Of a stretch of 64,000 nt of DNA, positions 1 to 64,000 are shown one piece after another; the stretch's first letter is position 1, and each line of letters starts with the position of its first letter. The stretch covers positions 62,001 through 126,000 of the forward strand of contig NZ_BJDG01000004.1 in the NCBI RefSeq assembly GCF_005404945.1. The letters run 5' to 3'. A model generated the notes under the pieces. The model had not been told where the DNA came from, searched no databases, and saw only the letters and a program-made list of their open reading frames with translations. This DNA is from Lactiplantibacillus pingfangensis. Its GTDB lineage: Bacteria > Bacillota > Bacilli > Lactobacillales > Lactobacillaceae. The position numbers and the translations under genes are program-made.

Positions 1-153
1 ACCGTTGGTTGCTCATTAGGTTACTTCTTCGGTTCAATCAGCTTCGTGCAAGATCATTTGTCCCTCTTTTTCTTAGGTATCATGGCGTTTGCACTGATTC
101 CAGCGGTTATGATTACACTCGTCAAGACAGTACGCCGACATCCGGTCGCTTAA
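1..153 (+). CDS. C-terminal end of a membrane transporter (partial)
   Basis: The reading frame is open from the first base and ends at TAA 151-153, giving 50 residues. It contains one or two hydrophobic helices (GIMAFALIPAVMITLV) and a short basic tail ending TVRRHPVA, the usual look of the last helix of an MFS-type or similar polytopic permease. The start and most of the protein lie outside the window, so neither family nor substrate can be assigned. A terminator follows directly, which closes this transcription unit before the accessory block begins. Confidence 0.6.
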   Translation, partial: TVGCSLGYFFGSISFVQDHLSLFFLGIMAFALIPAVMITLVKTVRRHPVA

Positions 154-175
154 AACTAAATTTGATTAATTTGAT

Positions 176-201
176 AACTGTCAGTTGGCAGTTATTTTTT
201 T
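176..201 (+). terminator. Rho-independent terminator of the partial transporter gene
   Basis: AACTGTC, loop AGTT, GGCAGTT (one G-T wobble) is followed by a T-run. It lies 22 bases after the stop codon of the upstream gene. Confidence 0.7.
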
Positions 202-237
202 GCGCAACTTTAGACAGTCACGATGCTCTGACCAGAG

Positions 238-468
238 CTACTTCGAGGTCAATACTTCCTCAATGTCGGCTTCAGGACTATGTTTATATAAACACGCCCG
301 ACCGTTAAATTGACCCATAATGTCATACGAATGACATTTCCCTAACATTTCAAGCGACCCACCAAAATCGGCAACCTTAATCTCACCAACCTGGCAATTG
401 CCCTGGGGACTGAAACGGACTTGATCACCAATACGATACTTCATTGGTCCTAAGTTAGTCGAGGTCAT
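238..468 (-). CDS. Small hypothetical protein, possibly SH3-like fold
   Basis: 76 residues. The ATG is preceded by a strong GAGGAGG ribosome site. The stretch KYRIGDQVRFSPQGNCQVGEI resembles the beta-barrel opening of KOW/SH3-like small proteins, but this is only a composition-level impression. There are no membrane segments and no signal peptide. It is the last gene of the minus-strand phosphoesterase run, 20 bases after the 180-aa phosphoesterase, so co-transcription is likely. Function unknown. Confidence 0.6.
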   Translation of the reverse strand: MTSTNLGPMKYRIGDQVRFSPQGNCQVGEIKVADFGGSLEMLGKCHSYDIMGQFNGRACLYKHSPEADIEEVLTSK

Positions 469-488
469 GATTAGTTCCTCCTCAAAAT

Positions 489-1031
489 TTATCGTGGATG
501 CTTAGTACTATTAACAATGGCCATGACTTCATCAATACTGATTGGCTGATAATTAATCACATCAACACCGACATTTAAAGCGTTATTCCCTAGCACGTGC
601 TCAAAGTACTCAGTCCGCGTGTTGTGAACATGCCCATATAGTTGAATTGCATCATGATAATAGCCGTCCCATTCTAAAATTGGATAGTGAAATAACACAA
701 ATTTTCGTTTGGCATATTTAAATGAATAGTAATCTTTCACCCATTCAAACAGCGAAACATTAAAATCTTGGTCTTTCAAATACTTTTCATGATTCCCTCT
801 GATTAAATACTTTTTTCCTCGTAATTGTTTTAAAATTGTCTCTGCTTGTTTACCGGTACCATGGTAAACAAAGTCACCTAAAATATAAATTTCGTCTTTA
901 GGTGACCTTACGACCGTATTCCAATTTCGTATCAGCTGTTCATTCATGTCATCAACATCTCGAAACGGACGCTGACAAAAATTAATAACCGCTGCATGGT
1001 AAAAGTGGGTATCAGCAATGAAATATTTCAA
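489..1031 (-). CDS. Calcineurin-like metallophosphoesterase (COG4186-like)
   Basis: 180 residues. The metallophosphoesterase motifs are in order: ADTHFYH at residues 6-12 (metal ligands D and H), GDFVYH near 52, RGNHEK near 78, HYP near 115 and GHVHN near 133. It is a compact single-domain enzyme expected to cleave a phosphomonoester or phosphodiester in the cytoplasm; the substrate is unknown. The start is TTG with GAGGA seven bases upstream, because no ATG fits both frame and ribosome site. It lies 18 bases behind the kinase-like/phosphoesterase fusion and is probably in the same transcript. One of four phosphoesterases in 5 kb. Confidence 0.85.
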   Translation of the reverse strand: MKYFIADTHFYHAAVINFCQRPFRDVDDMNEQLIRNWNTVVRSPKDEIYILGDFVYHGTGKQAETILKQLRGKKYLIRGNHEKYLKDQDFNVSLFEWVKDYYSFKYAKRKFVLFHYPILEWDGYYHDAIQLYGHVHNTRTEYFEHVLGNNALNVGVDVINYQPISIDEVMAIVNSTKHPR

Positions 1032-1048
1032 AATTTCATCCTCACATT

Positions 1049-2320
1049 CTAAAAGTTACCGTTTAACACCTGCTGACGACTCCCATCACGCCACTCGATA
1101 TGCAATTCAAATTCATGGTTTTCCGAATTCAAGATCAAATAGCGAAACGTCGAATCATCGCTGTCAGTTAGATTGAAACTGCGATTATTTCCGACCATCA
1201 CATCACGATCAAACTGATTACGGTGGCCATGAATGGCGGTAATGCCCTGAAACTTAGTCGAATTGGCCCATACTTTATCAATGTCACGTGAATATACTGA
1301 GTCTTTACCACTACTTAAGCCGTGAACAAATGCATCTGATGGCGCAAGTGCAACACTATCTGTTAGTTTCGCGGGATGCAGCCATCTAGCCACTTGTTCA
1401 GGTTCAAGGCCAGCATGACTAAGCAACAGTTTTTTCCTACCAAACTCAAGTGCTAAATAAGTTCCCATTTCACTAATGAATTGCTTAATCTCTGACTTAG
1501 TCACCCCTGCCATCTCTAACTGCGGGAGAGTCATTCTGGCAAAGTCACTTACTTCTGGGTGACTGATTCGCTGCTGCTGATACCAAGCAATTAACCGGTG
1601 TTCATGATTCCCTAAAAGCTGCAAACAATTATTACTAGCCAATAAAGTTCGGATAACCCCGGCAGAGTCTGTGCCACGATCAATAGCATCACCTAAAAAC
1701 GCAAACGTTGTCTCTGGTGTAGAAAATTCAGCCATAGTCGACCTTAATTTTTTCGAATCACCATGAACGTCACTGAATATTACTAATCGTTTAACTTCAG
1801 GACGAATCTTGGTGAATACTATTGGTCGTTCTAATTCATTTAACAATTCAGCGGGGCTGATGACTCGTCCTAAGCTAGGCCAATTAACCGACATATACCG
1901 TGCGATATACTTGGCGTCCCGTCCTTTAGGATCATCATAGTTTTTCCAAAATGACGCTTGGCACGGTACAGCCATTGCATCCACAATGACAACCTCATAA
2001 CCCCAGGCATCTTTTATTAAACGTCGAAACCAACTTAATGTTTTCCGCGATAATAAGTTAACTACTAGGATAATTGGATCTTGTGTATCAACACGCTGTC
2101 GCATAAACAAGTCTAAAGATTTTCGCACAAGTGCCTCTGAAGATTGCTTAACGTCTGTTATGATTGTGCCATTTTCTTGCAGAAACAAACTTGGATTACT
2201 CACTGCCATGCGGATTCTTTGTTCTGACAAAATATAAGGTTCTAAGCTTGGATTAGAATACAACCAGTTCATCATCGTGGGTAAACCAAGATAAGCATAT
2301 ATCACCTTGCTACTTGACAT
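1049..2320 (-). CDS. Polynucleotide kinase-like (P-loop lost) / metallophosphoesterase fusion
   Basis: 423 residues, ATG with AAAGGA at good distance. Residues about 175-420 form a PPP-type phosphoesterase: FSDVHGD, GDAIDRG, LGNHEHR, SHAGLEPEQ and HGHRNQ supply all metal-ligand motifs. Residues about 1-150 align by eye with the kinase domain of T4-type polynucleotide kinase: GLPTMMNWLYS sits where GCPGSGKSTWA would be, YILSEQRIRMAV where the D/R catalytic segment is, and LSRKTLSWFRRLIKDAWGY where the lid/effector helices are. The Walker A lysine and serine/threonine are absent, so the kinase half is predicted inactive while the phosphatase half looks intact. Its partner could be RNA or DNA ends, by inference from Pnkp enzymes. 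No ligase or methyltransferase gene is nearby. Confidence 0.75.
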   Translation of the reverse strand: MSSSKVIYAYLGLPTMMNWLYSNPSLEPYILSEQRIRMAVSNPSLFLQENGTIITDVKQSSEALVRKSLDLFMRQRVDTQDPIILVVNLLSRKTLSWFRRLIKDAWGYEVVIVDAMAVPCQASFWKNYDDPKGRDAKYIARYMSVNWPSLGRVISPAELLNELERPIVFTKIRPEVKRLVIFSDVHGDSKKLRSTMAEFSTPETTFAFLGDAIDRGTDSAGVIRTLLASNNCLQLLGNHEHRLIAWYQQQRISHPEVSDFARMTLPQLEMAGVTKSEIKQFISEMGTYLALEFGRKKLLLSHAGLEPEQVARWLHPAKLTDSVALAPSDAFVHGLSSGKDSVYSRDIDKVWANSTKFQGITAIHGHRNQFDRDVMVGNNRSFNLTDSDDSTFRYLILNSENHEFELHIEWRDGSRQQVLNGNF

Positions 2321-2416
2321 TTAATATCCTTTCTCATTGGAAAGCAACGAATTCAGTCCGACAATTAAATCAATTACAAGTCTGTCCCAAGTATCTTTTG
2401 CCATCTTGATACTGAA

Positions 2417-3220
2417 CTAGTTATCTTCAATAGCTTCAAGCAATGTCCCATTATCAGCATCAAAAACGGCAATATTACCGATATGGGCCGCTGTGCTGGA
2501 ATGATTCCCACCATCAATAAAAAAACGAGCATATTCATTTTCATATTGGACTGTCAATACACCACGTGGACTAACTGTACGATTACGCAAAGTCGTCGCA
2601 GCTGCAGAGCCATCATACAATCCAGTAATTAAGCCAGTCGGTGTGTGACCAGTAACAATCGCACAATCTAATGGATTATGGGCATAATTAGGCGCATTTT
2701 TACCATACCAATAGTCTTCACGTAACCAATATTTATTATGTGGCAATGTATCTTCAATTGGATCAGCCAACGACAATTCAAGCCCAGCGTGCACGAAAAA
2801 CAACTTACCAATTTGAATATTCAATGGTAGTGCCCCAATCCAGTCAAACAACCCAACATGCTCATGCTTAAACATGGTGATTGCTTCAGTCATATCTGCT
2901 GGCGAACGGCCCTCAATTGCCATCGTTTCAGCAATAATATCCTCCCCACCCATTTCTAACCAATATTCATTTTGGCCTGTCAGGCTCTCCCAGGCAGCAG
3001 CATCATGATTACCTTGAATGGCAAAAATTTTATTTGGATTAGCTACCTGCATCGCTTGAATCTTTTGTGCCACAGAAACGCCAGTATGATGATGAAATGA
3101 ATCTTGATAATCGCCTAAAAAAACAACTTCTGCTTCTGGATACTTGAGACGTAACTTAGCTAATGCTGGAAAAACTAATAGCTGACCATGTATATCAGAT
3201 AAGGCTATTACTGGATGCAT
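2417..3220 (-). CDS. PPP-type metallophosphoesterase, paralogue 1
   Basis: 267 residues. Motifs: LSDIHGQ at residues 7-13, FLGDYQDS near 33, IQGNHDA near 69, FVHAGLEL near 143 and VTGHTPTG near 188, a complete set of PPP-family metal ligands. An in-frame ATG 69 bases further upstream lacks a ribosome site, whereas the chosen ATG follows AAAAGGAAG, so the shorter form is preferred. It is clearly paralogous to the gene at 4728-5531 (same length, HAGL-LSL-DPI motif and similar ends). Likely a cytoplasmic protein or dinucleotide phosphatase (PrpE/ApaH-like); the substrate is not deducible. Confidence 0.85.
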   Translation of the reverse strand: MHPVIALSDIHGQLLVFPALAKLRLKYPEAEVVFLGDYQDSFHHHTGVSVAQKIQAMQVANPNKIFAIQGNHDAAAWESLTGQNEYWLEMGGEDIIAETMAIEGRSPADMTEAITMFKHEHVGLFDWIGALPLNIQIGKLFFVHAGLELSLADPIEDTLPHNKYWLREDYWYGKNAPNYAHNPLDCAIVTGHTPTGLITGLYDGSAAATTLRNRTVSPRGVLTVQYENEYARFFIDGGNHSSTAAHIGNIAVFDADNGTLLEAIEDN

Positions 3221-3292
3221 TTCACAAGCTTCCTTTTTAATAAATTTCGACAAAAATGTCTGTTGCTCATACTTTTGATTTAAAAACATTTA

Positions 3293-4087
3293 TTACAAAG
3301 TAACCATAAGGATATTTACTTCCTTTTCTGCCCAATACCAAAGTACTAAATGGATGAAACTTTCAAGTTCATCAACGCTTTGGATAATTTCTTCACTATG
3401 ATTTAATCTATTCTGAGCTAACTCGCCAAAATTTATTAATGCATTTATTATCTGTGGATCTTCTATGAAGAGTACCCGACTACAATAATTTTCAAGATGA
3501 TTTAGTTTATTTCCAAATGTTGGTTCCTCAAAAGCGCTGTCCAAATATGCCCTCAGCATAGTCTTTTCAACAGCTATATATGTCTCAAATAGCTGGTTTG
3601 ATTTTCCTTCATAGTATCGACTGAGGTTGTATAAAAATATCGGCATCATAAAACTTTTAGGGCGACTGGCTTGATCAACAATTGGAATCAAACTCATATT
3701 AAGGCTACTAAATTCTCGGTAAATGCAATCACTCCAGGCGGTAGCCAAGTGCCTTGGCAATTGTTCGGAACGAGTCAACTTATCGATAAGTCTTGATAGT
3801 GAGTCAAGATCAAAATCCCTAGTCCCAGTGAGTAGGATACGGGGTACCTGAAATTGGTCATATCCGGATGTATCGATGGCGGCTGCCCAACCACCTTCAA
3901 TGGGAATAATTTCAGCAGATGACTCGATAAATGACTCAATAAAATCCCATTTAATATTTTTATAGGAAATTTTAAAATGCTCCAATACATCGAGAGATGT
4001 GGATATTGACCGTCCCAAACCTGAGTGCGTCACATCATATTCTGGTATTCGAATACGATTTCGTAAGTAATCGTTATTTTTTTGCAT
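3293..4087 (-). CDS. Unknown protein with a HEPN-like C-terminal segment
   Basis: 264 residues. The ATG at 4087 has a weak GGAA ribosome site; an upstream TTG extension at 4120 has none. The N-terminal two thirds is not recognised. Near residue 230 the sequence AQNRLNHSEEI followed by a long helix ending LVLWYWAEKE resembles the RN-x3-H region of HEPN RNases, but the first arginine of the motif is replaced by Q. There is no signal peptide and no obvious membrane span. It sits between the two paralogous phosphoesterases and next to a divergent repeat protein. The HEPN link is inference; the gene itself is well supported by length, position and coding character. Confidence 0.6.
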   Translation of the reverse strand: MQKNNDYLRNRIRIPEYDVTHSGLGRSISTSLDVLEHFKISYKNIKWDFIESFIESSAEIIPIEGGWAAAIDTSGYDQFQVPRILLTGTRDFDLDSLSRLIDKLTRSEQLPRHLATAWSDCIYREFSSLNMSLIPIVDQASRPKSFMMPIFLYNLSRYYEGKSNQLFETYIAVEKTMLRAYLDSAFEEPTFGNKLNHLENYCSRVLFIEDPQIINALINFGELAQNRLNHSEEIIQSVDELESFIHLVLWYWAEKEVNILMVTL

Positions 4088-4136
4088 ATAATTAGTTCCA
4101 ATCAAAAAATCAAATGGCAAATATTTGTTTAAAATA

Positions 4137-4165
4137 TTGACCGGCTTTCATGTCAACTCTAAAAT
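4137..4165 (+). promoter_or_regulatory. Promoter of the 156-aa repeat protein gene
   Basis: TTGACC, 17-base spacer, TAAAAT. A GGAGG ribosome site and the ATG at 4186 follow within 25 bases, giving a very short untranslated leader. Confidence 0.7.
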
Positions 4166-4185
4166 AGGTCATATGGAGGTTTTTT

Positions 4186-4656
4186 ATGGAGACTAGAAAC
4201 GAAAAATTCAGAAGACTTGCAGAATTGCGCCTAGGTCGGATTTTACAAACCATGAATCTGATTGCAAACCTCAGCGCTCCACAATATGTTTATACTTCAG
4301 AAGACATTACGGAACTATTCAACATGTATCAAACAATGGGGAATGCGGCCCAAACCTATTTTCAAGGTCTCACACGATACAACGAAATGCCCAGTAGTTT
4401 CATGTTCACCAACACTGTCACGGTTGCACCCGAGTTGACTTCAGCGCATGCTCGCTTTCGACGGTTAGCAGAAAATCGGATGAGCCGGGTATTGCGTGAC
4501 TTGCGGCTACTAGTCAATCTATCAGACAAAAGTAACTACTCGTACACTGACTCAGAGGTTACACAACTATTCGATGCCTATACAAATAAGGGACGTGAGA
4601 TTGCTGCCTTATTTGCACCATTAACAACTGATTTTCACTTTAAACCGAAGGACTAG
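4186..4656 (+). CDS. Two-repeat helical protein of unknown function
   Basis: 156 residues, ATG with a strong GGAGG site and its own promoter. The protein is a tandem duplication: residues 7-60 (KFRRLAELRLGRIL, then IANLS, YTSEDITELF) and 90-143 (RFRRLAENRMSRVL, then LVNLS, YTDSEVTQLF) align over their whole length. Each unit is mainly helical with basic arginines at the start, so nucleic-acid or protein binding is possible, but no family function is recognised. It is transcribed against the phosphoesterase run and its stop codon lies inside the terminator stem. Confidence 0.75.
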   Translation: METRNEKFRRLAELRLGRILQTMNLIANLSAPQYVYTSEDITELFNMYQTMGNAAQTYFQGLTRYNEMPSSFMFTNTVTVAPELTSAHARFRRLAENRMSRVLRDLRLLVNLSDKSNYSYTDSEVTQLFDAYTNKGREIAALFAPLTTDFHFKPKD

Positions 4657-4686
4657 TCAACTTGACTAGTCATCTTCGGTTTTTTA
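4645..4686 (+). terminator. Terminator overlapping the stop codon of the repeat protein gene
   Basis: CCGAAG and GACTAGTC pair with GACTAGTC and CTTCGG around a small loop, followed by six T. The TAG stop at 4654-4656 is within the left arm, so ribosomes finishing the gene would cover part of the stem. Confidence 0.85.
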
Positions 4687-4727
4687 TTGTCCTAATTCAA
4701 CAAGTGTGCTGATATCCGCAAAAAAGT

Positions 4728-5531
4728 TTAATCTTCTATGGCGTCAATCAACAATCCTGTCTTACTATCAAAAATACCAATATTTCCTAATATATCTGGA
4801 TTACCTTCACCCACACCGCCATCCATTAAATAGCGTGGCATTTCACCTGGATACTTGATTGTATATATCGGACTATGCTCTGATTCACATTTATCAGGTT
4901 TTTGTGTCAATCTCTGATCATAACTTCCCATAATCATTCCGTTAGCTGTATGACCAGTAATAATACTCATCCCTAGTTTGTTTTGAGCAAAAGTTCCCCA
5001 GTCATTGGGACTATACCAATATTTAGCGCGTAACCACAAACGATCATGATCAGAAGTTTCAGAAATCGGATCATGCAAAGACAAGTCTAACCCCGCGTGT
5101 ACAAAATAGAGCTTGTCTCGCGTATAGCTTAAGGGTAATTGGCTCATCCAACTAATCAAGTTGCGTTTACGTTTTAAAACATAACGACGTTCCTGACCAA
5201 CACTTTCATCAGCACCACCCAAGTCAACCGTTGCTGTCCATAACGTGTTATCACCGCCAAACCTTAGCCACGCATCTTGGCTTTTATCTTCAAAAAAATC
5301 TACTGCTGCTTGTTCATGGTTTCCCATCAAAACAATTGTATGATCAGGATCAGCTAATTGCATTGCTCGAATCTGATCCAATAACTCAAAACCAAAATTT
5401 TCACCGTAACTGTCAATATAATCACCAATAAAAACCGTAAGTGCCGTCGGATACTTTGTTTTCAAATACTTTAAGCGTGACATCACGCCAATTTGACCGT
5501 GAAGATCGCCAAGTGCAATTACGATACTCAT
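4728..5531 (-). CDS. PPP-type metallophosphoesterase, paralogue 2
   Basis: 267 residues. Motifs: ALGDLHGQ near residue 7, FIGDYIDSYG near 33, LMGNHEQA near 70, FVHAGLDLSLHDPI near 144, ITGHTANG near 190. A GTG seven codons upstream is possible, but the chosen ATG has AAGGAG at ideal spacing. It shares length and motif framework with the gene at 2417-3220, so the two arose by duplication. Followed by the HEPN-like gene and then paralogue 1 on the same strand, with the plus-strand repeat gene lying between. Substrate unknown; PrpE/serine-threonine phosphatase-like enzymes are the nearest recognisable family. Confidence 0.85.
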   Translation of the reverse strand: MSIVIALGDLHGQIGVMSRLKYLKTKYPTALTVFIGDYIDSYGENFGFELLDQIRAMQLADPDHTIVLMGNHEQAAVDFFEDKSQDAWLRFGGDNTLWTATVDLGGADESVGQERRYVLKRKRNLISWMSQLPLSYTRDKLYFVHAGLDLSLHDPISETSDHDRLWLRAKYWYSPNDWGTFAQNKLGMSIITGHTANGMIMGSYDQRLTQKPDKCESEHSPIYTIKYPGEMPRYLMDGGVGEGNPDILGNIGIFDSKTGLLIDAIED

Positions 5532-5946
5532 TCTTATCTCCTTTTTAGACACTTATTTAGCATTTATCTTACATTAAATCCCCGTACATATCAATGAATA
5601 AAAATCATATTTCTTAGAATTACTATAAAAAGCATTCCATGTCATCCGTCACAATATACTTTTTTACAACATTTAATCAATCAAAATCATCATTAATAGC
5701 CTAATACAATTTCACATCACTAAGCATATATCAATGCATTATAAAAAAAGTAGATAAAAAAATATACAATTTTAAATTGATGATGTACTATAGCTTTACT
5801 AAGCTAGAAACCTAAGTTATAGCTGTAAAATGCCACCAAATCTACATTCATCACCTAACTGCTAAGATTAAACACACCATTAGCCCCAATATGACAAAGT
5901 TTCAAATCTTGGTTGGAACGTCATTCGAAACAAAATCATAAATTAA
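5532..5946. other. AT-rich gene-free stretch
   Basis: About 400 bases, very AT-rich, separating the minus-strand phosphoesterase run from the 618-aa gene. It should hold promoters in both directions, but I could not choose a convincing -35/-10 pair. No ORF with a ribosome site, repeat or terminator was seen. Confidence 0.4.
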
Positions 5947-5964
5947 ATGAATCGAGGAAAACTA

Positions 5965-7821
5965 ATGCGCAAACTTGACCAACGTCTTGGCCAACAACCA
6001 ATGAGCAAATGGCGAAAACTGTTGACAGGAATACCATACAAAACAATCGCAACCGAATATCAAGGCCAAATGTTTCCATTATTACTTGAAGAGTTTGACA
6101 TTTTTGTCGTTGATACACCCTATAAAAAAAAGCTGCGACAAGAAATAAAAACTTCAGGCCGCAAGAGAAATTTTAGAAAGTCAACTATTGAGAGCGGTGC
6201 CGAAATTGGTTCAGCTTGGTATATCATGAGTCAATTCACAAACACTGATCCATACTACAACTACTGGGCATTATCAAAAAAAGGTGTCATGCAAGTTTTT
6301 GTTGAAAGAAAAACTGGTTTCGATGGCATAATTGAAGCCTTTGCAAAAGATCCACAGAATTTTTCAATTGCTGGTTTTGAGCAACAATATGCTTCTCAAG
6401 AACTAAATTATCTACAAGATATTTCAAAATGCTATCAACGATACGGCACACACGTAAAAACTGATAACTCAATCGTAATTACGATGATTAATACCGGATC
6501 TGCTATCGAAGGAATCTATGCTCACATATTTGGAAATCGGTATGAACCCTCATTTTCAAACATGTGGCACAACGTCATTACTGCTGCAGCATCATACATT
6601 AATCTCTATAGTGCATCGATGATGTCCTCAAGACATCAGGAATCTGATGTATCTGCATCGCTACACACTTTTATTGTCACTTTGGATACCTTAGCGAAGG
6701 CTACACAACAAAATAGAAATGAGTACGACAAACGATGGTTTCAGATAAACTGGCTTTTCAAAAATAAAGATTCGACACCTGATCGACAAGAATGCACAGA
6801 ATTTGCTGGATTTTGCCTATTTTGCGACTCATTACAATCAAATTCAGCTGTGGATGACGATAAGATGGCTGAGCAATCATTTACTATTGAACTAGGAAAA
6901 AAATACAGAAACTTATCACTAAATGAATCAAGGATAGTCATGCACAAAGCTGGAAAGAAAAGAATTGGCCGATATCGAAGGGATCACTGGTATGACAGGA
7001 TATCTTACTCAGATAGAGCTATCTCCCTTGAATATGAAGGACAAACAATTCCAGTCTATCTCCCTGCCTATGACACGTGGGTAGTAGACACCGAATTTTC
7101 TCGGCAACAGCGGCAAATAAAAAGGGCTGACAATAAGCCTAAATCTGCAAGATGGAAGTACAGGTTTGGTGAAAGTGCTACAACTGGGCAACTGTCGTGG
7201 GTGATGGACGAATTTACCGGGCATGATGCATCGGGTCTAACTTACTATTACCATACGTTATCAAAGGAAAAACTCGTCTTATGGCATTGTCACGGCTTTG
7301 ACGAAATTCTTTCTGCGTTTGCTAAAGATCCCCAACACTTCTCCATTACTGGCTTTGAATATCAATACGCTCTTCAAGAGCTGGCTCTATTGCATGCTAT
7401 TGCCAAACGTTATCAGCAATTTGGCTTGCGCAAACAAATAAGAACCAGTGCTACCAACCTTCCACCCTTGGGAAGTCATGTCTCACTGTCCATTGTGCAA
7501 GCACAAGCCATATATACGCGTATTGCACCATTGGAACACAGAAACAGTCCAGAATTTTCGGCATTGTGGGCAACCGTAATTAATGCAGCAACTACCTACG
7601 CCGTATCTCATAACGAAGCAATGCTGGTTTCTAAAAACCAAACCTCAGCAACCGCTGCATCACTGGACACGTTTAAAGATGCCTTGCAGGAACTGGCTAC
7701 TGCATTTCCACAGAAAGATAATAACTCAGAATGGCTGTCTCTTTTAGGCGAATCACGTATCAAATACCAGAATTTTGCTTCGTACCTCTTATTATTTGAA
7801 ACACTACAAGATAATCAGTAA
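5965..7821 (+). CDS. Large internally duplicated protein of unknown function
   Basis: 618 residues. An upstream ATG at 5947 has no ribosome site, while the ATG at 5965 is preceded by GAGGA, so the latter was chosen. The protein consists of two homologous halves offset by about 326 residues. FAKDPQNFSIAGFEQQYA near residue 126 repeats as FAKDPQHFSITGFEYQYA near 452; FDIFVVDT near 44 repeats as YDTWVVDT; YYNYWALSKK repeats as YYYHTLSKE. No signal peptide, membrane helix or catalytic motif was recognised, and the fold is unknown. Codon use is AT-rich like the rest of the accessory block. It stands alone between the gene-free stretch and a decayed gene. Confidence 0.75.
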   Translation: MRKLDQRLGQQPMSKWRKLLTGIPYKTIATEYQGQMFPLLLEEFDIFVVDTPYKKKLRQEIKTSGRKRNFRKSTIESGAEIGSAWYIMSQFTNTDPYYNYWALSKKGVMQVFVERKTGFDGIIEAFAKDPQNFSIAGFEQQYASQELNYLQDISKCYQRYGTHVKTDNSIVITMINTGSAIEGIYAHIFGNRYEPSFSNMWHNVITAAASYINLYSASMMSSRHQESDVSASLHTFIVTLDTLAKATQQNRNEYDKRWFQINWLFKNKDSTPDRQECTEFAGFCLFCDSLQSNSAVDDDKMAEQSFTIELGKKYRNLSLNESRIVMHKAGKKRIGRYRRDHWYDRISYSDRAISLEYEGQTIPVYLPAYDTWVVDTEFSRQQRQIKRADNKPKSARWKYRFGESATTGQLSWVMDEFTGHDASGLTYYYHTLSKEKLVLWHCHGFDEILSAFAKDPQHFSITGFEYQYALQELALLHAIAKRYQQFGLRKQIRTSATNLPPLGSHVSLSIVQAQAIYTRIAPLEHRNSPEFSALWATVINAATTYAVSHNEAMLVSKNQTSATAASLDTFKDALQELATAFPQKDNNSEWLSLLGESRIKYQNFASYLLLFETLQDNQ

Positions 7822-7843
7822 ATAAGATTGTGTGTTGAAACAC

Positions 7844-7879
7844 CCCCCGTTAGTCACAAAGTACGTAACTAACAGGGGG
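7844..7879. terminator. GC-rich hairpin between convergent gene and pseudogene
   Basis: CCCCCGTTAGT pairs with ACTAACAGGGGG around a 13-base loop. The following bases are AT-rich but not a clean T-run, so it could be a weak terminator for the 618-aa gene or for the decayed minus-strand gene. Confidence 0.5.
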
Positions 7880-8412
7880 TTAACTATATTTAATCCAATT
7901 TTCTAGTAACTGCTCAGGCCATGGCAAACAAGCCTTCAGTTGCGCCTGACTAACAATCACCGATAACTGAGGCACATTCATAAGATACTCAATATATTTA
8001 GAACAATCTCAGTAATTTCGGATTCAGAAATAAAATGTTGACGCACACTCCAACCTAGCTCTATTTCCGGATCCTTAAAAAACAAATTAAGTATGCCTGT
8101 TGATTGACAACCGGAAATACCCAACAACTAATATCTCATTAGAACCAAGCAAAAATATGATGTGGTCGTTGGCGTTTTGCTAGGCTCATAGAAATTTTCA
8201 TCATCATGGTATATACCTCTGTTTCACTAATTGAGTTCAGCATAATTCATTGATCCGAATGCTTGAGTAACGAGTTTATGCTTAAATTAGGTTCGTAAAG
8301 CATTACACTAATATCTGTATTGGCCGTAGTTAAAGCTAACCTGAACAATCCACTTAGATGCCCCAATTATTGCTGAAGTTCTTCTCGCCAGCCAGACTCA
8401 CATCGCGTTAAT
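7880..8412 (-). pseudogene. Decayed gene of unknown function, many frameshifts
   Basis: No single frame is open, but reading the minus strand and changing frame several times gives continuous protein-like sequence of roughly 170 residues. Pieces in order: CESGWREELQQ, LGHLSGLFRLALTTANTDI, VMLYEPNLSINSLLKHSD, NYAELNSISETEVY, HDDENFYEPSKTP, NDHIIFLLGSNEILVVG, ISGCQSTGILNLFFKDPEIE, LGWSVRQHFISESEITEIVL, and finally MNVPQLSVIVSQAQL to a TAA at 7880-7882. At least six frameshifts or stops separate them. The family was not recognised. The gene is convergent with the 618-aa gene and is now a remnant in the accessory block. Confidence 0.6.
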
Positions 8413-8474
8413 CATCAATATAACTCCAATTTTACTTAGTGTTGAATATTATTTGACAATTTGACCTTGATATT

Positions 8475-8512
8475 GTAACCTAAACTCATAATAGTAATCT
8501 AAACTCATAGTT
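8475..8512 (+). repeat. Tandem 19-base direct repeat upstream of the EEP gene
   Basis: Two adjacent copies share the core CTAAACTCATA (8475-8493 and 8494-8512) with few differences. They sit between a TTGACA-like element near 8453 and the ribosome site of the next gene, where a regulator could bind. Function is inferred from position only. Confidence 0.5.
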
Positions 8513-8536
8513 TAAAACTTGAATGGAGGAATCAAT

Positions 8537-9259
8537 ATGGATGAACGTATGTCGAACAAGCACATTAATATTGACGTTCTGTCTCTGAACATGAATTTTT
8601 ACGATAAAAACGGGGGACACAAATCTCCTCGTACTTTTGGAGATGTAATGAAAGAGTTAGGCGATAGCCATACTTTCATCGCTCTGCAAGAATTTGGTCG
8701 AATGTCTTACAGCCACGATCTTGACGGAGAAAAAATTGAACAAGCTCTTGCTAAAATTGGATACGGCACGCTTTCACCGCACAAAGATGGCATATTCCCA
8801 GTAAACGTTCGCCTATTCTACAAACGAACGGATGATATCCAGCTTCTTAACATGGAAACTATCAGTTCACAATATCCCAATCGACACATCGGTGCTCGGT
8901 TCTTGGTCGCTGGCAGAGAAGTTCTTGTTCACAGTGTTTACCTGCCCCTCAGTTCTAAGGATTTGAAAGGAAAAAGGACCTATTGGCAAGATATATTAGC
9001 ATACACAACCAATAGCAATGTGCCGTTAATTTTAGCTGGAGACCTGAATGACTCGTACCTACGGAAAGACAATACACAATGTATTGCCGACATTCGCACT
9101 CTAAATACCTTACTGAAAGATAATAGCGGTGATGCCACGTATAAAACTAAACGTCTTGATCATATCTTTTCAGACCTTCCCGTAATAAGTTCAGAAACAC
9201 GCCCGGCCAATTTCATTTCAGATCACAGAACCTCGCGGGTGAAATACCAATTAATATAA
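8537..9259 (+). CDS. Endonuclease/exonuclease/phosphatase (EEP) family protein
   Basis: 240 residues. The ATG at 8537 follows TGGAGGA; an upstream TTG in frame would include the ribosome site and is rejected. EEP-fold landmarks are visible: LSLNMNF near residue 15 (Asn), LQEFG near 49 (metal-binding Glu), AGDLND near 167 (catalytic Asp/Asn), LDHIFSD near 210 and ISDHR near 228 (Asp-His pair). Members hydrolyse phosphodiesters in DNA, RNA, lipids or sugar phosphates; the substrate cannot be read here. No signal peptide, so cytoplasmic. It stands alone, bounded by a strong terminator, and adds another phosphoester hydrolase to this block. Confidence 0.8.
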   Translation: MDERMSNKHINIDVLSLNMNFYDKNGGHKSPRTFGDVMKELGDSHTFIALQEFGRMSYSHDLDGEKIEQALAKIGYGTLSPHKDGIFPVNVRLFYKRTDDIQLLNMETISSQYPNRHIGARFLVAGREVLVHSVYLPLSSKDLKGKRTYWQDILAYTTNSNVPLILAGDLNDSYLRKDNTQCIADIRTLNTLLKDNSGDATYKTKRLDHIFSDLPVISSETRPANFISDHRTSRVKYQLI

Positions 9260-9287
9260 TGTCCTAGCAAGTGCACAATACTATCAT

Positions 9288-9340
9288 AAAAGAGACATCT
9301 AGATTCCGTTTGATAAGAATCTGGATGTCTCTTTTATTTT
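9288..9340. terminator. Bidirectional terminator between convergent genes
   Basis: AAAAGAGACATC-AGATTC pairs with GAATCT-GATGTCTCTTTT, with a T-rich tail on the plus side and a shorter one on the minus side. It lies between the EEP gene and the convergent regulator-like gene. Confidence 0.85.
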
Positions 9341-9348
9341 TGAAAAAA

Positions 9349-9864
9349 TTATTTTTTTTTGATAATGCCAATTTTGAAGGTTGAGATTATAGTTTCCAAT
9401 CGGTCATAATTAGCACTAGCAACAATCTCCTTGAGATCAGTTTCTAAAAGCTTAATTTGTGTGTTTATAGAATCCACTTGTGGTACAACAACTTGCCCGG
9501 TTTTATTTAAAACTAATGCCCCCTTCAACACATACTTAACTGTAACGCCCAATGTCACACTTCTCGTATTCGTAAACGCTGGCATTCTATATTTTAAGTT
9601 TCTAATACCTTTTTCAGCTTCATCACTTATCTGAACTTTAATATTAGTTCCATGCCCACTCAAATAATCAAAATCATTTTGTGAAACCATTTTTTTTTCG
9701 ATAATTGGAGTCCAGTCGTCAATACTATTGGTTTCTTTGTATGCCCTCATTAGAATTTGACTTCTAGTAATCTCAGAATTCTCATCATCATTATAGATTT
9801 TTTTTAGTTGCTCAAAATAATATATCACTTCACTGGCAACTCTCACTTGAAACTCAGCCATCAT
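9349..9864 (-). CDS. Putative ribbon-helix-helix DNA-binding protein
   Basis: 171 residues with GGAGGG six bases before the first of two adjacent ATGs. Residues 3-45 (AEFQVRVASEVIYYFEQL, then SEITRSQILMRAYKE) look like a ribbon-helix-helix module. Residues 74-115 (NIKVQISDEAEKGI, then SVTLGVTVKYVLKGAL) look like a second beta-helix-helix unit. The C-terminus is helical and ends in lysines. A DNA-binding or plasmid/phage-style regulator is plausible but unproven. It marks the end of the accessory block. Confidence 0.5.
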   Translation of the reverse strand: MMAEFQVRVASEVIYYFEQLKKIYNDDENSEITRSQILMRAYKETNSIDDWTPIIEKKMVSQNDFDYLSGHGTNIKVQISDEAEKGIRNLKYRMPAFTNTRSVTLGVTVKYVLKGALVLNKTGQVVVPQVDSINTQIKLLETDLKEIVASANYDRLETIISTFKIGIIKKK

Positions 9865-10081
9865 GCAACACCCTCCAATTGTTGTAAATTATTATATTCT
9901 GTAATCCAAAATCATTCAATATATACTAACCCTTATATCTTCAAAGATTATCTGTCTGCTATATAATTTATTGATTAACATAAAAATCACCTTCAAACAT
10001 TGTGTGTTGAACAAATTCTTTCATAAAAGTAACAAAAAGTGTATCCTTTCATAGAAGCAAACTCATGGAGGTGTCACCCAA

Positions 10082-11032
10082 ATGACAACCAAAACACTCG
10101 TCAGCTACCAACCGATTTGGCAAACGCTGGCGGCTGATTTTCAAAAAGAACTTAAACCAATTTTAGGATCCAATCTCATTAGTAGTAGTCATGTTGGCAG
10201 TACGGCCATTCCAAAAGTGCCAGCGATTCCCGTGATTGACTTGGCGCTACTAGTCACCGACTTGTCGACGGCTCAAAACAACTTAAGCGCTAAATTTGAC
10301 TTAAGCACCTTGTCAGCACAACCGACAACTTATCAACTGATGTGGCAAGATCAGCCATTTAAATTAATGCTGTTTAACGATGACACGGCCTATCAAACAC
10401 TCATCAACTTTCGTGACTATCTCAACGCTCACCGGACGGACGGTCGCAAATACACGGCCGTGCGGCAAATGGCGTTGACTAGCCAGAACTATGATGCCGC
10501 TAAAACCGATTTTGTAACCAGTCTCAACGGTAAAGCCAGTGACTGGCTCGCCAACAAAGATGCACATGAGACCCATGACCGCATGGTTCGCGCTGAACTC
10601 GTCAACATGTGCCTCATCATGAACCCTGAGACACATGAAGTCATCGTGGAAAATAAAATTGACGCAAAGTGGTCCGGCCTGACTTTTCCCGGCGGTCACG
10701 TCGATCCCGGTGAATCACAACTGCATGCGATGAAACGCGAAGTGCTTGAAGAGACCGGCCTAACCGTCACCAATTTAAAATTAGTCGGCACGGTCACTTG
10801 GGTCGAAAATGACGCCGGCGACGTGTCGCTGGGTACGCTCTACACCACGACCGATTACCGCGGTGACCTGCTGGCTGGGTCGTATGAAGGCGCCATCGGA
10901 TGGCGGCCGCTGAGTGACCTGACTCCTGAAAAATTAGCACCAGGCATCGACCAAATCTTAAAAGTCTTCACCAACCCTAACCTCAACGAAGCGTTTTGGG
11001 GCGCTGAAGACAATCAACTTAATGTTTATTAG
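10082..11032 (+). CDS. GrpB-domain / Nudix hydrolase fusion
   Basis: 316 residues, ATG after GGAGGTG. Residues 1-160 are a GrpB (UPF0157) nucleotidyltransferase-like domain: HVGSTAIPKVPA near 38 and VIDLALLV near 51. Residues about 170-316 are a Nudix hydrolase: the box GHVDPGE, then REVLEETGL, is complete. The fused form suggests two steps on one nucleotide-type substrate, but this is inference; the Nudix half resembles 8-oxo-dGTP-cleaning enzymes. The next gene starts 19 bases later, so the pair is probably co-transcribed with the antiporter. Confidence 0.85.
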   Translation: MTTKTLVSYQPIWQTLAADFQKELKPILGSNLISSSHVGSTAIPKVPAIPVIDLALLVTDLSTAQNNLSAKFDLSTLSAQPTTYQLMWQDQPFKLMLFNDDTAYQTLINFRDYLNAHRTDGRKYTAVRQMALTSQNYDAAKTDFVTSLNGKASDWLANKDAHETHDRMVRAELVNMCLIMNPETHEVIVENKIDAKWSGLTFPGGHVDPGESQLHAMKREVLEETGLTVTNLKLVGTVTWVENDAGDVSLGTLYTTTDYRGDLLAGSYEGAIGWRPLSDLTPEKLAPGIDQILKVFTNPNLNEAFWGAEDNQLNVY

Positions 11033-11051
11033 CTAAGAGAGAGGAATTATC

Positions 11052-12908
11052 ATGGATCAAGTCTCATTAGTCATCATTTTATTTGCCGCCTTACTAATCC
11101 CGTTAGTGATGGCCAAATTCAAAATCAATAGTCTCCCAACTGCCGTCATGGAAATCATCGTCGGCATCATTCTTGGACCGAGTCTACTCAACATCGTCAC
11201 AATGAACGCCTCAATTTCACAACTTTCAACCATCGGCGTCATTGTGCTCTTATTCTTGAGTGGTTTGGAAATCGACTTTAGTTTATTCAAAAAGCGTCGA
11301 ACTGCGCTGACACCGTTGGAACAAAAGCAATCAGGCAACTTACCAAAATATTCGCCAGTCCGCTTATCGGTTTACGCGTACAGCACCATCATCATCCTAT
11401 CGCTGCTACTCGCGGCCGCCTTCAAAGTGACTGGTCTGTTCAGCGATTTTTGGCTCGCGACGATTCTCTTCGGCACCATTTCACTGGGGATCGTGATTGC
11501 CGCATTAAAAGAAAAAGAATTACTCAGCAAAGCCTTTGGACAAACGATTCTGTTGATCTCAGTCTTTGGTGAAATCGTGCCAATGATGGGCTTAACGCTC
11601 TATGCCTCAATCTTTGGCAATAATTCGCAAAGCTTATGGTTGTTATTACTCATTCTGGCCGTTGCAGCCTTGCTCTTATTACGGTTCAAACCGTTCTTTA
11701 ACTTCTATCAAAATATTAATAAATCAACGACACAACTAGACATCCGCTTAGCCTTTTTCTTGATCGTCACCATGGTTACCGTGGCGGAAACGGTCGGCGC
11801 GGAAAACATTCTCGGTGCATTCGTTGCCGGCATCGTGCTGAAACTGTTGCAACCAAGCGAAAGTACGCGCGAACGGCTGGATTCAATTGGCTATGGCTTC
11901 TTTATCCCAATCTTCTTCATTTCCACCGGGGTTGATTTAAACTTACGCACGATTTTGACTAGTGGTAAGACATTACTCTTAATTCCATTGTTCTTCCTCG
12001 CCTATATGCTGGCCAAGTTGGGTGGTTACTGGGTATTGAAGTTGCGGTTCAAGCAAGCTAACGCGATTGCCGGTACCGCACTGACCGCCACAACTATGAC
12101 GATGGTGCTAGCGGTTTTACGGGTCGCCAAGTCAATGAAGACCATTACGAGTGATCAGTCGGGGGCCTTCTTATTGGCCGCCCTACTCACTTGTATCGTT
12201 TCACCATTGATTTTTAACAAATTTTACTCGGCCGAAAAAGAAGACCTGGTCAAAACTGCCGTTCACTTTATCGGCGCTAATTTAAGCACGGTACCAGTCG
12301 CCCAACAATTACGTAAAGGCTGGTACGACGTCAAAATGTATACGAACCATCCGCAAAATTACGAGACTTACCATGCCCAAGCCCCAGTCCAATTGATGGA
12401 AAACTTTTCTGCGGAACAATTGGAAGCTCAAGGTGTTTTCGATGCCGACATTTTGGTACTCGGCCATATTGACGCCGAACGTAACTACACTTTAGCCAAG
12501 GCGGCGAAGGAATATGGGGTCAAACGAATCATTGTTCGTTTCGAAGACCGCAACGTCTTGAACGAACATGAAGACGAACTGCGTGATCTCGGCATTGAAG
12601 TTTACAATACGCCAGAAGCGAACATCACATTGTTGCGGTCGCTGATTGAATCACCATCAACCTTGCTGATGCTGCGTGATACCGAAAACAGTATTTACGA
12701 AGTTCGTGTCGTCAATCACTTGTATACCAACGTGCAGATTAAGAATCTTCAATTTGCTAAGGATATTACGATCAGCCAAGTCATTCGCAATCGTAAAATT
12801 ATCGTGCCAAATGGGAGTACTTTGATTCAGTACGGCGACCGATTAATTTTTACTGGGAGCAAACAAGATGCACCCCGCATTCGGCAAGCTTTAGCGACTG
12901 CGAACTAA
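11052..12908 (+). CDS. CPA2-family monovalent cation:proton antiporter with RCK/TrkA domains
   Basis: 618 residues, ATG after GAGAGAGGA. Residues 1-390 are hydrophobic with about a dozen membrane helices, including the family signatures GLEIDFSLFKKR near 73 and ENILGAFVAGIVLKLL near 251. Residues about 410-520 are a TrkA-N/RCK nucleotide-binding domain (DILVLGHIDAERNY), and the end resembles a TrkA-C domain (VPNGSTLIQYGDRLIFTG). It should exchange Na+ or K+ for protons at the cell membrane under nucleotide control. Ion preference cannot be read from sequence. Confidence 0.9.
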   Translation: MDQVSLVIILFAALLIPLVMAKFKINSLPTAVMEIIVGIILGPSLLNIVTMNASISQLSTIGVIVLLFLSGLEIDFSLFKKRRTALTPLEQKQSGNLPKYSPVRLSVYAYSTIIILSLLLAAAFKVTGLFSDFWLATILFGTISLGIVIAALKEKELLSKAFGQTILLISVFGEIVPMMGLTLYASIFGNNSQSLWLLLLILAVAALLLLRFKPFFNFYQNINKSTTQLDIRLAFFLIVTMVTVAETVGAENILGAFVAGIVLKLLQPSESTRERLDSIGYGFFIPIFFISTGVDLNLRTILTSGKTLLLIPLFFLAYMLAKLGGYWVLKLRFKQANAIAGTALTATTMTMVLAVLRVAKSMKTITSDQSGAFLLAALLTCIVSPLIFNKFYSAEKEDLVKTAVHFIGANLSTVPVAQQLRKGWYDVKMYTNHPQNYETYHAQAPVQLMENFSAEQLEAQGVFDADILVLGHIDAERNYTLAKAAKEYGVKRIIVRFEDRNVLNEHEDELRDLGIEVYNTPEANITLLRSLIESPSTLLMLRDTENSIYEVRVVNHLYTNVQIKNLQFAKDITISQVIRNRKIIVPNGSTLIQYGDRLIFTGSKQDAPRIRQALATAN

Positions 12909-12950
12909 TATGCTAAGATAGACTTATCATTAAATTTAAGGGAGCCCACT

Positions 12951-13607
12951 ATGTCTACATTTTCAGTTTACATGATTCGTCATGGTCAAACTTACTTCAA
13001 TAAATATCGCCGCATGCAAGGTTGGTGCGATTCGCCACTAACCGAGGCCGGCAAACAAGACGCGCGTAACGCTGGCAAAATGCTGGCCGGCATTCATTTC
13101 GACGCTGCTTACGCCAGTGATATGACCCGTGCAATCGACACCGCCAAATTGATCTTACCTGCCAGTGGTAACGACAATTTAGCGGTAACACCAATGTCCG
13201 CTTTCCGTGAAGCATTTTACGGCTACTTTGAAGGCGACGACACTTCGCAAACTTGGTACATGATTGGGGCGCCGCATCAAGCACCGTCACTATCAGACAT
13301 TATTGCAAAATATGGTATTCATAAGGCCAAGGATTTTGCTAAAGAAGCTGATCCGTTCCATCAGGCCGAAAATAATGACGAATTCTGGCAACGTGTGAAC
13401 GGCGGGATCGCCGACCTACGTGCCCAAGCACACGACGGGGATAAACTCCTATTAGTTAGTCATGGCAATACCATTTTCAGTATTGCAGCTGAGTATATGC
13501 AGTTGACTTCACCTGCGCGCCCGCAAAACGGGAGTGTCACTAAGTTCACGATTTCTGACGAGTCGATCCACGTCGACTATTTTGGTCGTAAGGACCATAT
13601 CGCCTAA
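12951..13607 (+). CDS. Histidine phosphatase family protein (phosphoglycerate mutase-like), copy 1
   Basis: 218 residues, ATG after GGGAGCC. The catalytic motif MIRHGQTYFN is at residues 8-17, where the histidine is phosphorylated. The partner histidine lies in LLVSHGNTIFSI near 167. The acid/base region is REAFYGYFEGD near 87. It is a cytoplasmic phosphatase of the broad-specificity PhoE type; the substrate is not assigned. It is the first of two tandem paralogues, 12 bases before the second. Confidence 0.88.
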   Translation: MSTFSVYMIRHGQTYFNKYRRMQGWCDSPLTEAGKQDARNAGKMLAGIHFDAAYASDMTRAIDTAKLILPASGNDNLAVTPMSAFREAFYGYFEGDDTSQTWYMIGAPHQAPSLSDIIAKYGIHKAKDFAKEADPFHQAENNDEFWQRVNGGIADLRAQAHDGDKLLLVSHGNTIFSIAAEYMQLTSPARPQNGSVTKFTISDESIHVDYFGRKDHIA

Positions 13608-13619
13608 TTAAGGAGGACT

Positions 13620-14279
13620 ATGATGTCACAATTTTCAATTTACTTCGTCCGGCATGGTCAGACTATCTTTAATGTCTTCAATCGGATGCAAGGCTGGTCA
13701 GATTCCCCGTTGACTGACCAAGGCAAAAAAACGGCTAAACAAGTCGGTCAGGCATTAGCCCAAGTCGATTTTGCCCACTATTACTCAAGTGATTCAAAAC
13801 GTGCCATGGATACTGCTCAGCTGATTAAGGCTGGTGCGGGTAAGGCGGATGCTGAGTTAACGACTTTGCCAAGTTTCCGAGAAGAGTTCTATGGTTATTA
13901 TGAAGGTGATGATTCCAGCCGAACTTGGTCGCTGGTTGGCAAAGAATACGGTGTCACCAGTTTGCACGAGCTACTCGATCATATCTCGATTGAACGTACT
14001 AAAGATTTGATGCATGAACTCGATCCGTTTCACGAAGCTGAAAACAATCAAACATACTGGGAACGCGTGAACCATGGCTTTGACTATCTCAAAGCACATC
14101 ATGATAGCCACGAAAAGATTCTCATTGTGACTCACGGCACCACCATTCGCAGTATTGTGTCACACTTCGGCCCAGAATTTGATATCTCACAAGGCCCCAA
14201 AAACGGTAGTGTCACCCGCTTAGACATTGACGGTGATCAGGTCAAAGTGCTGAGTTACGCTGAAGAGTTAACTGAATAA
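13620..14279 (+). CDS. Histidine phosphatase family protein, copy 2
   Basis: 219 residues, starting ATGATG after AAGGAGG. The catalytic FVRHGQTIFN is at residues 9-18, REEFYGYYEGD near 88 and LIVTHGTTIRSI near 167. Residues align throughout with the preceding gene, including NRMQGW-DSPLT and the NGSVT end motif, so the two are a tandem duplication in one transcript. Having two near-equal enzymes side by side suggests different substrates or dosage. A terminator follows. Confidence 0.88.
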   Translation: MMSQFSIYFVRHGQTIFNVFNRMQGWSDSPLTDQGKKTAKQVGQALAQVDFAHYYSSDSKRAMDTAQLIKAGAGKADAELTTLPSFREEFYGYYEGDDSSRTWSLVGKEYGVTSLHELLDHISIERTKDLMHELDPFHEAENNQTYWERVNHGFDYLKAHHDSHEKILIVTHGTTIRSIVSHFGPEFDISQGPKNGSVTRLDIDGDQVKVLSYAEELTE

Positions 14280-14288
14280 TTTCAAAAA

Positions 14289-14319
14289 CTGCCACGCAAA
14301 TTCGCGCGGCAGCTTTTTT
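14289..14319. terminator. Terminator after the histidine phosphatase pair
   Basis: CTGCCACGC pairs with GCGCGGCAG around AAATTC and is followed by six T. The T-run touches the 3' end of the convergent SMR gene. Confidence 0.85.
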
Positions 14320-14632
14320 AACTCGTCACTTTAATCCCAATAATTCCCACAATCAACATCGCAATAAAAATCCAGGTCACAGGTGCAATCTGATCTTTAA
14401 AGCAGATCACGCCAACTAAAATGGCCCCAACTGCACCAATTCCCGTCCAAATCGGATAGGCAATGCTCAATGGCAAGTGCTTGGTTGCTAAGGCTAAAAA
14501 TCCAAAACTTAAAATCATCCCCACGACCGTCGCCGCCGCATAGCCTAACTGACTGAACCCATCGCTTAACTTCATCATCGTTGCCCAAAACACTTCAAAA
14601 ATTCCAGCAACCACTAAATAAATCCAGGTCAT
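14318..14632 (-). CDS. SMR-family exporter, Gdx/SugE-like (guanidinium export likely)
   Basis: 104 residues. The ATG at 14632 has a perfect GAGGAGG; a longer reading start at 14683 falls inside the leader hairpin and is rejected. Four membrane helices. Family-defining features are the buried Glu in GIFEVFWATMMK near residue 13 and the LPLSIAYPIWTGIGAVGA stretch near 53. The latter matches the Gdx/SugE subgroup, whose known members exchange guanidinium for protons, rather than multidrug EmrE. It has its own promoter and a structured leader able to form alternative hairpins, which fits the guanidine-riboswitch control known for many gdx genes. The function as a guanidinium exporter is family-based inference. 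Confidence 0.85.
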   Translation of the reverse strand: MTWIYLVVAGIFEVFWATMMKLSDGFSQLGYAAATVVGMILSFGFLALATKHLPLSIAYPIWTGIGAVGAILVGVICFKDQIAPVTWIFIAMLIVGIIGIKVTS

Positions 14633-14648
14633 ATTAATTTTCCTCCTC

Positions 14649-14721
14649 AAAATAAAAAGACAGCGTCCCATCAACTTCCGCAATGACCTAAGGAAGTTAA
14701 CGACACGCTGTCCGGTGACAG
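14649..14721 (-). promoter_or_regulatory. Attenuator-type structured leader of the SMR gene (candidate riboswitch)
   Basis: Two mutually exclusive structures are visible. Hairpin 1 is CTGTC-ACCG-GACAG (14708-14721). The terminator pairs GACAGCGT (14705-14712) with ACGCTGTC (14659-14666), encloses a second stem AACTTCC/GGAAGTT, and ends in a T-rich tract at 14649-14658. The GACAG arm is shared, so forming hairpin 1 would block the terminator. The layout fits ligand-controlled termination. I could not match the conserved core of the common ykkC (guanidine-I) class; a different guanidine class is possible. Confidence 0.6.
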
Positions 14722-14743
14722 TTCTGTTTAATTAATGCCATCT

Positions 14744-14772
14744 AATATAGCAAATCTAATAGCTGTGGTCAA
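14744..14772 (-). promoter_or_regulatory. Promoter of the SMR gene leader
   Basis: TTGACC (complement 14767-14772), 17-base spacer, TATATT (complement 14744-14749). It starts transcription about 105 bases before the SMR ATG, leaving room for the structured leader. It lies directly behind the stop of the upstream Nudix gene. Confidence 0.8.
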
Positions 14773-14774
14773 GT

Positions 14775-15212
14775 TTACTGGCCTAATAACAGCTGCTTGG
14801 TGATGGGCGTCAGCGCCGTTGGTAATGCTGACTTGGCGAAAAATTGGGCAGCACTCGTTTCATTCGTGGTTGTCACTAATTGACCACCCGTAATGGCGCC
14901 CCGATACAAGATCGTGACACTATCAATGATATCGCCATTTGGATAAACATAATGAAACTTAGGCCCGCTGAGCACGTCCACTAGTGTGAGTTTACCAACC
15001 GTTAGCCCAGTCTCCTCTGTTAATTCTCGCTGCGCCGTTTGAACAGTTGTTTCACCGGGTTCAGTCGAGCCGGCCGGTAATCCCCAGAGCTGATTGTCGG
15101 TTCGTTTAACCAACAAGAGCTCATCAGTTGCATTCGTGGCAATCACCGCAGCGCCAGCGACCACTAATGCTTGATGACCAACTTGTTTTCGTAGGTCTAA
15201 GACATATCCCAT
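14775..15212 (-). CDS. Nudix hydrolase
   Basis: 145 residues. The ATG at 15212 begins MGYVLDLRKQVGH, the usual opening of this Lactobacillales Nudix group, with GGAAG upstream; earlier ATGs are possible but less likely. The Nudix box is LPAGSTEPGE followed by RELTEETGL near residues 60-82. A nucleoside-diphosphate-linked compound is the expected substrate, unspecified. It is divergent from hflX and followed by the independent SMR unit. Confidence 0.85.
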   Translation of the reverse strand: MGYVLDLRKQVGHQALVVAGAAVIATNATDELLLVKRTDNQLWGLPAGSTEPGETTVQTAQRELTEETGLTVGKLTLVDVLSGPKFHYVYPNGDIIDSVTILYRGAITGGQLVTTTNETSAAQFFAKSALPTALTPITKQLLLGQ

Positions 15213-15259
15213 CCTGATCACTTCCATAATCCCCCAACCAATAATAATCTGATTAGGCA

Positions 15260-15268
15260 TGTTATAAT
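15260..15268 (+). promoter_or_regulatory. Extended -10 promoter element of hflX
   Basis: TGTTATAAT reads as TGn plus a consensus TATAAT, 32 bases before the hflX ATG. No good -35 hexamer is seen, consistent with an extended -10 promoter. Confidence 0.55.
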
Positions 15269-15300
15269 TAACATAACTATAACACGTCAGGAGTGATTGA

Positions 15301-16587
15301 ATGTCCGAACCAAGCGTTCAAAATGTTATTATCGCCGGTATGTCCAAAACTGTCACCAACTATGACTATGCCATGTCTGAACTTGAAGCCTTAGTTGAAG
15401 CCAACAATATGCATGCCGCGTTGCGAATTGATCAAGGCTTAGAAAAACCTAATCCCGCAACTTACTTTGGTAAAGGAAAAGTCGTTGAAATCAAAGAAAT
15501 GGGCGAGGCAAATGACCTCAACATTATGATTATCAATGCCGACCTAACCCCTAGCCAGGTCCGCAACTTGGAAACTGAAACTGGCCTGCAAATTATTGAT
15601 CGCACCGGTTTGATTCTTGAAATTTTTGGTAACCGTGCGCGGAGTAAAGAAGCCAAACTGCAAGTTAAAATTGCCCAACTTCAATATCAATTGCCACGCT
15701 TACGAACGAGTATGGCTAACCGACTTGACCAACAAGCTGGGGCAGCCGCTGGTGGTGGCGGTGGCTATACTAACCGTGGTTCTGGTGAAACACAAATCGA
15801 ATTGAATCGCCGAACGATTCAAGACCGGATTAGTCATGCCAAACATGAACTCAAAGAACTGGATAAAGACGAAGAAGTTCGTCGCGCCCAACGTGACAAA
15901 GCTGGTTTGCCAAATGTCGCCTTGGTTGGTTACACCAACGCCGGTAAATCAACGACGATGAACGGCTTAGTCCGCCTGTTTGGTAAAGGTGAAGATAAGC
16001 AAGTCTTCGAAAAAGACATGTTGTTTGCGACCTTGGATACGAGTATCCGCCAACTCACCTTCCCCGATAACAAGCAATTGTTATTGAGTGATACCGTTGG
16101 GTTTGTCAGCAACTTACCACATAACCTGATCAATGCCTTCCGTTCGACACTATCGGAAGCGGCCAATGCGGACTTGCTGATTCAAGTCATCGACTATTCG
16201 GACCCTCATTATAAAGAAATGATGGCAACCACCGAGACGACGTTAAAAGCCATTGGCGTCCATGATGTCCCAATGATTTATGCGTATAACAAGGCTGATT
16301 TAACGGAAGCCACTTATCCAAATTTACAAGATGATCAATTAATTTACGCTGCCAAGGATGAAAAGTCCTTACAGCTTTTAACCAAAATCATTAAAGAAAA
16401 AGTCTTCAAAAATTATGTCACCACAACCTTGCTGATTCCATTCAGTGATGGTGACGTCGTGGCCTACTTGAATGACCATGCCAACATTTTGAAAACTGAT
16501 TACTTAGCCGACGGCACTCAGCTTAAAGTTGAACTGACCGCAGTAGACGCGCAACGTTACGCCCACTACGAAGTTACCCCAGCCTAA
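15301..16587 (+). CDS. hflX: Ribosome-associated GTPase HflX
   Basis: 428 residues, ATG after GGAGTG. The N-terminal HflX domain contains NPATYFGKGKVVEI near 49, and the glycine-rich linker AAAGGGGGYTNRGSGETQIE near 147 is diagnostic. The GTPase domain has the P-loop VGYTNAGKST near 208, switch region TLDTSIR, DTVGFV near 264 and NKAD near 333. HflX splits stalled or stress-inactivated 70S ribosomes using GTP, in the cytoplasm. Monocistronic, between its own promoter and a strong terminator. Confidence 0.95.
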   Translation: MSEPSVQNVIIAGMSKTVTNYDYAMSELEALVEANNMHAALRIDQGLEKPNPATYFGKGKVVEIKEMGEANDLNIMIINADLTPSQVRNLETETGLQIIDRTGLILEIFGNRARSKEAKLQVKIAQLQYQLPRLRTSMANRLDQQAGAAAGGGGGYTNRGSGETQIELNRRTIQDRISHAKHELKELDKDEEVRRAQRDKAGLPNVALVGYTNAGKSTTMNGLVRLFGKGEDKQVFEKDMLFATLDTSIRQLTFPDNKQLLLSDTVGFVSNLPHNLINAFRSTLSEAANADLLIQVIDYSDPHYKEMMATTETTLKAIGVHDVPMIYAYNKADLTEATYPNLQDDQLIYAAKDEKSLQLLTKIIKEKVFKNYVTTTLLIPFSDGDVVAYLNDHANILKTDYLADGTQLKVELTAVDAQRYAHYEVTPA

Positions 16588-16613
16588 GGTTCTAAATTTT
16601 TTTCATCGTCGCA

Positions 16614-16662
16614 ACGTGTGACAAAAGGCAATGCAACAACGCCTTTTGTCACACGTTTTTTG
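16614..16662 (+). terminator. Terminator after hflX
   Basis: ACGTGTGACAAAAGGC pairs perfectly with GCCTTTTGTCACACGT, followed by six T. Confidence 0.9.
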
Positions 16663-16718
16663 CATGGAAAAATACATAAGCTTTACCCACTTTTTACCGG
16701 AAATATACTTTTACGAAC

Positions 16719-16735
16719 CGAAATTTCGTTACAAT
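16719..16735 (+). promoter_or_regulatory. Promoter -10 with overlapping palindrome for the ABC transporter operon
   Basis: TACAAT at 16730-16735 is a good -10, with TTTTAC-like sequence upstream as a weak -35. The perfect palindrome CGAAATTTCG at 16719-16728 lies in the spacer, a position suited to a repressor operator. The regulator is unknown. Confidence 0.45.
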
Positions 16736-16764
16736 ACGAACAGATTAATAAAAGGAGTTTTCTT

Positions 16765-17718
16765 GTGGTTCAAATAAAGCTAAGCAATATTCGGAAAAGT
16801 TACGAACAAAATACGGTGATTGATCAACTTGATCTTGTCTTGCCAGATCAACAAATCACCACTTTAATTGGGCCTTCCGGTTCTGGCAAATCAACTATCC
16901 TCAATATGATTGCCGGGCTGCAACTCCCAACCGGTGGCCGAATCACCTTTGATGAAACGGTAGCCTTCGATGCTGAAAAGCAACTCAATCTAGCACCAGC
17001 CAAACGTCATTTGGCAATGGTTTTTCAAGATTTTGCGCTCTGGCCACACATGACCGTTTTCAAAAACGTCTCATTCGCCCTAGAACCCAAGCTTAAAAAG
17101 CGTGAACTGACTGAGCGGGTTCAATGGGCACTCGAACAAGTCGGTCTGGTTGACTTTAGCAACCGCTATCCCGGTGAACTCTCCGGGGGACAACAGCAAC
17201 GCGTCTCATTGGCCCGCGCACTCGCCGTCAAACCAAAGATCATTCTTTTTGATGAGGCGCTAAGTGCTTTAGATCCGCAGCTCCGTGAGTCCTTGCAACT
17301 TGAAATCAGTGACCTGATTCATCGCAATCACTTGACCGCAATTTTTGTGACCCATGATCGCCATGAGGCCCTTCGTATTTCGGACAACATCGTGTTAATT
17401 AAAGCCGGGAAAGTCGTTCAAACCGGCACGCCAACGACCCTATACAACGACCCTGCCAATTTATTTGCTGCAAGTTTTATTGGCCCGTTGAACTTTATTA
17501 ATGCCCAAACCGCGGTTCGGCCAGAACATGTCAGTTTAGTGCCACAAGCTGGTTGGCAATCATTTGAGGGGCGCGTTCTTAGCTCCACCTTCGCCGGTAG
17601 TCACTACGATACGATCGTCCAATTACCCAATCAATTGTGGCATGTGAATACGATCAAATGTTGTCAACCGCAGGCCACCCATGTCTTTGTCGATCCTCAA
17701 GCCATCTTAACTAATTAG
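16765..17718 (+). CDS. ABC transporter ATPase (iron(III)/aminoethylphosphonate type)
   Basis: 317 residues beginning at GTG 16765 after AAAGGAG; the longer frame from 16618 runs through the hflX terminator and promoter and is rejected. Walker A is GPSGSGKST, Q-loop FQDFALWPHM, signature LSGGQQQR and Walker B IILFDEA-SALD, then the H-loop VTHDRHEA. The C-terminal part (VRPEHVSLVP) is a TOBE-like regulatory domain. It energises the adjoining binding protein and double-length permease. Spacing of 14 bases to the next gene supports one operon. Confidence 0.9.
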   Translation: MVQIKLSNIRKSYEQNTVIDQLDLVLPDQQITTLIGPSGSGKSTILNMIAGLQLPTGGRITFDETVAFDAEKQLNLAPAKRHLAMVFQDFALWPHMTVFKNVSFALEPKLKKRELTERVQWALEQVGLVDFSNRYPGELSGGQQQRVSLARALAVKPKIILFDEALSALDPQLRESLQLEISDLIHRNHLTAIFVTHDRHEALRISDNIVLIKAGKVVQTGTPTTLYNDPANLFAASFIGPLNFINAQTAVRPEHVSLVPQAGWQSFEGRVLSSTFAGSHYDTIVQLPNQLWHVNTIKCCQPQATHVFVDPQAILTN

Positions 17719-17732
17719 GAGTTTATTTAACT

Positions 17733-18746
17733 ATGAAAAACAAAAAAATCGTTCTGACAATCTCAGCAATCGCTATTTTATCCTTAGGTGGTGCAATTTA
17801 TGCTGCCAATCACCACGGAAAAGCGGCTACCAACGATAAAACGTCGACACAATCTCTGACAGTCTACGCAGCCGGTCCCAAGAAGTTATCCGATAAAATC
17901 GTTAAAGGTTTCGAAAAGGACTCTGGTATCAAAGTGAAAACTTTCGATGGGACAACCGGTAAAATCTTAAGCAAACTTAAGGCCGAAGAAAGTAATCCTC
18001 AGGCTGATGTGCTCATCCTTGCCTCAATGGCCGCCGGAGTTGACTTACAATCTCACAAAAAATTACTCACTTATGACGCTAAAAACAGCACTAAGTTGAA
18101 CACACAGTTTAAAGACAACCAGCACCAACTTTTCAATTACAGTGCATCCGCGGTGGGGATCACCTATAACACACAAGAAGTTAAGACGCCGCCAACTGAT
18201 TGGTCAGATTTAACTGATGAACGCTATAAAAATGGGTTAACTATTCCTGATCCCAAAACTTCTGGTTCAAGTTTAGACTTCGTCAATGTCTACCAAATGC
18301 AGCATGGCCAAAGCTACTTCAAACAGCTCAAGCAAAACGGCGCTGAAATTGGTGGCGCTAATAAAGAAGTTCTCGATGCCGTCGTCACTGGTCAAAAGAA
18401 AGCCGTCGTCGGTGGTGTCGACTACATGAGTATCGCAGCCATCAAAAAAGGTGAAAAAATTGGCTTCGCTTATCCTAAAAGCGGCACCCTTGTCAATCCA
18501 CGACCAGCCATGATTTTAAAATCAACAAAACATGCGACAGCCGCAAAAAAATTCATTGACTACTTGCTTTCTGATACGGTTCAAAAACAGATCAAACAAA
18601 GTTATTTAATTCCAGGAACGACTGACAAATTAACGAATCCATTGAATGATCAAGTCATCAAGAGTTACACCGTGAACTGGCATGACGCTAACCAAGCGTT
18701 AGAAGCCAATATTAAAAAGTTCAATCAGGTCTTAGGTCATGACTAA
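17733..18746 (+). CDS. ABC transporter substrate-binding protein (FbpA/PhnS-like)
   Basis: 337 residues, ATG after TAGGAG. N-terminal MKNKKIVLTISAIAILSL is a hydrophobic export or anchor segment. The mature part opens LTVYAAGPKKLSDKIVKGFE and carries ADVLILASMAAG and GGVDYMS, typical of iron(III) or 2-aminoethylphosphonate receptors. Unusually for a Gram-positive receptor there is no lipobox cysteine: the segment reads GGAIYAANHHG, so it is either anchored by the uncleaved helix or secreted. The last 8 bases overlap the permease gene. Confidence 0.85.
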   Translation: MKNKKIVLTISAIAILSLGGAIYAANHHGKAATNDKTSTQSLTVYAAGPKKLSDKIVKGFEKDSGIKVKTFDGTTGKILSKLKAEESNPQADVLILASMAAGVDLQSHKKLLTYDAKNSTKLNTQFKDNQHQLFNYSASAVGITYNTQEVKTPPTDWSDLTDERYKNGLTIPDPKTSGSSLDFVNVYQMQHGQSYFKQLKQNGAEIGGANKEVLDAVVTGQKKAVVGGVDYMSIAAIKKGEKIGFAYPKSGTLVNPRPAMILKSTKHATAAKKFIDYLLSDTVQKQIKQSYLIPGTTDKLTNPLNDQVIKSYTVNWHDANQALEANIKKFNQVLGHD

Positions 18747-20394
18747 GCGTCGCTCCTGGGTTGTCCCTGCAATTGTTTTTGCTACCGTATTAACCTTAAT
18801 TATTGTGGGACCCTTGGCTGCCTTACTGAGCAGCACGCTCTTTGGCAGCCACCTGGTCGAATTGGGTCATCGCTTGACGACCCCTGCCATCTTAACCAGC
18901 CTGCGCCATAGTTTAACCTTGGGGGTTGGGACAATTATTGGCACCACATTAATCACTACACCATTGGCCTTCATCATGACGCGAACTAAACTCGCCCAGT
19001 ATTCGTGGTTACATTGGTTGTTACTAGTACCATTCATGACGCCACCTTATATTAATGCCATGGGTTGGATTTACTTTTTCCAACCACACGGTCTCTGGGC
19101 ACAGGTCTTCCCTAACAGTGCCTTAAGTTTCAAAGGCCTGTTTTCACCATTGGGGATCATTCTAATTATGAGCTTACATTTATATCCATTTGCCTACTTA
19201 TTATTGCGAAATGCGCTGGCCCAATTTAACCAGCGTTGGACACAGGCCGCATTAGTTCACGCAGTCTCTCGGTGGCGGATCTTGACCCGCGTGACACTGC
19301 CAATTTTATTGGTACCTTACTTAGCAATGTGGGTACTGGTCTTCACGAAAACATTGGCCGAATTTGGGACACCGGCAACGTTTGGCCGTAATATTCACTT
19401 TGACGTCTTAACCACGACCATTCAAAGAGACTTGAGCCAATGGCCGCTCGATTTTAAAGGTGGCGTGCTTGCCGGAACAATCTTGTTGAGTATTGCGTTG
19501 TGTGCCTGGGTTGTCCAGCAGACCTTACTGAAACAACCGAAAATTCAAATGACCCACAATCAGCACTCAGTTATCAATAGGCATTGGCATGTGACATTAG
19601 CCGCCGGTTTAGCAATCACGGTCTTATTGTTGGCCGCAATCGGGATTCCGGCTGTTTCGATAGTTTTTCAGTCATTGTTAAAGCAAAGAAGTGCCGGTCT
19701 TACAAGCAGTAACTTGACGTTAGAACACTATCTGGCACTACTCCGGTTCGATAGCCCAGCCTTTCAGGCACTTATTAATACATTTGGCATGGCCATTGTG
19801 ATTAGTTTCGCCAATCTGGTCATTGGGACTTTAATTAGTGTTGCAAGCACGACAAAACGATTGCCACGATGGTTACGAAAATGTTTACATCTATTGGGGT
19901 CCTTACCACTGGCAATTCCTAACGTCGTCTTAGCCTTAAGTTTAATGATTTTCTTTTCACAACTGTTTGCCTTTACGAAACTGTATGGCACGATTTCGGT
20001 CCTTTTAATCGCTGACGTGGTTTTATTCTTGCCGACAACCGTTCAGTACATGACGACTGCCTTTCAGGAATTCAATGATAACTACCTCAATAGTGCCCGA
20101 ATTTTTGAGACAAGTTCCAGTCGGATTATTTTTAAAATTGTTGTTCCAATCTTGATGCCGGCACTCGTCAACAGCTTCGCAATGTCATTCATTGCCACTA
20201 GTCGCGAATTAGTGGTGGCGTTATTATTACTGCCATCCGGCATGACAACAATCTCTTCATTTATTTACCAATCATTCGAACAAGGTGAGGCGTCGCAAGG
20301 AATGGCATTAGCCGTGATGACAGTTCTCATTACTTTTGCAAGTCTTAGTCTTTCGAATCAATGGTTAGATAAGCAGCTAAAACTCTCGCATTAA
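18739..20394 (+). CDS. Double-length ABC permease (iron(III)/aminoethylphosphonate type)
   Basis: 551 residues with about 12 membrane helices. It is two fused permease units: the first has a coupling motif around QAALVHAVSRWRILTRVTLP near 170, the second around SARIFETSSSRIIFKIVVP near 455. This FbpB/ThiP arrangement is normal for the iron, thiamine and phosphonate family. It starts inside the end of the receptor gene (8-base overlap), indicating translational coupling. Together with the two preceding genes it forms a complete importer; iron and organophosphonate cannot be distinguished by eye. Confidence 0.88.
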   Translation: MTKRRSWVVPAIVFATVLTLIIVGPLAALLSSTLFGSHLVELGHRLTTPAILTSLRHSLTLGVGTIIGTTLITTPLAFIMTRTKLAQYSWLHWLLLVPFMTPPYINAMGWIYFFQPHGLWAQVFPNSALSFKGLFSPLGIILIMSLHLYPFAYLLLRNALAQFNQRWTQAALVHAVSRWRILTRVTLPILLVPYLAMWVLVFTKTLAEFGTPATFGRNIHFDVLTTTIQRDLSQWPLDFKGGVLAGTILLSIALCAWVVQQTLLKQPKIQMTHNQHSVINRHWHVTLAAGLAITVLLLAAIGIPAVSIVFQSLLKQRSAGLTSSNLTLEHYLALLRFDSPAFQALINTFGMAIVISFANLVIGTLISVASTTKRLPRWLRKCLHLLGSLPLAIPNVVLALSLMIFFSQLFAFTKLYGTISVLLIADVVLFLPTTVQYMTTAFQEFNDNYLNSARIFETSSSRIIFKIVVPILMPALVNSFAMSFIATSRELVVALLLLPSGMTTISSFIYQSFEQGEASQGMALAVMTVLITFASLSLSNQWLDKQLKLSH

Positions 20395-20497
20395 GGGGGA
20401 CAATTCTTAGCTTTTCGGTTAAATAACGTCATAATTTGTCGTTACCGCTTGCAATTGTTACCCCTGTTCGATTACACTTAAGGAGCAATTAGGCGTG

Positions 20498-20572
20498 ATG
20501 AACCTTTTTGTGGGACCTGGTTGTTTTAACATGTGGATCCTATTGAAAAATCCCATAATGATACAACCTTAA
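20498..20572 (+). CDS. Possible 24-aa small ORF
   Basis: ATG at 20498 (or GTG three bases before) with AAGGAG upstream, encoding MNLFVGPGCFNMWILLKN and a short end. It lies in the spacer after the ABC operon and ends in the terminator stem. The ribosome site is well placed for the GTG. No homology known to me; could be chance. Confidence 0.2.
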   Translation: MNLFVGPGCFNMWILLKNPIMIQP

Positions 20573-20604
20573 AAGACCGCCGACTTAATGTCAGCGGTCT
20601 TTTT
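20571..20604. terminator. Bidirectional terminator between ABC operon and TauE gene
   Basis: AAAAGACCGC-GAC pairs with GTC-GCGGTCTTTT around TTAAT. A/T tracts on both sides suit both convergent units. Confidence 0.9.
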
Positions 20605-20617
20605 AATTATACAAATT

Positions 20618-21499
20618 TTAACGAACGGCCCGTTTTGATCTAATTGCGGCCTGCCATAATGATTGTGCGGTCCACAAACTCACTAACACAATTAGCCAGC
20701 TAATCGCCGTCATGGATAATGATTTGACCAACGTCGCCGCAACAATCACGCCCACGATCCCGCCAAGAATAATGCCAAAGATACCATGATAGTCGACCCG
20801 ATCATGTCGGATAAAGTTGACTGCCGAACTTGGCATCAGTAACGCACAAGATAACATCATAATTGGAAAAGCTGCGATCGGCGTCAAACCTAAAAAGTAC
20901 ACCATCACCATGCAAGGCGCATACAGTCCAACACCGGCTGCCATCAACAACCCCAAAATGAAATTGCCAACGATTCCGATAGCTAAGGGCCAACCACGAA
21001 GACTGGTGGCTTGATTGCCCATGCCTAACAAGCTAACCCAACCAATTAATTTCGCAGCCATTAAAATTGCCGTTATCACCAAGGCAACTGCCATCAAACG
21101 CTGAATCCGTTGCTGATTAAGTTTGGTCATCACTTCACTACCCAGCACGGCCCCAATTGCCGCTGCGACCACTAAACTAATTAGTGTCCAAGACTCAACT
21201 CGAATGGCCGTTACAAAAAATAGCGCCTCAAAGGCCGTCGGAATCGCATGCATGGTATTCAACGTTCCGGGTAGTTGCCGTTCATCTTTCAAATAATGGG
21301 TCGCCTGAAAAATTGCGGTTGACGTGACAAAACTGCCAATGCCCAAAGTGTCTAAAAAATCCGTCACGGCCCCAATTAATAGGCCAACACTAAATTGACG
21401 CAAAGTTGGGCGATAATGCTGTTTTCGAGCACCGCGGACCAACAAAACAAATAACCCCACACTACTCAGTGTCAGGATCGTTACAATTGCAATTACCAT
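20618..21499 (-). CDS. TauE/SafE-family permease
   Basis: 293 residues with about eight membrane helices; ATG after AGAGAGGAAC. The N-terminal GLLIGAVTDFLDTLGIGSF near 39 and the later VGNFILGLLMAAGVGLYAPC form the repeated half-domains of TauE/SafE (formerly DUF81) anion exporters. Substrates in the family include sulfite, sulfoacetate and other organic anions; none can be chosen here. It is a single-gene unit convergent with the ABC operon. Confidence 0.85.
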   Translation of the reverse strand: MVIAIVTILTLSSVGLFVLLVRGARKQHYRPTLRQFSVGLLIGAVTDFLDTLGIGSFVTSTAIFQATHYLKDERQLPGTLNTMHAIPTAFEALFFVTAIRVESWTLISLVVAAAIGAVLGSEVMTKLNQQRIQRLMAVALVITAILMAAKLIGWVSLLGMGNQATSLRGWPLAIGIVGNFILGLLMAAGVGLYAPCMVMVYFLGLTPIAAFPIMMLSCALLMPSSAVNFIRHDRVDYHGIFGIILGGIVGVIVAATLVKSLSMTAISWLIVLVSLWTAQSLWQAAIRSKRAVR

Positions 21500-21714
21500 C
21501 TCTGTTCCTCTCTCTCATCCTGTTAGCATTATACCCGTCTTCTACATGGCTGCCAAAAGAATCGCCATTGTCCCAGATATTAGAATATTTATTAAAAAGG
21601 ATGCCAACTTTTGAAAAATAAACACACACGCCAATTTATCGAACTTTCCAATATTAGTTTTTCGTTTTCGTTCGTCTATTGCATTGAAATTGCGATTTTA
21701 ACAGGCTTTTACAA

Positions 21715-21743
21715 TTGCGAGCCACTAGAATCTCTGGTATTCT
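21715..21743 (+). promoter_or_regulatory. Promoter of the amino-acid permease gene
   Basis: TTGCGA, 17-base spacer, TATTCT. A TAGAAT/ATTCTA inverted repeat covers the -10, a possible operator. Confidence 0.6.
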
Positions 21744-21788
21744 AAAAACAGTTAAAAATTATGTGCGCCAATGAAAGTGAGAATTGCC

Positions 21789-23126
21789 ATGCAAACTGCA
21801 CAAACTGAGACCAAACTTAACCGTTCGTTAGGGTTCTGGTCCGCATTATCACTAGTCGTCGGAACCGTCATCGGCTCTGGTATTTTTTTCAAACAATCTT
21901 CTGTCCTAGATAGTGCTGGCTCCACGTCAAACGCACTGTTAGCTTGGCTTCTCGGTGGGATCATCACCTTAACCGCTGGCTTAACGATTGCCGAAGTCGG
22001 TGCACAAATGCCACATACTGGCGGGTTATACGTCTATATGGAAAATATCTACGGCAAGCTCTGGGGATTTTTATCCGGCTGGATGCAAATCGCAGTATAT
22101 GGTCCAGCCATCATTGCCTCAATTGCGGCTTACTTAGGTATTTTACTCGTCGGCTTTTTCCATCTGAGTAATGGCTGGCAAGCGCCACTCTCAATTGGCG
22201 TGATCGTCTTAATTGGCCTACTAAATATGGTAGAAAATCGTTGGGGTGCCGCATTTCAAATTGTCACCACACTTGGCAAACTGTTACCGATTGGGGCAAT
22301 TATCATCTTTGGTCTCTTTTTCGGTGATCAGAACGCCTTCGGTCAAACCTTACATACAGTTCAACAGTCGACCGGGAACTTTGGGGTTGCGGTCCTCGCG
22401 ACACTTTTCGCTTATGATGGCTGGATTCTCGTCGCAAATTTAGGTGGCGAAATCAAAGAACCACAAAAATTATTGCCACGCGCAATTATCCTAGGAATTT
22501 CGCTCGTGTTGGTGGCATACACGCTAGTTACATATGGTATTCTTCATTTTATTCCCGCTGAAACGATCCACAAGCTCGGTCAGCAAACGACCATCTACTT
22601 TGCTCAGGCCGCTTTTGGCACGATCGGCGGTCGATTACTTAACATCGGAATCATCGTTTCCATGGTCGGCTGTTTGAATGGGAAGATCATGACCTTTCCA
22701 CGTATTATTTACGCAATGGCGGAACGAAAACAGTTGCCATTTTCAAATAAATTAAGTTATTTACATCCAAAGTCACACGAACCAATTATCGCGACCTTGT
22801 TCATTCTCGTTTATGCCAGTATTATGATCATTTTCTTCAACCCAGATCGCCTGTCAGACTTATGTATCTTTACCGTTTACTGCTTCTATGTGGCGACCTT
22901 CATTGGCGTATTTCTACTGCGTAAACGGCATACGGGTGAAAAACGGCCCTTCTCAACGCCGGGCTTTCCGATTACACCACTGATCGCCATCTTAGGTGCA
23001 CTCTTCGTCATCATCAGTGAAATTGGCTCAGATTTACCGGGCGTCTTGCTATCACTCGTGATTGTGGCACTGGGAATTCCCGTTTACTATTACAAACAAC
23101 GGTCAAACGGTAAAACCGAACAATAA
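21789..23126 (+). CDS. APC-superfamily amino-acid permease (SteT/LAT-like)
   Basis: 445 residues. The ATG at 21789 has a GTGAG site; an earlier in-frame ATG at 21771 has none. Twelve hydrophobic segments. The opening GFWSALSLVVGTVIGSGIFF near 12 carries the GSGIF substrate-binding motif of APC transporters, and AEVGAQMPHTGGLYVYME near 64 matches the serine/threonine exchanger-like group. It probably imports or exchanges neutral amino acids at the cell membrane; specificity is undetermined. Monocistronic, between its own promoter and a very long terminator stem. Confidence 0.88.
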   Translation: MQTAQTETKLNRSLGFWSALSLVVGTVIGSGIFFKQSSVLDSAGSTSNALLAWLLGGIITLTAGLTIAEVGAQMPHTGGLYVYMENIYGKLWGFLSGWMQIAVYGPAIIASIAAYLGILLVGFFHLSNGWQAPLSIGVIVLIGLLNMVENRWGAAFQIVTTLGKLLPIGAIIIFGLFFGDQNAFGQTLHTVQQSTGNFGVAVLATLFAYDGWILVANLGGEIKEPQKLLPRAIILGISLVLVAYTLVTYGILHFIPAETIHKLGQQTTIYFAQAAFGTIGGRLLNIGIIVSMVGCLNGKIMTFPRIIYAMAERKQLPFSNKLSYLHPKSHEPIIATLFILVYASIMIIFFNPDRLSDLCIFTVYCFYVATFIGVFLLRKRHTGEKRPFSTPGFPITPLIAILGALFVIISEIGSDLPGVLLSLVIVALGIPVYYYKQRSNGKTEQ

Positions 23127-23140
23127 GTTAATCATGTGCC

Positions 23141-23204
23141 AAAAAAATCAGTCAATCATTACTTGAGAGTCCACTTCTTCAAGTAATGATTGACTGATTT
23201 TTTG
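23141..23204. terminator. Long-stem bidirectional terminator
   Basis: AAAAAATCAGTCAATCATTA with CTTGA pairs perfectly (25 base pairs) with TCAAG and TAATGATTGACTGATTTTTT. It terminates the permease gene and possibly also the convergent FNT gene. Confidence 0.9.
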
Positions 23205-23298
23205 TTAATCCAACGGCCCCCAAACAGAATCGACCTTTAACCCAATAAGCCTTGCTGGACTGATTGCGCTTCTTAGTTTTATCTTGTCGCTTTAACCA

Positions 23299-24060
23299 TT
23301 ATTTTAGGGCTTGCCGATAGCTATAGTAATATAGCGCCCCAACAAATATCGCGCCACCGATAATATTTCCGAGGTAAACTGGAACCAAATTCATCGCAAA
23401 CTGGGACCAAGTTGCGCCACCCTCAAAAATAGCTGCTGGAATTAGAAACGCATTGGCGATGCTATGTTGAAAACCGGTCGCCACAAAAATCATAATTGGA
23501 AACCAAATGCCGAGCAGCTTACCGGCAGCGTCCTTGGCGCCAAAGGACAACCAAACTGCCAAGCCCACAAACCAGTTACAACCAATACCTGAAACCAGAC
23601 TCTGCCAAAAGCTAGCCTGAATTTTAGCTTGGGCCATGGTGATGACAGCCGTTTTGAAGACAGCACTATGTGTGAGTCCGACAAAATGGCCGAAGAAAAA
23701 GGCCACCGCAACCGCAGCAATCACATTTGCAACTGTAATAATCGCCAAGTTCTTCCAGAAAGCCGGCCATTTAAGGCGTTTAGCGAAAGCGGCGGTACTG
23801 ACCGCCATCATGTTACCCGTCACCAATTCACCACCGGCTAACAAAATCACGATTAGCCCAATCGGAAACACACTGGCGCCAATCAAGGTACTACCACCGC
23901 TGGCCGGAATTGCGGCCGAGACACGAATATCCGCCAAGAACCCAAGCGCAATCATTGCCCCACCCACAAACCCTAATAGCCACTTGGCCAACCAAGGCTT
24001 GTTGACCTTGCTCACACCTTTTTCAATACTTGTCTGTAAAATCACTTCCGGGTTCGTCAC
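23299..24060 (-). CDS. Formate/nitrite transporter (FNT) family channel
   Basis: 253 residues. The GTG at 24060 is preceded by GGAGG at eight bases; the ATG five codons earlier contains that ribosome site and is unlikely. Six membrane helices. FNT signatures: GGELVTGNMM near 76 (omega loop), NWFVGLAVW near 160 and the central histidine in TGFQHSIAN near 197. Such channels move formate, nitrite, lactate or hydrosulfide with protons. A fermentative lactobacillus would use it for formate or lactate, but this is inference. Confidence 0.9.
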   Translation of the reverse strand: MTNPEVILQTSIEKGVSKVNKPWLAKWLLGFVGGAMIALGFLADIRVSAAIPASGGSTLIGASVFPIGLIVILLAGGELVTGNMMAVSTAAFAKRLKWPAFWKNLAIITVANVIAAVAVAFFFGHFVGLTHSAVFKTAVITMAQAKIQASFWQSLVSGIGCNWFVGLAVWLSFGAKDAAGKLLGIWFPIMIFVATGFQHSIANAFLIPAAIFEGGATWSQFAMNLVPVYLGNIIGGAIFVGALYYYSYRQALK

Positions 24061-24131
24061 TACTGCTACCTCCATCTCATCTTAATAAGACTACTATACC
24101 GGAATCGTTCGTATTTTTCAGCAAATTAATC

Positions 24132-24160
24132 AAAAAAACGCCACAAAATTAATTGTGACG
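24132..24160 (-). terminator. Terminator of the arylsulfotransferase gene
   Basis: On the minus strand CGTCACAA pairs with TTGTGGCG around TTAATT (one wobble) and is followed by a run of T. Confidence 0.8.
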
Positions 24161-24176
24161 TGTGGTATTACGAACT

Positions 24177-25856
24177 TTAGTCTTTATTTGCATCGAATTG
24201 ATAATTATTATTATAAAAGGCGACCCGGTAAGCGCGATAAGCATAAGCTTTCGCAGACGCATTCTTAATCGTCGCGTTGAAAACCTGATTACCATTTTTG
24301 TCGACTTCAATCACATTACTTTCTTGACCATTTTTCTTCATCCCGAAGTCAATCAACACATTGCCATTCGATTCTTCTTCGGCATAGCCAATAATATTCG
24401 TGAAGTTGGTTTTGCCAAGCGATTTACCATAGGCCCAAGTCTGAGTAATCGTCATCTTAGTCGTATCAATATGATACTTGACCGCCTGTGAATATTTACC
24501 AGACGTCGACTTATCACCATTACTGACCGCAGTATTATTGTCATACAACATAATATTTTCACTGCTGGCATTGCGCGTTAAATCAGCTAGCAAGGTCAAG
24601 CCATGTTGCCCGCCGGTGATGGTCGTGCCACTCGTTGGCGTCAAAATTAATTTTCGATAAGCTTTCGGCCAGCTGGCTTTCTTTTTGCCACTATAAATCC
24701 ACTTAATTTTCTTCGTCGCATAATCAATTTTCATAATCATATCTTGATTACGACCGGAAATCAGGATGCTATTATCAGTCTTATCATATTCGATCGAGTT
24801 TTGATGGAACCAATCAATTTTACCGTCAGACCCCGCCTTAAAGGCCGACCACATTGATTTCGGTAATAGTTTTTTCAGATCAATAACCTTTACAATTTTC
24901 CCAGTCTTATGCGAAATTTCCACCATCGTATCTTCTTTATACTTAGAACCATCCGAAACCGTTGCTAATGAGTTATGATTAGGCAACTCGATTAAGTCAT
25001 GGTGAATCACGGTCGTTTCGGTCCCACCATCCGTACTACTCGTGCTACCGCTAAACGTATATTCTCGATAAACACGACCTAAGTAGTCCGTTTCAATGAG
25101 GTCATTATAAACATCGGAGCTTTGTTTCTTCTTCGTCAGCATCATGATATGGCCACCGGTCCACTGTTCAATCGTATGTTGTGAATAATTTGTACTGTAC
25201 CAACGAACATTACCATCGGCATCAATGGCAAATGGTTCCTTGGTTGTCCGATCAATAATGGTTAACTTGTTATTACCGATTGACATTTTTGTCTTATCTG
25301 ACTTTGAAACTGTGACCGTAGCGCTCTTCACGTATTTTGGTAACGCCCCAGTCTTTAACTGAATGGTCTTTTTGATAACCTCACCACTTTTCAACGTCAC
25401 GGTTAATCTAACCGTATTGGTCGTATTGGCATACAACCCAACGATTGGAACTTGATGGGTCGTCTGATAACCACCATTGACGGTATTCGTAATGCTCGTT
25501 TTAGCCGACTTCCCGACAACGGTATAGCTAACCTTGGCCGCCTGGGAAGTTCTAAAAATAACTAACGCTGTCAGCGGTGACGTCCCATATGGGTTCACCT
25601 TGATATAAGGATTAGCTAGGGTATAGCGCCGATTCGTCGTAGCCTTTTGATAAGTTGCCGTGGCTGATTTTTGTTGATTCGCACGCGTCGTCACCTTCTT
25701 AGAGGCGAGGTTCTTCTTGATCTGTGTTTCAGTTAAGGGCAGTTGCGTCGCACTAGTTTTAGTCGATCGGTTCAGTTGAAACCAAGTCAGGCCAACCGCA
25801 ACTAGCACGAGTCCAATGATTGCCACTAAAGTTATCCGTTTCCGCTTATGGCTCAT
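24177..25856 (-). CDS. Arylsulfate sulfotransferase family protein (ASST)
   Basis: 559 residues. The ATG at 25856 has AGGAG at seven bases; the ORF's first ATG 18 bases earlier has no site. An N-terminal anchor (ITLVAIIGLVLVAVGLTW) places the enzyme outside the membrane. ASST landmarks: IHHDLIELPNHN near 290, DWFHQNSIEYD near 352, ISGRNQDMIMKID near 371 and TGGQHGLTLL near 416, in a beta-propeller-like repeat context. Known members transfer sulfate between phenolic esters. In lactobacilli the physiological donor is unknown. Monocistronic, with its own terminator. Confidence 0.85.
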   Translation of the reverse strand: MSHKRKRITLVAIIGLVLVAVGLTWFQLNRSTKTSATQLPLTETQIKKNLASKKVTTRANQQKSATATYQKATTNRRYTLANPYIKVNPYGTSPLTALVIFRTSQAAKVSYTVVGKSAKTSITNTVNGGYQTTHQVPIVGLYANTTNTVRLTVTLKSGEVIKKTIQLKTGALPKYVKSATVTVSKSDKTKMSIGNNKLTIIDRTTKEPFAIDADGNVRWYSTNYSQHTIEQWTGGHIMMLTKKKQSSDVYNDLIETDYLGRVYREYTFSGSTSSTDGGTETTVIHHDLIELPNHNSLATVSDGSKYKEDTMVEISHKTGKIVKVIDLKKLLPKSMWSAFKAGSDGKIDWFHQNSIEYDKTDNSILISGRNQDMIMKIDYATKKIKWIYSGKKKASWPKAYRKLILTPTSGTTITGGQHGLTLLADLTRNASSENIMLYDNNTAVSNGDKSTSGKYSQAVKYHIDTTKMTITQTWAYGKSLGKTNFTNIIGYAEEESNGNVLIDFGMKKNGQESNVIEVDKNGNQVFNATIKNASAKAYAYRAYRVAFYNNNYQFDANKD

Positions 25857-25980
25857 GTTATTACTCCTATTCATCAGTTATTGCCCCAATAGTTAATAAG
25901 TTCACCTAACAATCAAGTTATACTGTAACGAATGAATATGAATAACCTATGACCCCTGCGCGATGATTTATCGGGCCACA

Positions 25981-26009
25981 AAAAAAGCCTGAGATTGCAC
26001 TCAGACTTT
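25981..26009 (-). terminator. Terminator of the larABCDE operon
   Basis: On the minus strand AGTCTGAG pairs with CTCAGGCT around TGCAAT (one wobble), followed by seven T, about 20 bases after larE. Confidence 0.85.
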
Positions 26010-26031
26010 TTGAACTCGGTACGCTTAAACT

Positions 26032-26862
26032 TTAGGCAAAAGTTGCTAATTGCTTTTTCGTCAAGGTTTCGTTCATACGACCACTACGGAAGCCACCCAA
26101 ATCTAAGGTGACATAGCGGAAGCCTAATGATTGTAATTGACGATTGACGCGGTCATTGAAGACTAAGAAGTCCCCAATCCGGGCTTCTGGTAATTCGATC
26201 CGGGCGATGTCTTCATGGTAACGAACCCGCACCGTTGGGAAACCAAGGCTGCGTAAGTACTTTTCAGCTGCCATGACTTGGGCGACATTTTCATGCGTTA
26301 AGGTCGTGCCATAAGGGAAGCGTGACGCAACTGAACATGAAGCAACTTTGTTCCAGTTCGTTAAGCCCAATTCTTGTGATAAGGCTCGGACGTCTACCTT
26401 GTAAAAATCAGCTTCTTGTAACAAACTCCGTGCACCAGCTTCGGTCCGCGCTTTCATCCCGGGACGGTAATCTTGTTCATCATTTTTGATCAACCCATCT
26501 AAGACCGCGTGGCTGCCTTCAGCAGCGGCCATGTCGTTCAAACGGTCGTAGAACATCTTTTTCGCATAATACCAGCTATCTGGCGTGTTATGTTCAATGT
26601 GCGTTTCGCTTAAGTAATCCAAAGTTGTGGTTTTAACGTTGGCACCTAATTCTTCAGCCAAACTAACGGCTTTATCGAATTCTTCATCCGTAAATAATTC
26701 AGAATTGGCGATAACTGCAGTGACATTGTCGCGACCTAGCGTTTCTAAGGCCATTTTCAAAACTAAGGTACTGTCGATCCCACCAGAGAAAGCGACCGTT
26801 ACCTTTGCTAATTGTTTCAATGAGTCTTTCAATGCTGCTTTTTTCGTTGCTAATCCTGTCAT
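26032..26862 (-). CDS. larE: LarE, sulfur-inserting enzyme of nickel-pincer cofactor synthesis
   Basis: 276 residues, the L. plantarum length. The PP-loop FSGGIDST is at residues 25-32. The sacrificial cysteine is Cys176 in SCSVASRFPYG, the position known for L. plantarum LarE. It adenylates the carboxylates of the pyridinium precursor and donates sulfur from its own cysteine, in the cytoplasm. Last gene of the lar operon, followed by the operon terminator. Confidence 0.97.
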   Translation of the reverse strand: MTGLATKKAALKDSLKQLAKVTVAFSGGIDSTLVLKMALETLGRDNVTAVIANSELFTDEEFDKAVSLAEELGANVKTTTLDYLSETHIEHNTPDSWYYAKKMFYDRLNDMAAAEGSHAVLDGLIKNDEQDYRPGMKARTEAGARSLLQEADFYKVDVRALSQELGLTNWNKVASCSVASRFPYGTTLTHENVAQVMAAEKYLRSLGFPTVRVRYHEDIARIELPEARIGDFLVFNDRVNRQLQSLGFRYVTLDLGGFRSGRMNETLTKKQLATFA

Positions 26863-26945
26863 AATAAATTGACCCTCTTCTATTTTATTTATAAAATAAT
26901 GCTGAAATAATTGCCAAATAACTTAAACCGACTAATCAGCAGTCG

Positions 26946-27662
26946 TTAACTAATGCCGAAAAAGCCATGCATGAACCATGCTGCTAATGCTGCGCCCACA
27001 AATGGCGCAATCCCGGGCACCAAAATACCGTACTGCCAATCGTTATCGGCTTTATTCGTAATCGGTAAGATCGCATGCGCAATTCTGGGTCCCATATCCC
27101 GGGCCAAATTCATCGCAAATCCAGTTGGGCCACCGAGTCCCATCCCGATTGCCCAAACAAGTAACCCAACCCCAATTGGCACGACCCCTGGCGTCTTAAC
27201 GGTTGAAATCGCTAAAATACCCGCAATAAAAATAAAGGTATCAAAACACTCCACAAAAAAGTTCCGTGGTAAGTTGCGAATTGCCGGTGAGGTACTGAAT
27301 AAATTACGAATCGTAATCGGTGAAATTTCACCAGCCGAAGTTTTAAAATGATCGGCATACATGAACCAAACAATCACAGCGCCGGCCACACCGCCTAAGA
27401 CTTCCGCCACTGAATACGGCACAAACACCGTCCACGGAAGATTTCCTAATAAACACTGAGCCAAGACCATGGCCGGATTAATTGACACATTTCCAAAGAT
27501 GAACAATGAAATGGTGATCCCAAATCCCCAAGTCGTAATGGCAAAAATGTGTCCAGAGCCACGATACTTAGTGCCTTTCAACACGGTACTACAATGAACC
27601 CCGACTCCAAAAATAATCATGAGGGCCGTCCCCATAAATTCTGCAATTAATTGATGTAACAA
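26946..27662 (-). CDS. larD: LarD, lactic-acid channel of the aquaglyceroporin family
   Basis: 238 residues with six membrane helices and two re-entrant loops. The first asparagine motif is INPAMV near 68; the second is NLARD near 190, a variant of NPARD seen in GlpF-type lactate channels. In the lar operon this protein lets D- and L-lactate cross the membrane so that LarA can act. It starts three bases after larC2 ends. Confidence 0.93.
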   Translation of the reverse strand: MLHQLIAEFMGTALMIIFGVGVHCSTVLKGTKYRGSGHIFAITTWGFGITISLFIFGNVSINPAMVLAQCLLGNLPWTVFVPYSVAEVLGGVAGAVIVWFMYADHFKTSAGEISPITIRNLFSTSPAIRNLPRNFFVECFDTFIFIAGILAISTVKTPGVVPIGVGLLVWAIGMGLGGPTGFAMNLARDMGPRIAHAILPITNKADNDWQYGILVPGIAPFVGAALAAWFMHGFFGIS

Positions 27663-27665
27663 AAC

Positions 27666-28145
27666 TCATTTCTCCTTGCTTGTCTGACCAGCGGCGGCTA
27701 AGGCCGCCTGATAAACGGTCATCAACGGGATATTCGCAGCTTGAGCCAAGCGGGCACAATCAGCGTATTCGGGTGTCTTTTTTTCAAGATCACCATAACT
27801 GGCAACCTTCAGATGAACGGGACCAAAAGCCGTTTGAACAACGATGAAATGTCGTTTCATAATGGTCCGTTGCCAAGTTTGATAGCGGACCCCAACCGTA
27901 CTCGTCTCTGCCAAAATGATCTTTGTTAACAATTCTCGCGCCTGAGGATTGCCCAACACAGATAGTTTAGTTGCCGGCCGATTCTTCTTCATTTGAATCG
28001 GCGTAAAGTACACGTCAAATGCGCCCACATCTAATAGTTTCGCCATCACATAACCCAAGCCCTCGCCAGTTTGATCGTCTAAATTAGCTTCAATCAACAA
28101 AACGGCGTCTTTAGTCTGCGTGACGACTTGCTGACTTAGTTTTTT
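27666..28145 (-). CDS. larC2: LarC2, C-terminal part of the frameshifted LarC cyclometallase
   Basis: The frame is open from within the larC1 poly-A tract to the stop at 27666, roughly 155 residues; an internal TTG at 28100 has no ribosome site. The protein continues LarC1 after a -1 shift (KLSQQVV, then LIEANLDDQTGEGLGYVM). LarC uses CTP to insert nickel into the dithiolated pyridinium ring, forming the metal-carbon bond. The C-terminal region is needed for activity in L. plantarum LarC. Its position and frame match the known larC1/larC2 arrangement. Confidence 0.92.
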   Translation of the reverse strand, partial: KKLSQQVVTQTKDAVLLIEANLDDQTGEGLGYVMAKLLDVGAFDVYFTPIQMKKNRPATKLSVLGNPQARELLTKIILAETSTVGVRYQTWQRTIMKRHFIVVQTAFGPVHLKVASYGDLEKKTPEYADCARLAQAANIPLMTVYQAALAAAGQTSKEK

Positions 28146-28933
28146 TTTTCAAAAAGGATTGCGCGTAAGGCGTTAAAGCCACCGGTATCACGTTTGCCAA
28201 AGCCATAACCAATTTTGGTTGGCGTTGCCGCCGTGGGGAGTGGCCCAAATTCAGACACTAAGGTTTTAACTAGCCCCATCCCAGTTGGGGTAATCAGTTC
28301 CGTCTGAATATCTAACCGTTGCTTAATTGGCACCTGGCTGTCAACGCGCATTTGCATCACGGCAGGAACTGGTACTGGCATTTGCCCATGCGCCACGTTG
28401 ATAAATCCCGAGCCGTCCGTCAATGGTGACGCAATCAACTGATCAATCTTCATCAGTTCTAACGCCACACAACAACCCACGATGTCTACGATTGAATCCA
28501 GTGCCCCAACTTCATGAAAATGCACTTCGGCTAGTGGCATTTGGTGAACCGTTGCTTCCGCCCGCGCAATTTCAGTAAAGATGTCTTTGGCCTGTTTAAT
28601 GACAACTGGTGATAACTCACTAGCATCAATCAAGGCCAAAATATCGCTTAAATGTCGCGCATCATGATGATGGTGGCCAGCATCTACGGTATGACCGGCA
28701 TGATGATGGGTTTCAACGAAACCGTGGTCTTTACCACCCGCGATAACCACATCAAAACTAGTCCCATAAATACTACTTTTGGCTAACCGTTCTTGAGTTA
28801 ACTCGTAACCTGCCACTGGCAATTTTTTGAGTTCCTGTTTCAAAGCTTCAAAGTCGAGTCCTAAATCTAACATGGCGCCTAAAAACATATCGCCACTAAT
28901 GCCAGAAAAGGCGTCCAAATAAAGTGTTCTCAT
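28136..28933 (-). CDS. larC1: LarC1, N-terminal part of the nickel-inserting cyclometallase
   Basis: 265 residues, opening LYLDAFSGISGDMFLGAMLD, the LarC family start. A histidine-rich loop around residue 75-95 (HHHAGH, GHHHHDARH) is a likely nickel-binding segment. It ends in FEKKN and TAA directly after a run of ten A, the site where ribosomes shift by -1 to make full-length LarC with the larC2 frame. Both LarC1 alone and the fusion are expected products. Confidence 0.95.
   Translation of the reverse strand: MRTLYLDAFSGISGDMFLGAMLDLGLDFEALKQELKKLPVAGYELTQERLAKSSIYGTSFDVVIAGGKDHGFVETHHHAGHTVDAGHHHHDARHLSDILALIDASELSPVVIKQAKDIFTEIARAEATVHQMPLAEVHFHEVGALDSIVDIVGCCVALELMKIDQLIASPLTDGSGFINVAHGQMPVPVPAVMQMRVDSQVPIKQRLDIQTELITPTGMGLVKTLVSEFGPLPTAATPTKIGYGFGKRDTGGFNALRAILFEKKN
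28138..28149 (-). other. Programmed ribosomal frameshift site in larC
   Basis: On the minus strand GAA is followed by ten A, then CTAAG. The zero frame reads GAA AAA AAA AAC TAA; the larC2 frame reads on through CTA AGT CAG, one base back. Programmed frameshifting of larC is established in L. plantarum, and the same arrangement is seen here. Confidence 0.9.
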
Positions 28934-28951
28934 TTTTTTAGTTGTCCTCCT

Positions 28952-29692
28952 CTACAATTGATTGATCATACTAGCGGAATAGGCCGCACCAAACCCATTA
29001 TCAATGTTCACCACCGTAATTCCCGACGCACAACTATTTAACATGGTGAGTAATGCCGTCATGCCTTGAAAGTTAGTGCCATAGCCGATACTGGTTGGGA
29101 CAGCAATCAGTGGTTTGTCAATTAAGCCCCCAACCACACTTGCTAACGCCCCTTCCATGCCGGCAATGACAATCACAACTTTTGCGCCGCGAATCACGTC
29201 CAACCGGGCAAAAAGCCGCTGAATACCCGCAACGCCAACGTCGTAAACCCGTTCAACGCGGTTACCAAAAGTCTCGGCCGTGATTGCTGCTTCTTCTGCA
29301 ACCGGTACATCCGACGTGCCAGCCGTCACAATTGCAATATAATCATCACTGGCTGGTGTTGGTCTCGCGCCAACGATCATACAGCGAGCAGTTTCATCAT
29401 AGACGGCCTGCGGGAGTGCGGCTTTAATCACTGCAAATTTTTCAGCAGACAGTCTAGTCGTTAAAATCGGCGCGCTCTGCGCTGACATGGCTCGATTGAT
29501 CCCGATGATCTGTTCAGCAGTTTTCCCAGCACCATAAACGACTTCTGGGAAACCATTGCGACGTTGTCGATCCAAGTCAACTGCGGCAAAACCTAGATCA
29601 GCCACTTGAGTTCCGGCCAATTGTTGGGTCGCGAGCGTTGGACTAACTTTTCCAGCGGCGACTGCTTCTAAAATTTCCAGGGTTGTTTTCAT
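28952..29692 (-). CDS. larB: LarB, carboxylase/hydrolase of nickel-pincer cofactor synthesis
   Basis: 246 residues. The C-terminal half resembles PurE-type AIR carboxylase ([19 protein letters not shown] near 115, [14 protein letters not shown] near 205). LarB carboxylates nicotinic acid adenine dinucleotide and splits off AMP, making the dicarboxylate that LarE sulfurates. The start codon overlaps the larA stop in TAATG, so translation is coupled. Confidence 0.96.
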
Positions 29693-30966
29693 TACTTAAC
29701 GATGACACCTAAGCCGTCAGGGACAACTGTGACCTTCGCCGATTGACCTTCCCGTGCATAGGCTTTGGCCATAGCTTCTTCAATTGAAGTTGCTAATTCC
29801 ATGTGCATGCCAGTAATCAACGCTGGGTCAACTAAATCTGACACAAAAATAACATGATGATGTACAAGAATCCGGGCGAAGATTTGAGCCGTCCATTGAT
29901 CAGGAATCGTCTTTGAACGTGGCGTATTAACCGCTTGATCCAAAAAGTCCTTAGGATCGTCGACATCGGCCAAGTTGTGGAAAAAGCCTTCACCACCGTG
30001 TCCGTCACGTGCACCGGCAACCATAACGATTGTGCCGCCTTCTTTGTTCGTGGCTTCGGCAGCGGTCATGCCTTTAACGGCTTGGTAAATATTTTGGTCT
30101 AATGGGTAGCCACCATTCGTTGAAATGGCAATATCACTTTGGATACCAGGAACGCTCGACAACTCTTGAACGAAGTCACAACCCACTTTATGGGCCGCTT
30201 CCATGTCACCAGCAAAAGAACCGATGATTTTCTTATCTTCGTCCAAAACCACGTTCAAAATAAAGGCTAAATTGGCGGTCCGGGCAGCATAAACCATGTC
30301 TTTATGAATTGGGTTATGCATTAAATTCCCGGTCCGAGCCTTAGATGAATTAATAAATTCGCCAGAATGATTGGCTAAAATGGTCCGATATGAGGCAACC
30401 CCAGGTAAAACAGACTTCCGTCCACCGGAAAAACCAGCGAAGAAATGGGATTCAATGAATCCTTCTGAAATCAACAAGTCGGCTTCTGCGGCAACCTTGT
30501 TAATAATACAATCGCCACCTGAAGGCAACTGGCCAATTTTAACCATGGCGTCATCATCGGTAGACACATGCATCACGATTTCTTCATTAGCAACGATTTC
30601 TTCGCCATATTTGTTAACTAATTCTTCATGGGTTGATGGCCGATGAAAACCGGTTGCCACCAAAATGCGAATGCGTGCGTCTGGCGCAACCGAACGCAAG
30701 CGCCGTAATAAGATTGGTGTCATGATATGTGAAGGGACAGGCCGCGTATGGTCAGAACTAATAATGACAATATTCTGCTTTCCTTTAGCGAGCGTTTCTA
30801 ATGACGCTGAACCGATCGGATGATCTAATGACTTCTCGACCGTTTCCGCTTCTGTTAACTTGTTATGATATGTTGCTGCTTCAGAAACAAGCTTACCGGC
30901 AAAGTTTTCATCCGGAATTTCAACCGTGATGGTCTTTTTGTCATAGGGTAACTTAATTTTAACCAT
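29692..30966 (-). CDS. larA: LarA, nickel-dependent lactate racemase
   Basis: 424 residues from the ATG at 30966, which has GAGG at 12 bases and gives the L. plantarum length; the ATG four codons earlier abuts the ribosome site. With this start the known functional residues fall exactly on His108 (ATGFHRP), His174 (IESHFFAG), Lys184 (GGRKSVLPG, covalent cofactor attachment) and His200 (ILANHSGEF, nickel ligand). It interconverts D- and L-lactate, supplying D-lactate for cell-wall precursors ending in D-Ala-D-Lac. First gene of the operon. Several residues differ from L. plantarum as I remember it, suggesting a sister species. Confidence 0.97.
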
Positions 30967-31047
30967 GTTTATGGGCATCCTCTTTCAAAATAATGATTTT
31001 TTGCGCATGACCATTGTTATACACGTCCTTTTAATTGCTGTCTGTTA

Positions 31048-31092
31048 CATTTAAAGTTTTCAAAAACGATTAACAAATGTATACTTTAAATG
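31048..31092. promoter_or_regulatory. Candidate Lar box inverted repeat between larA and larR
   Basis: CATTTAAAGT (31048-31057) and ACTTTAAATG (31083-31092) are exact inverted copies 25 bases apart in the divergent spacer. LarR is known to act on a palindromic Lar box upstream of larA; this pair is the best match in position and symmetry. Assigning it to LarR is inference. Confidence 0.6.
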
Positions 31093-31213
31093 CGGTAGCC
31101 ACGATTGCGAAAGATTAGTATGCTTTTCTAAAGTAATTTGGCCCGCACCTGACAACTAAGTAAAATTAGTGCCGGGCGACACCCAAATTTACTAATGAAA
31201 GAACTGACCTAAG

Positions 31214-31879
31214 ATGGTTTTAACTGATATTGAATATTTATTGAGTTATTTGGAAGTCCACCACGTCCCCACGATTCGCAAAAAGCGCCATACTTATTTG
31301 ACGTATCACGGATTAGCGGAACATTATACTTATGTTTTAAAAGATGGTGTGATTAAAAATAGCATTATTTTGCAAGATGGTCGCGAGTTCAACCTCTCCT
31401 ACATTGCGAAACCAGATGTCATCTCTTTATTACGAGATGAAGTCTCGCGTTCAACTGATCAGCCCTTCAATGTGCGCATCGAATCTGACTATGCGACTTT
31501 TTACCAGATTAATCGGGTTGATTTTTGGAAATATGTGAACAGCACCGATGAATTGCAAAATTATGTTAAAAACTACTATCGTAAAAAGTTATCCGAAAAT
31601 ATTTCTCGTCTACAACGGATGGTCATGAATGGTAAAAAGGGCGCAATTTGTGCCTTTATTTATAGCCTCGTGGATCTGTTTGGCCGAAAAACAACGGGGG
31701 GCCTTTTGATTGATTTCGTGGTAACTAATGATGATATTGCTGGCTTCTGCGGCATCAGTTCTCGCAGCAGTGTCAACCGCATGTTATCTGAGCTCCGCGC
31801 CGATGGGGTTTTACTTGTTAAAAATCATAAATTCATTATTCAGGACCTCAGTTACCTCTTAGATCAAATCGCAAATTAG
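31214..31879 (+). CDS. larR: LarR, Crp/Fnr-family regulator of the lar operon
   Basis: 221 residues. The N-terminal half is a beta-rich effector domain (YTYVLKDGVIKNSIILQDGR near 38). The C-terminal half is a winged helix-turn-helix: TNDDIAGFCGISSRSSVNRM near 175 is the recognition segment. In L. plantarum LarR activates larA-E in response to L-lactate and the L/D ratio. It is divergent from larA and followed 15 bases later by the nickel importer genes, as in L. plantarum. Confidence 0.93.
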   Translation: MVLTDIEYLLSYLEVHHVPTIRKKRHTYLTYHGLAEHYTYVLKDGVIKNSIILQDGREFNLSYIAKPDVISLLRDEVSRSTDQPFNVRIESDYATFYQINRVDFWKYVNSTDELQNYVKNYYRKKLSENISRLQRMVMNGKKGAICAFIYSLVDLFGRKTTGGLLIDFVVTNDDIAGFCGISSRSSVNRMLSELRADGVLLVKNHKFIIQDLSYLLDQIAN

Positions 31880-31894
31880 AAGAGGTGCTCATCC

Positions 31895-32878
31895 GTGCAT
31901 ATCCCGGATAACTATTTAAGTCCTGCCACCTGTGGCACATTAGTTTTAGCAGTGGCGCCCGTTTGGACTGTCGCCGTCATTAAAGTTAAAGCCCAGGTCA
32001 AAGCCAAACGTGAAACGTTACCGATGCTTGGCATTGCCGCGTCGTTAGCCTTCTTAATCATGATGTTTAACTTACCAATTCCAGGAGGCACGACCGCCCA
32101 TGCCGTCGGTGGCACGTTGTTAGCAGTCCTAATTGGGCCCTGGGCCGCTGTTCTGGCGCTGACCGTCACCTTACTATTGCAAGCACTATTATTTGGTGAT
32201 GGTGGGATCTTGGCCTTTGGCGCCAATGCACTTAACATGGCCGTTATCATGCCAATGGTCGGCTATGCCTGCTATCGACTGGTACAAAAATGGCGTCATC
32301 CTAAAATTGGCCTCTTTGTTGGCGCTTATTTAGGCATTAATGTGGCCGCCTTAGTCGCGGGAATCGAACTCGGCCTCCAGCCGCTGCTCGCCCACACCGC
32401 TAGTGGCGCGCCGTTATACTGTCCATATGGGTTAAATGTGACCGTTCCAGCAATGTTGGCGGCACATTTACTCGTTGCCGGCTGGGTGGAAGCTATTTTT
32501 ACAATACTCGTTTATCAATTTGTCGCTAAAGTTGCCCCAACTAATCTCTACACCCCCACGCCAACCCAATCACGGCGGCCATGGGCTTACTTATTAGGTG
32601 GTCTGGTCCTACTTTCACCACTTGGATTGCTTGCTAGCAACACGGCTTGGGGCGAGTGGTCTCCCGCTGAATTAAAACAACGCTTGGTGGCACAACATCT
32701 TAGTCAGCAAGGCCCACAAGGGATGGTTCGAGGCTTACATTTTAAGGCGTTGTTCCAAGACTATACGATTGGTAATTTGCCAATTAGTGTTGGCTATATC
32801 TTGTCAGCAGTTACGGCAGTTCTAATCTTCTTGCTTTTAATGCGGGGGCTTCAACATGACACTCAAACAACCAAATAA
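31895..32878 (+). CDS. larMN: LarMN, nickel-specific ECF-type transporter membrane component
   Basis: 327 residues, GTG start. It begins MHIPDNYLSPATCG: the Met-His-Ile-Pro opening of CbiM/NikM proteins places His2 as a metal ligand. Residues 1-210 are the CbiM domain with HAVGGTLLAVLIGPW near 70 and FGDGGILAFGANALNMA near 105. Residues 225-327 are a fused CbiN/NikN-like part ending in one membrane helix. It brings in nickel for the LarA cofactor and overlaps larQ by 23 bases. Confidence 0.93.
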   Translation: MHIPDNYLSPATCGTLVLAVAPVWTVAVIKVKAQVKAKRETLPMLGIAASLAFLIMMFNLPIPGGTTAHAVGGTLLAVLIGPWAAVLALTVTLLLQALLFGDGGILAFGANALNMAVIMPMVGYACYRLVQKWRHPKIGLFVGAYLGINVAALVAGIELGLQPLLAHTASGAPLYCPYGLNVTVPAMLAAHLLVAGWVEAIFTILVYQFVAKVAPTNLYTPTPTQSRRPWAYLLGGLVLLSPLGLLASNTAWGEWSPAELKQRLVAQHLSQQGPQGMVRGLHFKALFQDYTIGNLPISVGYILSAVTAVLIFLLLMRGLQHDTQTTK

Positions 32879-33686
32879 ACTACCAGATTGGCTTGAACAA
32901 CCCAATCAACTTAGCAGTCAGCGACAACGGCATAATTTTTTGGCGCATAATCAACAACATTTACAGCAATTATTAGCCCGACTTTCACAACCGCTACCCG
33001 CAGTGCAATCAAAAAAATGGCAACTGAGTCCGGCCATGAGTTTAGTGCGCTTAGGAATCTTAGTGCTATTGATTGCGTTAACGAACAATACCGGCTGGCT
33101 TTGGCTACTGGGACTGCTGATCGCCGGTCATTTACTGTTACTATCCCCGTCCCAGTTCCGGCGTTTTTGCCGTAGTTGGCTGATGAGTACCGTAATCGCC
33201 TTACTCATCGTCTTACCCAGTTACTGGTTGGTCGGATCAGCAACAGTTTTATTGTTTGGATTTAAAACTGGCTTGATTTTAGCCAGCACGCAGTATTATC
33301 GTCTGACGACGACCTTTCAAGCCCTGTTATCCGGCTTAAAAGCCTTACACTGTCCTAATATACTAATTATGACCTTGGCCATCGCCATCACATACTTACG
33401 CATGCTTGGCCATTATTTATTGCAAACGATGCAGGCACTAGACATGCGGCTGGTTGCGCCGGCTAAGCATCCCTATCGTTTAATTGGAACCCTTTTTGGC
33501 AATCTATTTTTGAAAAGTCAGGCCTATGCGCTAGAACTTTACGCCGCCATGGAAGCGCGCGGCTTTAATGGTCATTACGTTAATCAGCCAACCACTACCA
33601 ATCGTTGGCATGACGTTTTGACGCTGACGCCTTACTTAGTTTTGGTCACCTTGTTTATCTTTGGGAGATATTATGGCATTAATTAA
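32856..33686 (+). CDS. larQ: LarQ, ECF transporter transmembrane (T) component
   Basis: 276 residues. Several membrane helices and the coupling-helix region ALDMRLVAPAKHPYR near 200 and LYAAMEARGFNGHY near 228; the A-M-E-A-R-G-F motif is the ATPase-docking signature of CbiQ/EcfT proteins. It joins LarMN to the ATPase LarO. It overlaps both neighbours, so the three subunits are translationally coupled. Confidence 0.92.
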   Translation: MTLKQPNKLPDWLEQPNQLSSQRQRHNFLAHNQQHLQQLLARLSQPLPAVQSKKWQLSPAMSLVRLGILVLLIALTNNTGWLWLLGLLIAGHLLLLSPSQFRRFCRSWLMSTVIALLIVLPSYWLVGSATVLLFGFKTGLILASTQYYRLTTTFQALLSGLKALHCPNILIMTLAIAITYLRMLGHYLLQTMQALDMRLVAPAKHPYRLIGTLFGNLFLKSQAYALELYAAMEARGFNGHYVNQPTTTNRWHDVLTLTPYLVLVTLFIFGRYYGIN

Positions 33687-34404
33687 ATTGACAGCATTGA
33701 GTTATGATTATCCGAATACGCGTGGCTTAGACCAGCTCAACCTTGAAATCAACAGTGGTGATTTCGTTTGTTTAATGGGACCGAATGGCTCTGGGAAATC
33801 CACCTTGTTAAGAATTTTAAGTGGCCTCGAAAATGCCAGTCAGGGCGACTATCATTTCGATGGTCAGGCCATCACCGCTGACTATTTAGCGAACCCTCAA
33901 GACCGGCAACGATTGCATCAACAAATCGGCCTCGTCTTTCAAAATACCGATGTTCAACTTTTCAACACTTCGGTCGCCGAGGAGGTCGCTTTTGGTCCCC
34001 GTCAGCTCGGTTTATCCGATGCCGAGGTTGCACAGCGGGTCACGGATTGTTTAGACCTAACCCACAGTTCAGACTTACGCGAGCGTGTCCCTTATCAGTT
34101 ATCCGGTGGTGAGAAAAAGCGCGTCGCGTTAGCTAGCGTCCTCGCATTGAATCCGAAAGTATTACTTTTAGACGAGCCACTAAATGGCTTAACCATTGCC
34201 GCTCAGCAACAGATGCTGACGCTCTTACAAGCACTGCGGGCAGCTGGTAAAACGATTGTTATGGCAAGTCATAATTTCAAACAAGTGCAAGCCATCGAAC
34301 CACGTTTCGTGATCTTCAACGTTGCTCACCAAATTCAAGCGGACCTCAGTGCCGCCGAATTAGCCGCGCAACCCGAACAACAAGCAGAATTATTGACCTT
34401 ATAA
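33673..34404 (+). CDS. larO: LarO, nickel ECF transporter ATPase
   Basis: 243 residues from the ATG at 33673 after GGGAGA; an earlier TTG contains that ribosome site. Walker A GPNGSGKST near 37, Q-loop FQNTDVQLF, signature LSGGEKKR near 137, Walker B VLLLDEP, H-loop MASHNF. The Q-loop FQNTDVQLF is typical of ECF-type ATPases. It powers nickel uptake with LarMN and LarQ. A strong terminator follows. Confidence 0.93.
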   Translation: MALIKLTALSYDYPNTRGLDQLNLEINSGDFVCLMGPNGSGKSTLLRILSGLENASQGDYHFDGQAITADYLANPQDRQRLHQQIGLVFQNTDVQLFNTSVAEEVAFGPRQLGLSDAEVAQRVTDCLDLTHSSDLRERVPYQLSGGEKKRVALASVLALNPKVLLLDEPLNGLTIAAQQQMLTLLQALRAAGKTIVMASHNFKQVQAIEPRFVIFNVAHQIQADLSAAELAAQPEQQAELLTL

Positions 34405-34415
34405 GAACGCACTGC

Positions 34416-34460
34416 AAAAAAATGGTACCCACAGCTGATCAACTGTGGGTACCATTTTCT
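34416..34460 (+). terminator. Terminator of the larR-MN-Q-O operon
   Basis: AAAATGGTACCCACAG pairs perfectly with CTGTGGGTACCATTTT around an eight-base loop. Confidence 0.9.
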
Positions 34461-34500
34461 ATGTTAATTTTTGAAAACTGCAAGTACAAAAAGAATCGTG

Positions 34501-34891
34501 AACAATATCATATCAGCAACGATTGTTACTAAACTAGACCGCTCCGACAGTCAGAATCGTTGTGCCATGCGGGACAGCCCCAGCCAAAGCGCGGTCTGGA
34601 ACTTCGATTCAAAGCCGATAACCCACGTCTTTGAATCGCCCCGTAAGATTAGGCGGCTAAAAACGCCGGCCAATCTTACCGACACGGCACAACAATTCCG
34701 CCTGCCTACGCTAAGCTTAATAGCTGAAGGTTGAGACTGATAACATCGGTCGTGATGGTGGCGTTACATCGGCTGGTTTTGCCGACGTTACGCCACGGAC
34801 GGTCCGGGACACTTGCGATTTATGCAAGGGTTGCGGGCGAGGTCCAATACGTGTCTGGCTTGGACCGGTCCCACGACCGCATGTTATCAGT
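34501..34891. repeat. Long structured intergenic element, copy A
   Basis: Nearly 400 gene-free bases packed with nested inverted repeats. The first module (34536-34698) has AGACCGC/GCGGTCT (34536, 34591), GTTGTGCC/GGCACAAC (34559, 34686), CGATTCAAAG/CTTTGAATCG (34605, 34629) and GTAAGATT/AATCTTAC (34643, 34672). The second module is closed by a 19-pair stem (34736-34754 with 34872-34891) and contains a 16-base stem (34758-34773 with 34781-34796), CTTGC/GCAAG and GGTCCAA/TTGGACC. Its last 58 bases recur at 57377-57434 with five differences and its left end recurs near 53836. It may be a structured RNA or a MITE-like element; strand unknown. Confidence 0.6.
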
Positions 34892-34906
34892 CGGAAGCGA
34901 CAACCA

Positions 34907-35560
34907 TTAAGCTAATTTTTTATCCAAAATTCGTGACAATACCGACAATGCATAACAGATGACGAAGTACATAAATGCCACCATCAAGAACATTGGAATG
35001 ATAAACGCTGAATTTTGGCCGTAGATAATTTGCGCATGGTTCAACAATTCCGGCAAGACAATGATTGTTGCTAACGACGTATCCTTAATAAGTGAGATAA
35101 ACTGACTCACGATAGTTGGAATCGTCTTCTTAATCGCTTGTGGAAAGACAATATGCCAGAGCGCTTGCACATAGGTCATCCCATTGGCACGGGCGCCTTC
35201 CATCTGACCATAGTCCACGGCTAAGATTCCTGATCGCACGATTTCTGCCAACATCGCCGATTCGAAAATCGTCATGGCGAGCATCGCGGCAAACAAGATC
35301 CCTGGTTTGAAACCAAGATGCGGCAACCCGAAGTAAGTGAAGAAGATGATCAAAATCAGTGGCAAGTTCCGGACGATATCGACAACGAAACCAACGACTG
35401 CGGATAAGTACTTAATTTTAACGTAACGTAAAACACCTAAAATTGACCCGATAATGAAACTCGCAATAATCGAAATCAATGACACTTCAACGGTCACCCA
35501 GAGGCCATCGAGTAAGAATCGAATATTAACCCAAGAATAAGCATCAATAAAATTTTGCAT
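34907..35560 (-). CDS. Amino-acid ABC transporter permease, second subunit (GlnP-type)
   Basis: 217 residues, about five membrane helices. The HisM/GlnP signature MEGARANGMTYVQALWHIVFPQA is present near 125-147, with the EAA coupling loop. It opens WVNIRFLLDGLWVTVEVSL, the usual start for polar amino-acid permeases. It pairs with the permease just upstream to form the channel for glutamine, glutamate or aspartate. Last gene of the four-gene operon; no clear terminator is seen before the structured element. Confidence 0.88.
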   Translation of the reverse strand: MQNFIDAYSWVNIRFLLDGLWVTVEVSLISIIASFIIGSILGVLRYVKIKYLSAVVGFVVDIVRNLPLILIIFFTYFGLPHLGFKPGILFAAMLAMTIFESAMLAEIVRSGILAVDYGQMEGARANGMTYVQALWHIVFPQAIKKTIPTIVSQFISLIKDTSLATIIVLPELLNHAQIIYGQNSAFIIPMFLMVAFMYFVICYALSVLSRILDKKLA

Positions 35561-35575
35561 ATTTGGCCGCCTCCT

Positions 35576-36214
35576 TTACGCTAACCGTTTTTCTAAGTGC
35601 CGCATGTAATAGCTCAATGGTAACGTGATAATCAAGTAGAAGACCCCGACAACCATGTAGCTATTAATGGTATCCAGTGACAAGGACGCAATTGAATTTC
35701 CTTGGTACATCAAATCAAACCCAGCCACAAAGGCCAGAACTGATGAATTTTTTACCAAGTTAATAAATTGGTTACCCAACGGTGGAATTACGATTTTAAA
35801 GGCTTGCGGTAAAACGATATAACGCATCGCTTGCCAATAAGTTAGCCCATTTGACCGTGCGCCTTCCATCTGACCGGTATCCACGGATAGAATTCCCGCA
35901 CGCACCGTTTCGGCGATGAAAGATGAGGTGTAAATCGTCAGCCCAATCGTCCCGGCAGTGAACCCATCAATTTTTGCCACGTACATTGGAATGATCACGT
36001 AGAAGAACATCGCAATAACCAAGAGTGGAATATTGCGGAACAATTCAATGTAAACGCGGCCAATAATCCGCATGGCGCGATTTGGCAAGACTTCAAAAAT
36101 CGCAAACATCGTCCCGATGATCGTACTGAAAACCAATGCAATAATGCTTGATAATAAGGTATAGCCGAGCCCTTGAACGAGTTCTGACCAGTAGTGCGTT
36201 AGAATATACCACAT
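35576..36214 (-). CDS. Amino-acid ABC transporter permease, first subunit (GlnM-type)
   Basis: 212 residues with about five membrane helices. MEGARSNGLTYWQAMRYIVLPQA near 120 is the polar amino-acid permease loop. Its stop codon region is 15 bases before the second permease and its start overlaps the receptor stop by one base, so the operon is tightly coupled. Forms a heterodimer with the following gene product. Confidence 0.88.
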   Translation of the reverse strand: MWYILTHYWSELVQGLGYTLLSSIIALVFSTIIGTMFAIFEVLPNRAMRIIGRVYIELFRNIPLLVIAMFFYVIIPMYVAKIDGFTAGTIGLTIYTSSFIAETVRAGILSVDTGQMEGARSNGLTYWQAMRYIVLPQAFKIVIPPLGNQFINLVKNSSVLAFVAGFDLMYQGNSIASLSLDTINSYMVVGVFYLIITLPLSYYMRHLEKRLA

Positions 36215-37050
36215 TAGCGCGACGCCTCCTTATAATCAAAACCAGCAACATTACCGAACCATTTCTTCAAAATACGATTGTAAGTCCCATCTGCTTCAAT
36301 TTCTTTCAGGGCTTGGTTAACTTCTTTTTTGAATGGTCCCTGGCCCTTATTAATGGCGATCCCATAAGGTTCCTTCGTAAAGGCGCCACCAACAACTTCG
36401 TAACCAGGATTTTGTGACGCCATCCCATAAAGAATCCCATTATCAGTCGTTAAAGCGACCCCTTGACCAGACTTTAAAGCTGTCATTGCTTGGGCATAAT
36501 CGGACAATTCCAAAACTTGTGCTTTGGGCGCGAATTTTTTAATGTTCGCAACTGAATTGGCACCGGTCACACCGATGACTTTCGTACCAGTCTTATTCAA
36601 GTCTTTCACCGACTTGATTGAGCTTCCCTTCTTGACGAGCAACGATTGACCAGCATCAAAATAAGAATTTGAGAAGTTGACTTGTTTTTCACGTTCCGGC
36701 GTAATCGTCATCGTCGCGATAATCGCATCAATATTCCCATTTTTCAGCAGCGGAATCCGCGTTTGACTCGTGACTTGGACAAATTTGGCCTTGCCATTTT
36801 TACCTAAGATTTTCTTCGTAATCGCGGTCGCAATATCAGCATCGAAGCCTTTAATGGTGTTATCTTTCACATCCATCAAACCAAATAATTTTGTATCGGC
36901 CTTCACACCCCAAGTAATCGTATTGCTTGCCCGGTCATTCGTTAAAACATCTTGTTGTGATAAGGATTTTCGTGAGCCACAAGCGGTTAAAAACACTGTC
37001 AGCAGGCCTAGCATGCCGATGACCCCGAGATATCGTGTAAACTTTTTCAT
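36214..37050 (-). CDS. Amino-acid ABC transporter receptor lipoprotein (GlnH-type)
   Basis: 278 residues. Signal peptide with lipobox LTACGSRK near 21-28, so it is lipid-anchored outside the membrane. SBP family 3 features: GFDADIATAITKKIL near 70, FVQVTSQTRIPLLKNGNID near 90 and VNFSNSYFDAGQSLLVKKG near 125. Binds glutamine, glutamate or another polar amino acid and delivers it to the two permeases. The exact ligand is not readable. Confidence 0.9.
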   Translation of the reverse strand: MKKFTRYLGVIGMLGLLTVFLTACGSRKSLSQQDVLTNDRASNTITWGVKADTKLFGLMDVKDNTIKGFDADIATAITKKILGKNGKAKFVQVTSQTRIPLLKNGNIDAIIATMTITPEREKQVNFSNSYFDAGQSLLVKKGSSIKSVKDLNKTGTKVIGVTGANSVANIKKFAPKAQVLELSDYAQAMTALKSGQGVALTTDNGILYGMASQNPGYEVVGGAFTKEPYGIAINKGQGPFKKEVNQALKEIEADGTYNRILKKWFGNVAGFDYKEASR

Positions 37051-37070
37051 AGACGACCCTCCCCGGCTGA

Positions 37071-37853
37071 CTAGTGTGTCAAAATTTTACTCAAGAATTG
37101 GCGGGCACGCTCATTGGTCGGTTCACCGTCAAAGAATTTTTCTTTGCGATCATCTTCCAAGATTTCACCGTCGGCCATGAAGATAACCCGGTCGGCAACT
37201 TCACGTGCAAAGCCCATTTCATGCGTCACAACGAGCATCGTCATACTTGAATCTTCGGCGACGTTCTTCATGACGTTCAACACATCATCAATCATTTCTG
37301 GATCTAGCGCTGAGGTTGGTTCGTCAAATAACAAACATTTTGGTTTCATTGCCAACGACCGTGCAATGGCAATTCGTTGTGATTGGCCACCGGAGAGTTG
37401 ACTCGGTAAATTACCGGCCTTATCGGCTAAACCAACACTGTCCAACAAATCCATCGCTAACTTTTTGTTTTCAGCTTCCGGTCGCTTTAAAACCAGTCGC
37501 GGTGCAATCATGATATTTTCTAAGACTGTTTTATTCGCATAGAGATTAAAGTGTTGAAACACCATGCCAACATTTTTACGAATCTTATTCATATCAGTTT
37601 TTTTATCAGCTAAATCAAAACCGGTTACTAATAACTGCCCAGATTGAACCCGTTCCAAACCGTTAACCGTTCGAATTAACGTACTTTTACCAGAACCAGA
37701 CGGTCCAATTAAGACCACTTTTTCGCCTTCGTTAATCGTTAAATTAATATTTTTAAGCGCGTGAAATTCTCCATAATACTTTTCCACGTTATGAAATTCG
37801 ATCATTGACATGGCGTCACCATCGCTTTCTTTTGTCAGCTCAACTTCTGACAT
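37071..37853 (-). CDS. glnQ: Amino-acid ABC transporter ATPase (GlnQ-type)
   Basis: 260 residues. Walker A GPSGSGKST near 53, VFQHFNLYANKTVLENI Q-loop, LSGGQSQR signature near 150, Walker B LLFDEPTSALDPEM, H-loop VTHEMGFA. The N-terminal extension before MIEFHNVEKYYG is a little longer than usual; an internal ATG at codon 15 or 17 is possible because no good ribosome site precedes the first ATG. First gene of the operon. Confidence 0.9.
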   Translation of the reverse strand: MSEVELTKESDGDAMSMIEFHNVEKYYGEFHALKNINLTINEGEKVVLIGPSGSGKSTLIRTVNGLERVQSGQLLVTGFDLADKKTDMNKIRKNVGMVFQHFNLYANKTVLENIMIAPRLVLKRPEAENKKLAMDLLDSVGLADKAGNLPSQLSGGQSQRIAIARSLAMKPKCLLFDEPTSALDPEMIDDVLNVMKNVAEDSSMTMLVVTHEMGFAREVADRVIFMADGEILEDDRKEKFFDGEPTNERARQFLSKILTH

Positions 37854-38268
37854 TTTTATTTAATCGCATTAATCTGTTTGTTAATAAATCCTTATTCTTC
37901 GTTAATGCTATTTAAATAGTTTAATACATAATTAGCTATTCTGTCAAAAAACGGTCAAATATTGGCCGTATTAACCAAAATAGTGGTAATTCATGCGGCG
38001 TTTTTAAGTTAATTTAACCGAAAGTCAGGTGAATTAATCGTGATTATCGACTGAAACCCGTGTCATCGCATGAAAATGTTCGTTTTTTAGCAGTCGTCTG
38101 TTCCCAAGATGACCTGAAATTTTTCCAATCAACGACCTGAAAAACGCGTTAAATCACTTATTTTTAACCATCTGATCTTTGTAAAACGCTGCCACTAGCT
38201 TTAATGTTACCACGCTTTTCAAAACTCGAACGCACTTTCACGGTCAATCTTAAATTTTGTCACCAGAT
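37854..38268. other. Gene-free spacer upstream of the Gln-type ABC operon
   Basis: About 415 bases, AT-rich. On the minus strand TTGACA (complement 37942-37947) is followed 15-16 bases later by TATTAA, a plausible promoter for the ABC operon with a leader near 70 bases. I see no ORF with a ribosome site, no T-box core and no repeat in the rest. Confidence 0.45.
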
Positions 38269-38311
38269 GAAAAAGGAAACGCCCGCTAAATTAATAGCGA
38301 CCATTTCCTTT
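38269..38311 (-). terminator. Terminator of the aminotransferase/dehydrogenase operon
   Basis: On the minus strand AAAGGAAA and CGCTA pair with TAGCG and TTTCCTTT, with two mismatches between, followed by T residues. Confidence 0.75.
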
Positions 38312-38380
38312 CAATTGAGACAATCTTTGCAATACAGCCAAACTAGTGCCGCTTTTCAGCTTTACTACTTTAAGCTAACC

Positions 38381-39373
38381 CTAAAAAGTATGCTCAGTTT
38401 CCCCACCATTCAGAATAGTCAACACATCATCCAAACTAATATCGACCATATTCTTAACAGCAAGGTTCGTGTAGAAGCCGACATGTGGTGTCAAAATCAC
38501 ATTTGGCATTTGTAATAACTGCGCAATCAAACTATCCGTCAAGACTTCACCTTGATGATCTTGGTTGAATAATGCCGCTTCGCCTTCAACGGTATCCAAG
38601 GCCGCACCTGCAATTTCGCCGGCTTTCAAGGCGGCAACCAAGGCTTCGGTCACAATGACCGGCCCACGCGAGGCGTTAATAATGAAAGCATCCGACTTCA
38701 TTAATTTCAAAGCAGGGCCATCAATCAAGGCTTTAGAAGTCTCATTCAAGTCTACATGTAACGTCACCACGTCAGCTTGTTTCAACAAGTCTTCCTTAGA
38801 ATCAACATATGTCAAAACATCCGTCAACTCATCATGATGGACTAGGTCGTAAGCAATTACTTTAGCGCCTAAGCCGTGAAATAATCTCGCGACGGTCCCA
38901 CCAATTCGGCCAGCACCGATGACCCCGACCGTTAACGACCGGATTTCTCGTGCTTGTAAGCCGGCCCACTGGAAGTTTTGCTGACTAATCCGACTGTCAA
39001 ATAGTTCCAGATTCCGAATCAAGCGCATCGTTTGGGTCACGGCCATTTCAGCGACAGAATTGGGCGAGTAGGCTGGCACATTGGTAACCGCGAGTCCGGC
39101 AGCCTTGGCCGCTGGAATGTCAATTGTGTCGACACCGGCCGTCCGACTGGTAATCTGCTTCAAACCATAGTCTGCCAATTGTTGGTAAACAGCCGGATCA
39201 TCGCCAATCGCACTCCGTTGTTGAATAACCACCCCATCGTAACCCTTAGTTAACTCAGCGGTATCTGGATGGAATTCTAAAGCGTTAGTATCGACCTGTA
39301 CCTTATTTTTGGCGGCCCAATCTTTGATTGCTGCTTCTTCGTCATCGCGTACACTGTACATTAAAATTTTCAT
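38381..39373 (-). CDS. D-2-hydroxyacid dehydrogenase
   Basis: 330 residues, close to D-lactate dehydrogenase length. The Rossmann motif VGVIGAGRIGGTVA is near 148. Catalytic residues of the family are in place: Arg in NASRGPVI near 234, Glu in LDTVEGE near 264 and His in LTPHVGFYT near 295. It reduces a 2-oxoacid to a D-hydroxyacid with NADH. Being translationally coupled (TAATG) to an aromatic aminotransferase, it probably reduces phenylpyruvate, hydroxyphenylpyruvate or branched 2-oxoacids, yielding products such as phenyllactate, rather than serving as the main lactate enzyme. That assignment is inference from context. Confidence 0.88.
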   Translation of the reverse strand: MKILMYSVRDDEEAAIKDWAAKNKVQVDTNALEFHPDTAELTKGYDGVVIQQRSAIGDDPAVYQQLADYGLKQITSRTAGVDTIDIPAAKAAGLAVTNVPAYSPNSVAEMAVTQTMRLIRNLELFDSRISQQNFQWAGLQAREIRSLTVGVIGAGRIGGTVARLFHGLGAKVIAYDLVHHDELTDVLTYVDSKEDLLKQADVVTLHVDLNETSKALIDGPALKLMKSDAFIINASRGPVIVTEALVAALKAGEIAGAALDTVEGEAALFNQDHQGEVLTDSLIAQLLQMPNVILTPHVGFYTNLAVKNMVDISLDDVLTILNGGETEHTF

Positions 39374-40572
39374 TAGTTCGTCTCCGTTTCAGTTTGTTTG
39401 CTCGCGACGTAGTCACCAATCCGTTTAACGGCCGTTTCCAAGTTTGCCATGGAAGCGGCGTAACTAATCCGCACATAGCCTTCACCACCAGGGCCAAATG
39501 AGCTCCCTGGAATTAAAGCAACCCGGGCTTCATGAGCTAATTCACGGCAGAATGCCATACTATCTTGTGGCAGGCCAGCTGGAATTTTGCTGAATAGGTA
39601 GAATGCACCTTCAGGTTTCGCGGACTTGAATCCAAGCTTATTTAAGGCTTCGTATAAGTAGTCCCGCCGAGCCAAGTATTCTTTCTTCATGACTTGTGCA
39701 TCATCCATACCGTTGCTCAAGGCTTCCGCCGCCGCTGCTTGCGCGTTGGCCGTGGTCGTAGTGACAGTGAATTGGTGAATTTTGCCAAGCTGGGCAGTAA
39801 TTGCTTTAGGGGCACACATGACCCCAATCCGCCACCCGGTCATCGCGTGCGACTTTGAGACCCCATTCAGCAAAATCGTTTGTTCTGGCAAGTATTGGGC
39901 AATTGACACGTGGGCGTCACCATAAGTCAACTCGCTGTAGATCTCATCGGATAACACAAAGATTGGTTTGTCAGCTAAAACGTCGGCCAGCGCCTTTAAG
40001 TCATCACGCCGGTATGTCACACCGGTTGGATTCGATGGAAAGTTTAAAACGACCGCTTTGGCCTTGGGATGCGCCGCTAAAGTTTGCGTCAATTGTTCTG
40101 GTGACAAGACGAAGTCATTTTCCGACGTATCCATGAACACTGGTACCGCACCATTAAGCTTAGCAATCGCAATGTACAATGGGAAAATTGGCGTTGGAAT
40201 CAAGACTTCATCACCAGGATTCAAAATTGAACTCAACGCGGTGTAAATCCCACCAGTCGCACCGGCCGTAATAATAACTTCATTTTCAGGATCGTAATGC
40301 ACATCGTACTTTTTCGCTAAGAAGTTGGCTGCGGCTTGACGCAGTGCCATGGTCCCATTTGAAGGGGCATAGTGACTTTCGTTATTTTTGATACTCTGAA
40401 TGGCGGCGTCTTTGACATGTTCCGGCGTATTAAAGTCCGGTTCGCCTAAGGTTAGCCGGACAATTCCAGGAATATTAGCGATTTCGGCATTAAAAGCAAG
40501 AATATCGGATGGTTGAATGGCACTAAGCTGGTTGTTCATGTGTTGTACTAAAGTTTCAGAATCAATTGACAT
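39373..40572 (-). CDS. Class I/II aminotransferase, aromatic amino-acid type
   Basis: 399 residues, ATG after GGGAGGAAAC. PLP-binding landmarks: GATGGIYTAL near 103, NFPSNPTGVTY near 178, SDEIYSELTYG near 210 and the Schiff-base lysine in GVSKSHAMTGWRIG near 237. The subgroup resembles aromatic aminotransferases (AraT/PatA-like) of lactobacilli. It transfers the amino group of Phe, Tyr, Trp or similar acids to 2-oxoglutarate, and the coupled dehydrogenase then reduces the keto acid. The leader upstream encodes a peptide rich in Phe, Tyr and Trp, which independently points to aromatic substrates. Confidence 0.88.
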   Translation of the reverse strand: MSIDSETLVQHMNNQLSAIQPSDILAFNAEIANIPGIVRLTLGEPDFNTPEHVKDAAIQSIKNNESHYAPSNGTMALRQAAANFLAKKYDVHYDPENEVIITAGATGGIYTALSSILNPGDEVLIPTPIFPLYIAIAKLNGAVPVFMDTSENDFVLSPEQLTQTLAAHPKAKAVVLNFPSNPTGVTYRRDDLKALADVLADKPIFVLSDEIYSELTYGDAHVSIAQYLPEQTILLNGVSKSHAMTGWRIGVMCAPKAITAQLGKIHQFTVTTTTANAQAAAAEALSNGMDDAQVMKKEYLARRDYLYEALNKLGFKSAKPEGAFYLFSKIPAGLPQDSMAFCRELAHEARVALIPGSSFGPGGEGYVRISYAASMANLETAVKRIGDYVASKQTETETN

Positions 40573-40640
40573 ATGGGTTTCCTCCCAGAATTTTTTGTTG
40601 GTTAGGGGTTTGATCTGTGTCCATGCGTGTTTTCTGTGAA

Positions 40641-40679
40641 AACAAAAAACACACCCGTCAAAAATTCAAAGGGTGTGTT
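40641..40679 (-). terminator. Leader terminator (attenuator) of the aminotransferase operon
   Basis: On the minus strand AACACACCC pairs with GGGTGTGTT around a 14-base loop and is followed by TTTTTTG TTTT. It lies about 70 bases before the aminotransferase ATG and downstream of the leader peptide, so it can stop transcription before the structural genes. Confidence 0.85.
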
Positions 40680-40735
40680 GCTTAAAAAATCTTATTTATA
40701 GCCGCCCTAGGAATTTTCGAACATCCATGGGCGCC

Positions 40736-40820
40736 ATTGAATCGCAAAAAGCCTTTGGCAAGCCGCATCGATGCAAACATCGGATTCGTGTTTGCACCTA
40801 TGCAGCGGGCACAAACACTA
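40736..40820 (-). promoter_or_regulatory. Alternative hairpins of the attenuator
   Basis: Hairpin 1 pairs GTGTTTG at the leader-peptide stop (complement 40812-40818) with CAAACAC (complement 40788-40794). The same second arm, read as TGCAAACA (complement 40789-40796), can instead pair perfectly with TGTTTGCA (complement 40772-40779). Further, ATTGAATCGC inside the peptide gene (complement 40860-40869) is an exact inverted match to GCGATTCAAT (complement 40736-40745). These exclusive pairings are what a ribosome-controlled switch needs. Confidence 0.6.
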
Positions 40821-40880
40821 GCGAAAATACCAAAAGTAAAAGCTAGTTGAAGTTTTTGGGCGATTCAATCGTAATGACAT
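40818..40880 (-). CDS. Aromatic leader peptide (20 aa) controlling the aminotransferase operon
   Basis: ATG (complement 40878-40880) with GAGGAG at eight bases, then 20 codons to TAG (complement 40818-40820). The peptide begins MSLRLNRPKT and ends STSFYFWYFR: six successive aromatic codons, Phe-Tyr-Phe-Trp-Tyr-Phe, just before the stop. It follows a consensus promoter and precedes mutually exclusive hairpins and a terminator. A ribosome stalled at these codons when aromatic tRNAs are uncharged, or moving freely when they are charged, would change which hairpin forms. Such a peptide is the classic mark of transcription attenuation. The direction of the response is not certain from sequence. 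Confidence 0.75.
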   Translation of the reverse strand: MSLRLNRPKTSTSFYFWYFR

Positions 40881-40910
40881 ATCATTAGCTCCTCATCAAT
40901 TATTAATCTA

Positions 40911-40939
40911 ACTATAACAATCCAAATAATCACTGTCAA
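40911..40939 (-). promoter_or_regulatory. Promoter of the leader peptide and aminotransferase operon
   Basis: TTGACA (complement 40934-40939), 17-base spacer, TATAGT (complement 40911-40916): a near-consensus sigma-A promoter ending about 25 bases before the leader-peptide ribosome site. Confidence 0.85.
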
Positions 40940-40990
40940 CGGTTAATTTGATATACTGAAAGTAAATTGCAATTGAAAGGATGATGATCC

Positions 40991-41614
40991 ATGACTTATC
41001 AAGCAATTATGTTTGATATTGATGGTACCCTCACCAATAGCCAGCCAGCTTACGCTAAAGTGATGGGACAAGTTTTAAGTGAATACGACAAATCTTTTAC
41101 GGCCGCGGACGCCCAAGCAACCTTCCCAATGGCCGCGGAGCAAGCCATGGCCCATCTAGGAATCGCCGCGACGGACTTCGACCATTTTCAAGCCCGCTAT
41201 GAAGCAGTGATGGCCGACCATTACCAAGATATTACCCTTTATCCAGGCATCACAGACTTGTTGCAACAATTACCAGCGTCAGTAAAATTAGGCATTGTGA
41301 CCTCGCAACGCCGTAACGAAATGGTCAGTGGCATGGCTCAGTATGACTTCATGCCCAAGATGGCTGTCACCATTAGCGCCGATGATACGCCCAAACGGAA
41401 GCCCGATCCATTGCCATTATTGACGGCAATCGACCGAATTAATGTTGAACCAAGCAACGCCCTATTTGTTGGCGACTCGCTAAGTGATGAACAAACTGCC
41501 GCGGCCGCCAACGTTGATTTTGGTTTGGCCGTTTGGGGAATGGATCCTAATGCTGACCATCAGCAGACTGCTTATCGTTTTGAACAACCGTTAGATATTT
41601 TAAAGTTGTTTTAA
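40991..41614 (+). CDS. HAD-family phosphatase (phosphoglycolate phosphatase-like)
   Basis: 207 residues, ATG after AAAGGATGATGATCC. HAD motifs: MFDIDGTLTNS near 7 (nucleophile and acid/base Asp), GIVTSQRR near 99, KRKPDPLPLL near 135 (Lys) and FVGDSLSDEQ near 158. The helical cap between residues 15 and 80 marks subfamily I. It removes phosphate from a small metabolite or nucleotide; the substrate is unknown. A terminator follows, and the 3' end of the gene has a degenerate second copy at 48027-48130, beyond the rhamnosidase island. Confidence 0.88.
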   Translation: MTYQAIMFDIDGTLTNSQPAYAKVMGQVLSEYDKSFTAADAQATFPMAAEQAMAHLGIAATDFDHFQARYEAVMADHYQDITLYPGITDLLQQLPASVKLGIVTSQRRNEMVSGMAQYDFMPKMAVTISADDTPKRKPDPLPLLTAIDRINVEPSNALFVGDSLSDEQTAAAANVDFGLAVWGMDPNADHQQTAYRFEQPLDILKLF

Positions 41615-41616
41615 AC

Positions 41617-41653
41617 AAAAACTCGTTGACGAAACACTGTCAACGAGTTTTCT
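41617..41653. terminator. Terminator of the HAD gene (left boundary copy)
   Basis: AAAACTCGTTGAC pairs with GTCAACGAGTTTT around GAAACACT. The identical stem-loop recurs at 48091-48128. Confidence 0.9.
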
Positions 41654-41705
41654 TGTCTATATGGTCTCATCGCATCATTGATTCCCAATTTTTGAACTCA
41701 ATAAG

Positions 41706-42974
41706 CTATTCCAAGCCATATTTCTTTTGCCAATGAATCATTAGTAATCCGGCACCCCAACCAACTAAGACGATACCAGCAAAGCACCACATGGTTGTTT
41801 TAATAACTGACGGAACAACCAAACTTGGTGTAACAAAAGCAAATAATGCACAACAAATTCGCGAAATACCATTAATGATTCCTTGAATCGACGACCTGAT
41901 TTCTATTGGAAATGATTCTTGCGTCCAGACCTTATACAAAGCCTCGCCACTAAAGTTACTCCCAAGGCCATACAAGAAAATAGCTCCCATGATAACCCAA
42001 AGGATATTACCGCCCATTGCCATCGCCGCGATGGCAATAAACATGACCATTGACCCAATACTAAAGGCCAAGTTACGATATTTACTTCCAGCAATCCAGG
42101 CATATAAAGCAACTAATGGTAAACCTAACAATTGCGTGATAATTCCATAACCGGTTGCTAAACTCTGTGAAGCGTTCGCCTTGACTAACATGAATGTTTG
42201 AAATTGCCCCCAAGTATTAGCGAGTAAATTCCAGCCAACATAGAACACCAAAATTGCTAAGAAGAATTTAAAAAGTTTGCCACTATTTTCTGAACCAAAT
42301 AACGCTTTAAAGACTGATTTAGTATTAATCGAACCTTTTTTGGCAGCTATTTTTGCATATCGCTGTTGACCTTCAACATGAAATTGTTGTAATTTTGATG
42401 AAAATGTTCGCCAAGCCCAAGTTCCGATGGCGATGGCTGATAAAATTACAAAGACCACTCTTGCTCCCAGTAAACCGCCCATCTTTGAAACAATAAATGA
42501 ACAGAAATAAGAGATAAAAATACCAACTTGCCAAAATACTTGAGTAAATGAGACTAATTCTGATGATGTTTTGTTGTCTGGCGCATCATGAGAAACAACC
42601 GTTAGCGAAATTGGCAGATCACAACCGGAAGTAATTCCTGCAATAACTGCACCAATGAGCAACGTGATAAAATTCGTTGAAAATACACACACCAACGTCC
42701 CGATGCCATAAAATAAGTTCGTCCAATTAAAAGTTTTTATCAGCCCGAAGGATTCTGCAAAACGACCACCGAATAATGACCCAAAAGCAATTGCAAATGT
42801 TAAAGCCCCTGAAATTATCCCAACTTGTAAATTGGTCAGACTCAGTCCCTGTTGCCACACTGGAATAGTTGCCGATAACCCGACAATAATTCCTGATCCT
42901 AGCATTGATCCCAATCCGGCCGCCATTGCAACTGGCCGGTACTGCTGAAAATTTTTAGATTTTGAAGCCATCAT
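41706..42974 (-). CDS. MFS transporter of the rhamnosidase cluster
   Basis: 422 residues from the ATG at 42974 with AGGA at ten bases. Twelve membrane helices. Conserved MFS loop regions appear as FGGRFAESFGLIKTF near 68 and KVWTQESFPIEIRSSIQGI near 360, a sugar-porter-like pattern. It probably imports a rhamnoside, rhamnose or the aglycone side product. Its codon use is more AT-rich than the flanking core genes, matching the rest of the island. Confidence 0.85.
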   Translation of the reverse strand: MMASKSKNFQQYRPVAMAAGLGSMLGSGIIVGLSATIPVWQQGLSLTNLQVGIISGALTFAIAFGSLFGGRFAESFGLIKTFNWTNLFYGIGTLVCVFSTNFITLLIGAVIAGITSGCDLPISLTVVSHDAPDNKTSSELVSFTQVFWQVGIFISYFCSFIVSKMGGLLGARVVFVILSAIAIGTWAWRTFSSKLQQFHVEGQQRYAKIAAKKGSINTKSVFKALFGSENSGKLFKFFLAILVFYVGWNLLANTWGQFQTFMLVKANASQSLATGYGIITQLLGLPLVALYAWIAGSKYRNLAFSIGSMVMFIAIAAMAMGGNILWVIMGAIFLYGLGSNFSGEALYKVWTQESFPIEIRSSIQGIINGISRICCALFAFVTPSLVVPSVIKTTMWCFAGIVLVGWGAGLLMIHWQKKYGLE

Positions 42975-43077
42975 AATCACTCATTCCTATTAATTTTTGA
43001 CGCATAATCCTATACTTCGCTCAATACGTCTTTAACTAAGCTATGTCGCGACGCAAATGATTGAATAAATCACATTC

Positions 43078-44451
43078 TTAGGCTTGATATTTAGCTGATT
43101 CATCTAGGTCTGCCCGAATTGAGTTATACATTTTATCCAGGCCATAAAACATTAGTAAAACAATACAAATAATATCAATTAGTAATGGCAAATAGATAAA
43201 GATGAAATTTATCGCCTGCAGGGCTGAGGCAGTCTGAACAGCTTTGCCACCTACGTAGCCACCAATATTTAAAGCAAAACCTAAAATAATGACACCGATA
43301 CCAGAACCGATTTTTTCGGAAAAGCTCCCCGCGCTAAAAGTTAGCCCTTCTGCACGTTTGCCAAACTTCCATTCGCCATAATCAACTGTATCCCCAAACA
43401 TCGCATAAATTAGGCCAAAAATTGCTGCGGAACCAGTTCCTTTTAAGACATTACCAGCAATAATCAAGGGTACATTATGACTACCAATTAAAATGACTAA
43501 ACACCCCAAAGTGTTTAACCCTAATCCGCTCATCACAATCGTCTTTTTGCTGAATTTTGCAGCCAGCGGGATTAACACCACTGACCCTAGAATCATCGGA
43601 ATATAGTTTGCGGTTCCTAGGGCACCAACATAGTCCGCACTTCCCATAATATATTTTGCAAAATACACGTTGACCCCACCAAGTCCAGCGGTAATAAATG
43701 TTAAGATCATGATTACTAGCACGATCCACCAATATTTATTTTTGGAAACAACTTTAATTTTATCTCGTAATTTTCCAGTATCGGTAACCCTTGATACTGC
43801 AACCACCCGTTCTTTAGTATTTCGATAACACAGTAAATATGCCAGACTCGCGATAATTCCGTAGATCACAGCTAAGAAAAACCATCCCTGGCGTCCATTA
43901 CCAAAAAATACTACTAGTGGTAACGTCACAACTGTCAACCCCCAGCCACCAACACTGCCTAACATATTCCGATAACTGCTCAATTCACTGCGTTCAATTG
44001 GGTTCGTTGAAGATAATGAAATCATCGTATTATAGGGAACTGAGATTGCAGAAAAAATAAACATGGCAAAAATATAAGTTACAAAAGCGTAAACAGTTTT
44101 AAAACCACTGCTAAAATCAGGAACACTGTACATTAATATCAGCGCAATTCCGAATGGAACGGCTAGGCGTTTAAGCCATGGTCGCGCTTTTTCACGACCA
44201 TTGTCATCCTGCTCGTCTAAAAACGCGCCCACTCCCAGATCAAACAGCCCATCAATGATTTTTGCAACCAATAACAGTGTTCCCACAACTGCCGCCGTAA
44301 TACCAACCACATCAGTATAATAAAATACCATGTACGTATTCGCAGTCGTTAACAATAAATTAGCAGCAAAGTTGCCCAGTCCATACGAAACCTTTTCCGG
44401 GAGCTTAATATCTTTGCTGTTTGGTTTATTAATCTTAGACGAAACGCTCAT
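43078..44451 (-). CDS. GPH-family glycoside:cation symporter
   Basis: 457 residues, ATG with GGAGG. Twelve membrane helices. KVSYGLGNFAANLLLTT near 19 and the GVGAFLDEQDDNGREKARPWL loop near 80 are diagnostic of the glycoside-pentoside-hexuronide family. FGDTVDYGEWKFGKRAEGL near 345 is the second conserved loop. It starts two bases after the rhamnosidase gene, so the two are one operon, and uptake of rhamnose-containing disaccharides or glycosides is the natural role. Confidence 0.9.
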   Translation of the reverse strand: MSVSSKINKPNSKDIKLPEKVSYGLGNFAANLLLTTANTYMVFYYTDVVGITAAVVGTLLLVAKIIDGLFDLGVGAFLDEQDDNGREKARPWLKRLAVPFGIALILMYSVPDFSSGFKTVYAFVTYIFAMFIFSAISVPYNTMISLSSTNPIERSELSSYRNMLGSVGGWGLTVVTLPLVVFFGNGRQGWFFLAVIYGIIASLAYLLCYRNTKERVVAVSRVTDTGKLRDKIKVVSKNKYWWIVLVIMILTFITAGLGGVNVYFAKYIMGSADYVGALGTANYIPMILGSVVLIPLAAKFSKKTIVMSGLGLNTLGCLVILIGSHNVPLIIAGNVLKGTGSAAIFGLIYAMFGDTVDYGEWKFGKRAEGLTFSAGSFSEKIGSGIGVIILGFALNIGGYVGGKAVQTASALQAINFIFIYLPLLIDIICIVLLMFYGLDKMYNSIRADLDESAKYQA

Positions 44452-44453
44452 AA

Positions 44454-46769
44454 TTAACTTTCCTCCAACACCACCGCCACTGGTGCGGTATAGTTCAACA
44501 CTAGTCGCTCATTCTGAACCTTCCAATCAACATTGACCATGCCCACTGGTGTCTTGACTGAGCCCTTCGCCCACTGCAAATATCCTGGTGTTGGTTTGAT
44601 TGCCACCGTTCGATAACCTGGCTCTGCCGGTGACACTCCAAGAATCGTGGTTGGCAACTCATACAAAGCTAATGCGCCCCACGCGTGACACTCACTTCGT
44701 TCACCAGCCTCAGCTTCAACACTAGTAGTACAATTTTTGGCAATCATCCGCCGCCAAATCTCCCAGTACTGATTGCTTTCAGCATATAAGCCAACTTGTT
44801 TTAAAGCTGCAAATAAATAAAATGACATTGCAACCGAACATTGGGCGTACTCCTGTCGATGGTCAATGGTTCGTTTCAAGTTGCGTTGACCTTGCTCATA
44901 TGAAAGAACATGCGTCAAAATGCCAAAAACTTGTGCATGCTGACTATAGGTTTCCAAGTTGGGACCATCTTGAATCATGCCATTCTTACCCATGCAATAT
45001 TTCTTAATAGCTATTCTCAGTTTGCTTGCTTGATCGAGATATTTATCTGCAAGCTTGTCAAATCCTAAATGTGCAACAATCTTAATTGCTGCTTGTAAAC
45101 CGTACAAGTACAACAAGCTTTCAAGGGTAACCGGACCTTTTTTCACAGCACTTGGCACGCCACTGGTTTGATTCCATTCCACTGCCCAGTCGATGAATGA
45201 CCAATACCTAGAAATACCATTTAAACCACCCAAGTTATCCAAATAGCCTTGATCGGTGACATGCCTGTCAAAATAGGCTAAAATCCGTTCAATTGTTGGT
45301 AGGTTGTCTTGCAATAATTGATGATCATCAAAATACATCATATGATCATAGATCATCCAAATATAATAAATCGAAAATGTTGGGATGATATTTTCTTCAA
45401 AACTTGGGGAGGATGCATTTAAGGTTCCATCTGGATTTTGTGAACATTTAAAGTCATCAATCGCTTTTCTGGCCAATCGGTCGTCAGCCGAAATCGCATA
45501 TGTGTATAAAATCTGTGCCCGCGTGTCCATTAAATATTGTTGTTGTTCATAGTAAGGACAGTCTTCATAAGTTTCATGCATACACCGCCGCAAAGTCCGT
45601 TCACTCAATTGCCAAATGTCTTGCAAACTTGAATCCGATGTCTGAACTTGTGTTTGGACTTCAAGTGGATAACCAGTGGACTCATAATTAAATTGTGTCA
45701 GGGTCAACGGCTGCTGCCCGGTTTCAATCTTTAATCGAATAAATCGAAATGTCCGCAACCAAAACGGCACATACATTTCTGGGCTACTAATGGTTCCCAT
45801 ACCGTTAACCGTATAAGTGTCAAAAAAGCCTTCCAAATTACCGTTTTTGGCATCTTCTCGATCTGCTTTAACATGGATGGTCAAACCATTCACCATTTCA
45901 GTTTCGGGCTTCACATAAGCTTCGGATTGTAAAATTTTAATCCGTGCCTGTTTCCCCTCAACAACTGATAATCGTAAATAGCCCGTTTGTTCAGCATTGG
46001 CCGTAATCTCGACAATTGCATGTTGCTTAGCCGGAATCGTTAACGGCTGGTCATCCAACAAAAATGCATTCCAACTCGTTAAAGTACTGTTAGTTTGAAC
46101 CAACTGCTTTATGCCACCAAAACGAGCAAGCTTCCGTTTCATAAACGGGACTGTCCGAGCCACTAAATTTTTCACTTTCAAGACGTTTGGTATTTCATTT
46201 TGTCGATACGATTTTGCTTGTTGCCAGCCAGTTAAATCAGCATCTGTGTCCAGCCATTTTTGTAAAATCAGTGTGCTACTGCTTTTTTCATAAATTTGTA
46301 AGGGAGCAAAGTCATTTGCTTCACTTACAATTTCAAAATGACGATTAGTAAATGTAAGCCAGTTAGGATCAGTTTTTAAGTCATAGCGCATCTGTTCAGT
46401 CACAACTTTGCCTTGAACATACAGCCCAGGCATTTCGGTTCTCACAACACCATAGTTGCCGGCAAGATGAATATCTGGATAACGTAATACTTTTACCCCA
46501 ATCACATTAAGCCCAACGTGTAAGTAATTACTAATGTCTAATGTATCAACATACCATTTTTTCTGATTGCCCTTTAAAGGTCCAACTTCAACTAATTTTC
46601 CATTCACATAAAATTTATAGCGCGAGTCTGCGGTCACTTTAATTTTTGCCAATTCAATGGGACTTGTAATCTCAAGAGAACGCCTAAACAAGACTAACCT
46701 TGGGATTTGTTGATCTTTAGCTGTCCAATCCGGTGTCCAGATCCAACCTGAAGTATCATTTGCATTCAT
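44454..46769 (-). CDS. Alpha-L-rhamnosidase (GH78-type)
   Basis: 771 residues, ATG with GAGGAGGAAAG. An N-terminal beta domain contains FYVNGKLVEVGPLKG near 53. The catalytic (alpha/alpha)6 barrel starts near 370: ETYEDCPYYEQQQYLMDTR carries the general-acid region, with WSFIDWAVEW near 503 lining the pocket. A C-terminal beta domain follows SECHAWGALALYELP near 690. It removes terminal rhamnose from glycosides such as plant flavonoids. No signal peptide, so it acts inside the cell on imported substrate. Confidence 0.9.
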   Translation of the reverse strand: MNANDTSGWIWTPDWTAKDQQIPRLVLFRRSLEITSPIELAKIKVTADSRYKFYVNGKLVEVGPLKGNQKKWYVDTLDISNYLHVGLNVIGVKVLRYPDIHLAGNYGVVRTEMPGLYVQGKVVTEQMRYDLKTDPNWLTFTNRHFEIVSEANDFAPLQIYEKSSSTLILQKWLDTDADLTGWQQAKSYRQNEIPNVLKVKNLVARTVPFMKRKLARFGGIKQLVQTNSTLTSWNAFLLDDQPLTIPAKQHAIVEITANAEQTGYLRLSVVEGKQARIKILQSEAYVKPETEMVNGLTIHVKADREDAKNGNLEGFFDTYTVNGMGTISSPEMYVPFWLRTFRFIRLKIETGQQPLTLTQFNYESTGYPLEVQTQVQTSDSSLQDIWQLSERTLRRCMHETYEDCPYYEQQQYLMDTRAQILYTYAISADDRLARKAIDDFKCSQNPDGTLNASSPSFEENIIPTFSIYYIWMIYDHMMYFDDHQLLQDNLPTIERILAYFDRHVTDQGYLDNLGGLNGISRYWSFIDWAVEWNQTSGVPSAVKKGPVTLESLLYLYGLQAAIKIVAHLGFDKLADKYLDQASKLRIAIKKYCMGKNGMIQDGPNLETYSQHAQVFGILTHVLSYEQGQRNLKRTIDHRQEYAQCSVAMSFYLFAALKQVGLYAESNQYWEIWRRMIAKNCTTSVEAEAGERSECHAWGALALYELPTTILGVSPAEPGYRTVAIKPTPGYLQWAKGSVKTPVGMVNVDWKVQNERLVLNYTAPVAVVLEES

Positions 46770-46792
46770 AAACTTTCCTCCTCACGCCAATA

Positions 46793-46821
46793 ATTGTATT
46801 CGCTTTCAAAATCGGATACAA
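46793..46821 (-). promoter_or_regulatory. Promoter of the rhamnosidase operon
   Basis: TTGTAT (complement 46816-46821), 17-base spacer, TACAAT (complement 46793-46798), close to the rhamnosidase ribosome site. It lies in the divergent spacer shared with the AraC-family gene, the natural place for activator binding. Confidence 0.6.
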
Positions 46822-46937
46822 TGTACGTACTGGTTAGGTTTTATTGATCTTATATCATATATCAGCGTGTATTTTGCCAATATATTGATAAAATGCAAAC
46901 ACAATTCACCAAAAAATATGTAAAAGAAGTGGTTCAA

Positions 46938-47990
46938 ATGACTTTAACCGAATTGCTAGCTCAAATGCACAATTACACTAAAATTGAAAAATACTTAATG
47001 ACTCACAGAGATATTCGGAATAATCAACAACTTATCAACAACTTTAATCAGCATTTAAATCCTGATGAAACTGATAAGATGCTAGTCCCAATCATTAATG
47101 AATCTGACACCAGTGAACCAAGTACCTTTCCGGCTGACTTTTTCTTTTCCGAAGATGATCCGTTAAAAGTAAAAATGACACAACACACGCGCTACTCAAC
47201 CCCCATCCTGCATAAACATGATTTTTACGAAATGTTTTATGTTTATGAGGGCGAATTCATCCAACATATCAATCACGAAACAATGACCATGCATACTGGT
47301 GAAATCTGCTTAATTCAACCAGGCGTCTATCATTCACTAGATGTTGATAACTACAGCATCGTGCTAAATATTTTGATTGAGCGTCATACCTTTGAATCTA
47401 TTTTTTTCAACGATTTAGTCGGAGATAGTACTTTTTCTACTTTCTTTCGGAATGACTTTTTTTCAGAAGAGCTCAATACTTATATTATTTTCAAAACACT
47501 AGGTGAACATGAAACACAAGATCTTATTCTTAAAATGTACTTAGAAATTTTAAATAAGCCACAGTACTACACTCAAGTGATTCATTCATATTTACTATTG
47601 CTTTTTAGTCATTTACTGAGGCATTTCATGCAAACGGCTATTATCCCAAAGCCTAATAAGAAACAAGATCTGATTGACTTCAAAATTATTACTGCTATTC
47701 AAAAGAACTATCAACAAATTACCTTATCAAAACTCGCACATCAATTTCACTACTCAACTCAATATATTTCTCAACGTGTTAAGCATGCAACAGGATTGTC
47801 TTTCAGCCAATTCTTACTACAGCGTCGTATGCAGATTGCGACCGAATTATTAAAAAGTACCGATAAAAAGATTAAGATAATCAGTGCCGAGGTCGGTTAC
47901 AACAATGATGAAAACTTTATTCGGACTTTTAAACGTGAAAACGGCATGCCGCCAGCAAGGTTTCGAGCAAATCATCAATCATTAAATTAA
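46938..47990 (+). CDS. AraC-family regulator of the rhamnosidase cluster
   Basis: 350 residues from the ATG at 46938, preceded by GAAGTGG; an in-frame ATG at 46893 has no ribosome site but cannot be excluded. The cupin-type sensor is near 85-135 (HKHDFYEMFYVYEGEF, then GEICLIQPGVYHS). The C-terminal double helix-turn-helix covers about 250-350 (TLSKLAHQFHYSTQYISQRV and IISAEVGYNNDENFIRTFKR). It is expected to activate the divergent rhamnosidase operon on binding rhamnose or a rhamnoside, by analogy with RhaS-type regulators. Confidence 0.85.
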   Translation: MTLTELLAQMHNYTKIEKYLMTHRDIRNNQQLINNFNQHLNPDETDKMLVPIINESDTSEPSTFPADFFFSEDDPLKVKMTQHTRYSTPILHKHDFYEMFYVYEGEFIQHINHETMTMHTGEICLIQPGVYHSLDVDNYSIVLNILIERHTFESIFFNDLVGDSTFSTFFRNDFFSEELNTYIIFKTLGEHETQDLILKMYLEILNKPQYYTQVIHSYLLLLFSHLLRHFMQTAIIPKPNKKQDLIDFKIITAIQKNYQQITLSKLAHQFHYSTQYISQRVKHATGLSFSQFLLQRRMQIATELLKSTDKKIKIISAEVGYNNDENFIRTFKRENGMPPARFRANHQSLN

Positions 47991-48026
47991 TGCTTACTAA
48001 CAATCTTGGTATAAAAAATCGAAAGA

Positions 48027-48130
48027 ACAAATCCGAATGCTAACCATCAACAAAACGTGCAACCTTTAGATATTTTGAAACTCTTTTACGCAAAAAACTC
48101 GTTGACGAAACACTGTCAACGAGTTTTTGG
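48027..48130 (+). pseudogene. Degenerate 3' end of a HAD gene plus identical terminator
   Basis: The frame reads NPNANHQQ, then VQPLDILKLF, matching the C-terminus of the HAD protein at 40991-41614 (DPNADHQQ and EQPLDILKLF), with a short internal deletion and many base changes. The terminator at 48091-48128 is identical to that at 41617-41653. No start codon or 5' part exists. It marks the right boundary of the rhamnosidase island and appears to be a divergent allele rather than a fresh copy. Confidence 0.75.
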
Positions 48131-48230
48131 GCCATAAGTATGATTAGCCAACCAAAGACTAAAAAGTTAAAAACTGTCGCAAATACTGTCACATCAACAA
48201 GTAACCATGCTTAATCTCAATTTTTGACCG

Positions 48231-49073
48231 TTAAGCCAAAAATCGGTTTGCTCTTTCAACAAAATCTGAACCATTTTGAAAAATGCTGCCGTGACCGGCA
48301 TCCGGATATATAACCAATTCGCTATTAGCGAGTTGCCGATGCAAGTCATACATATTGGGCTCAGTTGGCACCATTCGATCATTGTCACCATTCACAACCA
48401 AAACTGGTTGCCGTATTTCCGACAAATCAGCCGGTTGTGCGCATCCCCAACGATTAATCGCCTTTAATTGACGCCGATAGGCAAACCAAGAAATCGTACT
48501 GTCGCGTTGTTGTTGACGCCGTTTTAAGCGTTTCAAGAACTGGGCAGCACTGGTTTTACCATTGACTGTTCGTGTAAAGAATAATGTTGTTTTAATATCC
48601 TTGAAGGTGACCAAGGCCCGAACTAAATCCAGATCTGAAATACGAGTGACATTTTCAATTCCTTCGCCACCTCGAGGGCCAGTTCCAGCCAAAATTACTC
48701 GCTGAACGGCTTCAGGATGCTGCTCTAACATTTCTTGAGCAACCATTCCACCCATTGAAAAACCAAGTAGATTAACCTTAGTAAGTTTAAGTGCCTCGAT
48801 AAACTGCCAAGCATCCTTAGCCATACCTTGAATACGACCTGGCACTTTTCCAGTCGAAGTCCCGACCCCTTGATAATCAAACGTAATCACCCGCTGATGT
48901 TTGGCAAGACCATCAATCACCTCGGGATCCCAATTATCTAAATTGGCGGAAAGATGGGTCAATGCAATCAATGGTACACCAACAGCTTCACCTAAATCTC
49001 GATAAGCATAAGTAACACCATTGTCGCCCGTAATTTTTTGAGTTGGTACCTTAGTGTAATCAAAATTTTTCAT
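48231..49073 (-). CDS. Alpha/beta hydrolase
   Basis: 280 residues from the ATG at 49073 (AGGAAG nine bases upstream); the earlier GTG touches the ribosome site. Catalytic triad: Ser in LLGFSMGGMVA near 112, Asp in NGDNDRMVP near 225 and His in DAGHGSIF near 262. The oxyanion region LTHLSANLDNWD is near 40. Resembles chloroperoxidase/esterase-like hydrolases; substrate unknown. It follows the oxidoreductase gene by 13 bases in one operon. Confidence 0.88.
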   Translation of the reverse strand: MKNFDYTKVPTQKITGDNGVTYAYRDLGEAVGVPLIALTHLSANLDNWDPEVIDGLAKHQRVITFDYQGVGTSTGKVPGRIQGMAKDAWQFIEALKLTKVNLLGFSMGGMVAQEMLEQHPEAVQRVILAGTGPRGGEGIENVTRISDLDLVRALVTFKDIKTTLFFTRTVNGKTSAAQFLKRLKRRQQQRDSTISWFAYRRQLKAINRWGCAQPADLSEIRQPVLVVNGDNDRMVPTEPNMYDLHRQLANSELVIYPDAGHGSIFQNGSDFVERANRFLA

Positions 49074-49086
49074 ATCCGTCACCTTC

Positions 49087-50088
49087 CTAAAACTTAATCA
49101 GAACTTTGCCTTTAGTCCGGCCATTAGCAACTAAGGCTAACGCATCATTAACTTGTGCGAGTTTAAACTCAGTTGGATCAATTGCAGGAACAATGTTCTC
49201 ACGTTCAACGATTTCAGTAATTTTTGCCAATTGCGTCCCATCACTGCGGACAAAAATAAAATGATATTGGACACCTGCTTTTTTCGCTTGGCGATCAAGT
49301 TGCGCACCAGCCATTGAAAAGAGCAGTGTTTTAGCCACTGATAACTGATGATCTTGTGCAAACCGCCGATTAGGTCCCATCCGTAGTGAAAGTAAGCGAC
49401 CACCTGGTTTCAAAACCGACAGCTCGTGAACCAATTCCCGTTTGCCAATCGTATCAATCACATAGTCAACTGGCGTGAGTTTTTCCCAATAATTTTCTTT
49501 CTTATAGTTAAAGTATTGTGAAATACCCATGGCAGTTGCAGTTTCTTCTCCGCGAGCATTGCCACTTACCATCACTTTCAAGCCTAATTCTTTAGCAATT
49601 GGGATGGCCAGCTGACCAAAGGAACCTGAGCCACCTGGAATCATCACACTTTGTCCAGGTTGCGCCCCCAACTCTTCTTTGAAACCTTGATAGGCGGTTA
49701 AACCGGTTAAAGCAACCGCAGCAGCGTGTTCAAAGTCCAAATTTTTAGGTTTTAAGGCGACTGCTTGTTCATCAATCGTCACAAATTCCGCAAATGCACC
49801 AATCTTAGTCAATGGCAACCGTGAATAGATTTCATCACCAACGTGAAAACGCTGGACTTTTGAACCGACTGCAGTCACAATGCCAGATAACTCATTTCCC
49901 ATTGTGACTGGCATGGCGTAATTTTGAATCAACTTCACACTGCCACTCCCAATCAGATGTTCCAACGGATTGACTGCCGCCACTTTAACCTGAACAAGAA
50001 CTTCATTATTGTTAGGAACTGGTTTGGGCAGGTCCTGTACGACCAATTTAAACGCTTTTTCATATTTCATTAATTGCGCTGCTTGCAT
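49087..50088 (-). CDS. Zinc-free MDR-family NADP-dependent oxidoreductase (quinone reductase-like)
   Basis: 333 residues, ATG after GGGGC. MDR fold: N-terminal GroES-like part (VKVAAVNPLEHLIGSG near 30, MGNELSGIV near 59) and a nucleotide-binding part (GQSVMIPGGSGSFGQLAIPIAK near 143). No catalytic zinc cysteines, so it belongs to the quinone/enone reductase group, using NADPH to reduce an electrophile. The promoter upstream is flanked by operators likely bound by the divergent TetR regulator. Confidence 0.88.
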   Translation of the reverse strand: MQAAQLMKYEKAFKLVVQDLPKPVPNNNEVLVQVKVAAVNPLEHLIGSGSVKLIQNYAMPVTMGNELSGIVTAVGSKVQRFHVGDEIYSRLPLTKIGAFAEFVTIDEQAVALKPKNLDFEHAAAVALTGLTAYQGFKEELGAQPGQSVMIPGGSGSFGQLAIPIAKELGLKVMVSGNARGEETATAMGISQYFNYKKENYWEKLTPVDYVIDTIGKRELVHELSVLKPGGRLLSLRMGPNRRFAQDHQLSVAKTLLFSMAGAQLDRQAKKAGVQYHFIFVRSDGTQLAKITEIVERENIVPAIDPTEFKLAQVNDALALVANGRTKGKVLIKF

Positions 50089-50134
50089 TTTTAATAAGCC
50101 CCTTTTTTACCCGACTTAAGTAACTTTTTCTCTA

Positions 50135-50179
50135 TTTTGTAACTGGACACAGTATAACAAGCTAAGTTACAAAAAGCAA
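50135..50179 (-). promoter_or_regulatory. Promoter and TetR-type operator of the oxidoreductase operon
   Basis: TTGCTT (complement 50174-50179), 17-base spacer, TATACT (complement 50151-50156). The promoter is bracketed by an exact inverted repeat TTTTGTAACT (50135-50144) and AGTTACAAAA (50165-50174). Two more copies of AGTAACTTT lie at about 50119 and 50184. A repressor bound to these sites would block transcription. Confidence 0.7.
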
Positions 50180-50245
50180 ATAAAGTAACTTTACGAATTG
50201 ATTTGTGTTAGACTAGGTTTAATCAATTAGTCAAGGAGGGGTTTT

Positions 50246-50788
50246 ATGGCTCAAAACACCCGTGCCAAAATTATTGCAACGGCCGAAGCGCTCATCAGCC
50301 AAACTGGCAATGCCGGAATTACACTCAACCAGATTGCTGAACAACTCGGCATGACCCACGCCGCTATCTATAAACACTTCCGCAACAAACAGGAGCTCTG
50401 GGAAGCGGTCGCCGCCACTTGGTTTAAACGTGAAATCATTGATAAGATCCAAATTACAGCAACTGGGACCCCAGCTGAACAACTGCATGATTGGCTGTGG
50501 GCCTTCGTGACTGCTAAAAAAAGAACTTACAACACCAATCCTCAAATGTTTACACTCAACACGCAATATATTGATAACCAGCCAATGGCTCTGCGCACAG
50601 TCTTAAAAGACGCCTATCGAATCATTGATACACTCATGAACTACCATGATGAAAATTATGAACGGGCAGAGCTCATTCTGGCCGCTTTCTCAATTTTCAC
50701 ACTACCCAATTTTAAAGAGACTTGGAATGAGCCCGACTATCAGCCACGATTTGAACGCCTTTGGCAACTTATCAAAAATGGTCTATAA
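50246..50788 (+). CDS. TetR-family repressor
   Basis: 180 residues, ATG after AAGGAGGGG. Residues 1-50 are the TetR helix-turn-helix: ARAKIIATAEALI-type opening (TRAKIIATAEALISQTGNAG), then LNQIAEQLGMTHAAIYKHFRNK. The C-terminal ligand domain is not recognisable. Divergent from the oxidoreductase/hydrolase operon whose promoter is flanked by inverted repeats, so it very likely represses that operon and perhaps itself. The inducer is unknown. Confidence 0.9.
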   Translation: MAQNTRAKIIATAEALISQTGNAGITLNQIAEQLGMTHAAIYKHFRNKQELWEAVAATWFKREIIDKIQITATGTPAEQLHDWLWAFVTAKKRTYNTNPQMFTLNTQYIDNQPMALRTVLKDAYRIIDTLMNYHDENYERAELILAAFSIFTLPNFKETWNEPDYQPRFERLWQLIKNGL

Positions 50789-50790
50789 AG

Positions 50791-50836
50791 AAAACAGGAT
50801 TCCAAGTCGATTTTTCGACCCAGAATCCTGTTTTTT
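50791..50836. terminator. Bidirectional terminator after the TetR gene
   Basis: AAAACAGGATTC pairs with GAATCCTGTTTT, followed by T residues; it also serves the convergent membrane-protein gene. Confidence 0.9.
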
Positions 50837-50841
50837 AACGG

Positions 50842-51660
50842 CTAATTTTCACGATCTTCAAAAGCAACTTGCGCTGTAATCTGATAATCGCCGGGCTGTT
50901 CAATCGTTGCTGAACGTCCCGCAATCTTTTCCATGCCGCCAGTAATGACTGTGGAAGCCAGATATAACTTATAATCTTCATGCGCATCGTGGACATCGGT
51001 TAGCCCAACGCGCGTAATGTGTCCAACTGGTAATTGGTCAATTTGATTAATGCCGGCGTACACCGTCATTCGATGATTCTCAAGCTTTAATTGCGAATAA
51101 GGAATCTGAATGCCCTGACCAATCGCAGCAACCGGATCACCAGTCGCCTTAACTTGTTGCATGATATCTTGATCACTCATGCCACCATAATCCAAGCGTA
51201 CAATATTAGCAGCTTGCAGTTGATCAACAATTTGATGCACATTTCGTTGTTCTTCACGCGACGTTTTGACCGCGGCTGGTAACAACTCCTGGCCGTCAAA
51301 AATACCATTAGCCGGAATATAAGGCTGTTGGGCACCTTGGCGGGCTTGCTTTTCGGCGGCAAGCGCTTCTTTAGGCTTACCTCCTAATAACTTTTCAATT
51401 TTTGGTGATAAATCATACTTGGCCTTTTTCTCGGTGAAATAATAAATCACATTCAGCGTAATGAAATAAATAAGCACCAAGAAAACTAGCATGTAGAGCA
51501 AGCCCCGTAACCAGGCACCATTGCGCATCAACTGAATGGCAACATAGCCGAGATACAAGTTCCCAGCAATCCCAATTGCGATATAGATTTGGTTCTTGAT
51601 TTTTAAATTGACATTAACGTAGCCGAGGGCATGGTTGATCATATCTAAAATACTAAACAT
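50842..51660 (-). CDS. Conserved membrane protein of unknown function
   Basis: 272 residues. Two membrane helices near 25-75 (IAIGIAGNLYLGYVAIQLM and GLLYMLVFLVLIYFITL), then a large soluble domain of about 190 residues with mixed alpha/beta character (PIGHITRVGLTDVHDAHEDY-like segment near 215). I recognise it as a lactobacillus-typical hypothetical but no function. It follows the Ser-rich protein gene by three bases, so the two probably form an operon and may act together at the cell envelope. Confidence 0.75.
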   Translation of the reverse strand: MFSILDMINHALGYVNVNLKIKNQIYIAIGIAGNLYLGYVAIQLMRNGAWLRGLLYMLVFLVLIYFITLNVIYYFTEKKAKYDLSPKIEKLLGGKPKEALAAEKQARQGAQQPYIPANGIFDGQELLPAAVKTSREEQRNVHQIVDQLQAANIVRLDYGGMSDQDIMQQVKATGDPVAAIGQGIQIPYSQLKLENHRMTVYAGINQIDQLPVGHITRVGLTDVHDAHEDYKLYLASTVITGGMEKIAGRSATIEQPGDYQITAQVAFEDREN

Positions 51661-51663
51661 TGC

Positions 51664-52128
51664 CTAGTCGCCCCCGTTTGTTGTGGTATCGTTCGTATTG
51701 TCCGTCGTCGTCGTGGCAGAACTTGTGGCACTTGACGAAGACTCATCAGACGTCCCACTATTGGTCGACGAGCTTGCGGCTGAGCTAGAACTGGTATCCG
51801 TCGTTGAACTGGCAGAATTGGTATTTTCAGCCGAAGAACTGCTGGTCGTTTGCGTATCAGTCGTTGAACTGCTGCTTTCTTGTGAACTTTGATTATCTGA
51901 ATTAGATGACTCGTTACTCGAGTCTGATGAACTACTATCACTGTTTTTATCACTAGCATTTTTATCACTAGTTGTGCTGCTAGAAGTCGAGACGACGCGA
52001 CTACTGCTAGCCTTGGCACCATTAACTGTATTCGTTGTTTTATTGACAACCACATTGGTGGCGCCCAGTGCTAAAACGATCGAAACAATTGCAAATGGTG
52101 AAATAAATGGTGGTGTTCGATAAGCCAT
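51664..52128 (-). CDS. Membrane-anchored Ser/Thr-rich protein
   Basis: 154 residues from the ATG at 52128 (AGGGA nine bases upstream). One N-terminal helix (FISPFAIVSIVLALGAT) anchors it; the remaining 120 residues are almost only Ser, Thr, Asn, Asp and Glu, an unstructured linker likely outside the membrane. No LPXTG motif. The same DNA also gives an open arginine-rich frame in the -1 register, which is a codon-bias artefact. Partner of the following membrane protein gene. Confidence 0.75.
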   Translation of the reverse strand: MAYRTPPFISPFAIVSIVLALGATNVVVNKTTNTVNGAKASSSRVVSTSSSTTSDKNASDKNSDSSSSDSSNESSNSDNQSSQESSSSTTDTQTTSSSSAENTNSASSTTDTSSSSAASSSTNSGTSDESSSSATSSATTTTDNTNDTTTNGGD

Positions 52129-52271
52129 CGATGTCATTCCCTTCTAATCTTTCCATGCGATATTCTCAATCTCTAATTAAACCATGCTTATGGGTCAAAT
52201 GCATTAAAAGTGGTCGAAATTAATAAAGTCTTTAGGACAAGCTTACCACGTCTCAATCGCCTTTTGGGCAA

Positions 52272-52299
52272 GAAAAAAGCCGACAGCGTGTCGACTAGT
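52272..52299 (-). terminator. Terminator at the end of the Fur-family gene
   Basis: On the minus strand AGTCGACA pairs with TGTCGGCT (one mismatch) around CGC, followed by six T; the left arm overlaps the last codons of the gene. Confidence 0.75.
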
Positions 52300-52738
52300 T
52301 TTTCTGGGCCGCTTTTGCGGTGCAGTCCTCACACAAGCCATATATTTCCATGCGATGACCGGTTATTTTACAGCCAGGGAGCTGTGCTTCATAGGCATCT
52401 AATGGACACGCCTGTAACTCAATAACGCGACCACAATTCGAACAAACAAAATGATGGTGATGTTGGTGTTCAAAATCACACTGATATTTCACCAAGGTCT
52501 GATTGTCAGCGGACTTCACTTCTAACAAGCCAAGTGTCTCAAATTCTTTGATATTACGATAAATCGTATTATGACTCATGCCGGCAAACAACGTCCGCAT
52601 ATGCTCATCAACGGCTGAAATCGCTACATAGTGATCCTGATAGGTCACTAGATAATCCAATAGTGCCTGCCGTTGCTTCGTAATTTTTAATTGGTTACGC
52701 CGTAATATTGATACCGCTTGTTCCAGTGTCGCTTCCAT
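52295..52738 (-). CDS. zur: Fur-family metalloregulator, probably Zur
   Basis: 147 residues. The winged helix is near 20-80 (LKITKQRQALLDYL, MSHNTIYRNIKEFE). The metal site region HQHHHHFVCSNCGR near 91-104 and the second LCEDC near 134 give the structural zinc CxxC pair. The operator just upstream matches the Zur box better than Fur or PerR boxes, so zinc control and autoregulation are suggested. Distinguishing Zur from Fur by sequence alone is uncertain, hence a moderate symbol confidence. Confidence 0.75.
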   Translation of the reverse strand: MEATLEQAVSILRRNQLKITKQRQALLDYLVTYQDHYVAISAVDEHMRTLFAGMSHNTIYRNIKEFETLGLLEVKSADNQTLVKYQCDFEHQHHHHFVCSNCGRVIELQACPLDAYEAQLPGCKITGHRMEIYGLCEDCTAKAAQKN

Positions 52739-52755
52739 CTTGCCGGCCTCCGTTT

Positions 52756-52782
52756 ACTAAATCATAATCATTACTATTTAGT
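52756..52782. promoter_or_regulatory. Zur-box-like operator upstream of the Fur-family gene
   Basis: AAATCATAATCATTACTATT within ACTAAAT...ATTTAGT. Compared with the Firmicute Zur consensus TCGTAATNATTACGA the central 15 bases differ at two positions; compared with Fur or PerR boxes at three. It overlaps the presumed promoter of the regulator gene. Confidence 0.65.
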
Positions 52783-52808
52783 TTAGCATACCCGCTTCTG
52801 AAAGTGAA

Positions 52809-53387
52809 TTAATTCGCCGACTGTGGATCGGACTGGTACTGGGCAATCAACCGATCCAATTCTTGTTGCGTTTGCGCCCAGTCATCATTGACGATAACTT
52901 GGGCGTGACCAACTAACCCTGCCGGTAACTGCTGATCCCGCAAATATTCTTTGCTCGCAACGCGCCGTTCGATCCGAACTTGCTGATCACCACGTTTGGT
53001 TAGGCGTTCAATCAAAGCCTGTTGATCACTGACTTCTAAGTAGATCACGACGGCCTGTTCACCAAGTTCATGGGCATAAGTCACGGCGCCTGCCGTATCC
53101 AACACAATACTAATCAACGGCGACTTTCGCCAGCCTGCTGCTAAGCCTTCACGCGATGAACCGTATTGGTTACCACTATAGGTCACATGTTCTAAATAAT
53201 GCTTGGTACGAAAACTGGCTGGCGTCTCAAAATAATAGTCGACCCCATCGCGTTCGCCAACTCTTGGGAGGCGAGTTGTGTGCGTAATCACTTGTGGCAT
53301 GTTATAGTGTTCTTTCAAATACTGGCTGACAGTTGTTTTACCACTACCAGTCGGACCAGTAATGACAAAAACTTTGTTATGAGTCAT
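52809..53387 (-). CDS. Guanylate kinase-like protein
   Basis: 192 residues. P-loop ITGPTGSGKTT at 9-19. GMP-binding region: THTTRLPRVGERDGVDYYFET near 35-55 is the guanylate kinase-family signature. The lid region RVASKEYLRDQ is near 138. It is a little shorter and more divergent than housekeeping Gmk, and a second guanylate kinase elsewhere in the genome is likely, so this may phosphorylate another nucleotide. It lies behind the Zur operator on the same strand as zur but with a separate start. Confidence 0.8.
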   Translation of the reverse strand: MTHNKVFVITGPTGSGKTTVSQYLKEHYNMPQVITHTTRLPRVGERDGVDYYFETPASFRTKHYLEHVTYSGNQYGSSREGLAAGWRKSPLISIVLDTAGAVTYAHELGEQAVVIYLEVSDQQALIERLTKRGDQQVRIERRVASKEYLRDQQLPAGLVGHAQVIVNDDWAQTQQELDRLIAQYQSDPQSAN

Positions 53388-53431
53388 TAGGTAGTTCTCT
53401 CCTATTTTACAATTTCTGTAAGGCTTTTCAT

Positions 53432-53460
53432 TTGCATTATACCGTGCAACCGTGTATAGT
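53432..53460 (+). promoter_or_regulatory. Promoter of the 49-aa protein gene
   Basis: TTGCAT, 17-base spacer, TATAGT. The ATG follows 80 bases downstream, after an AAGGAGG site. Confidence 0.75.
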
Positions 53461-53539
53461 TTCTATCTTGTAAGGTTCAAAGATGATGTAAGCATCTCGT
53501 AGCAAAACCAAACAATTTTCATGAAGGAGGTTTTGTCAC

Positions 53540-53689
53540 ATGAAATTTCAAGCGACAAACAGCTGGTTCAGTATCGTACTGGATACCCAGCGTCAATTAT
53601 TCGTTGCAACTGACAAACTTCATCCAGAATTGCGCGCTGAAGGCGTTACAATCGAAGATGCAGTTGCGAACTTAAAAACTCAAGCCTAA
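53540..53689 (+). CDS. 49-aa small protein of unknown function
   Basis: Complete small gene with consensus promoter, AAGGAGG nine bases before the ATG and its own terminator. The product opens MKFQATNSWFSIVLDTQRQL and has a short helical end (TIEDAVANLKTQA). It is acidic-neutral, with no membrane helix or signal peptide. I do not recognise the family, but the strength of its expression signals argues that it is real and well expressed. Confidence 0.75.
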   Translation: MKFQATNSWFSIVLDTQRQLFVATDKLHPELRAEGVTIEDAVANLKTQA

Positions 53690-53750
53690 AAATCGTTCAT
53701 TATAATTCAAAAATTGATGTCCATTTTATCTTGCTCTAGTTTCATAGTTT

Positions 53751-53796
53751 AAAAATTACTGGTAACCGTTTATGCGACGGTGCCAGTAATTTTTTG
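53751..53796 (+). terminator. Terminator after the 49-aa gene
   Basis: AAAATTACTGG and CCGT pair with ACGG and CCAGTAATTTT with small bulges, followed by T residues. Confidence 0.85.
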
Positions 53797-53835
53797 GCTT
53801 AAAACCCGAAACTTGAATGGACAAAAGGACTCGTA

Positions 53836-53887
53836 AACACTGTCATATAGGCAACAATTAGTGGTGATTCCGCTCCGGCAGTCAGAA
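53836..53887 (+). repeat. Structured intergenic element, fragment C
   Basis: Matches the left end of the 34501 element: both contain TCATAT-GGCAAC/CAGCAAC-like sequence and then CGCTCCG-CAGTCAGAA. Only about 50 bases remain, immediately before the 3' end of the Nudix gene. Confidence 0.6.
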
Positions 53888-53888
53888 C

Positions 53889-54308
53889 CTAATTCAACTT
53901 CTTTTCAATGTAATCATTAGCCTGATCGAGTAATTTCTTCAAATTATCGTAAGTCAAACGGTCGCGAGCCGTCGCGTAGTCGAACCAGCCAGTCGCACTG
54001 ATTTCAATTTGCTGACGCGTGATGGCGACCCCGGCTGGCACTTCACTGACGAATAACGTCATTTGTTTCCGGTTGCCATTAGGTAAATCATATTCAGTGT
54101 AACCTTTGAATTTTGTATCCAAGGTAACTGTCAATTGTGTTTCTTCACGAATTTCCCGTAAGGCTGCTTCAGCCAAGGTTTCTTCACCCTCAACGTGGCC
54201 CTTCGGGAAGCCCCAAAAATCACTCGTCGCGCTTTGCAACAAGAGATAAGCGGGATGGCCATCTTTTTGCTGATAAACCACGGCACCGCTTGTAACTTCA
54301 ATACTCAT
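53889..54308 (-). CDS. Nudix hydrolase, Ap4A-type (bis(5'-nucleosyl)-tetraphosphatase)
   Basis: 139 residues. Opens MSIEVTSGAVVYQ; the Nudix box is FPKGHVEGEE then REIREETQL near 35-58, preceded by the W-G-F-P-K-G motif that marks asymmetric Ap4A hydrolases. It splits diadenosine tetraphosphate to ATP and AMP, cleaning a stress nucleotide in the cytoplasm. Small single-gene unit. Confidence 0.88.
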   Translation of the reverse strand: MSIEVTSGAVVYQQKDGHPAYLLLQSATSDFWGFPKGHVEGEETLAEAALREIREETQLTVTLDTKFKGYTEYDLPNGNRKQMTLFVSEVPAGVAITRQQIEISATGWFDYATARDRLTYDNLKKLLDQANDYIEKKLN

Positions 54309-54370
54309 CTCGTGAAATTCCTCCTAATTCGATTTCAATTCATTAACTAGTAGTATAACATTTTCCGTCA

Positions 54371-55186
54371 TTAATCTAGCGTTAAAATCGCATGTAGTAG
54401 GCCACCTAGTGCAACGCCTTGCCGCTCATCGGGTCGTTTTTCTGCGAGCGTTTCTGCAACTGCTAGATGTAGCCACTGATTGGCAAGTGTCAAACTACGT
54501 GTTAAGGAATAGCCCCGCCCAAGCAGCCCCGCAATAACTGCCGCTAAGGTATCACCGGTGCCATTATAATGACCAGCTAATCGGGGTTCGCCAATAAATT
54601 GGACGCCAGCCGCGGTCAACCAAGCACAACCAATTCTACCGTTTTGGGTGACATCGGTAATCACCGCATGGGCTCCTGGCTTCAATAATTTTTGTAACGC
54701 AGTCAACGTTTGCAACAGATCTGGTTGATCTGTATAGGGTAAGCCCGCTAACAAGCTCGCCTCGGTGACATTCGGTAAAATGACATCCGCCAAACGAATT
54801 AGCTGACGCATCGCGACAACGTAATCATCGTCGAAACCTGAATATAACTTGCCTAAGTCCCCCATGACTGGATCAACCACTAACAAGTCCAAGGCTTGTT
54901 GCGCCAAATAATCTTGTAACAACTGGCAAAGTTCAACCGTCCCAACATAGCCAATCAACCCTTGCTTAAAATCTAACTGGGCCACCGTCCAATGTTTAAA
55001 AACTTTTGGCAACCAATCTGCTAGATTCATGACTGCCGGTGTGCCGTAACCACTCGTATGGGTCGATAATAGGCTGGTCGGCAACGCCGCAACTTGATAG
55101 TCCATGGCGGTCAGTACGGAAACCGCCGCTGTCAGCGAAATCCCACCGACAGCTGATAAATCTTCTGCGACTAACATTGATGACAT
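54371..55186 (-). CDS. Pyridoxine/pyridoxal kinase (PdxY-like)
   Basis: 271 residues, ATG after AGGAGGTAGGCAAA. Ribokinase-fold features: EDLSAVGGISLTAAVSVLTA near 8, VDPVMGD near 103 and the catalytic GTGDTLAAVIAGLLGRG near 212 with the conserved Asp. The opening DxSxxGG pattern and VDPVMGD place it with pyridoxamine/pyridoxine kinases rather than with thiamine kinases. It makes pyridoxal phosphate, the cofactor for the aminotransferase elsewhere in this window, among others. Confidence 0.88.
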   Translation of the reverse strand: MSSMLVAEDLSAVGGISLTAAVSVLTAMDYQVAALPTSLLSTHTSGYGTPAVMNLADWLPKVFKHWTVAQLDFKQGLIGYVGTVELCQLLQDYLAQQALDLLVVDPVMGDLGKLYSGFDDDYVVAMRQLIRLADVILPNVTEASLLAGLPYTDQPDLLQTLTALQKLLKPGAHAVITDVTQNGRIGCAWLTAAGVQFIGEPRLAGHYNGTGDTLAAVIAGLLGRGYSLTRSLTLANQWLHLAVAETLAEKRPDERQGVALGGLLHAILTLD

Positions 55187-55421
55187 TTTGCCTACCTCCT
55201 CTTAAACTCGTTTCACTAATCATCTTATCAGAATTCAAACGCATTGTAACGCGTATTAGTCCCGTTAAACGCCCCAATAAACCAGTTAGGCTGGTCACTT
55301 TTTAAATTAGCACCTGATTCTAATTGACTTTTAATAATCAGTCACGGTATCATGTGAACATAGTTAATTGTCGAATTGTAACAATGAACTGTTAATAATC
55401 ACCAAAAAGGAGACAAAATTT

Positions 55422-56819
55422 ATGGGGATTCGTCAGCGCGTGTTTCAGAAAGAAAATCTGTCGCGCTATTTACAAAAAGATAGTCAATTTGAGCGGACCC
55501 TATCCGCCGTCGATTTAATTGCATTAGGTATTGGGGCCGTCATCGGAACTGGGATTTTTATCTTACCAGGGACTGTGGCCGCCACTAAAGCCGGCCCAGG
55601 AATTATTCTATCATTCGTAATTGCGGCCATCGTTTGTGCACTCGCCGCCATGTGTTATGCCGAGTTTGCATCCGTCCTGCCAGTCGCCGGTTCTGCTTAT
55701 TCCTATGGGAACATCGTGTACGGTGAAATGATTGGCTGGATCATCGGTTGGGCCTTAGTTCTCGAATACGTCTTAGCCGTTGCCGCCGTCGCGGTCGGTT
55801 GGGCCGCCTACTTTAACTCGTTTATTGCTGGCTTCGGGCTTAAGCTTCCGAAAGCTATCACCGGTTCTTTTGATCCCGCACACGGCACTTACGTTAACTT
55901 GGTTGCCATTTTGATTGTTTGCGTGATTGCTTGGATTATTGATGAAGGCTTAAAAACTTCCGTCCGTTTGAACAATATTATTGTTGCTGTGAAATTAGCA
56001 ATTATTGTCATTTTCCTATTAGTTGGCTCATTCTATGTGAAACCAGCGAACTGGACGCCATTTGCACCGTTTGGCATCAATGGGATTTTCAAAGGTGCAG
56101 CCGTCGTCTTCTTTGCCTACTTAGGCTTTGATGCTGTTTCTTCTTCCGCGGCAGAAGTTAAAAATGCCAAAAAGAACATGCCGATTGGGATCATTGGCAC
56201 GTTGGTCGTTTGTACCGCCTTCTATATTATGGTCTCTGGCGTGTTGACTGGGATGGTTTCCTACAAATTGTTGAACGTCGACGATGCGGTCACCTTTGCG
56301 TTACAACTGGTCCATCAAAACTTCGTTGCTGGGATCGTTTCAATTGGCGCGTTAGCGGGGATGTTTACCATGATGGTCACGATGATCTATAGTAGTTCCC
56401 GATTGCTTTATTCAATTGGTCGTGATGGCTTACTACCAAGTTTCTTAGGTAAAATTGACAAACATCATGCGCCCAAACATGCGATGATTACTGTGACGGT
56501 TGTGATTTCCTTGCTTGGTGGCTTCATTCCACTTGGTCAATTGGCAAACTTAGTTAATATCGGCACATTGATTGCCTTTACATTTGTTTCATTTGGCATC
56601 TTGTTATTACGCAAAAATCCAACTTTAAACAAGATTAAGGGTTTCCGAGTGCCATTCTACCCAGTTCTCCCGATCGTTTCTGGACTGTTGTGCCTCTTCA
56701 TGATGACCCAATTGTCACTCGAAACTTGGGTGGCGTCACTTGCTTGGTTCGTCTTTGGCCTGATCATCTACTTTAGTTATGGGATTCGCCATAGTAAAAT
56801 GAATCAAAAATTAGATTAA
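55422..56819 (+). CDS. APC-family amino-acid permease (YfnA/CAT-like)
   Basis: 465 residues from the ATG at 55422 with AAAGGAG; a longer frame from 55368 lacks a site. Twelve hydrophobic segments. LGIGAVIGTGIFILPG near 33 and FFAYLGFDAVSSSAAEVKN near 228 are typical of cationic or branched-chain amino-acid permeases of the YfnA/CAT group. It imports an amino acid at the cell membrane; the substrate is undetermined. Confidence 0.88.
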   Translation: MGIRQRVFQKENLSRYLQKDSQFERTLSAVDLIALGIGAVIGTGIFILPGTVAATKAGPGIILSFVIAAIVCALAAMCYAEFASVLPVAGSAYSYGNIVYGEMIGWIIGWALVLEYVLAVAAVAVGWAAYFNSFIAGFGLKLPKAITGSFDPAHGTYVNLVAILIVCVIAWIIDEGLKTSVRLNNIIVAVKLAIIVIFLLVGSFYVKPANWTPFAPFGINGIFKGAAVVFFAYLGFDAVSSSAAEVKNAKKNMPIGIIGTLVVCTAFYIMVSGVLTGMVSYKLLNVDDAVTFALQLVHQNFVAGIVSIGALAGMFTMMVTMIYSSSRLLYSIGRDGLLPSFLGKIDKHHAPKHAMITVTVVISLLGGFIPLGQLANLVNIGTLIAFTFVSFGILLLRKNPTLNKIKGFRVPFYPVLPIVSGLLCLFMMTQLSLETWVASLAWFVFGLIIYFSYGIRHSKMNQKLD

Positions 56820-56836
56820 GCACATTCAACAAACCG

Positions 56837-56866
56837 AACGCTCAGATAAATTCTCTGGGCGTTTTT
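56837..56866 (+). terminator. Terminator of the permease gene
   Basis: AACGCTCAGA pairs with TCTGGGCGTT (one wobble) around a short loop, followed by five T. Confidence 0.85.
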
Positions 56867-56877
56867 AATTATCACAA

Positions 56878-56906
56878 GTGACAGCGGTTACAATAACCGT
56901 TATACT
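56878..56906 (+). promoter_or_regulatory. Promoter with palindromic spacer for the 92-aa gene
   Basis: GTGACA, 17-base spacer, TATACT. The spacer contains CGGTTA-CAA-TAACCG, a 6+6 inverted repeat that would be covered by a bound repressor or recognised by a regulator. Confidence 0.65.
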
Positions 56907-56937
56907 AAGGGCAACAATTTAAGGAGCGTGATTTTCA

Positions 56938-57216
56938 ATGTTACCACCAAAAGAAATGCATGAAGCTTGGAAGATGCATCATGAACGTGTTTATAACATG
57001 GCACACGATTATCCTTGGCTAATTCCAGCCTTGACCGTTCTGCACACGATTCCGGTCGCCATCGCAATTAGCGGCTTTTACAAGACCCATCGCAAATATC
57101 TCGAACTCAAGATTGAAAAAGAAAAGACTAAGCGCGAAGCCTTAGAAAAGGTCGACAAAGTGGAAGATGTCGTTAAATCTGCCCACCCACATTGTCCAAG
57201 ACATCATGGCTGTTAA
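56938..57216 (+). CDS. Small membrane protein, 92 aa
   Basis: ATG with AAGGAGCG and a good promoter. One central membrane helix (WLIPALTVLHTIPVAIAISGF), then a charged coiled-coil-like helix (KIEKEKTKREALEKVDKVE) and a Cys/His-rich tail HPHCPRHHGC. The tail could bind a metal such as zinc or copper. The family is not recognised. A strong terminator follows, so it is an independently transcribed gene. Confidence 0.75.
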   Translation: MLPPKEMHEAWKMHHERVYNMAHDYPWLIPALTVLHTIPVAIAISGFYKTHRKYLELKIEKEKTKREALEKVDKVEDVVKSAHPHCPRHHGC

Positions 57217-57230
57217 TTAACCACCAGCCC

Positions 57231-57279
57231 AAAAAGGATCTGATTGATGACAAGTTTGTCTAATCAATCAGATCCTTTT
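57231..57279. terminator. Terminator after the 92-aa gene
   Basis: AAAAGGATCTGATTGAT pairs with ATCAATCAGATCCTTTT (nearly perfect) around a 15-base loop. Confidence 0.9.
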
Positions 57280-57315
57280 GATTACAAGTTTAAAGTCCAA
57301 GAAAGCTATCGCGAG

Positions 57316-57434
57316 CACTATCATGTCAGCAATGCGCGCTTATAAATTTGTTGTGAGCACCATCGCACAAAGGTTCCGGGCGAGGGCCAAGACGTGTCTG
57401 ACTTGAACCGGTCCCACGGCCGCATGTTATCAGT
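57316..57434. repeat. Structured intergenic element, copy B (internally deleted)
   Basis: 57316-57334 resembles the left end of the 34501 element (CACTATCATGTCAGCAATG against CAATATCATATCAGCAACG) and 57377-57434 matches its last 58 bases with five differences, including GGTCCCACG and GCATGTTATCAGT. The middle of the long copy is absent. It lies between the 92-aa gene terminator and the OsmC gene. Confidence 0.7.
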
Positions 57435-57463
57435 GGCGACTGGAAGCAACAGTTAACCTTTAA

Positions 57464-57865
57464 TTACAAATGAATCTTGACGTTCACGTTATCCCCGAGC
57501 AGTTTAGCCACTGGACAGCGGGTTTCAGCAATCGCTAACCAGTGAGCCGCCGTACTCAAATCCACTTCTGGCACCGTCACTTTGGCATCTAGGAAGAACT
57601 GATAGCCAAACCGGTCACGGGACATCCGAACAGTCGTTTCGACCTTGCTTTGGTGCGGCACATCATGTTCCTTCTCAATCGCTTCAAGCGTGGCATTTAA
57701 ACATGTACTCAATGCGAGCCCAATGAGTTGTTCCGGATTGGACCCGGGATCGGGTTTAGTGGGACTAGCTACGGGAACCCGCATCCCACCTTCGATAAAG
57801 GCTTCACCATGAATGCCATCTTCGTTAATTGCTTTCGTCGTATACAAAATCGGAAATTCAGCCAT
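57464..57865 (-). CDS. OsmC/Ohr-family peroxide reductase
   Basis: 133 residues. Reactive cysteines: STCLNATLEAIEK near 53 and TRCPVAKLLG near 116, the two-cysteine pattern of Ohr/OsmC proteins. They reduce organic hydroperoxides using lipoyl or other thiols. Opens AEFPILYTTKAI. Single gene in its own unit, expected to be induced by peroxides though no operator is obvious. Confidence 0.88.
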   Translation of the reverse strand: MAEFPILYTTKAINEDGIHGEAFIEGGMRVPVASPTKPDPGSNPEQLIGLALSTCLNATLEAIEKEHDVPHQSKVETTVRMSRDRFGYQFFLDAKVTVPEVDLSTAAHWLAIAETRCPVAKLLGDNVNVKIHL

Positions 57866-58009
57866 GCGATATCCATCTCCAAATTCAAATTAAGCTCAAT
57901 GTACCACAGGATGGCAGCGATGTCAGTGATTCAATCTCACTTCCCATTCTAGCCTTGAATAGCGTTATAATAATAGCTAAAACTAATCATAATTATGAAG
58001 GATAATCCT

Positions 58010-60454
58010 ATGAAAAATAATCAATTTGCAATCGTGCCTACTGATTCTGAAACGGCGATTGCCGAACTCACCAAAATCCAGTTTATTACCGCTGACATGC
58101 GTGCGTTAACCACTGTTCCAGCAGTTTACCGAGCCCTGTTAGCTAAAAGTTTTCCTGAAGTTCATTCTGAGGCTGGTCTAACCCACAAATTTGCGAACTT
58201 AATGGCCACTAGCCAACGTACGCTTGCTGAGTGGTTGGACAGCGCCACGATTGTTAGCAATCAAGTTTTTTATAATGTCGGCTTACAATTATTAGGTTTC
58301 TTGCCTGGTCAAGATTTCGATCTCGCCGATCCGCTGCTCGCCATGCGAGATATTCATCTCCCAATGGTTGGTGAGTCCGCCTTTGATCGTGAATCACTCT
58401 ACTACGCTTGGTACTTACTGTTAAATACCCGCGGCGTCCAAGGTCAAACCTTGATTGAATTGCTCACGACTCGTGGCTTTTTTGCCCCATTTTACCTGCG
58501 CGATAAGGATCAGCAGCCCTTATTTTTCAACGGCAAGGCCCAAGCCGTCTTTGATACCGACAAACTCATCCGTGAAGTCGTCTACGTTGAAGCGCCGCTT
58601 GATACCGATCATGATGGTCAACGTGACCTATTAAAAGTGGAAATTCTACGACCAGCGGCTACGAATCATGGTTTAAAGGTGCCGGTGCTATATACGGCTA
58701 GCCCATACAACCAAGGGATTGACGACCAGGCCGGCAAAGCCCAGATGCATGACGTGGACGTTCCACTGACGGCTAAGACGCCAGACCATAACACTTACGC
58801 CGATATTGAATTTAACGCTACCGCACCGGACTTACCGGCAGCCCGTCCGATTGACGAAACCACGACCGAAGCAGAAGAAAGCTTTGGTCGGGAACGTTCT
58901 TATACTCTGAATGATTATTTCTTAGCCCGCGGCTTCGCGGTCGTTTACGCTGCCGGTATTGGTTCCGTTGACTCCGACGGCTTAGCCCCAACTGGTGATG
59001 AAGATGAAACTGCGTCAACAATCGCCATCATCGAATGGCTGACTGGCAAACGCAACGCCTTTACGACGCGTGATGGTGACATTGCGATTAAAGCTTGGTG
59101 GACTAACGGTTCGGTGGCGATGACTGGTCGGTCTTATTTAGGCACCCTTGCGACCGCTGCCGCAACTACTGGGGTCGACGGTCTGAAAACGATCATCTCG
59201 GAAGCAGCCATCTCCAGTTGGTACGACTACTATCGTGACAATGGCTTGGTCGTCGCACCAGATACCTTCCAAGGTGAAGATACCGACGTGCTCGCCGCCG
59301 AAGTCTTTTCACGTAGTCTTAAAGCCGGCGATGCTCATCACATTCAAGGAAAATTTGACAAAAAACTGGCAGAATTAACCGCTGATCAAGATCGTGATAC
59401 TGGGAGCTATAACCGCTTCTGGGATGAACGAAACTATCTGAAAAATGTCGATAAAATTAAGGCAGATATTGTGATGGTCCACGGTCTCAATGATTGGAAC
59501 GTCAAACCGCGGAACGTTGCCAACTTATGGGATAAGCTTCAAGCGGTGCCGGTTGCCAAAAAATTAATTTTGCATCAAGGACAACACATCTATATTAATA
59601 ATTTACAGTCACTCGATTTTACCGACATGATGAATCTCTGGCTCAGTCATGAACTTTATGGGTTGGATAACCATGCGGAAGGGCTATTGCCAAATGTCTT
59701 AGTTCAAGACAATACGGCCGCCGAAACTTGGACCGCGCATGATAATTGGTGGGAAGATGCTGACAAGTCGCTTGATTTTAAGGTGCAGTACAAGGAACTC
59801 GTCCCAGCCGATCATGAAGTCGACCAACGTGCCGCCCACTTTACGGACAAGTTGCCAGATAAGCTATTCCAACACTATCAACAACATTTAGACGCCTGGC
59901 AAAATGACCTGCTCAGTGAAGACAAAAGCAGTCCCTTATACAATCACCGCCTGTTATTCAAATCATGGCAAGCGCCCGCAGATCAGTTGCTCGTTGGCCG
60001 GCCTAAAGTCAGTGGTTCCGTTGCGGTTAATCAAAACTTTGGGATGCTGAGCTTCATGTTGATTGATTTTGGCTTGGCACAACGCTTGACGGTTAGTCCA
60101 CAGTTGATTGCCGCTAAGGCGCTCGACCTCGGTTACCACTGGCGTGAAGATGACTTGAAAGACTTTAAGTTAGCGCCCGCCACCCCATTTAAAATGATCA
60201 CGAAAGGTCATTTGAATTTGCAGAACCGGCATGAGCCTTGGCACGCCGAAGCCATTCAACCGAACCAGTTCAATGACTTCAGTGTAGAACTTCAACCAAT
60301 CTTCCACCGGTTACTTGCCGGACATCAATTGGGTCTCGTGATTTATGCAACGGATATGAAGATGACGGTTCGCGGGAATCAGGATTTACAATACTCACTG
60401 AACCTAAATGACATTAAGTTACAGATTCCACTGAAAACTTTGAGTGCAAAATAA
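58010..60454 (+). CDS. pepX: PepX, Xaa-Pro dipeptidyl aminopeptidase
   Basis: 814 residues from the ATG at 58010 with AAGGA; an ATG 15 bases earlier contains that site. Opens MKNNQFAIVPTDSETAIAEL. The catalytic serine is in MTGRSYLGTLA near 370, aspartate in VHGLNDWNVKP near 492 and histidine in LHQGQHIYINN near 524. It removes X-Pro dipeptides from casein- and plant-derived peptides in the cytoplasm. Typical length and layout for lactobacillus PepX. Confidence 0.96.
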   Translation: MKNNQFAIVPTDSETAIAELTKIQFITADMRALTTVPAVYRALLAKSFPEVHSEAGLTHKFANLMATSQRTLAEWLDSATIVSNQVFYNVGLQLLGFLPGQDFDLADPLLAMRDIHLPMVGESAFDRESLYYAWYLLLNTRGVQGQTLIELLTTRGFFAPFYLRDKDQQPLFFNGKAQAVFDTDKLIREVVYVEAPLDTDHDGQRDLLKVEILRPAATNHGLKVPVLYTASPYNQGIDDQAGKAQMHDVDVPLTAKTPDHNTYADIEFNATAPDLPAARPIDETTTEAEESFGRERSYTLNDYFLARGFAVVYAAGIGSVDSDGLAPTGDEDETASTIAIIEWLTGKRNAFTTRDGDIAIKAWWTNGSVAMTGRSYLGTLATAAATTGVDGLKTIISEAAISSWYDYYRDNGLVVAPDTFQGEDTDVLAAEVFSRSLKAGDAHHIQGKFDKKLAELTADQDRDTGSYNRFWDERNYLKNVDKIKADIVMVHGLNDWNVKPRNVANLWDKLQAVPVAKKLILHQGQHIYINNLQSLDFTDMMNLWLSHELYGLDNHAEGLLPNVLVQDNTAAETWTAHDNWWEDADKSLDFKVQYKELVPADHEVDQRAAHFTDKLPDKLFQHYQQHLDAWQNDLLSEDKSSPLYNHRLLFKSWQAPADQLLVGRPKVSGSVAVNQNFGMLSFMLIDFGLAQRLTVSPQLIAAKALDLGYHWREDDLKDFKLAPATPFKMITKGHLNLQNRHEPWHAEAIQPNQFNDFSVELQPIFHRLLAGHQLGLVIYATDMKMTVRGNQDLQYSLNLNDIKLQIPLKTLSAK

Positions 60455-60462
60455 CAATACGA

Positions 60463-60510
60463 TTAACCCCAAATAAAGCTGCCGTATAAGGGCTTTATTT
60501 GGGGTTAATT
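60463..60510 (+). terminator. Hairpin terminator after pepX
   Basis: TTAACCCCAAATAAAG pairs with CTTTATTTGGGGTTAA around a 14-base loop, followed by TTT only, so it may be weak. Confidence 0.7.
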
Positions 60511-60621
60511 TGGCTGAGTACAAAAAACAGGATTCATTTGTGGCAACACCAATTAAACTGCATTAAAAACACTTATATCATATAATATAACTATCGAATT
60601 TAATGACTAGGGGGAAAGACC

Positions 60622-61422
60622 ATGAAATCGACGCTTACGACACAATTAAAACAACTAACCGACTTAAAAATGCAACTCTCAGGGTATCGGCCACTCTCAG
60701 AAAAACAAGTTGCGCAATTAGAACGCGAAATTCGAGTTGAGCATGTTTGGTCTAGTAACGCCATTGAAGGCAATCGTATGACCATGTTTGAAACACGATC
60801 CATCTTAGACGCCGGCATGACCGTCCATGAATTACCGATTAAGTCCGTTTTGGAAACTTTGGATCTGGGAAGTGCCTATGACTATATGTTGGATCTAGTC
60901 ACTCGGATGCAGCCCCTTACACAAACTACTATTCGCGACTTAAATCGCATTGCAACCATGAAAACCGCTGACACAGTTAATGAAGCTGGTGTTTATCGCG
61001 CGGTGAACGTTTGGCCGAATGGTCGTGAAGATCGTCCGTATACGGCGCCCTTTGACATTCGTCCAGCGATGGCTGACCTAATTACTTGGTCAACTACGGC
61101 TCAACAGCAACTACACCCGGTCCAATATGCAGCAGAATTACACTTTCGCTTCGTCACCATCCACCCGTTCATTGATGGCAATGGTCGTACCGCCCGATTG
61201 CTCATGAACTTCGCACTTTTACAAGCCGGTTACCCGATTATCAATGTCCAACCCGACAAAAATAGTCGCAAGGCCTATATGGCTGCACTTGAAACTGTCC
61301 AAGTTAATCACGACTCACAGGTATTCACACGTTTAATCATGACCTACGTCACGGCATCATTAACAAACCGACTACAGATTTTAAAACTTAATGAACAAAA
61401 TATTAATGATGCCCAAGAATGA
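60622..61422 (+). CDS. Fic-family protein with N-terminal inhibitory motif
   Basis: 266 residues, ATG after AGGGGGAAAG. The catalytic Fic loop HPFIDGNGRTARLL is near 187-200, with all residues for AMP transfer. Near residue 48 the helix carries SSNAIEGNRMT, the (S/T)xxxE(G/N) inhibitory motif, whose glutamate blocks the active site; this makes it a class II, self-inhibited Fic enzyme. Targets unknown. No antitoxin gene is adjacent, fitting self-inhibition. Terminated by a strong bidirectional stem. Confidence 0.9.
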   Translation: MKSTLTTQLKQLTDLKMQLSGYRPLSEKQVAQLEREIRVEHVWSSNAIEGNRMTMFETRSILDAGMTVHELPIKSVLETLDLGSAYDYMLDLVTRMQPLTQTTIRDLNRIATMKTADTVNEAGVYRAVNVWPNGREDRPYTAPFDIRPAMADLITWSTTAQQQLHPVQYAAELHFRFVTIHPFIDGNGRTARLLMNFALLQAGYPIINVQPDKNSRKAYMAALETVQVNHDSQVFTRLIMTYVTASLTNRLQILKLNEQNINDAQE

Positions 61423-61427
61423 CCGCT

Positions 61428-61486
61428 AAAAAATACGAGCTATAATGATTGGAAAATTCCAAGATCATTACAGCTCGTATTTTTTG
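61428..61486. terminator. Bidirectional terminator between Fic and OatA genes
   Basis: AAAAAATACGAGCT-TAATGAT pairs with ATCATTA-AGCTCGTATTTTTT around a 14-base loop (one mismatch). Confidence 0.9.
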
Positions 61487-61492
61487 AGTGGC

Positions 61493-63475
61493 TTAATTAT
61501 TATTAACTTTAGCAATCTGGTTCGCAATCAAAGCCGTCAAATACCGATTACCAGTGGCGTTCGGATGAACATTATCACTGGCAAACCAAGTGCTTTGATT
61601 CAAGGCTTCACCATACCAATCAATCACATGGACATTGGCATACTTTTTACCCGTTGCATTAATTTGATTGTTCACTTGATTCTGCCAACTTTGGGTTGGC
61701 ACGTGGGCCGTGACCCAGAAAATCTGATGATCACTCCCAATGGCTTGGACGACTTGATCGGCTTGTGGGCCGGTAACCGTGCCGTTGGTCCCAATATTTA
61801 CTAGCACATTGTGGGCTAACTGCCCTTGTGACTTCAATGCCGCAATAATTCCTGGCACATCTGTCACTTGGCGACCAACTTTACCTTGCACCGTCGTTCC
61901 AGGGATGACTTGCTGTAAATCAGCAGAAACGTCTAACAGAACAGAGTCCCCGACCGCCGTTAAAGCAGTATTGTTCATGGCAAGTACGACTTGCGGCTTC
62001 AAACCGTAGTCACTCGCGACTTTTTTCTGCGGATCGGTCAGCTTATCGTAAGCTTGTTTCGTTTTCATCTTGTCGGCTGCCACTTGCTGTGACGCCGCCG
62101 AAGCCTGAGCTGCGGCCTTTTGACGCTTCAAAGCGGCCGCATTTTTCTTCTTGGCAGCTTGCGTATTCTTGTCAATGGTCGTCTGCAAGGTCGTTTTTTT
62201 GTTGCTAGCCGCCTTACTTGGTTGTTGAACGAAGCCGACTGCCGTAATCACAAAAAGCACCGTCGCTAAACTCGCCATCGTGCCAGTCACCCGATTGAAA
62301 TGAGGGGCCCGGAAAAAGTCGCGAATATCCGTAAACAACTGACCATAATCGTAATGCCGCATGGGGTTTTCAATGAAGCGATAACTTAATTCTGTCACTA
62401 ACAGAATTAAGGCCACTTCAATCAAACTGTTGACCAATGGATGATTCCCAATGTTATGCACCTTAGTTTCGTAAAAAATCATGACTGGGAATTGGTACAA
62501 ATAAATTCCATAACTGCGTTGTCCGATATACGTAAAGACTGGGTTAGTTAGTAAACGATTCATATGGCTCGCTGGATGAGCAACGGTTGCCACCAAAATC
62601 CCGGATAGAATCGTAAAGATCAACATACCACCACGATACGTAAAAGCAGATTGACCAGACATTTGGAAAAACATGATGATTAAGGCAATCAGCGACCCAC
62701 CACCTAAAACATCTAACGTAATCTGATTGCCCATATTCACATCTTGCGGCAATTCTCGTGACGGCCAGATGAATGCCAGTCCTGAACCAATCAAGATGGC
62801 AAACATCCGCGTATCAGTCCCATAGTAGACCCGGTTCGTATTCGCTGGGTCATACAACAAGGCCATTGCCAAGGCCGAAGCTAAGGCTGCGACCATCATA
62901 ATCACAAAAATCCGACTCCGTTTTTTAAAGACTAACAATAAAAAGATGACGACCAACGGCCAAAATAAGTAATACTGGCCTTCAATTGAAAGTGACCATA
63001 AATGTGTAAAAGGTGACTCACCATTAAACCGATCAAAATAACTCTGACCGTGACCAATCTCAAACCAATTGTAAACATACGCTAAATTGGTCATCACGGT
63101 CGCCCGGATATTTGTCAACAAAGACCTTTGAAACAACGTGATATACGCAGTTGTTGCTAGGAGCATTGCGACTAACGCCGGATACAGTCGTCGCAAGCGC
63201 CGCCCATAAAAATTCCACAAGTGGATATAATCATGAGTTTCCCATTCTTGCAACAAAATATCTGTAATCAAATAACCCGAAACGACGAAGAAGATTGGTA
63301 CACCCAAGTATCCACCTTGTAGTGACGCTGGCATTAAGTGATAGATAATCACCCCGAGGACCGCCAAAGTCCGGATGCCATCAAAGCCGGTGATGTAACG
63401 TCGCGGGTGCATCTTATGCCGATTCATCCGTCGCATCGTGCGACTCATGTTCACGCCCTGCAAATTTTCGTTCAT
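61493..63475 (-). CDS. oatA: Peptidoglycan O-acetyltransferase, OatA-type
   Basis: 660 residues; the first ATG has AAGGGG at nine bases, a later ATG at codon 10 is also possible. Residues about 28-390 form the acyltransferase-3 membrane domain with ten or so helices (GFDGIRTLAVLGVIIYHL near 30, RRLRRLYPALVAMLL near 93). After an Ala/Lys-rich linker, the extracellular SGNH domain has AVGDSVLLD near 514 (Ser), NIGTNGT near 562 (Asn) and DNVHPNATG near 635 (Asp-His). It O-acetylates wall glycans, reducing lysozyme sensitivity. The neighbourhood with pepX matches L. plantarum oatA, as I recall; oatB cannot be fully excluded. Confidence 0.88.
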   Translation of the reverse strand: MNENLQGVNMSRTMRRMNRHKMHPRRYITGFDGIRTLAVLGVIIYHLMPASLQGGYLGVPIFFVVSGYLITDILLQEWETHDYIHLWNFYGRRLRRLYPALVAMLLATTAYITLFQRSLLTNIRATVMTNLAYVYNWFEIGHGQSYFDRFNGESPFTHLWSLSIEGQYYLFWPLVVIFLLLVFKKRSRIFVIMMVAALASALAMALLYDPANTNRVYYGTDTRMFAILIGSGLAFIWPSRELPQDVNMGNQITLDVLGGGSLIALIIMFFQMSGQSAFTYRGGMLIFTILSGILVATVAHPASHMNRLLTNPVFTYIGQRSYGIYLYQFPVMIFYETKVHNIGNHPLVNSLIEVALILLVTELSYRFIENPMRHYDYGQLFTDIRDFFRAPHFNRVTGTMASLATVLFVITAVGFVQQPSKAASNKKTTLQTTIDKNTQAAKKKNAAALKRQKAAAQASAASQQVAADKMKTKQAYDKLTDPQKKVASDYGLKPQVVLAMNNTALTAVGDSVLLDVSADLQQVIPGTTVQGKVGRQVTDVPGIIAALKSQGQLAHNVLVNIGTNGTVTGPQADQVVQAIGSDHQIFWVTAHVPTQSWQNQVNNQINATGKKYANVHVIDWYGEALNQSTWFASDNVHPNATGNRYLTALIANQIAKVNNN

Positions 63476-63652
63476 TTCCCATTACCCCTTGATTTGTTTC
63501 TGTCAGTAACCACTACCTAAACTCGTGACGCTAATGTCCCTACTATAATATGTCATGCACCCGCTTGACTAGTATTACTTAATATTATTTAGTTATTCTT
63601 ATTAACCGTCTCATTTATTAAACCCAATAATTAATTAAGTGAGTTACTGGGG

Positions 63653-64000
63653 CTAATTTTTCATTTGGAAGCGTTCCGGTAACCGCTGTAAAATTGCTTT
63701 AGCCGCGACAACCACAAGAACTACTTTAATTATAGCCGGAATTAAAAACGGTGTCACGCCACTTGCAAGCGCCGCTGAAAATGATAACTTGGCTGATAAA
63801 ACTAGCCAGTACGCACCCGCTAAAATCTGTATGCCGGCGCCAAATAAATTGCCAAAGATTAATGCGGGTGTTTGTTTGGTAAATTTACGAAAGACCCCCA
63901 TAATCCAGACATATAAGAAGAAGCCCCATAAATAGCCGGCTGTCGGCCCAAATAACGCTGCTAACCCGGCCGTACTACCTGCAAACACTGGTAAACCAAT
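63653..64000 (-). CDS. bioY: BioY-family biotin transporter substrate component (partial)
   Basis: The frame runs off the right edge; about 115 C-terminal residues are visible with four membrane helices. IGLPVFAGSTAGLAALFGPT and GYLWGFFLYVWIMG match the BioY S-component core, where the G-P-T-x-G-Y-L motif lies. It binds biotin in the membrane and works with shared EcfAT subunits. Downstream bases toward 63480 hold no gene. Confidence 0.8.
   Translation of the reverse strand: MGLPVFAGSTAGLAALFGPTAGYLWGFFLYVWIMGVFRKFTKQTPALIFGNLFGAGIQILAGAYWLVLSAKLSFSAALASGVTPFLIPAIIKVVLVVVAAKAILQRLPERFQMKN

Follow-up and report, generated by a model that had tools for sequence, protein, structure and literature searches.

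Whether a short open reading frame (ORF) ending in a run of aromatic codons controls transcription of the aminotransferase gene behind it is the question raised by the window, a stretch of 64,000 nucleotides from Lactiplantibacillus pingfangensis (contig NZ_BJDG01000004.1, positions 62,001 to 126,000) within which all coordinates below are given. The trp and phe operons of Escherichia coli are governed by leader-peptide attenuators and, in trp, the codons lie within a paired strand. T-box riboswitches read the charging of tRNA and control a terminator, and E. coli tnaC acts through arrest of the nascent chain by free tryptophan and Rho-dependent control. The first-pass annotation of the locus described leader-peptide attenuation as classical for enterobacteria and Firmicutes as relying mostly on T-boxes or TRAP, a division that must be softened since leader-peptide attenuators of his and ilv operons have already been reported in Firmicutes, according to the available parts of the articles cited here by PMC number. 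The mechanism of the his leader-peptide attenuator is summarised in PMC9413887, where His attenuators are predicted in three Firmicute groups and His T-boxes in Lactobacillales, and the available part of PMC2965389 presents a His leader peptide of Bacillus and states that none of that regular kind had previously been shown in Firmicutes. In Staphylococcus aureus, a Leu-responsive attenuator peptide is supported for ilv-leu (PMC5794164), and the same article cites attenuators predicted for the branched-chain amino acid genes of Lactococcus and Streptococcus. A literature search that left subscription papers mostly outside its scope found no published description of the leader considered here, in agreement with the first-pass annotation, which knew of none.

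The leader-attenuator architecture first noted at this locus occupies 40939-40644 of the minus strand, on which all of its elements lie. A sigma-70-type promoter (40911..40939), whose hexamers TTGACA (40939-40934) and TATAGT (40916-40911) are 17 nucleotides apart and are both conserved in the alignment of all 21 leaders of the genus, is followed by the Shine-Dalgarno sequence GAGGAG (40889..40894) and by a leader ORF of 20 codons, MSLRLNRPKTSTSFYFWYFR-stop (40818..40880), with the C-terminal end FYFWYFR. Its Tyr-Phe-Trp sensor codons, TAC TTT TGG, make up strand A together with the first bases of the next codon (40828..40838). Strand 1, GTGTTTGTGCC (40808..40818), begins at the last base of the stop codon and can pair with strand 2, GGTGCAAACAC (40788..40798), which can also pair with strand 3, ATGTTTGCATCGATGCGGC (40762..40780); strand 3 can in turn pair with strand 4, GGCGCCCATGGATG (40722..40735), as CATCGATG/CATGGATG. 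Strand B (40752..40758), complementary to the sensor codons, reads CCAAAGG in the window vs CCAAAAG in most relatives. Strand 5, GAAAATTCCTAGGGCGGC (40701..40718), which can form a putative anti-antiterminator hairpin with strand 4, is itself the candidate antiterminator and complements the 5′ arm and loop of the terminator (T5, 40660..40679). The stem of this intrinsic terminator, AACACACCC / GGGTGTGTT (40679-40671 / 40656-40648), ends in a 3′ arm and T tract (40644..40656, with six T at 40649-40644) about 70 nucleotides ahead of the aminotransferase ATG (40572). The near-consensus promoter, the 20-codon ORF with its ribosome site and aromatic end, the overlapping alternative hairpins starting from the stop codon and the terminator 70 bases before the aminotransferase had all been proposed by the first-pass annotation, and each was found again by direct reading, with its coordinates checked.

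Homologs of the aminotransferase occur in 60 of 60 related genomes and, at E 1e-148 or better, in 130 of 397 genomes of the family. The 118 stretches taken include four paralogs of the genus as controls and two loci (L197 and L198) below E 1e-148, and the locus set amounts to 135 with the 21 loci of the genus, and represents 20 genera within the family plus an outgroup genus. Genera are referred to by codes, among which g1 is Lactiplantibacillus (plajomi, songbeiensis, fabifermentans), g17 Leuconostoc (holzapfelii, inhae), g38 Secundilactobacillus (odoratitofui) and g51 Loigolactobacillus (backii). An aromatic ORF, defined by script as one with a ribosome site and at least 4 aromatic residues (F, Y, W) out of 7, was recorded in 111 of the 135 loci, and in 110 once L187, which lies about 600 nt upstream and differs from the other leaders, had been discarded as false; these 110 leaders spread over 16 genera, the window's own included. 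The 25 loci that have no leader, one of them (L112) truncated by the end of its contig, count against the attenuator reading: no leader was found in g44, g39, g15 or g10 (14 loci together), and leaders stand at 3 of 9 g3 loci and 4 of 6 g5 loci. Since the search was made by aromatic run, a leader that had lost its run would score as absent. When 24 of these 25 loci (all except L187) were scanned more loosely, three weak runs emerged, none core-like, and the same was true of 16 loci in 14 genomes that belong to the order but to other families, where the three weak runs hold three aromatic residues; the four control paralogs have no aromatic ORF. Among the matches listed in a family-wide search for the aromatic-run pattern, a recurrent g4 match lies in short open stretches that have no start codon and several others lie inside long frames; those listed in a scan of named genomes belong mostly to other phyla, and a plasmid collection gave no match. 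The structural comparisons used 109 leaders, 81 of them non-redundant, L179 being omitted for want of a clear terminator; a terminator between the ORF and the first gene was found in all 109, four of them placed by hand. Two g16 loci, L085 and L086 (genomes G151 and G403), combine a Lactiplantibacillus-type leader with an aminotransferase that is 83% identical and is the nearest homolog found outside the genus, which suggests that operon and switch were transferred together.

The leader peptide is well retained among close relatives. All 21 genomes of the genus have an ORF with the invariant end SFYFWYFR-stop ahead of the closest aminotransferase homolog; its N-terminal residues vary, with one-codon deletions in 4 of 21 and synonymous changes. 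Alignment across Lactiplantibacillus had been proposed as a check by the first-pass annotation, and its two expectations, constant aromatic codons beside a variable flank and no loss of the ORF or of these codons in close relatives, both held throughout the genus. The pattern (F/Y)3-W-(F/Y)-F has 24 matches in the 21 genomes, 21 of which are this leader; in the window genome it has a single match, again this leader, and the reversed control also has one. Over the 81 non-redundant leaders the core reads (F/Y)-Y-F-X-(F/Y)-F, with Y2 in 77, F3 in 80, F6 in 80, and F or Y at position 1 in 78 and at position 5 in 79, figures that amount to a fair test of conservation in the 21 genus genomes, the search having preselected an aromatic run elsewhere, with F, Y and W counted equally. 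Position X4 is Trp in 68 of 81 leaders and otherwise Arg, Tyr, Lys or Leu, and the core is separated from the stop codon by 1, 2 or 4 codons and once by 10. Both Phe and Tyr are present in 81 of 81 leaders and any Trp in 69; since 12 leaders have no Trp, it is not essential and the leader would read Phe and Tyr, so that the aromatic sensing first proposed stands for these two amino acids and falls for Trp. This peptide pattern fits a sensing of Phe/Tyr codon occupancy and would poorly suit a fixed arrest sequence.

It is very probable, judging from sequence comparison and from the folding models below, that the leader is a ribosome-mediated attenuator of transcription that responds to the charging of tRNA-Phe and tRNA-Tyr and is on in starvation. 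Under a shortage of Phe or Tyr, the leading ribosome would stall on the (F/Y)-Y-F-X-(F/Y) codons, where it would block pairing of A with B and leave strand 1, at the stop codon, free to form 1:2; the last strand could then capture the 5′ arm of the terminator, either directly or, in the genus, via a relay through 3:4, and transcription would read through into the aminotransferase. With enough of both amino acids, the ribosome would reach the stop codon and mask strand 1, so that 2:3 (then 4:5 in the genus) would form, the terminator would fold and transcription would end. Without translation, the codon stem A:B would form and termination would be favoured.

Outside the genus, these states could be followed by folding the transcript up to the terminator loop with the sequence upstream of the leading edge of the ribosome removed, for every codon position. 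Over 70 non-redundant leaders, the mean probability of the antiterminator is 0.71 with the ribosome stalled, 0.52 at the stop codon and 0.57 with no ribosome, and the mean stall-minus-stop difference is 0.185 vs -0.013 to 0.008 in six shuffle sets; it stays at 0.165 to 0.194 for ribosome footprints of 9-17 nt. The difference exceeds 0.05 in 40 of the 70 leaders, is reversed in 4 and is flat in the others, vs about 30% in each direction and a mean near zero in shuffles of the same leaders. Leaders such as L101, L106, L120 and L129 have a high antiterminator probability only with the A site on the aromatic codons, with a drop before the stop codon. By genus, in counts that include redundant leaders, a difference above 0.05 is seen in g38 (12/14), g17 (11/17), g14 (10/18), g5 (3/4), g12 (3/5), g37 (1/1) and g36 (1/1); the effect is weak or absent, which speaks against the attenuator, in g48 (4/14), g13 (1/4), g3 (1/3), g16 (0/2), g51 (0/2) and g40, g8 and g9 (0/1 each). 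On average, then, the antiterminator outside the genus is predicted to depend on the position of the ribosome and to be exclusive with the terminator.

The sensor codons appear to have a second role, as the stretch TAC TTT TGG has its complement, CCAAAAG, downstream. When the amino acid at X4 differs, the partner changes with it: Lys AAG/CTT (g17), Tyr TAT/ATA (g48), Arg CGC/GCG (g40), CGT/ACG (g9) and CGG/CCG (2 of 3 g3 leaders), to which one g38 locus adds a Leu TTG/CAA pairing seen by eye, the top match of the script lying elsewhere there. All 61 sense codons were tried at X4 against the entire downstream region. For the 16 leaders whose codon is not TGG, the leader's own codon outscores TGG in 16 of 16 and ranks first alone in 10, or first with ties counted in 12, the poorest case being L104, in which five codons score higher; for 74 of 93 TGG leaders, none of the other codons does better. 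Covariation of the stem was measured in two groups on alignments that were not fitted to it. In the first, of 17 sequences (16 of 17 g17 leaders and one from g36), the helix is formed in 94.7% of cells vs 38-51% when slid, with 11 double-changed cells, and in 14 g48 leaders it is formed in 93.6% vs 40-74%, with 8 such cells. The covariation scores exceed those of all 500 shuffles; no such clear excess is seen in how many pairs are double-changed or how many pair types occur, and changes inherited by several sequences enter the counts more than once. Trp is therefore dispensable at X4, where the residue changes together with the partner and Phe and Tyr are retained, and the sensor codons themselves are predicted to be part of the RNA switch. 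In the genus, the best partner found by script for these codons is not B but strand 5, a longer complement, in 19 of 21 leaders, so that A:5 pairing is a possible extra state there. If so read, the codon stem is a clean case of one stretch serving both as codons and as RNA switch, in which the amino acid shifts and the pairing stays.

Compensatory changes in the hairpins, which the first-pass annotation had looked to for support, are found in the terminator. In the window-type set of 23 leaders (the 21 of the genus and the two g16 loci with the 83% identical gene, perhaps a transferred copy), the terminator has double changes in 7 of 8 pairs and a covariation score of 0.515 vs 0.239 in shuffles. 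The pairings 1:2 and 3:4 never vary across the 23 rows and thus give no covariation evidence either way. All 23 leaders can form the 5:T5 duplex (-16.6 to -27.1 kcal/mol); when the alignment is held fixed, 86% of its cells are paired and none of the pairs is double-changed.

The genus leader is longer and has extra strands, which makes a relay its natural reading: with the ribosome stalled, 1:2, then 3:4, then 5:T5 would form, and with the ribosome at the stop codon, 2:3, then 4:5, then the terminator. The g16 copies follow this scheme in part, with 1:2 at 0.89, 3:4 at 0.80 before strand 5 and 5:T5 at 0.89 at the end when stalled, vs a 5:T5 probability of 0.00 at the stop codon, where the terminator arm takes other partners too (0.66 vs 0.62); once strand 5 is made, 4:5 is preferred over 3:4, stalled and at stop alike. 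At equilibrium, 2:3 is mostly dominant in the 21 genus leaders even with strand 1 free, and over 11 non-redundant ones the mean antiterminator probability is 0.59 stalled and 0.61 at stop, which weighs against the attenuator. With a 9 kcal barrier, a simple cotranscriptional heuristic is in partial support of the relay: at the stop codon, 2:3 and 4:5 form in 23/23 and 5:T5 in 0/23, and when stalled, 1:2 forms in 15/23, 3:4 in 11/23 and 5:T5 in 5/23; with a 6 kcal barrier, 5:T5 forms in 0/23 stalled and 3/23 at stop, and the relay is unsupported. In the window copy, 1:2 is near zero at equilibrium, the 5:T5 probability is 0.00 to 0.01, and 5:T5 never formed in the equilibrium or cotranscriptional models. 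The mechanism in the window copy, which does not switch in the models, thus rests on homology with leaders in which the switch computes.

The same numbers could mean that a genuine attenuator of the family is decaying in the window species, its antiterminator strand weakened and the operon mostly terminated. Strand 5 of the window reads CCTAGGGCGG vs CCAAGGGTGG, two weakening changes against the genus consensus, and its 5:T5 duplex reaches -18.4 kcal/mol vs about -22 in relatives (-22.0 in L002, -22.4 in L003 and -22.1 in L004). One of the changes, T to C, strengthens hairpin 4:5 and weakens 5:T5. Yet the promoter, ORF, sensor codons, strands 1-4 and terminator of the window are intact, and several genus members with a consensus strand 5 also have a low 5:T5 probability, so that the model is no proof of decay, which we regard as unlikely.

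A different use of the same peptide would be a TnaC-type arrest, in which nascent FYFWYFR stalls its own ribosome at aromatic excess and turns on a catabolic operon. The aminotransferase and the hydroxyacid dehydrogenase could indeed be catabolic, and F6 is kept in 80 of 81 leaders while its codon alternates between TTT and TTC (40:40). Such an arrest is nonetheless distinctly improbable: five different residues (W, R, Y, K, L) occur at X4, F and Y replace each other at positions 1 and 5, the distance from F6 to the stop codon is 1, 2, 4 or 10 residues where a fixed one was looked for, and, outside the genus, a ribosome placed on the codons gives a stronger predicted antiterminator than one that has reached the stop codon.

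Still less probable, and indeed very hard to sustain, is a translation-independent structured RNA, either riboswitch or protein-binding leader, with an incidental ORF. Strands 1 to 4 are largely invariant over 23 leaders, as in ligand-binding RNAs, and Rfam searches would be blind to an undescribed class; against this, the ribosome site, start codon and frame are retained despite a variable N-terminal part, and the X4 amino acid changes with pairing retained where the neighbouring Phe and Tyr codons stay. In the window, neither a T-box nor any other Rfam family scored above thresholds, with only weak matches to unrelated families at the leader; 20 leader loci of other genera gave no Rfam match, and 20 of the 24 loci that have no aromatic ORF gave none able to replace the leader. 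At E 0.001 or better, the window genome has 34 T-box matches, of which 9 exceed the gathering score, and the leader peptide thus coexists with wide T-box use. A degenerate T-box leader for Phe or Tyr, favoured by this wide use and by strand 5 (AAGGGTGGC in relatives), which we take to resemble part of the T-box sequence, can be practically dismissed, as the leader has no T-box match at gathering or relaxed threshold, the 20 leader loci of other genera have none above the gathering score, and T varies to C within the presumed tRNA-binding bases.

The ribosome-mediated attenuator would, by analogy, work in the manner of the enterobacterial ones, the likeness being one of mechanism. With E. coli trp and phe it shares a leader ORF carrying codons of the sensed amino acid, which as in trp belong to a strand that can pair, a predicted exclusive antiterminator and terminator, and a predicted starvation-ON response, but its Phe/Tyr run is mixed, its target is an aminotransferase and not a biosynthetic operon, and the hairpin chain of the genus is longer. 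T-boxes are likewise linked to tRNA charging and a terminator, but without a translated ORF, and tnaC of E. coli is also an aromatic-linked leader peptide, whereas an intrinsic terminator and variable residues are found here. Closer by phylum, ilv-leu of S. aureus is a case of Firmicute leader-peptide attenuation relieved by starvation, but with Leu/Ile codons and a biosynthetic operon (available part of PMC5794164), and the His attenuators of the Bacillus cereus group, Peptostreptococcaceae and Erysipelotrichales are, like this leader, predicted and Firmicute, but have His codons (PMC2965389 and PMC9413887, in their available parts). Transcription that outruns ribosomes, as in Bacillus subtilis, where RNA polymerase runs ahead of them according to the available part of a review (PMC7858274), would hinder leader-peptide attenuation. 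A conserved coupling-dependent mechanism in Firmicutes would make the transcription-translation question testable in lactic acid bacteria, and an aromatic-specific leader-peptide attenuator of wide distribution would be added to a family in which amino acid genes are known to be under T-box control.

What the switch would serve depends on the genes behind it. The PLP-dependent aminotransferase (39373..40572, minus strand; NCBIfam PRK07309, 576.4 bits for a cut-off of 576; Pfam Aminotran_1_2) is followed by a D-2-hydroxyacid dehydrogenase gene (38381..39373, minus strand), whose ATG overlaps the aminotransferase stop codon by one base. The aminotransferase/D-hydroxyacid dehydrogenase operon named by the first-pass annotation is thus present in the window. 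Of the 109 leader loci, 92 have the dehydrogenase 3′ of the aminotransferase, among them all 21 of the genus, 13 have none, and four stretches were too short to tell; the dehydrogenase is therefore not an obligatory partner. Because the search for leaders was confined to the region ahead of the aminotransferase, their association with this gene is no test in itself. Prephenate dehydratase (PF00800) was not detected in 21 of 21 genus genomes, the control search being positive in 14 of 14 well-known genomes; among 77 hand-picked genomes of the family, 11 have a PF00800 match, 10 above cut-off. Of these 77 genomes, 56 carry the C-terminal domain of prephenate dehydrogenase (PF20463), as do 17 of the 21 of the genus, that of the window included. 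With PF00800 undetected and PF20463 common, a starvation-induced aminotransferase could complete Tyr synthesis and convert external phenylpyruvate to Phe, these being putative substrates. The wiring to a phenyllactate-type pathway first proposed is kept in part, as the predicted ON-in-starvation logic is better suited to Tyr synthesis or to salvage than to the making of phenyllactate; the leader would nevertheless predict when lactobacilli express an enzyme pair possibly tied to phenyllactate and aroma compounds. It is possible, if doubtful, that the genus leader is a relay attenuator that switches on, in Phe/Tyr starvation, a salvage of Phe and Tyr in PF00800-negative cells, in which the hydroxyacid dehydrogenase would turn aromatic hydroxyacids into oxo acids and the aminotransferase these into Phe and Tyr. 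Should both relay and salvage be true, ribosomes would keep pace with RNA polymerase in these Firmicutes.

In 10 of 12 inspected loci that have no dehydrogenase (L094, L105, L108, L125, L136, L170, L175, L182, L192 and L193), a membrane protein of about 350 residues, alike by eye, is encoded 8 to 222 nt downstream; two of these proteins were profile-tested and match PTS_EIIC_2 (PF13303), and the protein may carry aromatic compounds. At the leaderless loci L087 and L098, a similar membrane protein, translated by eye, ends directly before the aminotransferase. In the window, a divergent gene for a HAD-type hydrolase lies upstream of the leader and, past it, upstream of the operon, an MFS transporter gene (41706-42980, minus strand) has a weak match, 49 bits for a cut-off of 418, to the aromatic acid/H+ symport family.
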